Part shown: positions 1 through 64,000 of the stretch, in pieces
Numbering within the stretch: position 1 is the stretch's first letter
Layout: each line of letters opens with the position of its first letter
From: Gordius sp. MW1
Lineage: Eukaryota; Nematomorpha; Gordioida; Gordea; Gordiidae
Assembly (NCBI GenBank): GCA_964036665.1
Contig: OZ038529.1
Location: 3,968,001-4,032,000, forward strand
Length of the DNA: 64,000 nucleotides
Direction: 5' to 3'
Program-made: the position numbers and the translations under genes
Notes under the pieces: generated by a model
Told to the model about the DNA's origin: nothing
Database searches by the model: none
What the model saw: only the letters and a program-made list of their open reading frames with translations

Positions 1-388
1 CAAACACAACAATTGCCACAATCTGTTTACTATATTAAATGTAATACCATGTTCCAACTTTGATAATTTTAGATGATATACAAAAAATTACATACACGGC
101 TAAAAAAATATAAAAACGCGCTATAACTAAACGGATGGCATTGATCCGTGTATGGAAATCGTGTTGGATTTAACGATTTCCATTGTGATCTGATATTGAA
201 AAATATAAATTAACTTTTGAAGGGATTGAAACATAATTTAGCTTCTTTTTAATATACTTTCTTTCAAACCAAAACTTTAAAAGTATTTTCAAAATTTGTT
301 GCACAGTTTTTGTTCTAGGTAATTGTTTTATTTGATTAATTCTATAAATTTTAAGATCCATAGGCCCTCATCAAGTTTTTTTATTTAG

Positions 389-3300
389 ATAAGATTCCTG
401 CAGTGGGTATACCAACATCCGTTATTGTATGTGAGTTTTAATTTCAATGTATAACTCAATTTATATAAACAAATTGAAAGGCCTCATTTTACCATAATTT
501 TTTAATTTAGGTTAAAAATTCCTTTTATTATTCGTTTAAGAACAGTTTTATTTCACTTTAATTGCCTTTAGCGGTGGGAAATGTTGCACCAATTCCTTCA
601 ACATCCTCAAGTACTAATAAAAAATCAAAATTTTATTTTATGATTTTTTACTTTTTTTTTAATTATAATATCTAAAAATTGTTATATAAATTATTTTCGT
701 GCCTTAAACTATGTAGTATTGTCCCTGTCCAAATTTAATTTAAGAAATACATTTATATGTTGTCTATAAAAGATTACTTGTTTTTAATTTTTAAAATTAC
801 TACAAAATTAAATATTATAATTTCGGCTATTTAACAAAACTTTAACAACGTTATACCAAAATACTAATTTATAATTTCAACTCACTATTACACAAAATAG
901 TAGTCGAACAAGAGGGTAAAATAAAATTTTAATATTTTTTTAAATATATTTGAATGTAACCCCCATTTAACTTGTTAAATTTTTATAAGCATTCGATGGT
1001 TTTAATTTTTCATTTATATATTTCTGCTATTATTTTTTAACTAATAAACAACAAAATTTTAATAACTGATAACTTAAAAAGAACCAACTTACTTTACGTT
1101 TAAAATCTAAAATTCATGCAAAACAATAGAACACCAATAGATTTGATAGACTGCTCATCAACTTTAAATAAGTGCACCATTTTTCCGCCACTTTGGAATG
1201 TGCACAAATAAAGGAAGGACATATAGATTATTGTAATATTGTGATGTTAAAGCAATTTAGTGCCATCTGCATTTTATTAAATAATCATTTATTAACACTC
1301 TTTTTTATTTATTAACTAATGAGAAAGGTAAATTCACCTTTTCTGTTTTAACAATGGGGTACAGAGCAGAAAAATAGGGAAAAGAGATATTCAAAATGGT
1401 GGATATCATTTCAACGTGGGCAGTCTATATAGTCTACGCGTCCTTAATATTTTTAACGGCAAACACAAATACAAAATTTTTTAGCACCAAATTTTTAAAT
1501 TGTTATAAATCTTCAGCTGGCCCATCTGGGCTAAGCTCATCACAGACCACAGCCCAACTAAGTGAAGACGGTAGAATTATTATTTTGATGAACAAATTTT
1601 TAAATTGTTATAAATCTTCAGCCGGCCCATCTGGGCTAAGCTCATCACAGCCCACAGCCCAACTAAGTGAAGACGGTAGAATTATCATTTTGATAAAAAT
1701 TACAAAATAAGCCTTAGAATGTATTTTTTAATTTTTAAGTATATATATTTATATTTGTCAGTAGCAAATCCTAACGAAGAACCATCATATTCAGATGATT
1801 CTGGTAGGTTTTAAACTAATAAAGGCGCTATTTGAATTTATAGTATCAAACTAAATTTTGCAAATATTTTATATTGCGTTAAAATTACAAAAAACGAATA
1901 AAAATTAAAACCCAGAATCCTGTAGTTCATAATTAATTTACAAAATTAAAAATTAAATGCATATAAAGTATAAAAGTACATACAATTCACTTTAGTATTT
2001 AATTTAAGAATTTTTAAGCCGTGCAAAAAATTAAATTTCTAAAGTGATTGATTTGGTTCTTAGATGATGAAGCGGAAACGGGTAATTAGTAGTTTATTAA
2101 AATACAAAAGCAAACTGTTGTAATAATTTTTAAATTTATATAGCCCCCAAACGGCCTAGACTTGATGAGGATATAAGTGGTAATATTTGTAAAAATTTAG
2201 ATGGAAACATAAGGATGTTTTATTTAATTTTTAAACATATTAGTTTAAGATTTAAACAATTTTATTTAAAATGGGAGGGGAATTTACTACCCTCTCCTTG
2301 GCTAAGCTAATAAATGCATATACGATACAAAATTTAGAAAGCCTTAATACTATGGAAAATCTCGATGCAGCAGGTAAGTAAACCTGAATATATGGTTAGC
2401 AACAAAATAGACAAGTGCATTTTAATTGCTATGCAATTTATGGTTGTTATAAATTCTCATGAAATTCACAGTATAATTTCTGGCTGTATTTTAACATTTG
2501 AAAATATAATTTTCATGCAAATATTTTACAAAAAAATCGTAAATACATGTAAACCAGTTAAATATAAATAAAGCCAAATATTTAACCATTGAAGATTAAA
2601 TTGTTTTTAAGATGATACAGAACAAAATGTCAACGTCTATAGGTTATTAAAATTTAAAAAATAAAATTTAGATTAAAATATATGACGTTGGTAATGCAAG
2701 ATTAAATAGACATAATCGTTAAGTTTTTTCATGAATAGCCGGAAACAAAGCCTATTATTAATATAAAACAATATATATTTTTGCAAATAAATCGCAAAGC
2801 CTTACATTAATTTTTTAGCTTTTTTTCACCCGATAGAAGTTTATTTCCGTATAATTATGTATGTTATAAGCTAAAATAAATTAAATTAATAAGCTGGCAT
2901 CGAGCCATGGATTGAGATTGTATTAGATTTTACAATTTTCATGGTGATTTTCTGCTTGATGTAAAAAAAAATTTGGGATCGTGTGGGATGGAGGTTATAA
3001 ATTTTGATATTTGTTTGAGGCATTGGCTGCCCTCGGGACCTAAACTACCGAGGTCGTGGCTACTACTGGTACAAAAATAATATTGCTGAGGAACTTGTAT
3101 TTATCCTCTTTCTTTCTCTCAGTAGAAGAGATGAGGTCGGGAGAGGCGTTAGATTTGGCGAATACGTCCACTGCAGTGAAGTCCCAGCAGGCGTTTAGGT
3201 CACGAGCCCACGGGATGATTGTTACTCCATCGGGTTATTTCCCGTCTGTGGAGCTTGGCCAGTGGGTTCTATTGTATTGGGAAAGCCGGCTTTCTTCAAA

Positions 3301-6300
3301 GATTGTCCGATTATTTTATTTATTGTGGCATGACGGGGATGCCGCCCCTTGCTGTATTGGCAGTGTAGAGGATGATGGCCGTTTGCTAGAACGGGTTGGC
3401 GACAGAGGTCGCAGTTGAATGGGGACACAATGTCGCAGCCGAGGCGTAGGCCTACAGCTATTCGGAGTTCCTCGCCCGACGGGTGTAACCCTAGGTTTTG
3501 GTTTGGTAGGGCCTCGAGCCATTCGTAACCCTCGGAGGATGCCCAATTGAAGTGGAGATTTCCCAAAAATAGGTTGTTCGAAGTGAGGTAAGCTACGGAA
3601 CGTGCTATCAGTGGTAAGTCCCATTCCTTTTGGGTGGTTCTAGTTGGGTGAGTTGCGGTCAAGTTTGAGGTCTTCCCATGCCTGAAGGGCGCTGTCGAGG
3701 TGCGGGTCTTGGGTTTGAGTGATTTGCTTGATTAACTCATCCGTTGATAAACGGGATGAAATGAACCCTGCTAGTGAGAGTAGATGGGGGGGGGTCGGAT
3801 GCCTATACCACCACTCTTGGAGGGAAGGGTGGCTTGGAGCCATTGGAGAGGGCTAAATTTAAGGTTTAGGCACCTTTCGACTAGCAATTGGATTTTTTCC
3901 CCATCACATGGAGTAGGTTAACGGCTAGGAAGACGGGCGAAGCGCTTAATGCATAGTTAATTTTGGGTAAAGGAGGAAGTTTTTTAGGGGAAAAAAGGCA
4001 TGGTGGGACGCTCCAGGGTGTGGGATATGAAGTCAATGAAGTTGGAGAAATGCTCTAAGAATGTTTCAGTTGTTTTGACACCTCCAATTGGAGCTCCTAA
4101 GTAATGAAATCTCTTGATATGACTGGGAATGGGAGGGAGAGTTTGTCGATTGTGAGATCTTTGGTGAAGATCTCACATTTCGATGTGTTTAGGCTGAGTG
4201 ATATATTGTCTGCGAAGCCATTGATGATCTGTGGGATTTTCTAGACTGCTTCAACTGGGCCGACCAGGAATCCGTCATCAAGGTACCATAAATTACATGA
4301 GAAGGCTCCTTGGAAGGAGAGTTTATCGATGATGGTTTGAATCGCCAAACAGAAAAGGGCCGGGCCCAAAGGATCTCCTTGTTGGATCCTTTGGGATGAT
4401 TTGATTATTTGGTCCCCAGAGAGTAGATACGTTGGGTTCCCATAGCTATTTAACAGAAACTGATGGAATTCCGGAAATTGTTGTATGAACGGTTCAACAA
4501 AGGCTACTAGGTTTACGCTGTTAAAGGCGTTTTTAAAATCGAGTTTCACCAGGAGGTCATTTGATGGAGAAGACTCAAGAAATGTTCGAGCTACATGGGA
4601 AGGAGCCTCGCATCCTCCTTTCAGGCCAAATCAAGTTGGTTTGGGAGGAGAGAAGCCGTTAAAGGTATGCGTTGGAGGACTGATCCAACAATAATGGGTC
4701 GGATCGAACCATCTGGTTTTTTTAAAGCAATCAGTTTTCCACCAAATAGGAGAGGAACTATTTCAGAAGGAAAATGTCCCCGCCTTATTATGTTACAAAG
4801 GTTGGTTAAGTTGGCGAGGAGAGCATGTGAGCAGCTAAGTTGAGGTTTGATGAGGTCCTGAAGGTAAATTGGTCGTATACCATCGAGACCCCCGGCCGAG
4901 TCTTTTTTGAAAGACATAAGAGCTTCGGCTACTTCTTGGAGAGTGAAGTCCATGAGGGGGATATCTGAGACGTTTAGGAGGTTAGGCGGTAATGGATGAC
5001 CTTCGGGGTGTTTAGATTTGGCAAATATATCCACTGCAGTGAAGTCCCAGCAGGCATTTAGGCCACGAGCCCACGGAATGATTGTTACACCGTCGGGTCT
5101 CCAAAAATTGTCCGATTATTTTATTTATTGTGGCATGGCGGGGATGCCGCCCCTTGCTGTATTGACAGTGTAGAGGATGATGGCCGTTTGCTAGAACGTG
5201 TTGGCGACAGAGGTCGCAGTTGAATGGGACACAATGTCGCAGCCGAGGCATAGGCCTACAGCAGCTATTCGAAGTTCCTCGCCCGACAAGTGTAACTTTA
5301 GGTTTTGGCTTGGAAGGGCCTCGAGGCATTCGTAACCCCCGGAGGATGCATAATTAAAGTGAAGATTTCCCAAAGATGATAGGTTGTTCGAAGAGAGGTA
5401 AGCTACGGAACGTGCTATCAATGGTAAATCCCATTACTTTTGGGTGGTTCCAGTTGGGTGAGCTGCGGAGTCAAGTTTGAGATCTTCCCACATCCGAAGG
5501 GCGCTGTCGAGGTGCGGTCTTGGGTGTGAGTAATTTGTTTGATTAACTCATCCGTTGTTAAACGGGTTGAGATGAACCCTGCTAGTGAAAGTAAATGGGG
5601 GGGGGGGAGTCGGATGCCTATACCATTACTCTTGGAGAGAAGGGTGGCTTGGAGCCATAGGAGAGGGCTAAATTTAAGGTTTAGGCACCTTTCGATTAAC
5701 AATTGGGTTTTTTTCCATCGCGTGGAATAGGTTAAGGCTTAGGAAGATGGTTCCTGATCAATTTAATATTATTATTAAACTGTTTTAAAATAGAGTTCGA
5801 TATGGACCGACCATCAATGTTTCAAGAACTATTTGGTACTGATGTTAACTAATGATCTATTTTATGTCTATAATCATGGGCTTAGCCAAGAGAGGGGGGG
5901 GGGCAAAGAGGGGCGCTTGTCCCCCTATAAATCAAAAAATTTGTTGAAATTTATTCAAATTATGGCTAAATTTTTAAAAAATGATCATCTCTCCATAAAT
6001 CATTATTGCCCCCTCTAATTCCAATGCTGGCTACGCCCATGTCTATAATATATCAATAACATATTACAAAGTTTTAATTTATTATATTATTTTTAACATT
6101 GTTAAATTGTAATCAATATTGATAATCTATTTGAGCCATATATTGACCCCGAGATAAATAATTAATAAATAGTTTTTAAATAATAAAAATTTAACTTAGA
6201 AATTTATATTAAAAACATTGTTAGTTACTAATTTTCATTATCTTGGTTTTTTTATAAAATTTGACATCATTTCAACTTTTCAATAATTTAATATTTATTT

Positions 6301-8661
6301 TCTTGTGTATATTTTATTAATTATATAATTATTTAGATTAATAAACATTAAAATGCTAAAATAAATCTTTAGGTTCTTCATCAACAACACCAGGTAAAAA
6401 TTATAATCGTGATTTTAGTTTTTGGTGTATACGGACACAAAATATTATTAAAGAAAAGAAAAGATTTAAAAAAATTTTCTTTATTAAAATTTGTGTTATT
6501 TTTATTTCTTTAATGTATTCACCCTAAATTTTGGGCAGTGTGCAGCGTTTGTTTTGAGTTTTAAATCTTTATGTTCAATATTAATATGATCACACATGGG
6601 CTTAGCCAGAGGGGGTGGGAAGGGCGGCTGCCTCCTTCTAAATTCAATTTTTTTTGGAAATTTATCCATCCTAAATCACTATTGGATTGCCCCCTTCTAA
6701 TTCCAATGCTGGCTACGCCCATGTGATTACATAGAATTTCTGTCCCTTTTAAAGTCAAAATCGTTTTAGAATATCAACAATTGAAATTTTTTAAATTGAT
6801 TTATCTATAGCTAGCTTATTTGCAAAATTTAATTTTTAATCTTTTTTGGATTCCTGCCCTCTTCTACAAGAGGAAGATGAAGAAAATTAATCATATAATG
6901 TTTTTTTATATATCATTATTATATAATTGTATCATTTAATATTATGTTAAGATATATATCAATAAACTAACTTTATCTCTTTAAATTAAACTAACCATTA
7001 ATATAGTACGCCTATTTGGTAAATACATTAATAGATAAAAAAAAAAATATATACTTTAAATATTTTATACGACTAAAAGATTTTTTTATAGATTTTGGAG
7101 CTAATGGTAAAATATGTGATGATTATTGTTAAATTACTAGAAATCCCAATTATGTTTGTTTTACATTTTTGTCATATTAAAAATAAAATTGAAAAAAAAA
7201 AAAAAAGCTTCAAATTTTATACAAAAAAACGACCGATTTTCACTTTGCCGAAAAATATGTTTTCAATTATTAAAAATATTTAAAAATTTATTTTTTCAAT
7301 ATTTATATGACTCTATTATTGAAAATTTACTTAATGAATTAAAATACTATTTTATGTATTTGAAATTTTTTTTATAATTTATAAGTTTTATAAAAGTAAA
7401 GTTACTTATTTAAAGCCGAAAGACCTTCAGGTACAACTAGATGCAACTTAAATCCCAAATAACCACCTATATTCATTATATTTTAATAGTCATCTGGACA
7501 ACAAGTAAGACTACAACCAGTTAAACATTTATATAATTCAAATTTTTTATTTTTTATCAGCCCGAACTAACACAAGTTTATTAAATTATTTTTAAAACAA
7601 AATTAAATTGAGATTTTTGTTTGATTTTGCATGAGTAATTATCACATGTGCTAATAGTTCGATGGCGTATAAGTAAAAAATATTTTTTTAATTGTTATTT
7701 TACAATTTAATTATAAATAATCAATTTAAATATGTTTAAAAAATGATAAGGAGATATCGAAAGTACATCTTAATTTTTAATAAAATTTACATTTTTAAAA
7801 ATATTTTTTATAAGTTTTCAATATCATTTTATTCGTATCTCAGTCAAAATTCGAGAAATTCTAAATAGTAATTGCATGTTATTTTCACATGAAAAATATA
7901 AAAGAAAACAAATTCGAAATCCTTTATAAATATTTATAATTATAGAAATAGCCCAAAGCATAAGAGGTATTTTTTGGAAAAATTTGTTCTATACTCATCG
8001 AAATTCATAGCTATTTTAACTGTAATGGTGGAATTTAAATGTTTATTGTTCCAATATTTTGAGATTAAATCGGACTTTAAAAAAATGAATCAAATCTGAA
8101 ACAATATACAGTCGAAATTTTTAATCTCAAATCATATTATCGCGAAAATCTTTTAATCGCGAAGTTAACCGCCATTTTGTTTTTTTTTAAACGATAATAT
8201 TAACAAAAACATCGTTTATTGACAAATCGCTTAATAGTACAATATCGGATATTCACAAACATTTTCGAGTCCTTAAATCAACCAGATAATTACATAAAAT
8301 ATCGTTTTATTGCGAAGCGTAAGGAATGAATATTTAATTTAATGTACATATACTTTTATTTCCATCGTTTAATCGCGAAATATCGGTTAATCGCAAAAGA
8401 ATTTCAGGCCCAAGGCCTTGCAGTTAAACGGTTTTGACTGTATACGTGTAAACCGTTATTAAAGAAATAAAATATCCACAATATAGCAATTTATTTATTT
8501 TTAGATTCTCCTGATGATATGTTCACAGGTTTATTTTAATATATCATAATTTGCTTATTTGATAAACGAACCATAATAAGTGGTCCAATTTACATAATGA
8601 AACATTAATTACATTACTAAAATTTAACATATAATTATTTATTTCAGCGCCAGCAGCCTAA
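389..8661 (+). CDS. Micro-exon-type gene, hypothetical, 5' end outside window
   Basis: I do not recognise the product. Exon candidates flanked by AG and GT, with GC content well above the intervening DNA, lie at 389-406 (18 nt), 572-610 (39), 901-915 (15), 1378-1398 (21), 1517-1570 (54), 1622-1675 (54), 1765-1803 (39; or from 1762), 2064-2081 (18), 2144-2179 (36), 2338-2373 (36), 6373-6393 (21), 7092-7106 (15), 7416-7430 (15), 7490-7504 (15), 7561-7575 (15), 7658-7672 (15), 7952-7966 (15), 8505-8528 (24) and a last exon from 8648 with TAA at 8659-8661. All internal ones are multiples of three and stay open in phase 1, so each adds whole codons, usually starting with a Gly, Asp or Ala split codon. 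The peptide is hydrophilic and acidic, with a basic stretch APKRPRLDED that could be a nuclear signal. The 36-54-nt exons are convincing. Single 15-nt exons could arise by chance in AT-rich DNA, so I am less sure of those at 7490-7672. A 31-nt candidate at 2612-2642 breaks the phase rule. Confidence 0.6.
1488..1694 (+). repeat. 105-bp tandem duplication containing a 54-nt exon
   Basis: Two consecutive 105-bp units (1488-1592 and 1593-1694) share the 3' part of an intron, a 54-nt exon (1517-1570; 1622-1675) and the start of the next intron. The exon copies differ at two positions and both encode AGPSGLSSSQ followed by T or P and TAQLSED. The intron between them would be about 51 nt. The open frame running through both copies and the introns is a by-product of the duplication. 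Confidence 0.85.
3005..3860 (-). pseudogene. Non-LTR retrotransposon 3' part: RT thumb and C-terminal endonuclease-like domain
   Basis: Minus-strand frames encode the end of a reverse transcriptase followed by a Cys/His cluster (CDLCRQPV...GHHPLHC), an arginine-rich RHPRHATINKIIG segment and then WDFTAVDVFAKS. This order (Cys-His cluster, then RPDG-like and W-D-x-T-x-x-D motifs) matches the C-terminal nuclease-like domain of several invertebrate non-LTR elements. The reading is split over at least two frames by small indels. A 700-bp near-copy lies at 5012-5745. Clade not assigned. Confidence 0.7.
3861..5034 (-). pseudogene. Non-LTR reverse transcriptase core
   Basis: The 4621-5034 frame carries the RT N-terminal part (SFKKDSAGGLDGIRP and LIALKKPDGSIRPI). 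The 4241-4549 frame has QQGDPLGPALFCLAI and the catalytic WYLDDG box. 3861-4240 holds the degraded connection to the thumb. Frames change between these blocks, so no full protein can be made. It lies in an intron of the micro-exon gene, on the opposite strand. Confidence 0.8.
5012..5745 (-). pseudogene. Second copy of the endonuclease-like C-terminal domain, fused ahead of an RT core
   Basis: This stretch repeats 3160-3860 with small indels. On the minus strand it is followed directly, at the VDIFAKSKHP position, by the N-terminal part of the RT of the neighbouring copy. The natural order is RT then endonuclease, so this is a head-to-tail junction of two truncated elements. Confidence 0.65.
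5875..6041. mobile_element. CATGGGC-type foldback MITE with 8-bp TSD
   Basis: It starts CATGGGCTTAGCC and ends GGCTACGCCCATG, with G-rich left and C-rich right halves around an AT-rich core. It is flanked by identical TCTATAAT (5867-5874 and 6042-6049). The same family recurs across the window. The 8-bp TSD fits hAT- or P-like mobilisation; the family is not assigned. Confidence 0.85.
6595..6723. mobile_element. CATGGGC-type foldback MITE with 8-bp TSD
   Basis: Same termini as the 5875 copy, shorter core. It is flanked by TGATCACA on the left and TGATTACA on the right, an 8-bp duplication with one change. Confidence 0.8.
8109..8440. mobile_element. Pogo/Tigger-like MITE
   Basis: Inverted ends CAGTCGAAA and TTTTGACTG, each next to a TA dinucleotide, with several internal ATCGCGAA repeats in both orientations. 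CAGTC-type ends at TA targets are typical of the pogo branch of Tc1/mariner. About 330 bp, no coding capacity; it lies in the last part of the micro-exon gene. Confidence 0.6.
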
Positions 8662-8775
8662 TTCAATTTATATACAAATGGGCCGATAATGACGTTTGTA
8701 TTACATACATATTTTCAAAACTTAAATTAGATATGTTTGAATATTTAATTATTTATATTTATCTTTATTTAGTGT

Positions 8776-8781
8776 AATAAA
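8776..8781 (+). promoter_or_regulatory. Poly(A) signal candidate of the micro-exon gene
   Basis: An AATAAA hexamer lies about 115 bp after the TAA at 8659. It lies inside a roughly 100-bp segment repeated at 9869-9963 on the other side of a LINE insertion, so a second AATAAA exists about 1.1 kb further on. Confidence 0.45.
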
Positions 8782-8993
8782 TAAATTAATATGATTAATA
8801 TAAAATCGTATAAAAATTTAGATTTAATTAAAGTTTTTGATTGAAATTTCTACTATTGATTTTTTTGTGTATGTGTGTATATATTGTTTATTTGAACGTA
8901 AGAACATTATAAAAACGAAGTGTTAAAATTCGAAAAATATAAGAGCGAGTATAAAACAAAATAAAAAAGTATAATTCAAAAGCGTCGCATGTG

Positions 8994-9862
8994 TCATCTA
9001 TTAAAAGTGGCCAGCTGTCGGCCAGGATTTAAATTGTACTTTGCTATAAAAATACCAATTTTTTGTTTAAGTAAAAAATTTGTGGAATATTTAGAGGGCG
9101 GGCAGCGACGGCTGATATCTTTAATGGCGGCAGGACCAAAAGTCCCAGAACACGAGGCAACGATAGGGGTAAAGATATTAGAGGGTAGGAGGGCCTGGTA
9201 TTTTACCGTTTTGCGATGTTCGGCGAGGGTCAGAGCGTTGTAGATCTGGTTAGAGGGGGCGAAAATGTCTATGCAGGTGAAATCCCATTTAAGGGGTAGA
9301 CCATTTTGCCGAGGGATGAGGGTAGAGCCGTCTGGTCGCATCCTTCCCTCCAACGAAGGGTCTGACGGCTCTAAAACGGACGTATTGGCTTTTTTAAAAG
9401 CGGCTTGGATAAGGCTATTCACCTTTTTGTGCCTTATGTATTTAAATTTGTTGTAAAGGCAGTGTAGGGGGTGTCTTGCATAAATGTTTATGTTCTGGGA
9501 GTTGCGGCAGGAATATACCTTTGAATAGGGAATTCCTAGTCTGAGGGCGATGGAGTATGCTAGCTCTGGGTCCTCCAACATCAATTTAAAAAGTAACCTA
9601 GGATAAGCTTCTAGCCACTCGTGACCCGATCCGTCAAAAACCAAAGAATTAAGGTTGAAGTGCTGGCGGGCGTCGCAACTCGATAAGAGGTAATCAACGG
9701 AGCGCGATACGAGGCCAGCATCCCAATCCTTTTTTCTTGAAATTATGGGGAAGGGGCTCCCTGGGTTGACGTTGGCAGATCAGACATCTAGAGCTTGTAC
9801 AAACGATGGATCCTCGCTTGTTGTGATTAATCGGTCGATCAAACCTTGGGAGGATTTATACG
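8994..9862 (-). pseudogene. Non-LTR retrotransposon C-terminal domain, 5'-truncated
   Basis: One long minus-strand frame carries SLVFDGSGHEWLEAYPRLL, a Cys/His cluster (YSCRNSQNINIYARHPLHC), RMRPDGSTLIPRQNGLP and KWDFTCIDIFAPSNQ, then SCSGTFGPAAI. This is the same nuclease-like C-terminal architecture as the 3-5.7 kb element but a different subfamily. One in-frame stop lies near 9785. A near-identical shorter copy is at 50742-51090. Confidence 0.75.
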
Positions 9863-9963
9863 AAGAGATATTTATATTTATCTTTATTTAGTGGAATAAA
9901 TAAAATAATAAAAAATCGGATAAAAATTTAAATTTAATTAAAGTTTTTGATTAAAATTTCTAC

Positions 9964-10849
9964 AATCAAAATTATATGTTTAGCCTGAGCTTTAAGTATT
10001 ACTCGGAAGCAAGCCAGATATAATATTAGAATCAATTAATATTAGATCAACTAACGTAATTTTATTGATGCATGCCATTTTCAATGTATGTTTTTAAACA
10101 TTTTTCTTCAAGTATCATATTTTGGTTATTTTAATCAATAAATTCTTTTGATAAACTCCTATTTCTTTCTGATTATTCGCGTGTTTTAAAAAAATATAAT
10201 GTGCTTTCATACTTTTTTTACCTAGTATTTTCTATCTCCTCTCTTGAAAAAATTTGACAATTTTCCTATAATAATTTAAAAAAGTAAGTTTTTATTAAAT
10301 TTTTCGATTTAATTTATTTAAAGTGATGATCTATCTATGAGCCAAATTTTTTGTCTTTTTTAATAATTGACTTAGAATAATGAGAATTAATATAAAATTT
10401 AAAATAAGTATGTAAATTAAGAATGGTACAGTACGATTATACGTCTTATATGCCAGTTAATGTTTCTAGAAATTGTTGGAATTAGTTCCTGAATCTAAAT
10501 TATCTTTCATCATAAAATTAATATGGCATAATTTAATTAAATAGACAATTTGTTATAATAAAAATACATGGGCGTGTCAGGGGGTGGCAGGGAGGGGCGG
10601 CTACCCCCTCAATTCATAACTTCTTTAAAATTTAATATAATTATGGCTTAAATTTCAAAGAATTATTATTTTGCCTCTCCCTAAATCATTATTCCTGCCT
10701 ACGCCCACGAAAAAAAAAGTATATTGCAAAGATCTTATTTTTTAGACTTCAACCATGTCTGTGTACAAAAAGTGGAGAGTTAGCGTCAGGTCGGTAACAG
10801 GCCGTAATTAACTCCAAAAGCATGATAGTTTCAAATAATACTATACAAC
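9964..10849. other. Intergenic AT-rich DNA with one MITE
   Basis: No gene seen. A degenerate CATGGGCG-type MITE occupies about 10567-10709 (G-rich left half, TGCCTACGCCCACG right end). Confidence 0.6.
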
Positions 10850-11600
10850 AAAGCTAGGGTTTCTTTAAATACATTAAGGTCATCGCCTTGCTCCAACGAA
10901 GGCTTTCAAGGAATTTAGTTGCGGATAGAATGCGGATAACATGCTGGAATGTTGGCGAAAGAACATCGGGCCGCACAAATGCTACAAAGAAGTAAGGTAT
11001 ATCATGCCTACAAGAGACCATTTGGAACGGAACTAAGAGATTTAGGAGAGGGTTACAGGTTATTCTACAGTGGGTCACCAAATCGTAGAAACGGGGTCGT
11101 TATCGTTCTAAGCGAATCGTTCAAGGACAAGGTGGTGGAAGTCAAACGTTGTTCAGACAGGCTAATGTGGGTGAAGATCGCATATCAAGGGGGCCTCCTA
11201 ACCGTTATTTGCGCGTATGCTCCCCAAATTGGGTGTATGGAATCGCAGAAAGACATATTTTCGATTCACTGAAAAAGGAAATACAAGGTATCGGACAGGA
11301 AGAAAGGCTAATTATTAGTATGAATTTCAAGGGAAAAATCGCCACGGGTATAAAAGCAATCATGGAGGCTATGGGCATGGTCTAAAGATCAAAGAAAGAG
11401 AAAAACATTTCCAAGTATCCCAAACATACGACATGGCGATTGGGAAAACTTATTTTCAAAAACGTGAAAGTTCATATTGAGACTTATTGAGGTGGGAAGC
11501 ATTTTAACAAATCGATTATATGTCATACGAAAGTGTGGAGGATAAAAGATTGCAAAGTAATACCGGGAGAATAGTTTCGGAAAGAAGAAAGGTATAGGAA
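10850..11600 (+). pseudogene. RTE-like LINE, APE endonuclease fragment
   Basis: Frames read DLGEGYRLFYSGSPNRRNGV, VIVLSESFKDKVVEVKRCSD and LTVICAYAPQIGC, then in other frames MAIGKTYFQKR. These are the order and motifs of the apurinic-type endonuclease of RTE-like LINEs. Several frameshifts; the RT is absent here. Confidence 0.75.
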
Positions 11601-12051
11601 AACTACGCTTGTGGAAAATATTCGAGATTCGATTCGTTCGAATCCATGGGTCTAAATTTCAAATCAAATATTTACCTGGTATTCGGAACCAAATCGAATC
11701 TTTAAAAAGGGATTCGAAAAACCAATTTTACTTAATAGTTATTTTAAATTAACAAGATGCGAATAATTAAGCTGTTCTCATCTTTCCGCAAATTTGTTAT
11801 TTTACCCGATCACTAGATTTAAATTTTTTAATTATAGACGAAATATATTAAAAATAGCTTTTTAGTTATAATATGGGATTCAGCCTCCAAAAAATTTCCA
11901 TTTTTTTTGCTAACATTTTAGGTCAACCGTTATTTAATGTTAAATATTATTTTTATACTTATCCATTAAACTTTAATATAAATTATTGAACTATAAAAAA
12001 TATATTTTGATATGCATTAACCTTATATACCTAAATTTTATTTTTATACAT
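11601..12051. other. Intergenic stretch
   Basis: AT-rich; 11610-11720 has several ATTCGA-containing words in both orientations (possible small foldback). No gene seen. Confidence 0.5.
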
Positions 12052-12599
12052 TGTTTCGAAAATGATAATTTATTTTATTGAAGTAAATATGTATATCGTG
12101 AAATATAATAGTAAAATATGTAAGATATATATGAAATAGAAATAAAGTAAATGCTTAAGTGTAGGAATGATATGTATGAATTGTGAATTGCTGTGTAAAT
12201 TATATGTGATGTGTTGTTTGTGTTGAATGATGTGAATTGAAAAAACTGTGTTCTCCAATATGATATGATAATATGTATTGATGAATGATGTGAATTCAAG
12301 AAACTGTGTTCTCCAATATGATATGATAATATGTATTGATGAATGATGTGAATTGAAGAAACCGTGTTCTCCAATATGATATGATAATATCTATTGATGA
12401 CGTGTATGTGAATTGAAGAAACTATTCTCCAATATGATATGATAATATGTATTGATGAATGATGTGAATTGAAGAAAGTATGTTCTCCAATATGATATGA
12501 TAATATATGTGTTCTAGAAAACCATATCATCAATGAATGTCTGTTGTTTATGTTATGTATTAACATGTGTGTAAATGTTGTTCATGTTATGTGTTAACA
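12052..12599 (-). repeat. BEL/Pao 3' LTR
   Basis: On the minus strand it starts TGTTAACAC at 12599, right after a purine tract (GGAGGGGGGCAGAA, 12601-12614), and ends GAAACA at 12052. 12052-12270 matches 14561-14776. Inside are about five 57-61-bp tandem units (TTCTCCAATATGATATGATA at 12250, 12311, 12368, 12426 and 12483), which explain the long serine/histidine-rich open frames here. Confidence 0.8.
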
Positions 12600-13398
12600 T
12601 TCTGCCCCCCTCCGTTGAAAGTACTATCATCCAAATTGGTAGATCCCTGTAGAATATCATCGATAAGTAATACATGAAGTCTTATTACAGGCCTTTTGAT
12701 CAAACCAGCTGATGTTCGTAAAGTAACTACGCTAGTTACTCCATCGGAGCCTGGGTGATCTTGAATATGGGTTAAAGGCCATTTGAGAGGTGGCGTATTA
12801 TCCTCCGTAATTATCACAAGTTGACCGACCTTTACATTCTGAAATTGATTTAAATACTCCCTTGACCTTCGGCGCCAAAATTGCTGTCGTAATAATTGTG
12901 TGTGTTACCATCGAGATAAGGTATTAAATTTTGCAATTGTCCAAAGGTTCAGAGATAGAAGTGAAAGAAGAGCCAATCAAAAAATGCGCGGGAGTTAAGC
13001 ATAAGTCATTTGGATCTTCTTACAATTGTGTAAGAGGTCTTGACTTAATGATGGCTTCGATTTGAATCAAAAGTCTGGTGATTTCTTCATAAGTTAATAG
13101 GGCTTAACACAATACTCTTCTCAAATGATGTTTGGTAGATTTGATGGCTGCTTCCCATAAACTACCAAAGTGAGGTGCTCTTGGTGGAATAAAATGCCAA
13201 TTAAAGCCCTGTTCTGCTAGTGAACTTTATTTATTTGTGGTTGGATACCCAAAAATGTTTCAACAATAATACTGTCATATTTTTACGAGATAGAAATAGG
13301 ATGAAAACTTGTTTGTAAGAATCTCCCAATTTTTTAACCTGATCCTGTTGGGTCATTTTGCCTTTCCTTGCGATAAAACGTTTTAAAGCATTAAAAAA
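12600..13398 (-). pseudogene. BEL/Pao integrase, C-terminal half, broken
   Basis: The minus strand has FFNALKRFIARKGK (start of the catalytic core), then AEQGFNWHFIPPRAPHFGSL and SLWEAAIKSTKHHLRR, then KWPLTHIQDHPGSDGVTSVV of the BEL/Pao C-terminal domain, ending beside the polypurine tract. The segment that normally holds the second catalytic Asp is missing after RKGK. There are several stops and frame changes. Confidence 0.8.
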
Positions 13399-14205
13399 TA
13401 CTTCAGTGGAATTCTTAGGCACTCTACCTATCCACAACGTTCTTGAGAAAACGTTGATGCAATCGGCTTTGCGGGCTACAGGACTCTGGTAGGTGCTCGC
13501 GTTGCTTGAGGATTTATGCCGTTGCGAAATGCTTTCCCTCTTATCGGAGGTAATCTCACGTGACCCTTTTTTGTAAGAATCACTACCCACATCCCTTCCT
13601 CTCCGATCTCTGTCCTCCCCTTCGCTCCCTCTTCTGCTGTTGTTGACGGGGGAAGCCTTGTGTCGTGGCCTTTTGTCCGAATCATAATCTCTGTCACTTT
13701 TGCTATGATTCCTATCGCTATCCCGACCCTTTTCACGCTTCTCACCACGATGTTCGCGATCCCTGCTAACCGAAGTACGACGGTAATCCTTAGAGCCTGA
13801 AGTGGGTACATCGTTGGACTTTCTAGACTGATGCCTATTATCGTGGTCCAAAGCTCTGTAATCAGCATGAACTTGAGCTATGGATTTTTACCTGAGATAA
13901 TCACTCTGTCCATTCAACACATTGAGGGATGGGGTAGAGAAAAGGGCAAAATTAGACGTATAGCTTTTGTTGTAGGCGGGAAATGGGCACGTTGGTAGGG
14001 GAACGTCTTTGAGGTTAGAGGAGGGTATGGGTGGGAGTGGAGAATAGTTGAGCTTGAGGGTGTTTGAAGAGGTGGAAGACATAAAATTCAACGTTTTCAA
14101 ATGGTTCATGGAATAACTGCTGTTATTGGAGTAGGACGTTGAAAAAGAGTTTTTTGGAATTGATTTGACGCAGCAGCCTTTACAGAATTCTCATAATTCC
14201 CGTCA
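13399..14205 (-). pseudogene. Captured host-gene fragment: RS/RD-rich, RRM-start (SCAF/Nrd1-like) inside a BEL element
   Basis: Minus-strand coding DNA of a different character from the retroelement: a Ser/Pro-rich segment (14109-13892) joins across a 36-nt GT-AG intron (13891-13856, phase-matched) to an Arg/Asp/Ser-rich tract with many RDR, RDS and KRE words, ending CINVFSRTLWIGRVPKNSTE, which looks like the first strand of an RRM (RNP2). The RS-like tract followed by an RRM recalls SCAF4/8 and Nrd1/Seb1 CTD-binding proteins, but only the RRM start is present, so the source gene is an inference. The frame runs straight on into BEL integrase (VFFNALKRF). Upstream it abuts BEL gag near 14205. 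Confidence 0.6.
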
Positions 14206-14560
14206 AAGTGAGGCAATTCTATTCGTGGAAGTTGTAGTTTCCCAGATGTTGATGATGGTTTAGATTGTTGGTGTGTGAGATTGATTGATGATACTCTGTG
14301 CCTTTGATATTGCCATATAGTAATTATCTACAAACTCTTTCTGCTCATGAGAGTTTTCATCAATTATATCAACTTGTTTTTGAAAATCCACATATTTTGA
14401 ATATAACTTTCTAACCTTTAAGTCTTAATTTTATATTGATTATGTCCCCAGAGGATTCTACATAGTCCATAAATCTAGCAAGGCTTTGTACAAATGCTGT
14501 CTTTTTCTTTTCAAATTTTGCAGTCATGCTTATCTGGTATCCGGCTCGAAGGATCAAAAA
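14206..14560 (-). pseudogene. BEL/Pao gag N-terminus and primer-binding region
   Basis: The minus strand reads MTAKFEKKKTAFVQSLARFM from near 14527 and, after frame changes, KLQLPRIELPHFDGNYE, a typical BEL/Pao gag motif. Just inside the 5' LTR (14533-14556) is TCCTTCGAGCCGGAT, the common BEL primer-site context. Protease, RT and RNase H are absent. Confidence 0.7.
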
Positions 14561-14776
14561 TGTTTCAAAAATGATAATTTATTTTATTGAAGTAAATATG
14601 TATATCGTGAAATATAATAGTAAAATTATAAAATATATATGAAATAGAAATAATAAATGCTAAGTGTAGGAATGATATGTATGACTTGTGAATTGCTGTG
14701 TGAATTATATGTGATGTGTTGTTTGTGTTTAATGATGTGAATTGAAGAAACTGTGTTCTCCAATATGATATGATAA
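14561..14776 (-). repeat. BEL/Pao 5' LTR, truncated
   Basis: Matches 12052-12270 closely (ATGATAATTTATTTTATTGA onward). It stops abruptly at 14776, next to the G-rich repeat family, so over half of the LTR is missing. Confidence 0.75.
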
Positions 14777-14819
14777 TTAGCTGCAGATTTCGAAATGTCT
14801 GAAATTTCTAAAAGGTAAA

Positions 14820-15090
14820 CATAAACTCGGGCCTTCGGCCCTCGTGGGAAGAGGGAGAAGGGAAGGGGAAGGGAAGGAGGGGAAGGGAAGGAGGGGAAGG
14901 GAAGGAGGGGAAGGGAAGGAGGGGAAGGGAAGGAGGGGAAGGGAAGGAGGGGAAGGGAAGGAGGGGAAGGGAAGGAGGAGGGGAAGGGAAGGAGGGGAAG
15001 GGAAGGGGGGACGACTCATCTATACTCCGTATAAATGTATCACATTGCAATGCAATATATGGGCAAGAAAGGTGGGAAGGTGCGAGAATC
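14820..15090 (+). repeat. G-rich minisatellite inside a repeated TE end
   Basis: About eleven units of a 15-bp GGGAAGGGAAGGAGG word (14850-15007), preceded by a GC-rich hairpin (GGGCCTTCGGCCC) and followed by ACGACTCATCTATACTCCGT and a CAATGCAATATATGGGC motif. The same flanks occur inverted at 18465-18605 and 23170-23360 with shorter G/C tracts. The Gly/Arg/Glu and Ser/Pro/Leu open frames across it are repeat artefacts. G-quadruplex potential on the + strand. Confidence 0.85.
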
Positions 15091-15167
15091 CTATAGGGGG
15101 TATTAAATGCCTAATGATTAATTAATTAATTATTTATACAAATTTTCCATTTAATTAAAAAAAAATT

Positions 15168-15275
15168 GCCCTCTTTGGGATTCGAACCCACATCAGTAGA
15201 GGCAACCTTTGTAGGGGCACAGGGAACCATATAAGTAGAGGTATAGGCCTTTGTAGGGGAGGGCATAGAGTAATT
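15168..15275 (-). repeat. tRNA-like (B-box) SINE-type repeat
   Basis: Contains GGGATTCGAACCCAC, the complement of a pol III B box (GGTTCGAATCC), beside GAGGGCAA-type sequence. Related inverted units occur at 18940-19090 and 22270-22380. Confidence 0.5.
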
Positions 15276-16600
15276 TTCGTTGTTAACCAATTGAATTATT
15301 CATAACTAATTCCTTTTTAGGGGAAAAGGTCATACTTTGGTTTTTTTTAACTAATGGGTGTCAAAGGTTGTTAATATGAGAAAAGCGAAAATACCCTAAA
15401 GAAGAGGAAATTATAAGAAAATGAAATATAAAACGATATTCCTGATAAGTGAAAGTGAGCAAAAGCTATTAATTTTAAGCATTGCTGAAAAAGAACACCT
15501 ATTTAGAACCACAAATTTGGACAGAGTCTTAAATATCCACTCTTGATTCCTTCGTTAATAAATAAATCAACGGTTTTCCATAAAAAAACAAAATATAAAA
15601 CTTTCAAATTTGTTCTTGCAAAATCCAAAGCTAACCTTATTTGTTTAGAGAAATTATAAGCTATTCGTAATTGAACATGCATGGTTCTTTCATATAAATG
15701 AGATATTTTTTAACGTGTAAAAATTAAATTACACATTGATAATAAATTCCAGCCTCCCCCCTGCGTAGCCAGGGCATAGGGGGAGGCATAAAGTGGCAGT
15801 TGCCCCCCCCCTAAATTTAAAAAACATTAATATTTAAAAAAATTATGACTAAAATTTCAAAACATCAATTCGCCCCTCCCTAGATCATTACTGCCCCCCC
15901 CCCTAAATTTAAATCTTGACTACACCCATGAGTAAAACTATCGAAGTTATAAGGAATTGATTTGATTTACAACGAATGAGATGGCAAAAAACAAAAATCA
16001 ATATAGAATTAAAACGATCTCGCAACAACTAAGGGGCAATCATAACAACTGGGGAAGTTGTGTGTTAATAAATGGTGATGAAAAGTTTGTGGGAGTTGAA
16101 AATAAGCTTATTTCTAAAAAAAATTAATAAGCACACATTTAATTTAAAAATATCAGATAAAATACTGAAGAGCTTAAAGACAGTATTAACTTGTGTGCCT
16201 TAATCGTAATAATTTTATCACCTTCTTCAAACTGAGTGGGTATAATGGCAATTATAATGATTTTAAATTACCAAAAAATTAACATCCTTCATTCTATCAT
16301 TTTCAATTGCTTTGTGGCGTCTTTCATCCCAACTTTTCCCATCAAAATCTCTATTGTTTGCCTTTTCACCCATTTTTTCTTTAAAGCATTATATTTTTTT
16401 TAATTAAATACAAATCGAGTTACATAGAAACAAAGAGAACAAGATAACTAATATATCTAATAATTTCTGTAATTAATAAAGTTAAAATTTAAAATAAGAA
16501 TGGGAATTTTAAATAAGTAATGACACTAATTTTTAAACAAAAATTAACTCATCTGATATTTAATTTGTGCGTAGCAATTTCTAGAAGAAACTTGTCACGC
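15276..16600. other. Intergenic DNA with a MITE
   Basis: No gene seen. 15761-15930 is a degenerate CATGGGC-type MITE (GCGTAGCCAGGGCATAGGGG ... CTACACCCATG). Confidence 0.5.
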
Positions 16601-16689
16601 ACCGAATGTCTTCTCACGCTGTTTACTTTTAATTTTAATTAATTTAACTAGTTTGTGGGTTCGAATCTCGGAGTTTTTTTTTTGACTCT

Positions 16690-17260
16690 TATGTCTTGTT
16701 ACTACCATTGATAATAAGACTTTTTGGCCGTCCGCTGGCTGCTGACCAATGGAAAAAAATGACCATTGGCCAAAATGTGTATCGAAATTATTTTTTCGTT
16801 TTTTTTGACTATTATGATTGTTCCTATTACTACCATTGCTATTGTGACTTTTTGGCCGTCCGTTGGCTGCTGACCAATGGAAAAAAATGACCATTGGCCA
16901 AAATGTGATTCGAAAATTTTTTTTCGTTTTTTTTTTGACTTTTATGAATTTATATCCACTTTTACCGTGTCGTGGCTGCTGAACATTGGAAAAAAATGAC
17001 CATTGGCCAAATTGTGAATCGAAATTTTTTTCCGTTTTTTTTGACTCTTATGATTGTTCCTGTTAATACCATTGATAATATGACTTTTTGGCCGTCCGCT
17101 GGCTGCTGACCAATGAAAAAAAAGGCCCTTGGCCAAAGTGAGCATCAAAAATTTTTTTTCGTTTTTTTGGCTATCATTGATTTATAGAGTATCTGTTGGT
17201 ACTGACCAATGAAAAAAAATGACCATTGGCCAAATTTACATAATTTAAAAATTTATTATA
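16690..17260. repeat. CCAAT-hairpin tandem repeat block 1
   Basis: About five divergent copies (spacing about 105-135 bp) of GGCTGCTGACCAATGG and AAATGACCATTGGCC, where CCAATGG and CCATTGG form a short hairpin, linked by a T-rich stretch and a TTAATACCATTGATAATA-type segment. Open frames here are artefacts of the repeat. Confidence 0.8.
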
Positions 17261-17340
17261 GATGGTCTAACAGACAGCCAACAATGTAATATATATTTTT
17301 AACCTTATAAATGCATATATATTTTTTTAGGTGGCCCGGC

Positions 17341-17494
17341 AACTCGCCGAAAACAATCTCGCCGAAAATAATGTCCCCCAGCTAAAAAAAGGTCCCCAAG
17401 TTTGTGATTGGTTGATGGGTTAGGGTTAATAAGCTTGGGGACCTTTTTTTAGCTGGGGGACATTATTTTTCGGCGAGATTGTTTTCGGCGAGTT
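17341..17494. mobile_element. Near-perfect palindrome (foldback MITE)
   Basis: The left arm 17341-17400 starts AACTCGCCGAAAACAATCTC; the right arm 17434-17494 is its almost exact complement; the loop is 33 nt. The TCTCGCCGAAAA word occurs twice in each arm. Family not assigned. Confidence 0.9.
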
Positions 17495-17804
17495 GATAGG
17501 GCACCATTTTTTTATTGGGTTAATATAATTCATTTAATTAGATTGTGATTTCATAGAAAACCTAAAAAGTAATAGTTAAAAAAATATAGGTATTAGATTC
17601 TAATTTACGATACAATATATTGATAGAAACTAACACAAAATTCGAAACTCCTTCAAAGGTATAATAATAGCCCGTTCTTTCTAATTAAATTCAATCTACT
17701 ATTAAACTATTAAAACACGAATTGTACTTTATTAGATGGCGCGCGTAAGTTTATATAATTAGTAAAATTTTCTACGTGTCATAGATATTACACCGCACGT
17801 GTGG

Positions 17805-17945
17805 CCGGGAAATGTCCGATATTTTTAAAACGAAAAGGTATTATAGGAATCTGAAAAGGCTATTTTACCCCTGGCCGCCATGGGCACCTACGGGAAAAGT
17901 TTCGAGCGAATCGGGTGGGTAGTTTCAGAATTTAGCCCTTTTTTA
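17805..17945 (+). repeat. 3'-tail repeat family, copy 1
   Basis: GGCCGGGAAATGTCCGATAT through TATTTTACCCCTGGCCGCC to AGTTTCAGAATTTAGCCC. Further copies are at 35965-36110 (inverted) and 36335-36475; both of those end in CATA-type simple repeats, which suggests a LINE or SINE 3' end. Confidence 0.7.
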
Positions 17946-18009
17946 AAACTAAAAGGAATTTTTATTTTAATTTTTTTTCTTTAAAATTAAATTAATAATA
18001 TGTTCTTGT

Positions 18010-19169
18010 TAATACCATTGATAATTTGACTTTTTGACCGTCCGCTGGCTACTGACCGATGAAATATATTGATTTTCTAAACATAAAACAAAACTTTATT
18101 ATTTCACTATCTATATAAATAACATAATAACTTCTACTATTTTAATACCAGCATGGTGTGACGGGTTATAGAGCACGGCTTGTAACAGGGTGACCTGGAT
18201 ATCCCTGGTTCAAGCTCGGGAGAGGGCAAAATTTTTATTTTTTTTTAAATTAAATAAATATTTTGTTCTTGTTAATATCATTGATAATATAACTTTTTGA
18301 TCGTCCGCAGGCTACTGACCAATGGAAAAAATGACCATTGGCCAAATAAATCGAAATTTTTTTTGTTTTTGAATTGGTTAACATTGATTATTACCCCCTC
18401 CCCTACAAGGGTCTATAACTAATTATTTTGCATTTAATACCCCCTTATAGGCATTCTCGCCCCTTCCTACCTTTCTCGCCCATAAATTGCATAGCAAATA
18501 TGCTACGTTTATACGGAGTATAGATGAGTCGTCCCCCCTTCCCTTCCCCTACTCCCCTTCCCTTCTCCCCCTTCCCACGAGGGCCGAAGGCCCGAGTTTT
18601 TATGTAATATCTTCAAGAGCCTTTAGTTATAGAATGTAATCTTGTTATTAATTGCTATGCAATTTATGGGCTCGTTTTTGGTTGTCCGTCGTCCGTCGTC
18701 CACCAAGTTATTGGCGCCAGCTTTGTGACCTGGATATACCGGGTTCAAGCCAGGGAGGGGACGAATTTTTTTTTTAATTTTTATAAATTAAATTAATATT
18801 TTGTTCTTGTTAATACCTTTGATAATATGAATTTTTGACCGTCCGCTGGCTACTGACCAATGAAAAAAATGACCATTGGCCAAATAAATCGAAATTTTTA
18901 ATTGCTAAATGCAATTTATGGTATTTTTTCGTCGTTGAATATATGCCCTTTTCTACAAGGGCCTACGCCTCTACCGATATGGGTCCCTGTGCCCCTTACC
19001 AAAGCCTATGCCTTTACTGATATAAGTCCCTGTGCCCCTTACCAAATCCTATGCCTTTAATAATATGGGTTCGAATCCCGGAGAGGGCAAAATTTTTATT
19101 TATTTTTTAAATTAAATTAATATATTGTTCTTGTTAATACCATTGATAATATGGCTTTTTGGTCGTCCG
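18010..19169. repeat. CCAAT-hairpin and B-box repeat block 2
   Basis: CCAAT-hairpin units near 18045, 18310 and 18845 alternate with tRNA-like units. These show GGTTCAAGCTC (about 18210), GGGTTCAAGCC (about 18750) and GGGTTCGAATCCC (about 19070), all followed by GGAGAGGGCAAA-like sequence and T tracts. An inverted G-rich family end lies at 18465-18605. No gene. Confidence 0.65.
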
Positions 19170-19611
19170 TATAGTTGTTAAATTGCTAAGCAGCTTCAAC
19201 TAAAAACTCGAGCACGAACACTAGCTGGGTAATATGCTAACACAATGAGTGCTAAGCTTACTGTTCGGTGCAATAGTTTTAACAGTAGCACGTAAAAATG
19301 CTCGAGAGGTTAGTCGATAGCAGCCAAATCTGTTAAAAAATTTAGCAGGAGCTCGAGCAGTAAATTCGAGCAGATAGTAGATTGAATTGCTTTTGTTAAA
19401 CTATTTTAGTTACTTACAATATTTGCTCATGGTATATTATAAAGTTATTATATTATAGTTTAATAAGAAATTAAGCATGTTGAGCATAAATGATGGATTG
19501 CACGCTAATAAGATGAGATTGTATATTTGATTTTTTACTTGACATGTTATTATATACATTTTGAGTTTTTAGGTATAAATATTTTGTACAGGTGGTTAAA
19601 TAAATATATAT

Positions 19612-20090
19612 GGGGTAAATGTCATAATCTATGTTTATGATGCGATTTAAATTTTTTTTCAAATTGTGACTCACTAAGAACTTAAAAAATGTTTTTCACC
19701 TTTGAAATTAAGATTTTTAAAAGTTTAGCGGTCGCCCAGGTGACAAATGTCATAATCTATGTTTATGATGCGATTTAAATTTTTTTTTCAAATTGTGACT
19801 CACTAAGAGCTTAAAAAATGTTTTCAACTTTGAAATTAAGATTTGTGAAAGTTTAGCGGTCCCCCAGGTGACAAATGTCATAATCTACATTTATGATGCG
19901 ATTTAAATTTTTTTTCCAAATTGTGACTCTCTGAGAGCTTAAAAAATGTTTTTCACCTATGAAATTAAGATTTTTGAAAGTTTAGCGGTCGCCCAGGTGA
20001 CAAATGTCATAATCTACATTTATGATGCGATCAAATTGTGACTCACTGAGAGCTCAAAAATGTTTTTCACCTTTAAAATTAAGATTTTAA
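19612..20090. repeat. 131-bp satellite, four copies
   Basis: Tandem units starting AAATGTCATAATCT at about 19616, 19745, 19875 and 20002, each with TGTGACTC and TTAGCGGTCGCCCAGGTGAC blocks; the last has an internal deletion. It lies inside the hAT-like element. Confidence 0.85.
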
Positions 20091-20195
20091 CAGTTTGCCG
20101 CAGGGGTTTGTCCCAACTCCTGAACCCGCCGGGTAAAACCCGATGTTTTACGGAACCCGAACCCATTTTAAAAATACCCTTAAAACCCGAACCCG

Positions 20196-21891
20196 ATGAA
20201 TACAAAATTTTTGCCATCTATAAGTAAAAATTTTAAATCGCACCTGAGTCGAGATGTCGGGACACTGAAAGTCATTAAAAGCGAAGAGGGACGAACGTTG
20301 TGCAAACCGAAGGAAGTCATCAAAAGATGGAAAGATTATTTCCAAAATATGATGAACAAAACGAATGATAGAAGACCGCTAGAGAGGGTGGAACCGAACT
20401 CGAACTTAATTTTACCATTGCAGGCTTATGAAGTAGGAGCGCAACTAACGAAGATGCGGAAAGGGAAAGCGCTAGGTCCCGATGATTTACCGATCGAAGC
20501 TTGGCTTGGGTGCAAAGGAGAAGGAATCGATATAATGACAGGCTTATTTAACGCTATGCTGTATGAGAGTCGTATCCCTGACCAATGGAGGGAAAGTACG
20601 ATCATACCCATATACAAAGGCAAAGGAGACGCGCAGGAATGTGGCAACTTTAGAGGTATCAAGTTGACCTGCCACTCACTAAAACTACTAGAAAGGGTGC
20701 TAGTGAAAAGGCTCAATGACGAAGTTTGTCTCTCGCCCAATCAGTTTGAATTCGTGGCCGGTAAATCAACGATGGATCCAATCTTTGCGTTGAAGCAGAC
20801 GATGGAAAAATATGGCGACATAAGAAAGAACTTACACATGGTCTTCATCGATTTAGAAAAGGCCTACGATACGGTTCCGTGAGACTTAATATGGTGGTCC
20901 CTTAGAGCCAGAAATATACCCGAAGGATATGTTCGACTTATCAAGGAAATGCATAATGGCGCGGTTGCATCTGTTAGGACTACCGTAGGAGAAACGAAAC
21001 CCTTCCGAATAATGATTGGACTACATCAAGGGTCACCATTAAGCCCATTCTTGTTTTAATCTAATTATGGATACAATAATAAAGGACTTGCACAAGCCAG
21101 CCCCTTGGACTATGCTATATGCCGATGATATTGTCCTATGCGATGAAACAAGAGAAGGGGTTTTTCATCAGGCGAAAAAATGGTCAGAACGTTTTTCGGA
21201 TTTCGGGTTAAAGGTCAGCGAGAAGAAAACGGTTTACATGCAAACGATGGGCGGTAGTCCGCAAATGCACAAAAATGACGGTCCAATGTACACGGAGGTT
21301 GATAAGTTCACATATCTTGGCTCGTTATTACATCAAGAGGGAGGATGTACCGCCGAAGTCCATTCTCGGATCAAGAAAGCATGGCTCAAGTGGCGCAGCA
21401 TCTCCGCTGTCATGTGTGACAAAAAGATACCAATTTGGTTGAAAAGCAAGGCGTACAAAACCATCGTGCGACCGGTCTTGCTTTACGGGAGCGAAACATG
21501 GGGTGTAACCACCGCGGAGGAGAAACTCTTGCAAGTCACGGAAATGAGAATGGTGCGATGGAGCTTAGGCTACACCAAGCTGGATCGCATGACGAACGAA
21601 TCCTTGGTGACAAAGATGGGTATACAAGCGACGAAGGACTTCTTAAGAGAAAATCGACTTCGGTGGTACGGCCATGTATTACGAAGAGAAGAGGACGATG
21701 TCACACGGCGAACGCTGGAGATGGACGTGCCTGGAAGAAGAGGAAGGGGCAGACCACGTGCCACCTGGAAACGACTGGTCGAAAAGGATATGGACGTCAA
21801 ACAGATGGAAATTGGCATGGCATGTACGCGACTCAGATGGAAGAGGCTGCTGAAAACTTACCCCACGTCTGTGGGATTTTCAACACGATAA
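20196..21891 (+). pseudogene. RTE-like reverse transcriptase, nearly continuous
   Basis: 20196-20882 encodes GKALGPDDLPIEAW, IPDQWRESTIIPIYKGKGDA, CGNFRGIKLTCHSLKLLERV and VFIDLEKAYDTVP. After one TGA (20881) the frame continues with HQGSPLSPFLF to a stop near 21058. 21067-21891 then has MLYADDIVLCDE (YADD box), FTYLGSLLHQEGG, RPVLLYGSETWG, RLRWYGHVLRR and GRRGRGRPRATW. This is the RTE/BovB-type order of motifs. The endonuclease is missing (5' truncation). It is only lightly broken, so it is a young insertion, yet it sits between the hAT-like inverted arms. Confidence 0.85.
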
Positions 21892-22179
21892 AGAAGAAGA
21901 TAATATACCATGAGCAAATATTGTAAGTAACTAAAATAGTTTAACAAAAGCAATTCAATCTACTATCTGCTCGAGCTCCTGCTAAATTTTTTAACAGATT
22001 TGGCTGCTATCGACTAACCTCTCGAGCATTTTTACGTGCTACTGTTAAAACTATTGCACCGAACAGTTAGCTTAGCACTCATTGTGTTAGCATATTACCC
22101 AGCTAGTGTTTGTGCTCGAGCATAGCACATAGTAAGCATTGCTAAAGTTAGCAATTTAACAACACTAGTCGTCCGCTGG

Positions 22180-22960
22180 CTACTGACCAATGAAAAAAAT
22201 GACCATTGGCCATAATGTGATGCGAAATATTTTTTTTTCGTTTATGAATTGGTTAACATTGATAATTACCCTATGCCCTCCCCTACAAGGGCCTATGCCT
22301 ATACTGATACGGGTCCCTGTGCCCCTACCAAACCCTATGCCTTTACTTATGTGGGTTCGAATTCCGGAGAGGGTAAAAACTTTATTTATTTTTTAAATTA
22401 AATTAATACATTGTTCTTGTTAATACCCTTAATAATATGACTTTTTAACCGTGCCCTGACTACTGAACAATGGAAAAAAATGACCATTGGCCAAATTGTG
22501 AATCGAAATTTTTTTTCCGTTTTTTTTGGGTCTTATGATTGTTCCTGTTAATACCATTGATAATATGACTTTTTGGCAGTCCGCTGGCTGCTGACCAATG
22601 GAAAAAAATGACCATTGGCAAAAGTGAGCATCAAAAATTTTTTTTCGTTTTTTTTGGCTATCAATGACTTATAGAATATCTGTTGGTACTGACCAATGAA
22701 AAAAAATGACCATTGGCCAAATTGTGAATCGAAATTTTTTTTCCGTTTTTTTTGACTCTTATGATTGTTTCTGTTAACACCATTAAATATGACTTTTTGG
22801 CCGTCCGCTGGCTGCTGACCAATGGAAAAAAATGACCATTGGCCAAAGTGAGCATTAAAAATTTTTTCCCCGTTTTTATGGCTATTATTGACTTATAGAG
22901 TATCTGTTGGTACTGACCAATGGAAAAAAATGACCATTGGCCAAATTTTATATATAACCT
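22180..22960. repeat. CCAAT-hairpin and B-box repeat block 3
   Basis: CCAAT-hairpin units near 22185, 22455, 22595, 22690, 22815 and 22915, and one B-box unit (GGGTTCGAATTCC at about 22352). This is the continuation of the block the hAT-like element interrupts. Confidence 0.75.
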
Positions 22961-23029
22961 AAAAATTTATTATAGACTAACTTAGTAACTATTGATAATT
23001 AAGATATATTTTAAAACAAAGATAAATTA

Positions 23030-23360
23030 ATTACTATGCAATTTATGGGCTCGTTTTTGTTGTCCGTTTGATAATGTCTGATGCTATCAAGTTATATTCA
23101 CCAGCTACCTGACGTAGAGGTTTGTGTTCAATACCCGGAGAAGCCAAATTTTTTAATTAAATAGAAAAATTCCTTCCCACCTTTCTCGCCCATATTTTTT
23201 AATTAGATGTAAAATTTGTATAAATATTTTGCATAATGCCCATAAATTGCATAGCAAATATGCTTCATTTATACTGAGTAGAGATGAGTCGTCCCCCCTT
23301 CCCATCCCTTCCCCCCTCATCCTTCCCACGAGGGCCGAAGGCTCGAGTTTTAAATGCATA
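23030..23360 (-). repeat. G-rich family end, inverted copy
   Basis: A GCAATTTATGGGCTCG motif at 23038, then, on the minus strand, a CTCGAGCCTTCGGCCCTCG hairpin, a short G-rich tract and ACGACTCATCTCTACTCAGT, matching 14820-15090. With that copy it could be the two ends of one large (about 8.5 kb) compound repeat. Confidence 0.55.
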
Positions 23361-24000
23361 TCAAACGATTTTTCTCAAGATTCTTGATTTGAGATTTAAA
23401 TGGCAAATAAAAAAGTAAACCATTAAACTAATTTGTAATAGAATGTGTTTAACATTTGTACAAAAAATTGTATCTTAAATATATGTTAGTGAAAAGTCAA
23501 TCAATTATGATTAAAGCATTATTTGTTTTTGTCTAAAAGATAAGATTTAAAAGTATGTGGCTAAAGGGAGGCAGGAAAAACCACTACCACCTTCCTAAAA
23601 ACCAACAAAAATCGAAAGCCATTATGGTTAAAATATATTTTATAAAACTAAATTTTGCCCATCCCTAAATCATAACCAAAGTTTTTGCTATAAACTAGGA
23701 ATTTGAATGTTTTTAGCTTCAAAATAAAATACACCATTGCTAATATTTTTATATAAACTATGGTAATTACCGATTGTTCATAATCCTACAATCAATAACT
23801 AGACTTATGTCAAATATGCCATTATTATCAAATGCTTTATTTTTAATAATTTTCTCACCTTTATAAATTTGGTATTAAAAATTAACTGATTATGCTGAAC
23901 AAAATGTGTTAACTTATAAAAGAATGTGCTATAATATCTTTAAGATTGGACATTTAAATGGGGAAGACAAGAGATAATTAAATTTGGGGCAACTACTTGG
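23361..24000. other. Intergenic region downstream of CCDC12
   Basis: AT-rich; a degenerate MITE-like segment at about 23557-23700 (GTGGCTAAAGGGAGGCAGG). No gene seen. Confidence 0.5.
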
Positions 24001-24009
24001 ACCTATATT

Positions 24010-24015
24010 TTTATT
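24010..24015 (-). promoter_or_regulatory. CCDC12 poly(A) signal
   Basis: AATAAA on the minus strand about 57 nt beyond the stop codon. Confidence 0.6.
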
Positions 24016-24071
24016 TACACATTATTTTGCAATACATTGTTAATATAACATATAAATTATATATTATTATC

Positions 24072-24901
24072 TTATATTTCTTCTGTGTGTAAGGGAGGTT
24101 GTTCCATATCTGGAACTGCTGAAAAATCTTGGGTTTGCAACAACCTTTCCCCTGTTAGCATATATAAACTTAAATAAAATTTAAAATAAACATATTTTTC
24201 CATTATATTTAATTATGAATTCAAAAATATTATAAATGTGAAAATAATTCAGGCCTACTGACATTTAAGCTATTTTATGCTGACATGATGAGGTACTAAA
24301 TGGTATAATTTAATTTTTATGATTAAAGTGTTAAGAGTATTTTATGATCTTAAAATGTTAGAATTAAGATCAAGTTACTAATAAGTTCAGCTATAGCTTT
24401 TTGGGTTCTTTTTTCAAGTTTTTCAAGGCGTTGTGAAATATCTCTTTTTAAATCCCAATCAATTTTTCTTGGGGCTAAGGTTGATAAGTTCTGAAAATAA
24501 TGTAAAATGAATTATTATTTATTCAAGTAAAGTATAACTAATAATAATATAAAACAATGTAAATACCATCTCAATTTTATTAGTTAATTTTTCATTTGAT
24601 TGTGTAAGTGATATTTGTTCCTTTATTTTCTCGTCAACTAAAACATGGTAAGGTAGATTAAATTATATATTACCTTCTGAGGGCTTTAAATGGGGCAGCA
24701 TGCCATGTTGTAATTCTACATCAGTTGGCGCATAATTACGAAATACTGGCCTAACATACATGTTATAATATAGTAATAAAAGCATTACATTTTTTCGCTC
24801 TCATCTTCATTTCTATGGAGCCGTTTGCTTTTTAATTTGGCCAACTTTTCCTTTCTCTTTTCCGCTTCTTCAACCAATTTTCCCACATTCTTATCTTGCA
24901 T
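24072..24901 (-). CDS. CCDC12: CCDC12 (Cwf18-type spliceosome-associated protein), complete
   Basis: Five exons on the minus strand: 24901-24789, 24750-24674, 24637-24567, 24490-24379 and 24151-24072, with GT-AG introns of 36-227 nt and phases 2, 1, 0, 1 that join without a break into 151 codons (150 aa; the human protein is about 166). The N-terminal part is a Lys/Glu-rich helix (EEAEKRKEKLAKLK), then FRNYAPTD. The family signature follows: NLSTLAPRKIDWDLKRDISQ, RLEKLEKRTQKAIAELI and RERL. The family (cwf18) associates with the spliceosome around activation; here it is most likely a single-copy host gene. The start is the first in-frame ATG (24901-24899) and aligns with the family start. A good donor (GTAAGT) at about 24945 may belong to a 5' UTR exon. 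The gene sits between repeats and is intact. Confidence 0.93.
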
Positions 24902-25240
24902 ATGGTGAAAATAATGTCGACAATCCTTGGCGCAGGCTAGACTTACCATTTAAAGCGCAACCATTTTACTAGATTACGTTTCTTAAAGTTACCATTTTCC
25001 GAAGAACAATATTTCGGTATCATGATATCGTTGCTTAGAAATAAATTGCCATTTTGTTTCATTTTAACCGCTTAAAGCCATTTTCGTCTTTTAAAACGAG
25101 AAGCACAATTTTTCTATATATATTTTACTTTAAATTAGATATTTTGAAATCTGGCAGCAACCAAAAATACAAAAGGAAAACTCTATAATTTTCTGCACAG
25201 CAACATTTCCATCAGTAAAAAATTCAGTTTTGAAATAGTT

Positions 25241-25399
25241 TTATTAATCAGGGTTTAAGTTCAACATATAAAATAAGAAGACTAAAATATCAAACGTTTT
25301 GTGTCAATTTGGTACCAAACATTTGAATAGTAATATAGATAATTATGAATGTATTTAATACAAACAATTGTAGTCGAAACATAAAGTATGATCTTAACA
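25241..25399 (-). repeat. Gypsy-type 3' LTR
   Basis: About 159 bp; matches 29261-29420 at most positions. On the minus strand it starts TGTTAAGATCATACTTTATG and ends TAAACCCTGATTAATAA. Confidence 0.85.
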
Positions 25400-25422
25400 T
25401 TTTCCTTCGCCTTCTATAAGGC

Positions 25423-26574
25423 CTAAATTTCTTCTATTAACCGTCTCGGGGCTTTTCTATTTTTCGCATAGTTCCTTTGAATGGTCTGGCTTTCTGGATC
25501 TTCCTCGTTTGATGTCGGAGTAGGTGCGATGTCGTCAGAGCTATCGTCTTCAGTTTCTTCAGGCCTGTAGGTATCAATGGCACTTGTACGGTCTCTAAAC
25601 TGATCACTATGTTTCCGTATGTTTTTACATAGTGTTTCCACTAAGTATGACCATGAACCGTTACGTTTTATTATTTTCCCTGCTCTCCAACCTTTGTTCA
25701 CTTTGTTTTTTACCCATACTAATCGACCAGGGATGAATTCTCTCTTCTCCGCCTGCGCATCATGTCTCATTTCTGTTCATCAATCTTTTGTTCTATAAAT
25801 ATATTTTGAGTTGGACGTACCCAGTTCAACATAGTTTTGATATTTCTTCTAATTAACGCCTTTGATGGCGACCTTTTGGTCGACGAATGTTCGCTGATGC
25901 GGTAGCTGGTGAGAACATTAATCATGCAATCATCCGGATCTGTGTTGTATTCGCGTGCAGCCGTATAGCGTGATTTCAAAGTCCTAATGGCTCTTTCGAC
26001 GAGGCCATTGGTTTTGGGAAGATATGGTGTTGCTTTAATATTCTTGATATGGTATTTATCGCAAAAGAATTTCATTTCCTCGCTTCGAAACTGAGGCCCG
26101 TTGTTCACTATTTGCTTGGGAACTCTCCACCTAACAAACCAATCTCGCAGTTTCTTTAACGTAACTTGAATCGTCGAACTTCGCAATAACGCAGATTCGA
26201 TCCATTTGGAATACGAATCTACTACAACCAGCCAAAAATATCCATCCACTGGCTCAGCATAATCTATGTGTATCCTTTCCCATGGATTTTCTGTCACGTT
26301 CCAAAAATATAGGGACATTACTTCTATTCTTCTGACACCCAACACATGTCCGCACATGTATTTCGATATCTTTATCCAAGTGTGGCCAATAGGCGTATAA
26401 CCTGGGGATGGATTTCATTGAGTTAATCCCTGGATGACCCCTATGAATTATAGTCAAAACTTGTTGCCTAAGCCGCGATGGGACAACTATCAATCCGTAT
26501 GTAAATGACTCCCTTGTCATGTTCCATTTCGTCCTTTCTATCGAAGAATACCTGCAGTTCCTTGCTAACACCAT
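25423..26574 (-). pseudogene. Gypsy integrase
   Basis: 26574-26254 holds the zinc-binding module (HRGHPGINSMK ... CVGCQ). 26357-25767 is the catalytic core, with HIDYAEPV (first Asp), NNGPQF where DNGPQF is usual (second catalytic Asp replaced by Asn) and NGLVERAIRTLK (Glu). 25770-25423 is the C-terminal part, with PGRLVWVKNK and RKHSDQFR. The pieces overlap in different frames, so at least two frameshifts exist. The D-to-N change would by itself inactivate the enzyme. Confidence 0.85.
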
Positions 26575-26727
26575 TTTTGTCCGTTGGTTAACCTTTGTCT
26601 ATAAATCTTTTTAATATTCTTAGATTCGAATCATTATGTGATTCCCTTATTAGAGCTTCTTCTGTGAGGTGCAAATCTTGCAAATTAAGGAGACGGATAT
26701 GATTAATTAAATTTATAAAAATTTACT

Positions 26728-28100
26728 TTATCCGCATAAGACGCCGGCACTGGTAAGCGTGATGCGTCGGCACATACATTCTCCGTGCCAGGAATGTATT
26801 CGTTCTATAGTCATAAGCGGACATCTTCCATGCCCACCTACTAACCGATTATTTATCTTAGGTAAATATCGTGTGGCTCCCAATATTCTTTCAAGAGGTT
26901 TATGGTCGGTCCTTAGGACAACCCTAAGGCCTAGTAGGTATGTATGAAATTTTTCCATACCAAAAACCAAGGCCTTTGCTTCTCTGTCAATTGGTGCATA
27001 TTGTTTCTCTCCATCAATTAGCGTTCTTAACCCATATGCGATTGGTCTTTTATTATTTTTTATTAAATGAAAGAGTACAGCTCCAAACCCATTTTCTGAA
27101 GCATCGCATTCAAGAATCCATGGAAGTTCATTCGAGTAAGGTACTAAGGTCGACTGTTCTGATAACAAAGCTTTGACCATCTGAAAAACTGACTCTTCCG
27201 TTTGAGACCAAACCCATTTTGACGCTCGTCAATTTGTGTAATGGTACCATTTTACCATGTAAATGTGGAATAAATTTATCGTGGTATTTAATTAAGCCTA
27301 AAAAAGCTAGCAATTCTTTAACATTCCTTGAAGATGGGATATTTTAAATAGCTCGTACTTTATCAGTAGAAGGATGAATACCATTTCAATCAAAGATATG
27401 CCCCAAAAAGGTAATAGATTCTTTTATAAATTTGACCTTAGATAATTGCGCCTTCATACCCACGATTGCAACTGTATTTAGCACCTTTCTTACATTGTAT
27501 ACATGGATTCTGGTAATTTTTGCCCGTAATAATTATATCATCTAAATAAGTTCCCGTTGGATTGCAATCATTCCATATACTTTCCGTGTATCTCTGAAAA
27601 ATCAAAGGCACACAAGATAACCCAAATGTCCGTTTGTACCTAAAAAACAAGTAATTTCTGATTTTCTTCAGCTATTGGCAGCTGCAAATATGCATCTCGC
27701 ATGTCGATTTTGGTATATAAGTATCCATCCCGAATTTTAGCTGCGATATCGTCAAAAGTTGGAATGATATGATAGTCATGGTGAATGAAAGGATTCAAAG
27801 TTACCTTGAAATCCGCGCATATTCTTATTTCACCATTTTTCTTCCTTGCATTTATTATAGGAGTGCTGTAATTTTGCTAACACAAGGATCCACCTTATAA
27901 TACCTGCATGAATCAACCTGCTAAGTTTAAGCTCGACAGACTTCCGTAAAGGAAAGGGAGCCCATCTTGCCGGGATCCGATTGGTTTTGCATCATCTAGT
28001 AACATGATTTGTACGGAAAATCCTTTTACTTGAGTAGGAGTATCATTAAACACCAAGTGAAATTACTTATCAAGGTAAATTGAGAATCCGTTTTGCGGGG
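26728..28100 (-). pseudogene. Gypsy reverse transcriptase and RNase H
   Basis: 27650-27438 has YKRTFGLSCVPLIFQRYTES and TYLDDIIITGKN (YLDD box). Upstream, in other frames to about 28060, are KNGEIRICADFKV- and IDMRDAYLQLPIAEE-like blocks. 27180-26728 is RNase H (WILECDASENGFGAVLFH, LRTDHKPLERI). Many frame changes. Confidence 0.85.
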
Positions 28101-28156
28101 TTTTTCACCGATTTTATGTATTTTGACTTCCCTCGGTATTTGGAATTCGAACTTTA

Positions 28157-29250
28157 TTAGCCACGGCAACCCAAACAATGGTACATCATCCTAATTTGTA
28201 ACAACAGCCGAGAGATAATGTGACCCATTACGACTACCATATATGTTTTTCCCAATATTTCTACTGGTTGATTACCATAAGCCTTTGGAATCGCACACCC
28301 GTGTAACTTCGGTTTTCCTAACAGTTGCCATACTCTAGCATTAATTACTGAGGTTTGGGCTCCAATATCATAATCCATTAGAATTGTATGTCCGCTCAAC
28401 TTAACCGTAATTGGAGCTTGCTTAGCACGTTGTCCAATGCGTTTGATAAAAATAGACGATTCATAATCTATGACTCGATTTAGTGTGCTGCGACAGCATA
28501 CGGCAAAATGTCCCTTCTTGTTGCATTTATAGCAAATAGCATTAAATGCTGGGCAACGTTTTTGATGCTCTCTTTAACATCTTGAGCAAATGATGTTTTC
28601 CCATATAATTTTTTGGTCTGATCGCGTTGTTGAGTATAGGAGGATGTTTGATGTTTAATCTTAAAAAGCATTTCATCCTTTTCTTCATGTGTTTCAATTT
28701 CAGTCCTTTCCATGATAATTGCCATGTTTACCACCTATTAAAAGTGAAAGGGTTACCTTCTTCATACTTCGTAATTCATATTCCAATCTTTTCAATTTGT
28801 TGCATATATAAAATGATCTCTACAACGTTCATCAATGTCAGATTTATAGTTGCATTGTTGATACAAGTTTTGATTATTTTTTATTAAATTTAAAATGGTT
28901 TCCCCATTACGTCTTATAATAATCATTAGTTTAAATCTAGACGCAAAAACTTTTTGAGGGGGTTGATATTTTTGATATAACATATTTTTAATACCTTTCC
29001 ATTTTGCATCTTTCAATGGAATGGAATACAATAATTGTCTAAGTTCTTTAATAATCCCAAGCCCTATAAAAGCAAGCAAAACCTTTTTTTCTAAAATTGT
29101 AGCTTCAATTCTTTTAATTTCTAATATGGATTCCATATTGAATATAAAATCTTCTTTCTGCAAAATGTATTTTTGCTAATTTAGATTCATCCATTTTAAA
29201 ATGTTTCTTTAAACCAATTTATTAATGTACTTATTCCTTTATCTTCGCCG
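28157..29250 (-). pseudogene. Gypsy gag, zinc knuckle and protease
   Basis: 29163-28792 reads as gag (LYQKYQPPQKVFASRFKLM, then ETILNLIKNNQNLYQQCNYK). 28600-28490 has a CX2C-type pair ending CYKCNKKGHFAVCC. 28399-28157 holds protease (MDYDIGAQTSVIN, with Ile where Thr of the D-T/S-G triad is expected). Frames differ between blocks. TTGGCGGCGAAGATAAAGGA at 29253-29234, just inside the 5' LTR, resembles the primer site of mag-like Gypsy elements. Confidence 0.75.
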
Positions 29251-29260
29251 CCAATGAAAT

Positions 29261-29420
29261 TTATTAATCAGGGTTTAAGTTCAACATATAAAATAGGAAA
29301 ACTAAAACATACAACGTTTTGTGTCAATTTGGTACCAAAACATATGAATCAGAATATAGATAATTATGAATGTATATAATACAAACAATTGTCGTCGAAA
29401 CATAAAGTATGATCGTAACA
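29261..29420 (-). repeat. Gypsy-type 5' LTR
   Basis: Direct repeat of 25241-25399. With it, it defines a 4.18-kb element whose parts all read on the minus strand. Confidence 0.85.
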
Positions 29421-29547
29421 AATATCCTCAAAGTATCACAACAAAATTTAAAGAAGTTTAAAAAAAAGTCTACAGCCATATGAACGTTACAAACGAATAT
29501 AATTGTTAAGCTTTGTTACATATCTGAATATTGTATTTTAAAATTAA

Positions 29548-29577
29548 CTAGTTAAGCCCGGCAAACGTTGTTTTGCC
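29548..29577 (-). mobile_element. Helitron 3' terminus
   Basis: On the minus strand a GC-rich hairpin (GGCAAA, 6-nt loop, TTTGCC) is followed by eight nucleotides and CTAG, with host T next. Hairpin plus CTRR followed by T is the canonical Helitron end. It lies about 1 kb beyond the helicase stop, at the expected place. Confidence 0.75.
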
Positions 29578-29714
29578 ATATACATTATGTCTGGCAAATT
29601 AACTATAAGTTTGTGGAGATAAAAAATTTAAAAACTCAACTAATAAAACTGGCAACAAAATTAATGAGCTGCCATTATAATCACATGGCCATAGAAGCAT
29701 GTAATTTATTTGGG

Positions 29715-30408
29715 GACACGACCTTGCATAAGTTATGTAATAACAATGCACATTATAAGAACGTATTATATAAAAAGATACAAATGTCACACGTATGGGG
29801 ACGATGTGAGATCCATATTTCGGGTCATCAGGGATGGGAAGGCGATGAGGTAAAACGTGGCCTAGGCTAGGGACGGTTTTTCCCGGAGGTCCGTGTGAGT
29901 GAAAGCTGGGTAAAAATATTTTAGTTGATTGGAGAGACACTACCTTGCATAAGTTATGTAATAACAATGCACATTATAAGAACGTATTATATAAAAATAT
30001 ACAAATTTCACACGTATGAGGACGATGTAGGATCCATATTTCGGGTCATCAGTGGCAGGCGATATTTATGCAATTTATAATTCATGGGAAGGTGAGGAGG
30101 TATAACGTGGCTTAGGCTAGGGACGGTTTTTCCCGGAGGACCGTTTGAGTGGAAGCTAGGTAAAAATATTTTAGTTGATTGGAGAGACACGACCTTCTAT
30201 AAGTTATGTAATAACAATGCACATTATAAGAACGTATTATATAAAAAGATACAAATTTCACACGTATGGGGACGATGTGGGATCCATATTTCGGGTCATC
30301 AGGGATGGGAAGGTGAGGAGGTAAAACGTGGCCTAGCCTAGGCTAGGGACAGGTTTTCCCGGAGGTCCGTCTGAGTGCAAGGTGGGTAAAAATATTTTAG
30401 TGGATTGG
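29715..30408 (-). repeat. Three tandem 220-250-bp repeats in the Helitron 3' region
   Basis: Units start near 29715, 29936 and 30186. Each holds GCATAAGTTATGTAATAACA (or a close variant), GAACGTATTATATAAAAA, a GGGACGATGTGGGATCC-like block and GACGGTTTTTCCCGGAGG. The middle unit has an extra 29 bp. All short frames here are repeat shadows. Confidence 0.85.
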
Positions 30409-30570
30409 AGAGATAAATACTGATGGTAGTTTCCAATACGGGACCATGGGAATATGCATTTTGATGTACCAAAAAATATAACACGAAAGGTACCTGGTGC
30501 TGACGGATCTGAAACGAAGGAACGGTTCCTTGGTTTAAGTGGAAATTTGGCATCAAATTTCATCGCCGGA

Positions 30571-32770
30571 TCATTGCAAGGCCATAGGATATACAACATT
30601 TTTGGTTTTACCCTCAGGCGCGAAAATAAATAGGTTGCTAGGTGTGTCTACACGGGAGCAGGCTACATATAGTTGGCCATGTGAAAAGCATGGATTTTCT
30701 AGATTTAAACCAACAACGGTTAATGATTGACCCTGGGCTTTATTTATTGTCATTGCGAATGCTAGGCGTACAGGAAACTGTACGCGCTTGAATTCGACGG
30801 GCACATCGGTGGGGATTATGGGGATGCGTGGGATCATCACGTCCTCGCCTTTATACGTTCCGCTGATTATAGTAGCCGCAATTACGTTTGGACGCAGTTG
30901 TTTTACGGCAAGTCTGGTGCCATTACACAACCTCGGGGGGTGTAGGTTACGCAGGAGTATTATAGGGCAACCAGGTTTTAAGGTTAATTTATGTGGTGGG
31001 ACACCCGAAGGTGTTAACGAATTCAAAAATTCAATTGGATAATTTACAATTTGATCGGTTTCTATAACCGTATCAATAGAGCTGTAAGTAAAAGGATCAC
31101 CTGGAATGTGTACTTGAATACGATCATTCATACGAGTGACGGCTGCATTTGTTGGCGCTAATATTGCGCGTTCTCGGAGCCATGTGGGATTGGTGTAGTG
31201 CGTTGCAATGTAGGGGAAAACCATAGTTTCAACCGCCTCAGGCGATGGTAGTAGGTGACAAAAGGTTGTTGGAAAGGTGGTTTCATTTGGAGACGGGGTT
31301 AAAGGAAAGGAACCATTCCCCAAAGCTAGGAGTTGTTGTGCAAATGGGGACGTATCCGGGAGTAAATGCACGCGCATGTTCGTAGTAAACGTGAGGATCG
31401 TAAACTTACACCAAAGATGTGAAGCCTTCAGGCAGGCATCCAGCTCATCAGCCGGTGTTGATCTTGGGATAACAGGTAATGTTTGTCGAAAATCACCGGC
31501 TAGCAACAATAAGGTCCCCCCATAGGGAAGTCAATTTTCCGCAAATCTCTGAGAGTACGATCTAGTGCTTCGAGCGCTTTTTTATGCGCCATCGTACATT
31601 CATCCCAAATTATGATTGAGCATGTCTTAAGGACTGTCCCAATTCCCGAGTTCCGACTGATATTACAGATAGGTTTCAATCTGATGCAGATTTAGGGGGA
31701 GCTGGAAAGTAGAATGCGCCGTGCGGCCTCCATCGAGTAACGTCGCCGCTATACCCGATGATGTGACGGCTAGGGCTAGCTCGTCATTGGCGCGAAATTT
31801 TGCCAATAAAAGATTAAGGAGAAAAGTTTTACCGGTGCCGCCGGGAGCATCAAGGAAAAGCAGACCGCCATTAACGGTTGAGGCGTACTGGAGTACGGTG
31901 TCGTACGCGGTTTTCTGGTCGACGGTCAAAATAAGTTCGCGTTCCTGTATAATGCTGCGCTGATGGTTAACATCGTATTGCAGTTTGAGCCATACGTCTT
32001 TCGGTTGTACATCATTGCTGGTGCGGAGGGGTGTAGGTAAACCAAATTGGCATAGCATTTTATTGCTTATGGACATACATTGGTCCTCCAATAATATAAG
32101 AGCACGGTTGAAGATGTCATCGGAATAGGAAATATCTAATGCCGGATTTGCTCTCCGAATGCGCAAAAGAACGTCCTCGCTGAGGCTTTCCTTGTGCCGG
32201 TGCCACAGGTCTGATGGATTTGACGGGGCGCAGGTGGTCAAAATGAGCGCAAATAAATTACGGAGTTGGTAGGGGAGACATATGAGCGACGCCTCCTCTA
32301 AAGTCGTATCCCAATGCTGATCATTTTCCAGCAGCTGAAGTTCAAGACAGGCTTGTCTATACGTGGCGCACACGGTGCCTGAGATCGTTTTCAGAGCTTG
32401 AAATGATGTCGGGCCTCGGACATTGTGAAGCGGCATGCGCAAATAAAAACATTCGGCCTGATTGGGATGGATTGTATACATACGTCCCAAAGCATCAGCC
32501 ACATGGATGTCCGGAAAGCCTGCAACCACAGGTTTCTGTTTTCTCCGTTGAAACACCTTCCGTGCCGCGTTCCAAGTGTAATACGTCGGATGATGGTATA
32601 GCAGGGTTTGCGCGAAAGCGTCCGTTTGACACAGCTGGAAAAAGGCTGTCAATGTGGTATTGGGGGGGGGGTGTTCCACTTTGTGAACGGCGGTCGCCGG
32701 AGTGAAGAAGACGCGCTGGCCATTTTCTAAGTGAACCGCGAGATGTACTACGGGTGGGTAACGTTCGTGA
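30571..32770 (-). pseudogene. Helitron helicase (PIF1-like) domain
   Basis: On the minus strand, 32679-31663 has LGRMYTIHPNQAECFYLRMP, then Walker A (LDAPGGTGKTFLLNLLLAKF). The Walker B region (IIIWDECTMAHKKALEALD) lies about 31610-31570 in another frame. 31509-30571 has LLAGDFRQTLPVIPR and MTINKAQGQSLTVVGL with YVACSRV. All main SF1B motifs are present, but frameshifts occur near 32770, 31660 and 31525 (a G run). It forms the C-terminal part of a RepHel protein. Confidence 0.9.
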
Positions 32771-35259
32771 ATGGGAAATGCGAGGATTCGCTAAACAGCC
32801 TCATTGCTGCTGAGCTGATATACCGACCCGTTTGAAATTGGGTAATTTCATCCGGGTTAGAAAGCGCTAGGCCAAAAACTGCCATATTGCTGCCTTTGTT
32901 GACATATTTGCATATGTACTTGATGGACTTTACGGAATTGCAGTACTCTACGTTTATATGAGCCGTGAACATTTTTGCGAGTAGGGGAGAGTAAGGGACT
33001 ATCCAGCTGTTGTCAATTTAGACTGGGGAATTTTTTACCTGTATTGTGCAGGTGTGACCTCCCTCGCCGGGTGCACGGCGTCTATATGGTGGGTAGCCGT
33101 CGACGCCAGATTTCGTTTCTTGAGTCAGGCGTTTCGGATAATGTTTAGAGCATTTACCTTCTTTCATGCACGGGGACGCGTTATTTATACCGCCGCAAGG
33201 GCGTGAATCATATGCCGAGTAACAGTGGTAAACAAAACGGGATCGGTTTGCGGATCGGGTAGTTCTGCACAAATAATGTTATCTATTTGCGACGGGTAAA
33301 TGGTGTCTCGGAGCCAAATTAGAATATGCGCATGAGGTAGCCCTCTTTTCTGCCATTCATTCGAGTACATCCAACAGGTAGTTTGCCCGAATATATGAGA
33401 TTTAGCTATAAGATCAATAAGGCAACAAAGTTTTAGGCGGAAAACACAGGCGGTCAGATCGTGACGATGCGATGGTTTCTGGCCCGCCAACAGTAAATCC
33501 GTAATTTCGGGCCAGGCTGGATTGCAGGTGAAAGTTATAAACAGAGAAGGGCAGCCGAATTTACGTACATATGACATCGCGTCCTGCGTATATTCATGCA
33601 TGTGTCGGGGACTTCCCGTATACGTAGCAGGAAGGATGACCATTCGACAAACATCGGACCTCTTACCATCCTTCGCAATAGCATCGCGCAGGTGAATATA
33701 TTGCTCGGCCCGAAGTAATCCCTGATTAAGGCGGATGTAAAGGAGGCGTTCGCTCTCGATCTTGGCATACATGTCGACAACATATTGATGAAATAGTTGC
33801 CGGCACCGCAAGATATGGTTAGGTTGGTTTGCGCGTATCATTAGCCGATATGCGTAAAAATTCATCGCCGATACCTAGTAGACAAATACACGGATCATAT
33901 AGGGGCACAAAGAATGATACGCTTACCTTTTTTTTGTGTAGGAGCTCGCGTAGCGGAATCTAGGCGCATTAGATTTAGGTGGAAGCCATCCTCTCCTTGG
34001 CAAAACAATATGGGGTATTGCAGGGCATCGTATGATCTGTGCGTGGCATCGATGTTTTTGAGGGTTTCATCTCTTCGGCTTATAATAATATCGCGACGCT
34101 CAAATTCGCTTCCAACCATGACGATCGCTACTTCGTCTATCGTAGGCGCGTTAAAGCGTCTTTCATGTTCACCAGGTGGCGTCCTATCAGCCTTGATAAC
34201 GACCTTGTAATCGTCAGTGGGCATGTGCTCCAACGCGAGTTTGAACAGGTTAACCAAATGATTTTTAGTGTGGAATAACTGCTGCAACTCGGTGACTATA
34301 TCACGGCGGATAACGGGATGCATCCTGCAACGTTGATCAGTTTCAGCGTCGCCCATGAAATATATTTGAAGAAAGCCGTGGGCAGCATCAGGTACCGGGA
34401 GAAGGGACCCGATTAGATGGTAAATTTGCCCTTGTACTCTAAACGTGGGCATGAAACCACCATCATTAATAATGCGCGTTGCTCCAAACGATGTCATTTG
34501 AGAGCAAGCGTTGTATTGGCGAATGTGTTCGAGAAAGTGTTTGGACACAGGAGTAGTACCAGAAACGTAACTTAAAAGCGGTTCCGGTGGCTCTTCCAGA
34601 GGTGGTAAGTTGACCTTTCCATACAAACAACATATTCCACCATGTTCTGTTCGGAAACGTAGAGCCTGACAATGTACACACAGTGTATTCATTCTGCCAA
34701 TTGTGACGGAGGGATAGAGTCTGTAATCATACGCCGAATCATACGCGAAAGCGGCTAAGGTTAAATCGGCTCCCGAGCTATTTCGTGTAAGCCTGGCTCG
34801 GTTACTAAGGTCGGCCAGCCGGGCATTGCGCTTTTCGCCAGTTTCAGCTGTTCTCGACGTGGAGGCTCGGTCCCGAAGGTCAGCCAGCCGGGCGTTGCGC
34901 TTTCCGCCAGTTTCAGCTGCTCTCGACGTGTAGGCTCGGTTCCTAAGTGCGGCAAGCCGGGCGTTGCGCTTTTCGCCAGTTTCAGCTGCTCTCGACGTGT
35001 AGGCTCGGTTCCTAAGTGCGGCAAGCCGGGCGTTGCGCTTTTCGCCAGTTTCAGCTGTTCTCGACGTGGAGGCTCAATTCCTAAGTGCGGCAAGCCGGGC
35101 GTTGCGCTTTTCGCCAGTTTCAGCTGTTCTCGACGTGGAGGCTCGGTTCCTAGGTGCAAGCCGGGCGTTGCGCTTTTCATCAGTTTCAGCTGCTCTGGTC
35201 TTCTTTGCGGTTTTTGTAGTACGTAGAATTTTTGTTAAAGTTTTTTTCCGCCGGGGCAT
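32748..35259 (-). pseudogene. Helitron Rep domain with repetitive N-terminus and a probable intron
   Basis: The start MPRRKKTLTKIL is at 35259. Then come 23-aa repeats, a zinc-finger-like segment (MNTLCVHCQALRFRTEHG at 34692), MNFYAYRLMIRANQPNHILR (33828), FGCPSLFITFTCNPAWPE, the HUH box in GLPHAHILIWL and the nucleophile segment SIKYICKYVNKG (32915-32880). Breaks: a CGA-to-TGA nonsense in repeat 2 (about 35075), a frame jump in an A8 run at a probable 52-nt intron (33926-33875), a frameshift near 33200, and TAA at 33018-33020. Not functional. Confidence 0.9.
34790..35180 (-). repeat. 69-bp in-frame coding repeats of the Helitron N-terminus
   Basis: Six units at 66-69-bp spacing (CCGGGCGTTGCGCTTTT at about 34819, 34888, 34957, 35026, 35095 and 35161). 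On the minus strand each encodes about AETGEKRNARLAALRNRA plus a short linker (23 codons), a basic helix repeat seen in many Helitron proteins. The alternative frame rich in SATPGLPHLGTEPP is a shadow. Confidence 0.9.
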
Positions 35260-35292
35260 ATGAGCCTGTTGGTTATAATAGAGAACAGCAAA

Positions 35293-36275
35293 AGTAAAAT
35301 AAAGATTTTTAGCATTGGGGGGGGGGGGGGGGTGTTATCACGTAACAGTAGTAAAGTAGGTACACCAATTTTAGTCTTAGAACCATTGTAACTACAAAAT
35401 TATTTAAGTAAGTTATTAAACTAAGCTACCATAGAGATGTTTATCTTCAAAACACTAAGGTAGTCTGAAAAATTTAAATAAATAAATAAATAAATAAATT
35501 TCATTGTATAAATACGGTGGATTTGGATTGATAGCGTAGGTAGAGGGAAATGGAACGCAATATTTCGGACACTTATGGTCCATCTTCAGGAAAAAAAAAA
35601 AAAAGGAGAAGATGAAGTCTCAAAAAATAAAAATGAAGTAAAGTGATTATAACAACGATAATATAGATACAAAAAAAAATTACAAAAACTGGTTATAGCG
35701 AGAAATTAACAATAGCGATTGTAGGGATGGATGTTTTTTATAAGAATAGAGTAGATACATATGGAGATAGGAAAAAGGTGCGAAAAAAGTAAATAGCTAA
35801 ATAATAAGAGAAAAGGGGGGAACAGAGTTATTTAATATATAAATATAATAACTGTGCTTAACAAATTATAGTTTTGTGGTGTACCTAATTTACTACTGTT
35901 ACGTGTTAACACCCCCCCCCCAATGCTAAAAATCTTTATTTTACTTTTGTGTGTGTATGTATGTAAGGGCTAAATTCTGAAACTACCGGCCCGATTCGCG
36001 CGAAACTTTACCCGTAGGTTCCCAGGGCGGCCAGGGGTAAAATAGCTTTTTCAGAATCCTAAAATTCCTTTTAGTTGTAAAAATACCGGACATTTCCCGG
36101 CCAGTTTCATTTATAGCATCATATACAATAATGACGTCATACATTTTTTGAGACTTCATCTTCTCCTTTTTTTTTTCCTGAAGATGGACCATAAGTGTCC
36201 GAAATATTGCGTTCCATTTCCCTCTACCTACGCTATCTATCCAAATCCACCGTATTTATACAATGAAATTTATAT
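35293..36275. repeat. Two interleaved inverted-repeat pairs
   Basis: Pair A: 35293-35370 with 35878-35950 (AAGTAAAATAAAGATTTTTA, a G or C run, TAACAGTAGTAAA). Pair B: 35505-35640 with 36130-36270 (GGTAGAGGGAAATGGAACGC, GGACACTTATGGTCCATCTT). The order A-B-A'-B' means the two foldbacks overlap rather than nest. A CATA-tailed repeat copy (35965-36110, inverted) lies between A' and B'. Confidence 0.8.
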
Positions 36276-36334
36276 AAACGGATTGAAAATTATTGACTAA
36301 TTTTTGTATATGATGCTAAAAATAAAATTCGCCA

Positions 36335-36500
36335 GGAAATGGCCGATATTTTTAAAACTAAAAGGAATTTTAGAAATCTGAAAAAGCTATTTTACCCCTG
36401 GCCGCCCTGGGAACCTACAGGTAAAGTTTCGCGAGAATCGGGCCGGTAGTTTCAGAATTTAGCCCTTACATTCATATATATATACATACATATATACACT
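36335..36500 (+). repeat. 3'-tail repeat family, copy 3
   Basis: GCCAGGAAATGGCCGATATT to AGTTTCAGAATTTAGCCC, followed by CATATATATATACATACATA. Inverted relative to 35965-36110. Confidence 0.7.
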
Positions 36501-37480
36501 TTACTTTATATATATAGATTCCAAGACCATCGAACGTTTCGCATATATATTTACCCTTTGTTCTATATTCTGATATAGTTCATTTGTTTTCTTGCGCTTG
36601 TATCAATACTTAATAAACTATATTCTTATCATTGGCGCCTGCGACCTAATTATGAATTTAGAATAGGAATATTCTAAACTCGAAAAGATATCCCTTAAGG
36701 AATCTGTTTCTATAAGCGAGGATATCGAAGATTAATTAGATTACGTGGACGCCCGCCTTGATATAATAGGATTATTACAGGATGTGGCAAGAAAAAAGTT
36801 AATCAGAGCATCTTTAGGCACGGCCAATCTAAGGAAACTGTCTCAATTTTTATATCCAAAGCTTTTTAAGGACGCTCTGTGGGATGAAATTGTCTGTGCT
36901 TTGCGTAAAGTTTTTGAAAAGACAACCTCGGCATTTGCGGCGAGAATGTTATTCGCTCGAAAAGAGGCTGTCGGTATTGGATTTTTATCGCAAAATTAAT
37001 TTTATAGTACAAAACTGTAACTTTAAGGTAGATATAGAGGTGCGTATTAGGGATCAGCTGATTTTTGGAGTTTATTTTAGTTTAAAACTCGAAATTTTTT
37101 CAAATTTTCCCAATTTGTGAAGAAATGGATGGAAGTCCTCTCACATTGGAAAAGGTGCTTGACATGGCACTAACAATCGAAAGAGCCGAGAAGGAGACTC
37201 AGGAAAATATTCCTATGGTTCAAAAGATATCGAGGACGCAAGGTGACAGGTCTTTTAAAACCGACAAGATTTTTAAATGCCAACATTGCGACAAGAATCA
37301 TTGCTGGCTTCAAATGGTTAGCTGTTATTGCAAATACTATGAAAATGCAATTCCTAATTATACAAAGTGAGAAAATTATGTGTAAAGATTTGCAAAACTT
37401 AAGGTTTAGCCAGAAGTTTTTTTATTATAACCATAGACTAAATAGAATGCTCATCCCCTTTGTAAAAGTGTTGCCTCGTT
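36490..37480 (+). pseudogene. Gypsy-type LTR end and gag relic
   Basis: 36490-36630 looks like an LTR 3' part (TTAATAAACTAT near its end). ATTGGCGCCTGCGACC at 36631 is a primer-site-like start. 36745-36999 and overlapping frames read as gag (ELI-like helices, FYRKINFIVQNCNFKVDIEV, RIRDQLIFG). 37125-37370 adds LTLEKVLDMALTIERAEKET and a CX2C start of a zinc knuckle (FKCQHCDKNH). The element is cut off by the P-like transposon. Confidence 0.65.
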
Positions 37481-39045
37481 TACCGCCATTTTAAAAGGTG
37501 AAATGATGAGACTGTTATACTGCTAGAGACTGGTAATCACATATACCCTCTATTAACATATGAAATTTATTATATATTTTTATGAATCTACGACTGAAAT
37601 TTTTAAATATAATTTTAAAAAACTATTATTTACTAATAATATATCGTTAGTCGTGATTTAAGAATAAAAAGACTAAAAAATTGTCAATAAAAAACACTAA
37701 TTTAATGAAATTAAGTAACTTTAGTTTTAGCGCCACCTATACTTCGTTGAATATTATAATAGACATTCATATATTTTTTTATTTTTAAAATATAACCTAA
37801 TTAATAGAAGATTGTAAATAATCACAGAATAAAATATATTATTGCCCTAAAAATAAAATATTTCTATTAAGTTTGTTACGAATATTTAATTTTAAAGTTT
37901 GATTTAAAATACGCAAATTGTTATGAAATAAAATTTTAAGGTATTTACGTATAATAAGTTTAATTAATATATAAAAATGGGATGACAAATTATCTTGCTC
38001 CAATATATGTTGAGACAAATCATCAAAAAGAGAGGTGCCAATTATTTTAGAAAAATTTTTATTTTTAATAATTACATATACAGGTGATTTGGATTTCAAA
38101 ATAAGATCTTTGATTTTTTCAATGGAACATTTTAAGAACCCTAAAAAATATTATCAACTCATTATAGAATTTACCAGGATTAACATCAAGACAAATGCTC
38201 CACCTTCTTAATGATGATTCTGAAGGGAGGCAAATAATATTCCTAAGGTGCCTATATGCACTTGCTGAATAATAGTGCAATGTGAGGGCTAATTGTTTGA
38301 ATGGTTGGCTAAAGAATTGTTAGTGCTCCTTGTCGGTGCAGGTTTCTAAAATTTTATAATTACAATAATTGATTTAATAATACTTTTTGAAGATGCTCTG
38401 GTAAATTAAAAATTGTATGTATTGCACCTTCTCTAAGTTGCTTATATTTATTGGGGGTGGGATAAAATAAATCAGGAGTAAAATGGGCACTGCACATTAG
38501 GGATTCTTTGGTTGGAATAAAATCTCTTTTGGCATTACGAAGCCAATTCTTAAGAATTGGTTTGTTCTTTAGGGGAAACCTAATTAGTTAGTTGATGAGC
38601 AAATAATATATATAAAAAATAACATAAGAATAAATGTTAATCATATATTAAAGTGTATGATGGTTTAATATATTTTTAAATTTACTTGTGGAAGGAAAGA
38701 TCCTTATTTTTAGGTCTAGAATTGTTTCATCCATAACAGCACAATATGCCATTATGTTATTTTAGTTATTCCTATCAAACTTAAAATCATTTAACACCTC
38801 ACATCATGATGTCACAATACGACTTGATAGTAATCGTAATTACTTAATTAATTAACAAGCAAGAATTCATATAATCAAATATATACACAAAACATATAAA
38901 ATAAATATGTTTTAATCGATGTATTATTAAAATATAGTTTAAACATAGCAAATAACAATTAACTTACTTATGACTGTTCACCTTTTAAAATGGCGGAATG
39001 TTGGGTACACATTTTTCAAATGAATGCCACTTCGATGAGCAGTCT
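37443..39045 (-). mobile_element. P-element/THAP transposon relic
   Basis: Inverted ends share CGCCATTTTAAAAGGTGAA (37484-37502; 38978-38996) and an outer TGCTCATC word. Between them lies a minus-strand transposase gene with THAP and P-transposase pieces. A related outer end (AGACTGCTCATCAACTTTA) occurs alone at about 1150. About 1.6 kb; the catalytic middle is mostly deleted. Confidence 0.75.
37839..38752 (-). pseudogene. THAP-domain P-type transposase
   Basis: Exon 1 (38752-38686) begins MAYCAV and, after a 1-nt loss and a Cys-to-st­op change, continues NNSRPKNKDLSFH. It joins across a 106-nt GT-AG intron (38685-38580) to exon 2: FPLKNKPILKNWLRNAKRDF, ESLMCSAHFTPDLFYPTPNK and REGAIHTIFNLPEHLQ. 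This gives the complete C2CH layout of a THAP zinc finger. Further on, LALTLHYYSASAYRHLRNII and SLRRWSICLDVNPG (about 38320-38180) match the start of the P-transposase core. 38099-37839 matches its C-terminal helices (HFYILIKLIIRKYLKI). The middle of the core is missing. Confidence 0.8.
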
Positions 39046-39632
39046 CTAAATTATAACTAGATGTGCCCGGCCAAGCGTCGCTTTGGCTTTCTTATTTGGC
39101 TAAATATTTGGTACCTAAAAAATATATGAAAGAATTTGGTCAGCTGAAAGAGTGTTTATGATGTGAAAAAAAAATCCTTTGCAAATAAATATTGACTTAA
39201 AAGGAAAAGGCATTTTTATTATTAATTAAATAGATTTATAGCAATTTTAAATATTTATTATTAGGTAATGAATGATGTTTAGGGATAATATGCATAATAG
39301 AGTGACAAAAATGTTTACAAACCACTAATATACAAAAGTCAATGATAATATTTGACTATGTTGATAAAAATTTTAGTACAGCGTGTATAGTGGTGTATTG
39401 TCATAGCCTAAAATCTACAGTAATAAAATGAATAGATAATAGAAAAGCACCTTCAATCTTGGTTTAACGAAGTCTTTTACAATCTACACAAACCCCTGAC
39501 GTAAACACTCAAAAGTGTTGGAATGGCCCCTGTCCGAGTGCCTCTTTAAAGACTCTCCTTAAAAAATAATTAAGAAAATAGGGAAAATCTCTTTACTTTT
39601 TCATGATAATCGCAAATTATTTTTTATAAGAC

Positions 39633-39674
39633 AGAAAATCGGCGTAAATAGCTATCTATTTACGCCGATTTTCT
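39633..39674. repeat. Perfect 19-bp hairpin with 4-nt loop
   Basis: AGAAAATCGGCGTAAATAG, loop CTAT, then the exact complement. It stands alone in AT-rich DNA with no wider inverted arms. Confidence 0.9.
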
Positions 39675-39939
39675 AATTCATTATACTTAACTTTTTTAAT
39701 CACAAAATATGTATTTTATAATAAAAAAATAAATGATTAGTATATTTGGTTGAAATTATAATTACTGGAAATAATACAAATTTCGCGAGTTTAGTAAAAG
39801 CAAAAAGTTATATATAATAAAAAAAAATTAACAGCAAGAAAAATCTCATCGTAAATGGCTTTTTGTTGTAGCGTTAGCTTTGGAACATTAGATCACACAT
39901 AAAACAAAAGATCACGCTAGTTGTAACTTTGTTCATGAT

Positions 39940-40445
39940 GTAAGTCTACATCGAATAGAGCAGCAGCAGATCGATTTGGTGAAGCTTTCAAGAATAATTA
40001 AAGTTTCGTTGTAGTGTTTAAGCAACTGATCCATGTTAATATTCGGATGTGCATGACTATTCCGATAAATGATATCTTCTGTCATGTCTGCTTTAAATTT
40101 ATTCCATAAATTGGTGGGACATAGAGAGCGATCATTAAAAAACGAATTTGTTATAGATGTGAATTATGAATTATAGCACGCGTCACTAATTCTTTCATAC
40201 CAATGATTATTATTCTCTAATAAAGCAGGGCTTGGCATGCACTGCGGAAAGCGGAATGTGCAACGCCGTTGACCACTTTTAACTGCTGGAAACACGTTGG
40301 GCCAGGAACGCCACATGAAGAAAGAAATATTCATCTTGATTGGGATGAATAGTGTATAGTCGGTCTATGGCATGCTTCGTGAATTCCATGCGCATGACGT
40401 ATGCACTTGCAATATCGCAGCTTTTGCGCAAAATCATCGTGTTGA
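39940..40445 (-). pseudogene. Second Helitron helicase fragment
   Basis: The minus strand reads DRLYTIHPNQDEYFFLHVA (40380-40310), parallel to LGRMYTIHPNQAECFYLRMP of the large Helitron. It also reads NLWNKFKADMTEDIIYRNSH and HYNETLIILES (40130-39990), parallel to its DLWHRHKESLSEDVLLRIR region. No Rep or Walker motifs remain. Confidence 0.7.
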
Positions 40446-40447
40446 CC

Positions 40448-40560
40448 AGTGGCGTAGCCAGGGGGGCCCGGACCCATCCAAGAGCAAAAACCGAGCCCCA
40501 TGGGCCCCCCAAGGGAAAATCTTGGGCCCCTGGACCCCGTAAGCCATTTTTTTTATTTTA
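40448..40560. mobile_element. GGGCCC-rich MITE fragment
   Basis: GTGGCGTAGCCAGGGGGGCC to TTGGGCCCCTGGACCCCG, with an internal GCCCCATGGGCC palindrome. Related in its GCGTAGCCAGG start to, but distinct from, the CATGGGC family. Confidence 0.5.
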
Positions 40561-40609
40561 TCTTATTAAGAAAAAATATGAAGATTATAATTATTTGTTT
40601 TTGAATATA

Positions 40610-41531
40610 ACTTAAATATAATATAAAGCCCAAATATTTATTTAATAAATGCAATTTAACGGCTTATAGCCTAATATTAACTTTAAATGATATTAGAAAT
40701 GAAAATCACTTTCTTTAATAAGGCGATAGATTTAGCTTCAATTTTTGATTTAGTACCTTCTAAACGTATTAAAAAATCAAAAAAGTATGACACTTTTTCT
40801 TTTGAATCTATCAATTTGTTAATTGATTTTAAAATTGATTCATATTATCCTATCATCGATAGAATAATAGCAGAATTAAACATATGATTTTCGGAAATTA
40901 ATTGTAATTTATATAGGTCCTTAGAAGGTTTCATGGGCGTAGCCAGCATTTGAATTAGAGGGGGGCAATAATGATTTAGGGAGGGGCAAAATGATTATTG
41001 TTTCAAATTTTAGCCATAATTTTAATAAATTTTAACAAATTTTTGGATTTAGAGGGGGGCCGCCCCCCCCCCTTCGGCTACGCCCAGGGAAGCTTTAAAC
41101 CCTTCATCCCCTTTTTTTGCGATAAACCTCTTTTATCAGAAGTAATTAACCATTATGAATTAAAACTGCCAGATGCCGAAATAATAATGGCAACAAATTA
41201 TGTAATATATTATAATTCTTTACCTTCTAACAAAATAAACTGCAATGATTTTTTTACTTATTAAAATTTTGCCCCCAACAGTGTTTCCAAATTCTATTGT
41301 TTTGATTAAAATAATTTTAACTACCCAATAACTTCATGTTCATGCGAAAGATTGTTCTCATTGCTAAAACGAATTAAAACTTATCTGCGCTCCACAATTG
41401 GACAAGATAGGTTATCTTCCTTAGCTTTATTGTGCTTAGAACATGACTTTATAAATGTAATTCCTCCGGATATTATAAATTCGTTTGCAACATCGAGTAA
41501 AAGGCGTCTATTAAAAGACTTTAATATATAA
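40610..41531 (+). pseudogene. hAT transposase C-terminal part (ZMYM1-like), interrupted by a MITE
   Basis: 40687-40887 reads DLVPSKRIKKSKKYDTFSFE and SYYPIIDRIIAELNI. After the MITE, the frame resumes with FKPFIPFFCDKPLL and VINHYELKLPDAEIIMATNY. The hAT dimerisation motif follows (PITSCSCERLFSLLKRIKTY, LRSTIGQDRLSSLALL), ending at TAA 41529-41531. There are stops and a frame change at about 41265-41330. Confidence 0.8.
40932..41088. mobile_element. CATGGGC-type MITE nested in the hAT gene
   Basis: Starts CATGGGCGTAGCCAGC, ends GGCTACGCCCAGG. Flanked by GAAGGTTT (40924-40931) and GAAGCTTT (41089-41096), so it inserted into the hAT coding sequence. Confidence 0.8.
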
Positions 41532-42751
41532 TGAAAAATTATCTGGGCTTTTAAACTTGTTTTAAACTTTTTAACACTCAAAATATATTAAAATATTATT
41601 AAATTTACGAAAATTCCACCCTGTATTCAATTTAATTGTCCATCTCACATGCTTATTGTTTACCATATCTTGCATATTTTTATGTACCACATGCTCATAT
41701 AAAGCCAACGATTTTCTAAAAAATAGTTTGTACACCATTTTTCCCCCTTTATTAGTGGTATCCCATCAAAAGTTTGATAAATTAATATTAATAACAAATT
41801 CCTGAGACAATTGTAAACGCATTAAAACTTTCAACGGATAAAAATCCCCAAAAAATTCCTTTGTTAAACGCTAAATTGTTCAGTGCATCTCACATATCTA
41901 ATTTCATCTAAAATTATTAAGTAAAATTTTGATTCATTTAATTTTGACAGAATATTTTGAAGGTTCATTTAGCCGTTAGATTTATTGTTCATTTTAATTT
42001 TTAGATGGTGTAAGGGGGGGGGGGGGGGGGGTGTGCAAATATCTTTATAATATCATCAGCGGCAATAACTTCTAAAACCTCATTCTCGAACGAATTTTAA
42101 TTTCATAATAAATTTTTTTTATATTTTTTATGTTATAATTACGCCTTTTGAGAATCTAGCCTTAAAAAAGGCTTTTAAATGTTCTCATTGTTTTCGTGAT
42201 ATAATGCTGCCCGAAAATGCTGCCAATATTGCATATTTAAAATTTAAATTTGTTATATATATGGCCAAGATTTTTTGGGGTTGTGGCAATCAAAGATTTT
42301 TATAAAACCTTTGTTGTATAGTTTTTTTACTATTTGTATTATTTTTCAAAATATCAACGATTTCTTGTCAATATCCCCATTCCACCTTGTGCCCTTACAA
42401 TTCATTTATACAAAACTTATTATACCAAGTGAAATTTTCTTTTCCACTACATTACTTTGTTTTATTTATGAATAAATTTTATTTATTTTATGCCCCAGAA
42501 ACATACGGGTCTAAGACATACCAGTGTAATGTTATTAGGAAAAATACACAAATTAGTAGGGGATTAAGTTTGTCCAACGTTTACTAGGGAAAAATTTTCA
42601 ATTGCATTTGACCCATGGTGGTATCCAAGTTTTGGATTGGGGAGGGGGGGGGAGGGGGGTGGAACATAATTTTTTTAATTTCTAAGGGTTTTTTGTAGTC
42701 AAATTTTTTTTGTCTCCCCTATGGCTTGACCAGCTCAGCCCCCCCCCCAAG
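41532..42751. other. AT-rich intergenic DNA with long G runs
   Basis: No gene seen. A run of about 18 G lies near 42015, and a MITE-like G-rich/C-rich pair at 42630-42750. Short Phe-rich frames look random. Confidence 0.5.
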
Positions 42752-43822
42752 GCATTTTTTTAATTGTTTATTGGATATTAAAATACATCTGTTGTGAGCA
42801 CCCACCCTTTCTTTTATTTCTATGTCTATTTAACAACTATTGCTGTAAAAATATGATTATTTTTGCCCTATCTCACCATCTAACTACGACTTATTTTAAA
42901 ATAAATTTAATTAAGTGTATGACTTTAAATACTTTGCATTGCTTCTACATTTATTTTATCAAAAACTCGCCCTTCCCTCCCCCCCCCCCCCCCCCACCTC
43001 TTGCAATGGAGAAAATAGGATTTTTAAAATTCTACCTAAGGAAATCAATTAAATATTTAGGAGATATGACTGTTTTCATTTAATACGATTTCATCTCCCC
43101 CTACAGCAAGAAAGGGAGTGGGATTTTGTGCCCCCTCCCCCTGGGATAACATTTTGGCTTATTCAACAAATTTTATTTGATTTCCTATCTCGTTTATTTG
43201 TTGTTTTTGAGAATAAAAAGATTAAACTCCACCCCCCCCCCCTTAAGTTAATCCATATTCCATCCCATCCCTCGTATTCTTATTTTCACTTTTAATTTAT
43301 ATGAATGAGGTAGGACTAGACTAGGGCGATTATGTAAATGACAAGGTCAACACATGTTTCAATGAAAACAATAGCCCAACAACATTACATATGTACCTCT
43401 AAATCTTGTGAGTTTTTTATTCTTAACAACGTAGATAATTAATCTAACCAATTTAAAATAAAAGTGGTAAAGATAAATTAGACTAGATAGGAAAGTGGTA
43501 TAGGATCATTTTTGCGATTATTCCCACGAATTAAAATCCAATCCTTGAGTCTATAATATTTGTTTTTTTATTGCAAAAAGAGGGGGGCGGGTCGAGCTAG
43601 AATTGAAAGTTAAAGCAATGCAAAGTACATAAATTTATGTCATACTATACAATATTAAAATAAATCGGTGATCAGCTTAAGCTTAGTTAGATGGTGACTG
43701 GTGAGATAGGGCAAAAAAATTATATATTCACGGCAAAAGTTGTTAAATAGATATATAAATAAATGAAAGGGTGGTGGCACAACAGATGTATTTTAATATC
43801 TAATAAACAATTTAAAAAAATT
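42752..43822. mobile_element. Foldback element with about 200-bp inverted arms
   Basis: 42752-42960 (TTGGATATTAAAATACATCT, TCTCACCATCTAACTACG) is inverted at 43605-43822 (AGATGGTGACTGGTGAGATA, ACAGATGTATTTTAATATCT). The interior has C-rich and AT-rich DNA and no coding sequence. Confidence 0.65.
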
Positions 43823-43839
43823 AATATCAATGTTAGCGC

Positions 43840-44045
43840 CGTGCTATAGCTCTAGCGCATTTAAGTGCTATCGGCTATAGCTTTAGCGCCTCAAACCCTC
43901 CATCTCCTAATGGCTTATAGCACCTAAAACCTCCCATCTCCCATAGCTTTAGTGCCTCAAACCTCCCATCTCCTATTATAGCACTTAAAGTGACTATGTG
44001 CTAGTAAGCGGCGAATCCAGTGGAACGGTTCGAATCTCTATCCGT
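43840..44045. repeat. CTATAGC/TCTCC short repeats and possible MULE end
   Basis: Three to four degenerate units of GCTATAGCTTTAGCGCCTCA and CCTCCCATCTCC, then CGGTTCGAATCTCTATCCG at 44021. The last word is inverted at 50111-50131 (ATAGAGATTCGAACGG), beyond the MULE gene. Confidence 0.5.
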
Positions 44046-45854
44046 TCGAATGGTTTAACAAAGTAGACAATAAATCTAAATTGTATGTAAAAATTTAGTT
44101 TATATTAAATAACTATAAAAAGGTTTTATAATAACAATGTATTGATATCAAAGAATTGCCTGTCAAGACTATAGATATGAGCACTTTATTATAAATAAAC
44201 AACAATATATTAGTTTGTTATATATAAATATATGATTTTATTTTTTATTATATACGATCATGTATATAGTTTATATCAAAAAAACTGATATTTATGCGAT
44301 TGTATATAATGTATTACCTTGTTTTAACACTTTTTTCTTTGACAGTAATTTAATTGTACTTAAATTTTATAAATAATTAGTAGTAGTATTAAGGATAAAA
44401 TATTGTAAATTAAATAATATATAGTTTTATATCAACAAATTAAAATGATTGTTTTAATTAATATCATTTTGCCTATAACATGTGAACAAAATGCTTAATA
44501 TTGTGGATACTCTTATATTATTTGTATAAGTATAGCAATGGCTTATCTAAATTCGCACAAACCTATTACTATCTTAATCTTATATATTTTTGTAATTATA
44601 TGTGTAGTTTTTATATAATATTTTATAATTTTATAATGTTCTATATTAGCACAAGATCTGGAGAAGGAAAAAATGGCAGTTTTATAATAATATATTCTTT
44701 ATGAAAAGGGTTTGTAAGGAAACACCCATTATAAGATATAGATGATTCATAGATATTGAGAAATGTAAGTGCTTAAACGAGAAGGAACGTGACATGGTGT
44801 CTTTGAATACTCTTTTGTCAGATACCCAATACTTTTAAATAATGGAAAGGCACAAATTTCAAGAGTGCATTATAAAAAATTGTTGTTTGTTAAGAAATAA
44901 TGTTACTTTAACATTGTAAATAAACTTTTTGTTTGCATTTTATATGTATATAGCATACATTGATATTGTTCTCAAAGTTTTTAGTAATTACGACTTTTTG
45001 ACTCTTATATTATATGTTGCATGAAATTTGAAACACATGATAAAATATAAATGCTTCCTCTCATATATAACAATCATATCCATGTCAAGTCAAAACATCC
45101 AAATTTCTTCTAACTCTAAAAATTTATTTATATGTCAATTTTATTCTCAGAGGATATACCCAAAAATTATCAAATAATTTAGATGATATAAGTATAGTAG
45201 TTAAATTATAAAGCTCCGACTTGGACATAAACACATAGCTAGCATATGTGCTCGGACGCATAAGCTTTGTCATCAAGAGGGGTAATATGCTTAAGTGGTT
45301 AAGTTGTAACAGCAAATACAAGCTCAAGCAGTAGGAATATGAGTTTGTTAACAATTTTAAATAAAAGTAATTTTGTACGAGCAATTGCTGAGAGCAAGTT
45401 GCTCATACATTTTGCTCAAGGAATGTGTTAATTAATTATGTGACATATCGCCTATCCCCTCTCTCTCATAGCATGAAACTCTGACACTGTATCCTACTCG
45501 TGATTAAAGTAGGATACACAGTGCTTGTGAGGGGGCAGAGCTCACAGTGAGCAATGCTCACTGGAGCAAATCACCATCACTAGATATAAGAAGATAAATG
45601 GTATAAGTTATGGTATAAAATAAATTACAATTATCATATACTTTAAATTAATGAAGAGTTAATTAATAATTATAATTGTAAAACAACTCAATTTAATTTC
45701 TTTTTCACTCTTAAAATTCCCCATCTTTCATTCAAACGATTTTATGTATAATATTTTGATAAAATCACACAAACACCCCTACAAAGGGTTCTCAACTATA
45801 CTAGCTATTTAGAGCGTCCCTTATATTTTTACACAATAGAAAAAATTTTTGTAG
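44046..45854. other. AT-rich intergenic DNA
   Basis: No gene seen. A 13-bp stem (ACTGTATCCTACT with AGTAGGATACACAGT) lies at 45487-45525. Confidence 0.5.
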
Positions 45855-45990
45855 GAGTTTTAACGATGACATTACTGCCCGCAAACGGGCAAAAGTTCCC
45901 TCCATTCTTAAACTGTCAGATCCCTATCTCGAAGGGCAGATGCGTCCTGACGATTCGTCACGTGTCCCATGGGACAGGTGATAATTTTGG
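45855..45990 (+). other. GC-rich exon-like island
   Basis: Preceded by a pyrimidine-rich AG (TTTTTGTAG) and ending at a perfect GTAAGT. Two frames are open. One reads DDITARKRAKVPSILKLSDP, YLEGQMRPDDSSRVPWDR and stops at a TGA about 11 nt before the GTAAGT. The other starts with ATG 45866 (MTLLPANGQKF) and runs into the donor. Composition is unlike its surroundings, but no partner exon was found, so gene status is open. Confidence 0.3.
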
Positions 45991-46231
45991 GTAAGTAAAA
46001 TGGCAGGCTTTTGAAATGACTTTATATATTCCTTAATTTTCACACTCGTCGACCTCGCGATGTTTCATATTTATGTATGACATTTTCAGGGAATATAATT
46101 TTATTATAGATTAAGGAAACAAAATGCAAAGTAAACTTTAAATAGATACTAACATTTGTATTTAACCCCTTTAGCAATTATTTACACTACCACGTGTGAT
46201 TTCTATAGTATGTTACTTTTCAACAAAGATT

Positions 46232-49200
46232 TTATTCCGAGTCACTAGTAAAATCACTAGTGTCTCGTTCACGCGAAATAGTATCAACATCATGCGAATT
46301 ATTATCAAAATGCGAGTTCGAAGAAAAATTAACAGGATTACAAACGCGCGAAGTACCATTATATGATACAAGTTTAGCTATATTATCTACATAGTTAAAA
46401 ATATTGTAATTACGCGATGTATCCATATATAAATCGCGTAAAATATTAATACGCGTATTTTTATCGCGTACCTTTTTTTTTACAGAATATAATACTTGGC
46501 CTTGATCAATTTGAGAAATATTGATCTCGGCCTTAGTGTTCATTTGAATTAAAAACGCGAGGCAAGTGTATATGTCAGGATGGGATACTCCAATAAGAGA
46601 TTTAAGGGAGTTATGATATCCCTCGAGGTGATTGTTGGTCCTAGGACCAACAGCCTCGTATCTCTGCCACATTTCATAGGGAAATGTGGCAGAGTGGGTC
46701 AACCACGTGTTAAATACATAAGAAAAAAAAGAACATAATTTTGCATGCTGGGAGACAATAGGGTCATCCCAACAGGCTCGAAAAACGGTTAAAACGTCCT
46801 CATATCGCAAGAAAGAGAAGGCGGTCACCCTTCGGACCATTTTTCGAATGGTCATATCACCCAAGTATTCCTTTTTGAATTCGAGTTTTTCAACTCGTCT
46901 CACCAAGGCTTTCGAAAAGTGGAACAAGCAACCTGAAATATAACAAAAATTAGCAATTAAACTGAGAACGACGGCTAATTTTTACCTTTAATAACGGCGT
47001 TCGGGAAACACCTTTGAAGGGCACTCTTTGCAGAGCGTTCAAAGTCTATTTGTATATATGTAGGGTTTAATTCCAAATTAAACCCCAAACAAATATCTTT
47101 AAGTTTCTCAAATATTCGGCAATATGTTAAAGCCTTCCTATCAGGCATAAAAATATAAACTATAGGGATCATATGATCCTTATAGTAGGCATGAATTGTG
47201 TAAAGCTAAAATATCATATATATTAATGTATAAATGTAATTACTTGATAAAAGATACATGGACATACTTTAAAGGTACCATCCATGTAAATGGAGGTTAC
47301 CTCGCACAAGACTCTTAGCAGGGAAGGGGTCCCAAAGATCAACAAATTATTATCATCGTTCCATAAAAGGAACCTTTCATTCTTAGGTGTTAGCGTTTGG
47401 GCATCAGTCAGGTTAATTTGACTTCTGCGCGCAGGTATAGGCAACCTATTAACAATGGTCCTTTTCATTGTAGACCTCACGGCTTTTAAAGATGGCATAC
47501 CCATGGGAAATTCCGCAAGGTCTGGCACATCAACAAGTCGTGAGCTAATGGTTTCATGGTATAATTTGCTGATTTTTACACCTGGATTTAAGGTAACTGC
47601 GTTTTTCAATTCCCTTCTTGTCACCAGACTCTCGTATTCCTCCCTTGGAGGTTCATGGTTATGTTGACGTTTGACAACAATTTGACCATCAGCCTCCAAA
47701 GCTGTTGCGGGGCAGGAGGAGTCCCTACATTTATAATAAGTTTTCTGCGATACCTTCTTATTTCTAACGTAGAGGTATGAGGAGTAATATAGTAATACTC
47801 CTCCATTTGATTCTATAAATTCCGGGGAAGATGCTAAATTAATTTTAAAAAATTATAAAAAAAAATACATACCTTCAGTCAATTCCATTTGATTTGTAAC
47901 ATCAACTAATAGCATAGCTTCTTCAAGTGAAATATTACCTAGAAATAAATAATTTAGAACATTGTAAAATTACTGTATGTAAAAATGTTAAAGTAATTAA
48001 ATTCAATGCTAATATACTTGTGGGAGCAAATGTTTGGACTGGGAATTGTATAGGCATATGAGGCATTATTGCACAAGATCTCACAGAATAAATTTGACCT
48101 AAAATGTATAAATTAATTCTATGCTAAAATACTTGTGGGAGCAAATGTTTGGACTGGGGCTCGGATAGGCATATGAGGCATTATTGCACAAGATCTCACA
48201 GAATAAATTTGACCTAAAATGTATAAATAAATTCTATGCTAAAATACTTGTGGGAGCAAATGTTTGGACTGGGAATTGTATAGGCATATGAGGCATTATT
48301 GCAGAAGATCTCACAGAATAAATTTGACCTAAAATGTATAAATTAATTCTATGCTAAAATACTTGTGGGAGCAAATGTTTGGACTGGGGCTCGGATAGGC
48401 ATATGAGGCATTATTGCAGAAGATCTCACAGAATAAATTTGACCTAAAATGTATAAATAAATTCTATGCTAAAATACTTGTGGGAGCAAATGTTTGGACT
48501 GGGAATTGTATAGGCATATGAGGCATTATTGCAGAAGATCTCACAGAATAAATTTGACCTAAAATGTATAAATAAATTCTATGCTAAAATACTTGTGGGA
48601 GCAAATGTTTGGACTGGGAATTGTATAGGCATATGAGGCATTATTGCACAAGATCTCACAGAATAAATTTGACCTAAAATGTATAAATAAATTCTATGCT
48701 AAAATACTTGTGGGAGCAAATGTTTGGACTGGGGATTGTATAGGCATATGAGGCATTATTGCACAAGATCTCACAGAATAAATTTGACCTAAAATGTATA
48801 AATAAATTCTATGCTAAAATACTTGTGGGAGCAAATGTTTGGACTGGGAATTGTATAGGCATATGAGGCATTATTGCACAAGATCTCACAGAATAAATTT
48901 GACCTAAAATGTATAAATAAATTCTATGCTAAAATACTTGTGGGAGCAAATGTTTGGACTGGGAATTGTATAGGCATATGAGGCATTATTGCACAAGATC
49001 TCACAGAATAAATTTGACCTAAAATGTATAAATTAATTCTATGCTAAAATACTTGTGGGAGCAAATGTTTGGACTGGGGCTCGGATAGGCATATGAGGCA
49101 TTATTGCACAAGATCTCACAGAATAAATTTGACCTAAAATGTATAAATTAATTCTATGCTAAAATACTTGTGGGAGCAAATGTTTGGACTGGGAATTGTA

Positions 49201-49913
49201 TCGGCAAATGAGGCATTATTGCAGAAGATCTCACAGAATAAATTTGACCTAAAATGTACAAATTAATTCTATGCTAAAATACTTGTGGGAGCAAATGTTT
49301 GGACTGGGGCTCGGATAGGCATATGAGGCATTATTGCAGAAGATCTCACAGAATAAATTTGACCTAAAATGTATAAATAAATTCTATGCTAAAATACTTG
49401 TGGGAGCAAATGTTTGGACTGGGAATTGTATAGGCATATGAGGCATTATTGCACAAGATCTCACAGAATAAATTTGACCTAAAATGTATAAATAAATTCT
49501 ATGCTAAAATACTTGTGGGAGCAAATGTTTGGACTGGGAATTGTATAGGCATATGAGGCATTATTGCACAAGATCTCACAGAATAAATTTGACCTAAAAT
49601 GTATAAATAAATTCTATGCTAAAATACTTGTGGGAGCAAATGTTTGGACTGGGAATTGTATCGGCAAATGAGGCATTATTGCAGAAGATCTCACAGAATA
49701 AATTTGACCTAAAATGTATAAATAAATTCTATGCTAAAATACTTGTGGGAGCAAATGTTTGGACTGGGGATTGTATAGGCATATGAGGCATTATTGCAGA
49801 AGATCTCATAGAATAAATTTGACCTAAAATGTATAAATAAATTCAATGCTATATACATTATTATTACCAATCGATTGCCGTTTTGATGTTTGGGGAATTG
49901 CAGAAAATTGCAT
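46232..49913 (-). CDS. MULE-type transposase gene, FLYWCH finger, 16-fold exon-array N-terminus
   Basis: The exon model (minus) is: 49913-49868 (starts MQFSAIPQTSKRQSI), sixteen 81-nt exons between 49823 and 48018, 47938-47873, 47833-47244, 47205-46986 and 46932-46232 (stop). All phases match (1 throughout the array, then 1, 0, 1) and give 973 codons with no internal stop. The 47833 exon has a FLYWCH zinc finger (LYYSSYLYVRNKK, YYKC, SSCPA, HNH). The catalytic domain has YMDGTFKVC (Asp), YIQIDFERSAKSALQ (Asp), GCLFHF (C-x2-H) and NNHLEGYHNSLKS (Glu), the full Mutator-like DDE set. The C-terminus is Ser/Asp-rich. All key residues are intact, so it is either an active element or a domesticated gene. 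A GTAAGT donor at about 50031 may end a 5' UTR exon. The array part rests on phase and splice signals alone. Confidence 0.82.
48016..49855 (-). repeat. 16 x 115-bp exon-intron tandem array
   Basis: Sixteen units of exactly 115 bp with no indels (ACTTGTGGGAGCAAATGTTT at 48016 and every 115 bp to 49741). On the minus strand each is an 81-nt exon (from GTCAAATTTATT to GCTCCCACAA) plus a 34-nt intron (GTATTTTAGC ... ACATTTTAG). In phase 1 each exon is open and encodes QIYSVRSCAIMPHMP, IQFPVQTFAPT and a split Ser codon. Phases 0 and 2 are not used. Variants are mostly in codons for IQF (IRA, IQS), HMP or HLP, and Cys or Ser; A and B types alternate at one end. Confidence 0.9.
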
Positions 49914-50640
49914 ATTGCTAAAATCCTATCAAATCGGAAAGATAGATTAGCCGTTTAACGTAAAAATATAAAATAGGAACACTTTAGCTATAATATGATT
50001 GGTTGCGCAAGGTTTATGTTATGACACTTACCGGTAGTGTTATGACCATAATGCTAGTCTTATGACATCCCTCTGAGCAAATATTCGCGTGAATTTGATT
50101 GGTCTTCGAATCGATAGAGATTCGAACGGCTGTGCAGAAGCGGTAAGCGGCATATGGTTGCTATGTGCTATAGCCTGAGATCCTTAAAAACGCTATTCCC
50201 AATCACTATGATCGCCAGTCTATAATATGATTAGTCATTCCTACCATCCTATTTGAAGCGATTGGTTATGGTTTTATACCTCTATGTCTATCATCTTTCC
50301 TCTACAAACATTATTTTTTTTTGTAAAAATTCGTTCCCTCATTTGAATTTTGTTTCTATAACATGATACTCTATGGCCTGAATGACAAAATTTCTCTTAG
50401 AAAAACTATCAATTCAAGCCTAACATTTGTTAATAAAAATTTTACAACCCTTAAATTAGACTTATTTTTAAATCGCTGACTAATTTATTATTGAATACTG
50501 CGCAATTTATTACAAGGCGGATCTAGTGGTACTAATCAAAAGGCTCCGGTAATCGGTGGGGACCTAAAAGAGAACGAGAATGCAGGAGAATTAAATTCAT
50601 AAAACTTCTAGATTTAGAATGCCATGTGCATGTATTTTCT
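49914..50640. other. Region upstream of the MULE gene
   Basis: Holds a possible 5' UTR exon end (minus-strand donor ACCGGTAAGTG at about 50031) and an ATAGAGATTCGAACGG word (about 50113) inverted at 44021. No other gene seen. Confidence 0.4.
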
Positions 50641-50741
50641 TTTTATAAATATATATGGTTTATTTGAACGTAAGAACATTATAAAAACAAAGTGTTAAAA
50701 TTCGAAAAATATAAGAGGGGATATAAAACATAATAAAAAAA

Positions 50742-51090
50742 TTATAAATCAAAAGTGTCGCATGTGTCACCTATTAAAAGTGGCCAGCTGTCGGCCAGGG
50801 ATTTAAAATTGTACTTTGCTATAAAAATACCAATTTTTTGTTTAAGTAAAAAATTTGTGGAATATTTAGAAGGCGGGCAGCGACGGCGGATTTCTTTAAA
50901 AAGCTTAATGGCGGCCGGACCAAAAGTCCCAGAACATGAGGCAACGATAGGGGTAAAGATATTAGAGGGTAGGAGGGCCTGGTGTTTTACCGTTTTGCGG
51001 TGTTCGGCGAGGGTCAGAGCGTTGTAGTTCTGATTAGAGAGGGGGGAAATGTCTATGCAGGTGAAATCCCATAGGGGTAGACCACTGCAT
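50742..51090 (-). pseudogene. Non-LTR retrotransposon C-terminal fragment
   Basis: Near copy of 8990-9290, reading LPLWDFTCIDISPLSNQNYN, RKTVKHQALLPSNIFTPIVA and SCSGTFGPAAI, with the same 3' UTR (TTTATTTGAACGTAAGAACA at about 50657). Severely 5'-truncated. Confidence 0.75.
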
Positions 51091-51458
51091 GTATTACCCA
51101 CTAAACAAATCAAGTTTATAAATAAATTTTGTGAGTTCTGTGATAACTAGTCTTTTATACATTTTATTTAACTAATTAACTAATGTCTAATTCTTGTGAA
51201 AGATAACTATAAATTCCCTAAATTATAACATGTCATATTTCATACGAAATGTTCCCTTATTTTGAAAAGAGATTTGAAAGAGAATATTTAATGTAAAAAC
51301 AGCATGATAATTTTTATGTGTACAAATGCTCAAGCCTTAATTATTCATAAAAACTGGAGAAAGTTTCATAAAAATTATTGGTGAAATAATTTTAAGTTGT
51401 GAAAAAATAGATACTTGTAAACTTCCTTTATAAAGGCTTAAACAAACTAAGCAAACAA

Positions 51459-51530
51459 GCCGTGATCGTATAGTGGTGAGTACATTGCGTTGTGGCCGCA
51501 TTAACCCAGGTTCGAATCCTGGTCACGGCA
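51459..51530 (+). tRNA. tRNA-His (GTG)
   Basis: 72-nt cloverleaf: acceptor stem GCCGTGA with TCACGGC, D arm TATAGTGGTGAGTA, anticodon loop TTGTGGC, T arm CCAGG-TTCGAAT-CCTGG, discriminator A. A U-U mismatch closes the anticodon stem. No intron. A T5 pol III terminator follows at about 51533. Confidence 0.95.
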
Positions 51531-51777
51531 TATTTTTATATTTTTTATATCATCTATACAAATATTTTTAATGTTTAAAGAAGCAAATATTAATCGTAAA
51601 TTTGTGGATTTTAAATTCACCCATCTGATATTCCTTATTTTATAAATAATTATTTTGCGAAAAGGCTATAAATATGAAGTGACAATTGGTGTGAATATTG
51701 AATTCATGCGAATGACATTTGCTGAATGTATACTTTTATCGTAATTTTTACTTTTTTATAATATTCTTATTAGAGAC

Positions 51778-53065
51778 CTGCACGACCCGGCCCGGCCCGC
51801 GGGCCGGGCTTCTGCCTAAAAATAAAACAACGGGCCGGGCCTGGACGGGCCGTCATATAACTTCACGGGCTCGGGCCGGGCCTAGTTATACTTAAGGCCC
51901 GTTAAAAGCCCGTAATCAATTAGATTTAATATAAAAGAAGGTTTTTTTTATAATGTTCTAATTTACAATGATTTTATGTATATTAAATTAACAATTTCAT
52001 TTTCGTTCATTAATTCATCAATATCTCAACGCGCATTATAAATGTAAAGATAATTTATACACGTGATCCCATGGGCGGCAATTTAAATTAGAAGGGGGCA
52101 CTTTAGATAGGGCAAAAAATGTTTTTTACATCAAGAATTTTTGGTTTTGGAGGGGGCAGCTGTCTATCCCTGCCTCCCATTTATACCCTCTAGCAAGATT
52201 GAGTGAATTAATTTAATATTATATAAGATTCTTTATATTAATTGCTATACAATTTCTGGGCTCTTGGTTGTCCCGTCTTGTCCAACATGTAATTTTTCAA
52301 TAATTGCCGTGGAAACTTATACGCGTTTTAATTGATGTGGCTTGCTTCTGTAAAAGACTTTTATTTTACTTTTGCAAATAGAGTTAATGCCTGCTGATTG
52401 GCTTTACTATTTTCGACCTCGCTGACCTTAAATTCCATTATTGTTTTTGTGCCCGACTGATTACATTTAATGAATTTCTTTGTGCAATTTGTCTAGGTTG
52501 TTGCTAAATATCGGATAATCACGAAACAGGCTATAATTCCCTGCGAATTAATCCTGACCGTTGCTTACATCTACTTTATCTGACCCCGGCCAATGCCAAA
52601 ATTTATATGCTCATTATAATTAATAATTTAAAAACAAATTCTAAAATTTATTTCTTCAAGTTGTAAAATATCACTGTTTTTTCATTTAATATCAATAACC
52701 TAATTATTTAAAATGGTGGAAAAGCAAAGAAGCCAAGTAACATTATTAAAAACATTATAACCTTAAATAATGGTTCTGAAAGTTTATTTGGCTTATATGG
52801 TTTTGTGTATCCCAAAGTGCCACTGTAGGTCGTTTCTTAAAATATAGAAGAACTCGCGGGAATTACCTATTAATTATTTCTACGATATTTTCAACATTTT
52901 TAACACATACATATTGTTTACCATATTGATAAAAAAGTTAACAAAAAAAATAAAAAATTTACGCCCGGGCTGGGCTTTGTTTTATATTAGCGGGTCGGGC
53001 CCGGGCTTTAAAATGTTTATTACGGGCGGGCCGACTGACCTAAATAGGCCCGTTCTCTATCAATT
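51778..53065. mobile_element. hAT-like element with GGCCCG-rich inverted ends
   Basis: The left end TAGAGACCTGCACGACCCGG is followed by clustered GGCCCGGCCCG words to about 51920. The right end has the same words inverted (GCGGGTCGGGCCCGGGC, 52990) and finishes GGCCCGTTCTCTA. TAGAG ends resemble hAT. A degenerate CATGGGC-type MITE is nested at about 52070-52195. No transposase seen. A partial left end is at 58120-58230. Confidence 0.55.
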
Positions 53066-53826
53066 ATTTACCATATGAACTAAATAAATTAAGATTAAAA
53101 AGAAAACAAAAAACAAACAATGTTAAAAAGGTGATCCATCATAATATAAAAGAGGGAAGAGAGAGAGAATCATGCTCGGAATTAGAATAGTATGAAGTTT
53201 AAAAAAAATTGCAAAAATTATAAATAAAATTGGTAATGATTTAGATGATTTTTTAAGTAATTTTATTAATTATAACTTTTTAAGATACTGGAAAACAATT
53301 ACCCCCTTTCCCCCCTGTCTACCTCAATGATTTATATTTTATAATCGTATATATATTAACTTTATAAAACGAAACATTTTCTTTTAAAAGTGGAAAAAAA
53401 ACAGGCGCTCTTCTACTCTGAGTTTCAAGTTTTACCACTCACTAGGAAGTGAAAAGATTTTTCAACGCCGTCTCTCTCGCACTCTTCACCATTTTATAAG
53501 TATTAAAATATAAAACAACAACCCGTATCACTATCACTAATTTTTAAAATATATCAATTCCAGTTTTTTAATAATAAATTTAATAAGATTCATAAAACTT
53601 CTTTATATCTTAGAGATAATTTTATTATTTTTAAAAGGAGCGCTAACTTTTTTTTTCTTCAAAAAATTCACTTTCACCCCCCCCCCCTTCTCATTGCTGT
53701 AATGAAAGTGGTAACTGACTACGACTAGTATGGCCAGAAAATATAGATTGAGAGAGGAAACAAAGAACTGTTTTTTAACAACTTTTAAACATTTCCGGCT
53801 GAGTAGTTTAGTTTGAAGCTTTCACA

Positions 53827-54028
53827 ATGACTCAGTTCAAATTAAACGTGATACAGTCGCTATTGTACTATGAAGATAATTCGCAAAATATGTATGGACC
53901 AAAAACTCAAAAACATGGTAACGCTAGTTTCATTTAATTCAATTTAAATTATTATGAAATTGCTTTTTATGATTATTTAAAAATTTGTATTACACATTTC
54001 AGCAATCAGATATTATTCTTCCATTTGA
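53827..54028 (+). other. Possible two-exon small ORF
   Basis: ATG at 53827 opens a frame (MTQFKLNVIQSLLYYEDNSQ ...) to a donor at 53918. A phase-matched acceptor (ACACATTTCAG) at 54002 leads to a TGA at 54026-54028, giving 38 aa. It may instead be the first exon of a longer gene. Not recognised. Confidence 0.3.
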
Positions 54029-54063
54029 GAGGCGGGGGTAGTTTCTAACCCTGACCATAACTT

Positions 54064-54231
54064 CATGGGCGTAGCCGGCCGCCCCCGCCCCCCCCTCCCC
54101 TTAATTTACGAGAAAAAAAATGTTTGAATGCAAAAACTTTAAAAAAATAAAAAAAATTATGTTTTGCCCCCCTCTAATTGAACTTTTAAACGTTTTGCCC
54201 CCCCCTAATCCAAAACCTGGCTACGCCCATG
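54064..54231. mobile_element. CATGGGC-type MITE with perfect 8-bp TSD
   Basis: CATGGGCGTAGCC to GGCTACGCCCATG, flanked by CATAACTT on both sides (54056-54063; 54232-54239). Confidence 0.9.
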
Positions 54232-54544
54232 CATAACTTATAAAAATGTAAAATTAACTAGGAACTTATAAAAGTGTGCAAAAAATAACTAAGCGTAAAA
54301 GAGATGGGCGTTATAATCATAGACCGTGCCAGGGGGAAGCAAAGGGGGCAAATTTAAAAAAATTGTAAAATATATTTATGAAAAATATTCCTGAATTTTT
54401 ATTCGGTTATTTTTAAACATATTTCTCTAAGCTTTTACAAACTTACTATTTTTATCGTATTAAGCAACATTTAATCGCAAAAATAGGCTTTCGCTATATT
54501 TATCTACCTTGGTTTATAAAGCCTAAATTATCTTTAATTTATAA

Positions 54545-54617
54545 GCCGAAATAGCTCAGTTGGGAGAGCGTTAGACTGAAGATCTAAAGGTCCCTGGTTC
54601 AATCCCGGGTTTCGGCA
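54545..54617 (+). tRNA. tRNA-Phe (GAA)
   Basis: 73-nt cloverleaf: acceptor GCCGAAA with TTTCGGC, D arm TAGCTCAGTTGGGAGAGC, anticodon stem-loop TTAGA-CTGAAGA-TCTAA, T arm CCTGG-TTCAATC-CCGGG, A73. A T-rich terminator follows. Confidence 0.97.
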
Positions 54618-54642
54618 ACTTTTTACTTTTTTTTATTATAAA

Positions 54643-54677
54643 GTTCAATCCCGGGTTTCGGCAATTTTTTACTTTTC
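54643..54677 (+). repeat. Duplicated 3' end of tRNA-Phe
   Basis: GTTCAATCCCGGGTTTCGGC and the following T-rich terminator repeat the 3' end of the tRNA gene 45 bp downstream. No 5' half is present. Confidence 0.9.
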
Positions 54678-54699
54678 TATTATTATTAAAGGATTTTTT

Positions 54700-55799
54700 A
54701 TGATACAAAAAAGTGCATTTGAAATTTTATTTTTATGTAGTAAACATAATTGTTCTTTATAATATATCAAAGGTCTTGGATTGAGGCATGTGAGGGCTAT
54801 TGCTCCCTTAGAATTATTTTTTTAACAAAATTTAAAAATAATCCCTCCCTCAAGAGTTAATATTGTCCACACATGCGCGTGGCAAAAATATAGGGAGGGG
54901 CAGAATAATTTTTTTTTTGAAATTTAAGCCTTTTAGATTAAATTTTGAATTTTTAGCCACTCCTCCCTGGCTGCCCCTGGCTACGCCCATGTGGCAATCC
55001 CTTCTTAATTCTATTTATTCAACAAATATTAATTTCTTAAGATGGTCTCAATTTCTATCAAATTTAATTTAAAAACGGCGGTTTAAAGTCAATCTTATCC
55101 ATGAAAAACTCCTTCATTTAAGAAAATTATTAAGTTTTAAATGAGCAAACCATAGCAAAAATTAAAGTGAATGTCCTTTGAGTTAATAAATATTATTTCC
55201 CCCCGTTTTTTCAAGAATCATTATCTCCTTTAGCCATGCTTTGCCTAACAATCCCCACACATGGTTTAAATCAAGATGGGATAGGAAGAAGAGGTACTTT
55301 CAATTACAACAAACATAATCTCGTATCCTTTCTTATTCATTAACAAACCAGCTGTTTTTCCTAAAAATTTAATTTATTATTTTTTTAAAAAATTAAAATG
55401 TCATTATATTATAGCCCCGTCCCATCTATAAAATCAAGGGCGCTGGGGGTGGGGCTAGGTAAAAAATATTTTTCAAAAAAATTTAATTTTTAACGTGGAG
55501 GCAGTAGTCATCGGTCAGACCATTAAAATAATTTTGTTTTATTTCATCACTATATTAGAAGTTAATTAATGGATGATTGTTATCTTAGTTAACTAATCTA
55601 TTATCAAAACCTTTACCCCCCCCCCTTCCCCCTCCCTTCATAACTATAAAGGTTGCTGATCTTTCTTTTAAACTTTTTATCTATTTATATTTTAGGATTC
55701 TTCAAATTTATATCATCAAAAGGGTTTTAAGTAATAAAGATAACATTGTAATTTATGAAGTTTTTACTATTTAAAAGCTTGCATAATTTAGCTTCTAAG
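54700..55799. other. AT-rich intergenic DNA
   Basis: No gene seen. MITE-like G-rich/C-rich debris at 54860-54990 and 55430-55650. Confidence 0.5.
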
Positions 55800-55962
55800 T
55801 ATGGGCGTCGCCAGGGGGGGGGCAGGAAGGGACGGCTGCCCCCCCCCTCTATATCCAAAAATTTGTTAAAATAATTATGGTTAAATTTGTAAGAAATGAT
55901 TATTTTGCCCCTTCCTAAATCATTATTGCCACCCTCTAATCCCAATGCTGGCTACGCTCATG
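55800..55962. mobile_element. CATGGGC-type MITE with TSD
   Basis: TATGGGCGTCGCC to GGCTACGCTCATG, flanked by CTTCTAAG and CTTCAAAG. Confidence 0.8.
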
Positions 55963-56267
55963 CTTCAAAGAAATATTTAAAATATTTTAGTTTATTTCTA
56001 TTATTACTTAGCTCTATATTTATTTCTTTTTACCTAAATTTTATATCAAAAAATAAAATAACATTTTTTACGTATTTTATGTGTTTTTTTGTGCATTTTT
56101 CGTTGTTGTTAATTTTAACATAATTTTCCCATAAAACACATAGAAGAAGATGTTATTTCAACGCCTTAAAGGCATCGGCATTTCAGCAAAAGCCCGACGG
56201 TAACTTTTATTTCAAAAGGAAACAACAGACGCGTTTTATCATAATACATCCCGTTTTATTATTCAAA

Positions 56268-56417
56268 ATGTTATTGTTTCGAAATTTGAGATTTCACAAA
56301 AAAGCATCTCTCGCTAGACTTGTTGGGCTTGGATCTAAGAGTGTTAAACAAGAAACTCTAAAAAATTTAATTTTTATATTATTAGTTGTTTTATTCATTA
56401 TTAATTTACTACTTTAA
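56268..56417 (+). CDS. Possible 49-aa tail-anchored micropeptide
   Basis: ATG 56268 to TAA 56415-56417. The N-terminal half is basic (FRNLRFHKKASLARLV). The C-terminal half is one hydrophobic segment (LIFILLVVLFIINLLL). The coding stretch and its 5' flank are less AT-rich than the surroundings. An AATAAA lies at about 56980. Not recognised; a chance ORF is possible. Confidence 0.3.
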   Translation: MLLFRNLRFHKKASLARLVGLGSKSVKQETLKNLIFILLVVLFIINLLL

Positions 56418-57018
56418 GTTTAGCATAGGTCTAGGTGGAGTTCTAATTTGGATTAGAGGCTTATTGAATTATAATCTAGGGGCGGATTGTCAATTGAAAA
56501 AATAGTATTTTTTGTAAATTAAGAGAGGGGCAAAAGCCCCTCCTTGCCCCCAAATGTTTAAAAAATTAATAAAATTACAATTGACTTATTACCTGGTTAA
56601 AAAAAGCTTTTTTAAACTTTAGGATGAACTATAAGTTAAGTGTTTGAAAAAAGTGTTTAAATTTTAATGTCAATTTTTGGCTTTGCAAATGCATCAAAAC
56701 TTTACGAGAGATGAAAGGAAAGAGTTAAATCTTGAAAATCTTCTTTTGAAGAAGATCTTTGTGTTTTTTAAGCTGCTGTGTGCTATGTTTTCTTTTATTT
56801 CGGTTAATTTAATTTTATGCTTCCTTGCGCCTCCTCCATCTGTTGTTTCCACACTTTTTGGTTGTTTTTTCGTTGTTGAGACTTGAGAGAAAGTTATATT
56901 GTGGATTCGAGGTATGTTTTAGTATTTAATAGGTTGTTAGTTACAGATTTATTACATTGTATATTTGAAAATTAAGATAAATAAAAGTTTGCTTTATATT
57001 GGTTCCATCGGTCTAATA

Positions 57019-57192
57019 CATAGGCGAGCCAAGGGGGGGACAGTGAGGGGCGGCTGCCCCCCTCTAAATCCATTTTTTTAAAATTTATTAAGTTTTATAA
57101 TGGCTAAAATTTCAAAAAATGATCATTTTGCTCCTCCCTAAATCATAATTGCCCCCCCCCTCTAATTCCAATGCTGGCTAGCTATGCCCATG
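57019..57192. mobile_element. CATGGGC-type MITE with perfect 8-bp TSD
   Basis: CATAGGCGAGCC to GGCTAGCTATGCCCATG, flanked by GTCTAATA on both sides (57011-57018; 57193-57200). Confidence 0.85.
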
Positions 57193-57200
57193 GTCTAATA

Positions 57201-58782
57201 TAACACTTAGATTTACTGAAGATTCTTATAAAACTATTTTAGCATCTTAGTAGATAAATTTTATTTAGTGTCTTATAATGAGCCTAGTTTGAATAACTGG
57301 TTTGAGGTTTGAAGGGAGAGTGGGCAGTCACCCCTCTCTGCCCCAAAATAATTCAGTTTAAATTTATTCTGGATAACATTTCAAGATGTTAAATTTTTAT
57401 AAAATTACTTTAAGTTTGAACGGTTTATTTATTACATATGGTTTTAAGGAGATAAAACATGGTTTATAAATGTACTTTATCTAATATCTAGGCTTATAAA
57501 AGTTATCACATAATTTAATTTGAAATGAAATAATTACTTTTTATCATGTTTTTAAATATGGTTTGGGTTACAATGGAATATGATTTGACACCTTAATAAT
57601 TCATAAGTTATTAAATGATAAAACTAAAATGCCATTTTTAAAAAATTAGAATACATTATAATATCTTTTGTAAATATTTTAGATTTCTACACCTTTAACC
57701 ATATCATTATGATGATAATTTAAAATATGTTTTGTGATATATTGCCCTTTAACCCTAACAATGAAGTTCAATTTTTAATGCTATCGCGGAAGAGAAGGGA
57801 GGGGCGAAAAATGTTAATGTTTTTATTATTTACCCTTAATTATTATTATCTAAACTAAATTTAAACAAAACTTGCTTTCATTTATCATAAAGTTTTGTTA
57901 ATCTACGTCATAGTGTTGTAAACGGCTGGATTTTGTTTGGTCGACCTTATGTTTAGTCGACTAAACCTGACTCAGAAATCATTTTATAAGATATTTCACC
58001 AGAGCCGAGATCATAAAATCTCAAACTTTTTTAATGGGATTACTTTTAATATTTTCTAAAATTTTAAGTCTCGTCCCTCTAGTACAATATTGACCCATGC
58101 ACATGTATTAATTGCTATTAGAGGGACGGGTGCCTGCTTTAAAATAAAACAACGGGCCAGGCCTGGACGGGCCGTAATCTGACCTAGCGGGCTCTAATTG
58201 GCGGACCTAGATATATATATGCAAGGCCTGCCGATAACCAGTTACAAAATTTATTAAATTTTTGCCTGAGTTTTATGAATGTAAACACAAATGTATTTTT
58301 AAAATGTTCTAGTTTATTATTAATTTTAACTGATGTTTATTCTATTATTAAAAATGCATCTAATTTAATCCAATATAGGCACGATATATATTAGTTTATT
58401 CACTTTAAGTAATATAAATTTAAACCCGAATGACAAAATGGGCATTTGGCTGAATTTAAAATTTTTTATTAACTGTAATAAAACTATTAATATATTATCT
58501 AAATGTTACGAAAACAATAAAGCCCCTAAATTATTTTTAGTAATCTCGGTAATGTTATATTGTAGTCATTGAATGATAACATCAAAATATACATGTGTCA
58601 TTTTGAGTTTGCCCCCGGGCTATGTCTCGATTAAAACTAAAACGCAAGCATATACTACGTCGAGTATGTTTTTGGGTCATAATGCAAAAATGAAGATCAC
58701 GTAAAACTAAGAATCAAAATTTTATGATTAATTTGAAATAATTTTTGTATTTAAATAATGTAGGAGAGGGGGGGGGCAGGTG
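57201..58782. other. AT-rich intergenic DNA with repeat fragments
   Basis: Contains a hAT-like MITE end at about 57912 (TAGTGTTGTAAACGGC, TTTGGTCGACC) and a GGCCCG-type fragment at 58120-58230. No gene seen. Confidence 0.5.
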
Positions 58783-58927
58783 CATGGGCGTAGCCAGGAT
58801 TGGATTCAGAGGGGGCAATAATGATTTAGGGAGGGGCAAAATGATAATTTTTTAAAATTTAAAGAATTTTTAGATTTAGAGGGGGGGAGCAGCCGCCCCT
58901 TCCTGCCACCCCCTAGCTACGCCTATG
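58783..58927. mobile_element. CATGGGC-type MITE with TSD
   Basis: CATGGGCGTAGCCAGGATTG to AGCTACGCCTATG, flanked by GGCAGGTG and GGCAGGTT. Confidence 0.8.
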
Positions 58928-59968
58928 GGCAGGTTTTTTACCCATCCCTTTCGTTACGCCCTTGAATATTATAAACGATATATTAACCCATTTTGCGATG
59001 GGGCAGGGTAGAGCTAGGGTGCTAGCTAAGCTCTAAATTTACATTAAGGATATGTATATGTAATATGATGTCTACTATATAATTTTTCTCTTTCTAATCA
59101 TGCAAAAAGGGCTTATGAAAACGAATGACAAATAATACCCTAGGAGTAGGCCTTCATTTTATTTCACTCCATATTCAGCTTATATCATGTTCATCTAAAT
59201 TAAATAAAATTATTTATTTTATTTAGAAATATTTATTATTTATTTTAAAATCTTTTGTTTATTCGCTTGGATGAAAAATTTATGAATTTCACGATGGTTC
59301 CGCTGGTGAGTTATTGCTTTTAACGTTTGACATTTTATATTTTGTGTAATGTGGTGTGGGCAATCGATAAATAAGGGTTTGTATGTTATGGTGGAATTTT
59401 GAATTTTGCAACTTATTTTTTATGTTAAGAAATTGATTTTAAATTCAAATTTGCAAAATGCCGATTAAAATCAAAAATTTATCCCATTATTTTATTTTAG
59501 AAACATATTTAAGATACATATATTGTGTTTTTTGAAGAAAAAAATTTGCTTCATGGCGAATTTAGTATTAATCGGAGCCATTATGTAATATAATAAACCA
59601 ATTTAATAATTGATAAATTCAATTTTGTTAATTTTTATTTAAACTTATATACATAATAAATATTTGAATTTCATGTTTATCAAATTTTATTAAGCGAATT
59701 TTTTTAAACTTTGACCATAACAAGTCTCCTATTTTTCGTAGGCATGAGCAAAGTCCAGGAGCATAGGAGGGGCGGTTGCCCCCCACTAATTCCAAAAATT
59801 TGTTGAAATTTTTTAAAATTTATGGCTGAAATTTCAAAAAATGTTTATTTTGCCCCTCTTTAAATCATTATTTGCATTAGTTTTACACGTAAAATGAATT
59901 GTTTTAGTTACGCACTTTCAATACCCTACATAAGTCTCTCGGTAGCTTTTGTGAGCTGCATTGAATGA

Positions 59969-62900
59969 ATGAACCGCTATTACCCGCAGGCTTATCAACA
60001 TCATCACGGATCGGATAATGCTTATGGCTCTTCAATTCATAATTATCAGAGCCCGGCGGATTTAGTAAATCCTTGGTTCCAATTCCACCAAAATCAAAGT
60101 TACTTTCAGGAACGATACAATCATCAACAGCTCAACAATGATTTTAAACCGATTCCAAGCGTAGAAAATGGGTATGTTTAATGAAAACTTAGTCTATTTT
60201 TTAAGATATATAATGGAAATTTAACTTGAGCTAGAGATGCCGGGTCGGGTTCGGGTTGAAAATTTTAAAATGCTTTCGGGTCGGGTCGGGATGAATATTT
60301 TACTTTCAGGTCCAGTCGGGTTCGGGTAGAAAAAAAGAGATTTTGCAGTTCTCTAACTCCAGTTTTTAGTTAACAAAATCATGATGAGAAATCGTTTTTG
60401 GCCTTGAACAAAATTTGGCGTGAATTTGATCGTTGGAAATAGATTAGAGTACATTAAATGAAGTTGTTTACTATTAAAATTTTTAAAATGAATTACTACA
60501 TTTATAGGTTTGGAGTAGTGTTGTAAAAACGGTTGGGTTTGTTTAGTCAAGAAAACCAAAAATTTTGGGTCTCTTTTAGTCAACGCCGACCAAGAAAAAC
60601 GGACCATAAAAACGGATTTTGTTTGGTCGACCTTTGATTTTAATCGACCAAACATAGGCAAACAAAGGATTTTTGGTCTTTATATTATTATGATTAGCCG
60701 GTTCACTGTTTACACTAGTTTAGAGAAAGAATAAAGGCTTGATATCAAAATTAGTCGAGTTCGAGTTTGATTTATAGCCCGACCCTCATGGGCATGGAGA
60801 GGCAGGAAGGGGCACATGCCCCCCCCCCCCCTTACAACTTATTTTGAGAAAATTAAAGGCTAAGATTTAAAGAAAATCATTATTAATGATGCTCCTTAAA
60901 TCAGTATCAAACTTTTGTCCTATTTTAATTTTGGGTATGCCGATGGTTATTGTTGTGTTTTTTTTGGTCGATCTCTTTGGTGTGTTTTGTTTGGTTGATC
61001 TTTGGTTATAGTCGATTGGTCTGTTACCTTAGATTTATTTGCGTTTAGTCGACTAAAACCAAAGGCCGACCAAATAAAGTTAGCCGTTTTAACATACCGA
61101 TGTTTGTAGATTTGCATAAATATTTTATTGATAAACATGGTAACCTCTCCCTTTTTTCAAGGGCTTTCTATCAAACTTTGAATGGAAATACTGACAAAAT
61201 TTAACACAATTTTTATTGTATAAAGATCTTAATTCTAACGTAAGGTCTGTGGAAGAATTATCGTCAAAAAAAAACGATTTTCGATCGACCATCTCAGATA
61301 TGGATAATTTTTGGTGAGGATGTAGGCCTCATGTATTAGATTAATTTCTAAAAGTTTTAGCCATTTTGGGCCAATACTTTATAAGTTATGGACGTTTAAA
61401 GGGCCAAAATCACGCTCGGGACCGTTATTTTACTATTTTTGTCATATTTTTGAAAATGGCGCTATTCAATCAAATTTTAATGCATTTTGTTCCTAAAAAA
61501 TTCTTTATCGATATAATTTAACAAAAAACCCCAAACTTTTGCGGTTAATTTTTGGTGATCAAATCAGTGAAAAATCATAAAAACCTATTTGTCGATTATA
61601 TGAAATCACCAATTTCACAATGTGCACTTCGTTATGACCCATTATCATATTTCAATCATAAAAAGTTTAGGACCGGCTACGGGATGGTCAAGAATTCAAA
61701 AAATTACATTTTCACCTACAATATTTATAGATGGCGGTATAATCAATTATCACAAGAACATATTATGATGTTTGTTTTTCATCAAATGTGAAATTTAATT
61801 TATTATAACATGGTAATAAATAAACTTAAATTTTGATCTTTTTTTCTGTGCGCAATGGGCAATTATCCGAGTTTGAAAATTAGATCTTGAATTTTAACTT
61901 AGATGATATAGGGGTAGGCTAAATTAAATGTGAGGTTGGAAAAAAATAAATACTAACATTATGGCAAAATTGCTCAAATATTATTATTTTTGTATTGATA
62001 ATCCATCCTAAATTTAAAAAAAATTTGCGGAATAAAAGGTATTAAAAATTATTGCTTGCTAGTGGTGACCATTTTTTAATTTAATTAAAATTAAATTAAT
62101 TTTTAAACTTGGTTACTTGCCCATCGCGCAGATAGAAGTTCAAAATTTATGTTTATTTTTATTTAAATATTATTTATTTACCATGTATTTTAACAAATTT
62201 CACATTTGATGGAAAACAAACATCATAATATGTTCTTGCGATAATTGATTATACCGCCATCTACAAATATTTTTGGTGAATATGTAATTTTTTGAATTCT
62301 TGACAATCTTGTAGCCGGCCCCAAACTTTTTATGATTGAAATATGATAATGGGTCATAAAGGAGTGCACATTGTGAAATTGGTGATTTCATATAATCGAC
62401 AAACAGGGTTTTATGATTTTTCACTAATTTGACCACAAAAAATTAACCGCAAAAGTTTGGGTTTTTTTGTTAAATTATTTCAATAGAGAATTTTTTTAGG
62501 AACAAAATGCACCAAAATATGATTGAATAGCGCCATTACTATCAAAAATATGACAAAAATAGTAAAATCTATAAAACGGTCCCGAGCGTGATTTTGGCCC
62601 TTTAAACGTCCATAACTTAAAATGTGTTGGCCCAAAATGGCTAAAATTTTCCGAAATTACTCTAATACATGAGGCCTACATCCTCACCAAAAATTATCCA
62701 TATCTGAGATGGTCGGTCGAAAACGTTTTGATTTGTCATGGAAATAAGCAATATTTTTTTAAAAAGATTGAGAATAATAACACTTTATTTTAAAAAACTT
62801 GGCACTAAATTGGCCTTATTAGCATTTAAATATCATTGAAATAAGGGGAAATTTTAACGTAATCTTTATTAATAACTTTTCATTTGTGATGTCAAGAAAT

Positions 62901-64000
62901 TATTGCCTAATTAATGTAGCACTTACCTTCCGGGAGGGCAGCGCCTTCAAATTCCCTACCCCGCAGGGGTCAATGGATTTTATGGGAACGCCCACTTCTA
63001 TCCTTACCCCCAGTATTTTTGTCCTTATGACCCTGGGGCTGTGCCAGGGGGTGGAGGGCATTACCCTGACGTTAACGAAGCCAAAACTTGCCCTAAAACC
63101 GAACCCACCAAAATCAATAGCTCTACCACCTGGGACACCACTCAACCCTCGGGTAACTATTTATTTATTTATTAATTGCCATGCAATTTATGTTTACTTA
63201 TTTAATTTATTTATTATTTTTCATTTTAAGTGACATCAGGTCCCGCACCCCGGCAAGAATGTCACGTGACGGCACCGGCCGAAAATTCGACATATAATCA
63301 CGTGACAAACTGTGGGGGCAAGCGCCCGCTCTCTTCCTCGCTGTCGGACCATTCCCTATTTTCCATTCTCAACGCGGGAAGTAAGGAAATTTAAGTTTCT
63401 ATAAAACTATAGCCCCTTCCCCCTATAATAATTTTATGGTCAAAATTTTATTAACTCATAGTAGCTATGAGAATTTAAAAATTAACATAAATAAATATTT
63501 TGAAATGCTTATTTATTTTAAACTGTAAAATAACATTTATATTTATATAATTACGTAAATTAGGTTAAAATCATTGAATAAATTGTATCAAAATAAGTTA
63601 GATTCTTTGTTAATCATCGTTTTAAATTAAGCATAATAACATTCAAATTTATTTAAAATTGAATGGTAAATTTATTTCCTATGTTAAATTTGCTTATAAA
63701 AATTAAGCCGGGTTTGAGCCAGGCACGGGTCAAATAAATTATTGATTGTAGTGTCTAGCTAGGAAATTAAACTTACTTTGACATGCCCGCCATCTTACAG
63801 GTAGCAAGGGAGCATCGACTAATCACCGACGGCATCCAGGTCACGCGGCTTCCTTTGATTCGTCCATTTTGGCGCGAAACGACCCTATAGGTCCGCCCTG
63901 GGCCTCCTCGTCATTCGATTGGTTGAACAATTTTCGCAGCTGTTCGTCTTCGCTCCTGCTCCGCCTCTACGCGAACGGCAACTCTTCGTTCGATTCCTTC
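59969..64000 (+). CDS. Host gene, 5' part: putative transcription-factor N-terminus (runs off the window)
   Basis: Exons 59969-60171, 62920-63152, 63231-63380 and 63801 to the edge, with GT-AG borders and matching phases (2, 1, 1). The product starts MNRYYPQAYQHHHGSDNAYG and is rich in Tyr, Pro, His and Asn (GFYGNAHFYPYPQYFCPYDP). It then has a Ser/Thr-rich part, a possible short hydrophobic motif (DHSLFSILNAG) and WASSSFDWL near the edge. Such composition is usual ahead of a homeobox or similar DNA-binding domain, and FDWL weakly recalls the caudal hexapeptide, but no DNA-binding domain is in view, so I do not assign a family. An upstream exon at 59281-59304 (MNFTMVPL, donor GTGAGT) could splice in frame to the AG at 59988 as an alternative start. 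Exons are clearly richer in GC than the introns. Confidence 0.75.
60513..61098. mobile_element. hAT-like MITE in intron 1
   Basis: The left end TAGTGTTGTAAAAACGG and the right end CCGTTTTAACATA are inverted, with repeated TTTGGTCGACC and GTCGACTAAA words inside both halves. A related end is at about 57912. A degenerate CATGGGC-type MITE lies inside (about 60787-60945). Confidence 0.6.
61270..62740. mobile_element. 1.45-kb foldback with about 600-bp inverted arms
   Basis: 61285-61860 and 62105-62735 are inverted copies, roughly 90% identical by eye (GACCATCTCAGATATGGATA, GGTGAGGATGTAGGCCTCAT). Each arm holds a same-length open frame (61552-61791 +; 62200-62436 -) with shared MKSPISQCAL, YDPLSYFNHKKF and QLSQEHIMMFVFHQM. 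Not recognised. Inside intron 1 of the last gene. Confidence 0.85.
63381..63800 (+). other. Intron 3 of the last gene
   Basis: Starts GTAAGG and ends CATCTTACAG; AT-rich, no other feature seen. Confidence 0.6.

Follow-up and report, generated by a model that had tools for sequence, protein, structure and literature searches.

Among MULE transposons of the Phantom group, Tm1-A of root-knot nematodes encodes a transposase of 496 aa in 7 exons and Muta1 of Aedes one of 504 aa in 2 exons (PMC3169594, PMC5225508). As described in the available parts of these papers, both resemble the element reported here in combining FLYWCH with a MULE DDE transposase (PMC3169594, PMC5225508), and Muta1 further resembles it in its 8-9-bp TSD and its many non-autonomous derivatives (PMC5225508). 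Both differ in that their tandem repeats, with units of about 12-15 bp, are located within the terminal repeats, and an exon array is not mentioned in those parts (PMC3169594, PMC5225508). Rehavkus and the aphid Phantom elements are likewise MULE-like elements with a tandem array, but in these the array is placed ahead of the 3' TIR or beyond the transposase ORF, and Rehavkus carries a PHD finger (PMC6446971). The words intron, exon and tandem are absent from the main text of that source in the form available (PMC6446971). Across the accessible parts of four papers, MULE tandem repeats are placed in TIRs, after the ORF or on the C-terminal side, and no exon array is mentioned (PMC6446971, PMC3169594, PMC5225508, PMC13359780). 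For schistosomes, PMC10526429 lists among its references a 1988 title concerning exons repeated in tandem that encode 81-base repeats.

We analyzed a window of 64,000 nucleotides from Gordius sp. MW1 (contig OZ038529.1, positions 3,968,001 to 4,032,000). It contains a complete Phantom-type MULE transposon, the features of which are as follows (positions within the window):

44004..44012, no strand: left copy of the TSD GTAAGCGGC (from sequence)
44013..50142, minus strand: complete MULE (Phantom-type) transposon, 6,130 bp, with ends common to derivative copies
44028..44050, plus strand: left arm of an imperfect TIR, partner of 50105-50127, 91%
46232..46932, minus strand: last exon, with the E of the triad, to the TAA at 46232 (alignment with relatives)
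46986..47205, minus strand: DDE exon, with the second D (alignment with relatives)
47244..47833, minus strand: FLYWCH zinc finger and start of the MULE DDE domain, with the first D (Pfam; alignment with relatives)
47873..47938, minus strand: 66-nt exon with the helix-like motif EEAMLLVDVTNQM
48018..49823, minus strand: array of 16 symmetric 81-nt exons (phase 1-1) with fifteen 34-nt introns, encoding 16 x 27 aa
49868..49913, minus strand: exon 1 with the ATG, 46 nt, ending in phase 1
50105..50127, minus strand: right arm of the imperfect TIR, pairing with 44028-44050
50143..50151, no strand: right copy of the TSD GTAAGCGGC (from sequence)

The 9-bp TSD is identical on both sides. The TIRs are short and imperfect, with a 23-bp core that is 91% identical and outermost 15 bases that are unmatched. 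When ten derivatives were compared with the window element, the right end was shared by all ten and the left end by eight; those with both ends present (L012, L014, L016, L019, L020, L022, L023 and L024) have TSDs of 8-9 bp by eye. As in Phantom-type elements, we found a MULE DDE domain with D, D and E, a FLYWCH finger and a TSD within 8-10 bp. Assignment to Rehavkus is contradicted by the domains, of which only MULE and FLYWCH exceeded the Pfam cut-offs in the 495-aa part scanned, and by the position of the array on the 5' side of the gene. Among the matches listed, the window copy is the sole fully open FLYWCH-DDE stretch of its own subfamily: the closest relatives (96% and 94%) carry one TAA each, an exon is broken in an inverted pair at C1:3.79 Mb, and the gene of L013 is interrupted. 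The derivatives L010-L012, L014, L016, L017 and L019-L025 keep 3-5 units and have one internal breakpoint in common, within a unit. They form an amplified non-autonomous family of the window element.

Elsewhere in the window, ORFs at 30571-34692 are helicase-like (Helitron-like by eye), and another coding minisatellite adjoins them at 34761-35196, with 69-bp repeats (23 aa) in an open frame. A tandem repeat family with a period of about 128 bp lies at 16699-17168 and 22410-22947, and at 3206-3813 of L026. Genes for tRNA-His (GTG; 51459-51530) and tRNA-Phe (GAA; 54545-54617) lie outside the element, past its right end.

On the minus strand, the ATG exon, the 16 units, the 66-nt exon and the FLYWCH and DDE exons join into one open frame of 972 aa, 44% of which consists of 27-aa repeats. 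The original prediction of sixteen same-phase 81-nt exons in 115-bp units, continuous in frame with an ATG exon, the 66-nt exon and an intact FLYWCH-DDE transposase, was thereby borne out. The period is exactly 115 bp (TRF: 16.2 copies, 96% matches), and each of the 16 exons measures 81 nt, is preceded by AG and followed by GT, and joins its neighbors without a stop. The repeat, as read from the sequence and its splice signals, is one exon plus one intron, homogenized within the gene; the intron after unit 16 has 79 nt, as against 34 nt for the fifteen array introns. Both domains pass their Pfam cut-offs (MULE, PF10551, 41.3 bits against 27.6; FLYWCH, PF04500, 37.4 bits against 23.6), and the FLYWCH finger sits after the 432-aa array, not at the protein start. 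The end of the FLYWCH-DDE exon was placed at 47244 by aligning the window gene with relatives, and D, D and E are invariant between the window gene and three distant relatives. We take these residues to be the catalytic triad, by their likeness to those of Muta1 (PMC5225508, as far as available). Stretches similar to the helix motif of the 66-nt exon adjoin the array in many paralogues by eye, though not in the L032 family.

When the 211.8-Mb genome was searched with the protein, 151 matches were counted, with identity down to 34% among the matches listed. Upstream stretches were taken for 19 paralogues across the identity range and for 8 further sister-family copies. Comparable repeats are present in 15 of the 19 paralogue stretches, mostly of other units and with periods of 94-144 bp; an array that is a one-off of the window gene is thus refuted. 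Arrays of at least five unit exons occur in 13 of the 19 (L028-L039 and L043), about two units are found in L040 and L044, and L045, outside the scored set, has apparently alternating 54- and 42-nt exons by eye. Three of the 19 gave no scoreable exon array: L041 has a 128-bp array that is not readable as exons, L042 has no array in the 1.8 kb examined, and the best splice pair of the array in L046 is not 3n. The 19 include sets of sister copies (L028/L029, L032/L033/L036, L034/L040 and L038/L039), and the scored loci represent 12 families including the window and L013. Unit exons and introns measure 63+31, 60+37, 60+38, 63+38, 78+32, 81+34, 84+34, 78+43, 78+47 and 105+39 nt, with a second array of 48+36 in L038. 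In the L032 family a 27-nt (9-codon) sub-repeat inside the exon yields exons of 69, 78, 105 and 132 nt, all of them 3n. Arrays recur down to about 42% transposase identity, and homology between the units of different families is clear only for the window and L013, with weak hints for L031, most pairs being at shuffle level. The exon array, on this comparison of paralogues, is the architecture of a clade and not of one gene. Searches for longer homologues elsewhere returned none at E <= 0.001 (7,992 candidates scored), and no relative was found in viral contigs.

Neighboring genes of the clade often stand head to head: among the best 55 of the 151 matches, 11 of 11 neighboring pairs less than 20 kb apart are arranged minus-then-plus (for example C8:35.09-35.10 Mb, L009), and at least two tail-to-tail pairs occur among the lower-ranked matches.

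The units could in principle be a non-coding minisatellite, either subterminal repeats, of the kind known from several Phantom/Foldback MULEs, or an intronic array. In that case translation would start no earlier than the 66-nt exon, and the open frame would be accidental. The Tm1 and Muta MULEs do have tandem repeats in their ends, according to the accessible parts of the papers (PMC3169594, PMC5225508). A protein collection held eight outside relatives, and the three examined begin directly at FLYWCH, where gene prediction may miss upstream exons; the deletion derivatives hold their 3-5 units without the gene, and the array of L041 resists an exon reading. Terminal repeats were rejected as an explanation: the window array lies at one side of the element only, about 0.3-2.1 kb from one end, which speaks against the minisatellite reading as well.

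The length and frame of the units also oppose it. The 26 scored loci, one of which lacks an array, gave 252 exon intervals; 246 have a 3n length and 248 contain no stop, although the intervals are not independent because ten loci are sister copies of one family. Two units are truly frame-breaking, one of 49 nt in L039 and one of 77 nt, with a stop, in L035; both loci have an open transposase. Two non-3n exons of 71 nt in L035 apparently reflect misplaced donors, and the non-3n intervals of 184 nt (L039) and 208 nt (L043) are stretches outside unit arrays; these two and one of 177 nt (L038) lie between or before arrays and are not units. Array introns differ by single bases (34/35, 43/44, 47/48), and a few donors are not GT. 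A splice matrix was derived from 19 non-array introns, of which 13 came from clade genes (by eye) and 6 from host myosin. For 12 of the 14 units in the set, which did not include L041 and L045, its best GT-AG pair enclosed an exon of 3n length (binomial P 8e-5). L031 and L046 failed and L037 barely passed, and the second-best pair of L031 is 3n. An earlier matrix of 13 introns, one with a wrong boundary, had given 10 of 14 (P 0.004), against one third in shuffled units.

Composition separates the frames. In the coding frame, the 305 codons of 12 pooled unit consensuses, which are not all independent because the window and L013 units are related, include no stop, no Lys and 3 Asp/Glu. The other two frames contain 17 and 16 stops, with K/D/E counts of 27 and 34. 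Shuffles free of stops had a mean of 27.5 K/D/E (sd 4.3, minimum 14), and 0 of 2,000 were as low as the coding frame. On this one-frame charge depletion, with the joined frame of 972 aa, we rejected an accidental open frame. In L032 and L033 no intron separates the last unit from the FLYWCH exon, and in L031 none separates it from the conserved helix, the frame being kept in each case; L036 likewise has none before its FLYWCH exon, with the FLYWCH frame then shifted. A candidate ATG lies in the same frame within a 5'-truncated unit in L031, L032/L033 and L037, and in L031 the frame upstream of it is open. Taken across families, these tests make a chance origin of the array pattern very unlikely, and we consider the non-coding minisatellite improbable. 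The proposal that the units are coding, symmetric exons was supported in the paralogue families by 3n exons with few exceptions, by units that run on in frame into the FLYWCH exon or the helix (two families) and by candidate start codons (three families).

Further comparisons bear on the exon reading to differing degrees. Copies whose transposase is not intact (19 arrays) have 14 units out of 88 that are defective in frame, stop or splice site, excluding 14 last units cut at the deletion breakpoint. Open copies have 15 defective units of 237 over all 23 scored loci (P 0.014 against 14/88) and 4 of 197 over the 17 loci first chosen (P 3e-5), the broken and open sets being drawn from different families; the window alone, with 0 of 16, gives P 0.12. 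L013 has nine sound units, yet its gene is interrupted. The excess of defective units in broken copies may thus lend the exon reading weak backing. Short introns are spliced by the host: six read in its myosin gene measure 39-79 nt, some of them having shorter alternatives, and the 13 non-array introns of the clade measure 35-53 nt. Array introns of 31-34 nt lie at or below these ranges. The muscle myosin gene itself (L055, C1:21514300-21519600) has duplicated alternative exons, seen as three and two hits on the same part of the profile, a structure that by itself would suggest an arthropod. No spliced retrocopies were found for the two junctions searched. A dN/dS test among units had been proposed as a check on the reading; pN/pS ranged from 0.17 to 3.67, with 1.08 in the window, and thus gave no sign of general purifying selection on unit sequence.

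These ratios bear on the alternative that the arrays are coding yet functionless, slippage expanding the 5' part of the gene and only harmless, frame-keeping expansions surviving as tolerated ballast. Values of about 1 in several arrays would be expected of such ballast, as would the shuffle-level likeness of units between most families, the sister copy L047 with no array in the 2.3 kb examined and the array of L041 if it is purely non-coding. Against this alternative, the 13 of 19 stretches with at least five units all have an exon in each unit, though purely intronic arrays would be equally tolerable; mostly unrelated units share a bias against Lys and acidic residues, and arrays recur down to the low transposase identities given above. 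On balance, tolerated ballast is a serious but lesser possibility.

Another rival reading starts from intron retention. A retained 34-nt intron in the window meets an in-frame TAG after four codons ('SILA*'), which confirms on translation a stop that had been predicted. Many tiny introns could thus render most transcripts non-productive, so that more units would mean less transposase and each copy would regulate itself. The 39-nt intron of L031, however, is stop-free and in frame, so its retention would leave translation running, and we regard such a splicing rheostat as quite doubtful.

The variability of the arrays is best seen in a sister family of 11 copies, whose transposase is 80% identical to that of the window over 189 aa. 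Its 3' flank (1,981 bp) is full-length at 100% after rounding in 9 copies (bits 3564-3573) and partial in 2; its 5' flank is at 100% in all 11, over at least 793 bp in ten (one of them the query itself) and over 633 bp in one. Between these flanks, ten copies hold arrays of 4, 4, 6, 8, 8, 9, 14, 15, 34 and 43 units by span. The eleventh, L047, has no array in the 2.3 kb examined, with 419 bp next to the 5' flank outside that stretch. Each of the eight fully read arrays has a different unit string; the 14 exon types of the family combine a handful of sites without synonymous differences. The two longest were read for 18 and 17 units, the lengths of 34 and 43 coming from span; they form one palindromic pair, in which the copies directly adjoin each other (C8:35.09 Mb), their read parts have long runs in common, and an assembly error is possible there. 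The sister copies are nearly identical almost everywhere outside the array, which thus evolves far more quickly than the remainder of the element. Between these copies, units can be seen to have been gained and lost without a frame shift, as anticipated from the window alone.

Weighing these results, we think it likely that the exon array provides a frame-safe, hypervariable, low-complexity N-terminal domain that is re-dealt as the element is copied. Because each unit consists of a single whole intron and a single 3n exon, entire units can be gained, lost or reshuffled without disturbing the frame, wherever the break falls. From their sequence, the units would be spliced as exons and translated. 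The predicted product is a low-charge domain (almost Arg-only), Lys-free, acid-poor, rich in P, S, I, Q, T and N and probably disordered. Its predicted length ranges from about 100 to over 1,100 aa, with 16 x 27 in the window and up to 43 x 27 in the sister family. Length and unit order would probably shift by slippage or unequal exchange during copying of the element or repair of excision gaps, a likely moment of change because copies that are otherwise almost identical already differ in the array. Selection would act on frame and composition and not on the precise sequence, as expected of an assembly segment or a linker. The array of two families seemingly lies between two FLYWCH-like fingers. 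An extra FLYWCH-like stretch is seen upstream of the array in L034, L040 and L038 (by eye, frame unchecked), and the array there may accordingly be a linker between two fingers.

A bolder version of the hypervariable domain is rather unlikely, in our estimate. The array would be a built-in shuffling device, giving the N-terminus a new length and unit order at nearly every copying event, and the resulting swarm of transposase variants would carry a Lys-free, condensate-like tail that could resist ubiquitin-dependent removal or alter multimer size or competition between copies.

The original prediction knew of no transposase built in this way, and in the literature searched, mainly papers free of subscription, we found no description of a transposase family built on symmetric exons arrayed in tandem. 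A natural experiment on repeat-protein genes is provided by the ten dispersed, near-identical copies, whose arrays range from 4 to 43 units, and sister families with other units largely follow the same frame and composition rule. The arrays make it possible to test how exon-intron arrays expand, whether introns help to keep coding repeats stable and whether a disordered N-terminus has a tuning effect on a DDE transposase. Of the host genes compared, the schistosome micro-exon genes are similar in having short exons that are mostly multiples of three, but their introns are of 0.1-5 kb and they encode host secreted proteins, according to the parts of the paper available (PMC10526429). Spider silk genes share the exon-intron structure: in the accessible account of MaSp2 (Argiope) and Flag, near-identical short introns separate similar exons that are homogenized within genes and divergent between them (PMC9779670). 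Homogenized exon-intron arrays are thus already known, and what appears new, within the literature searched, is their occurrence in a transposase. MaSp2 and Flag are host structural genes and immobile (PMC9779670), whereas here the number of units varies between near-identical, dispersed copies.
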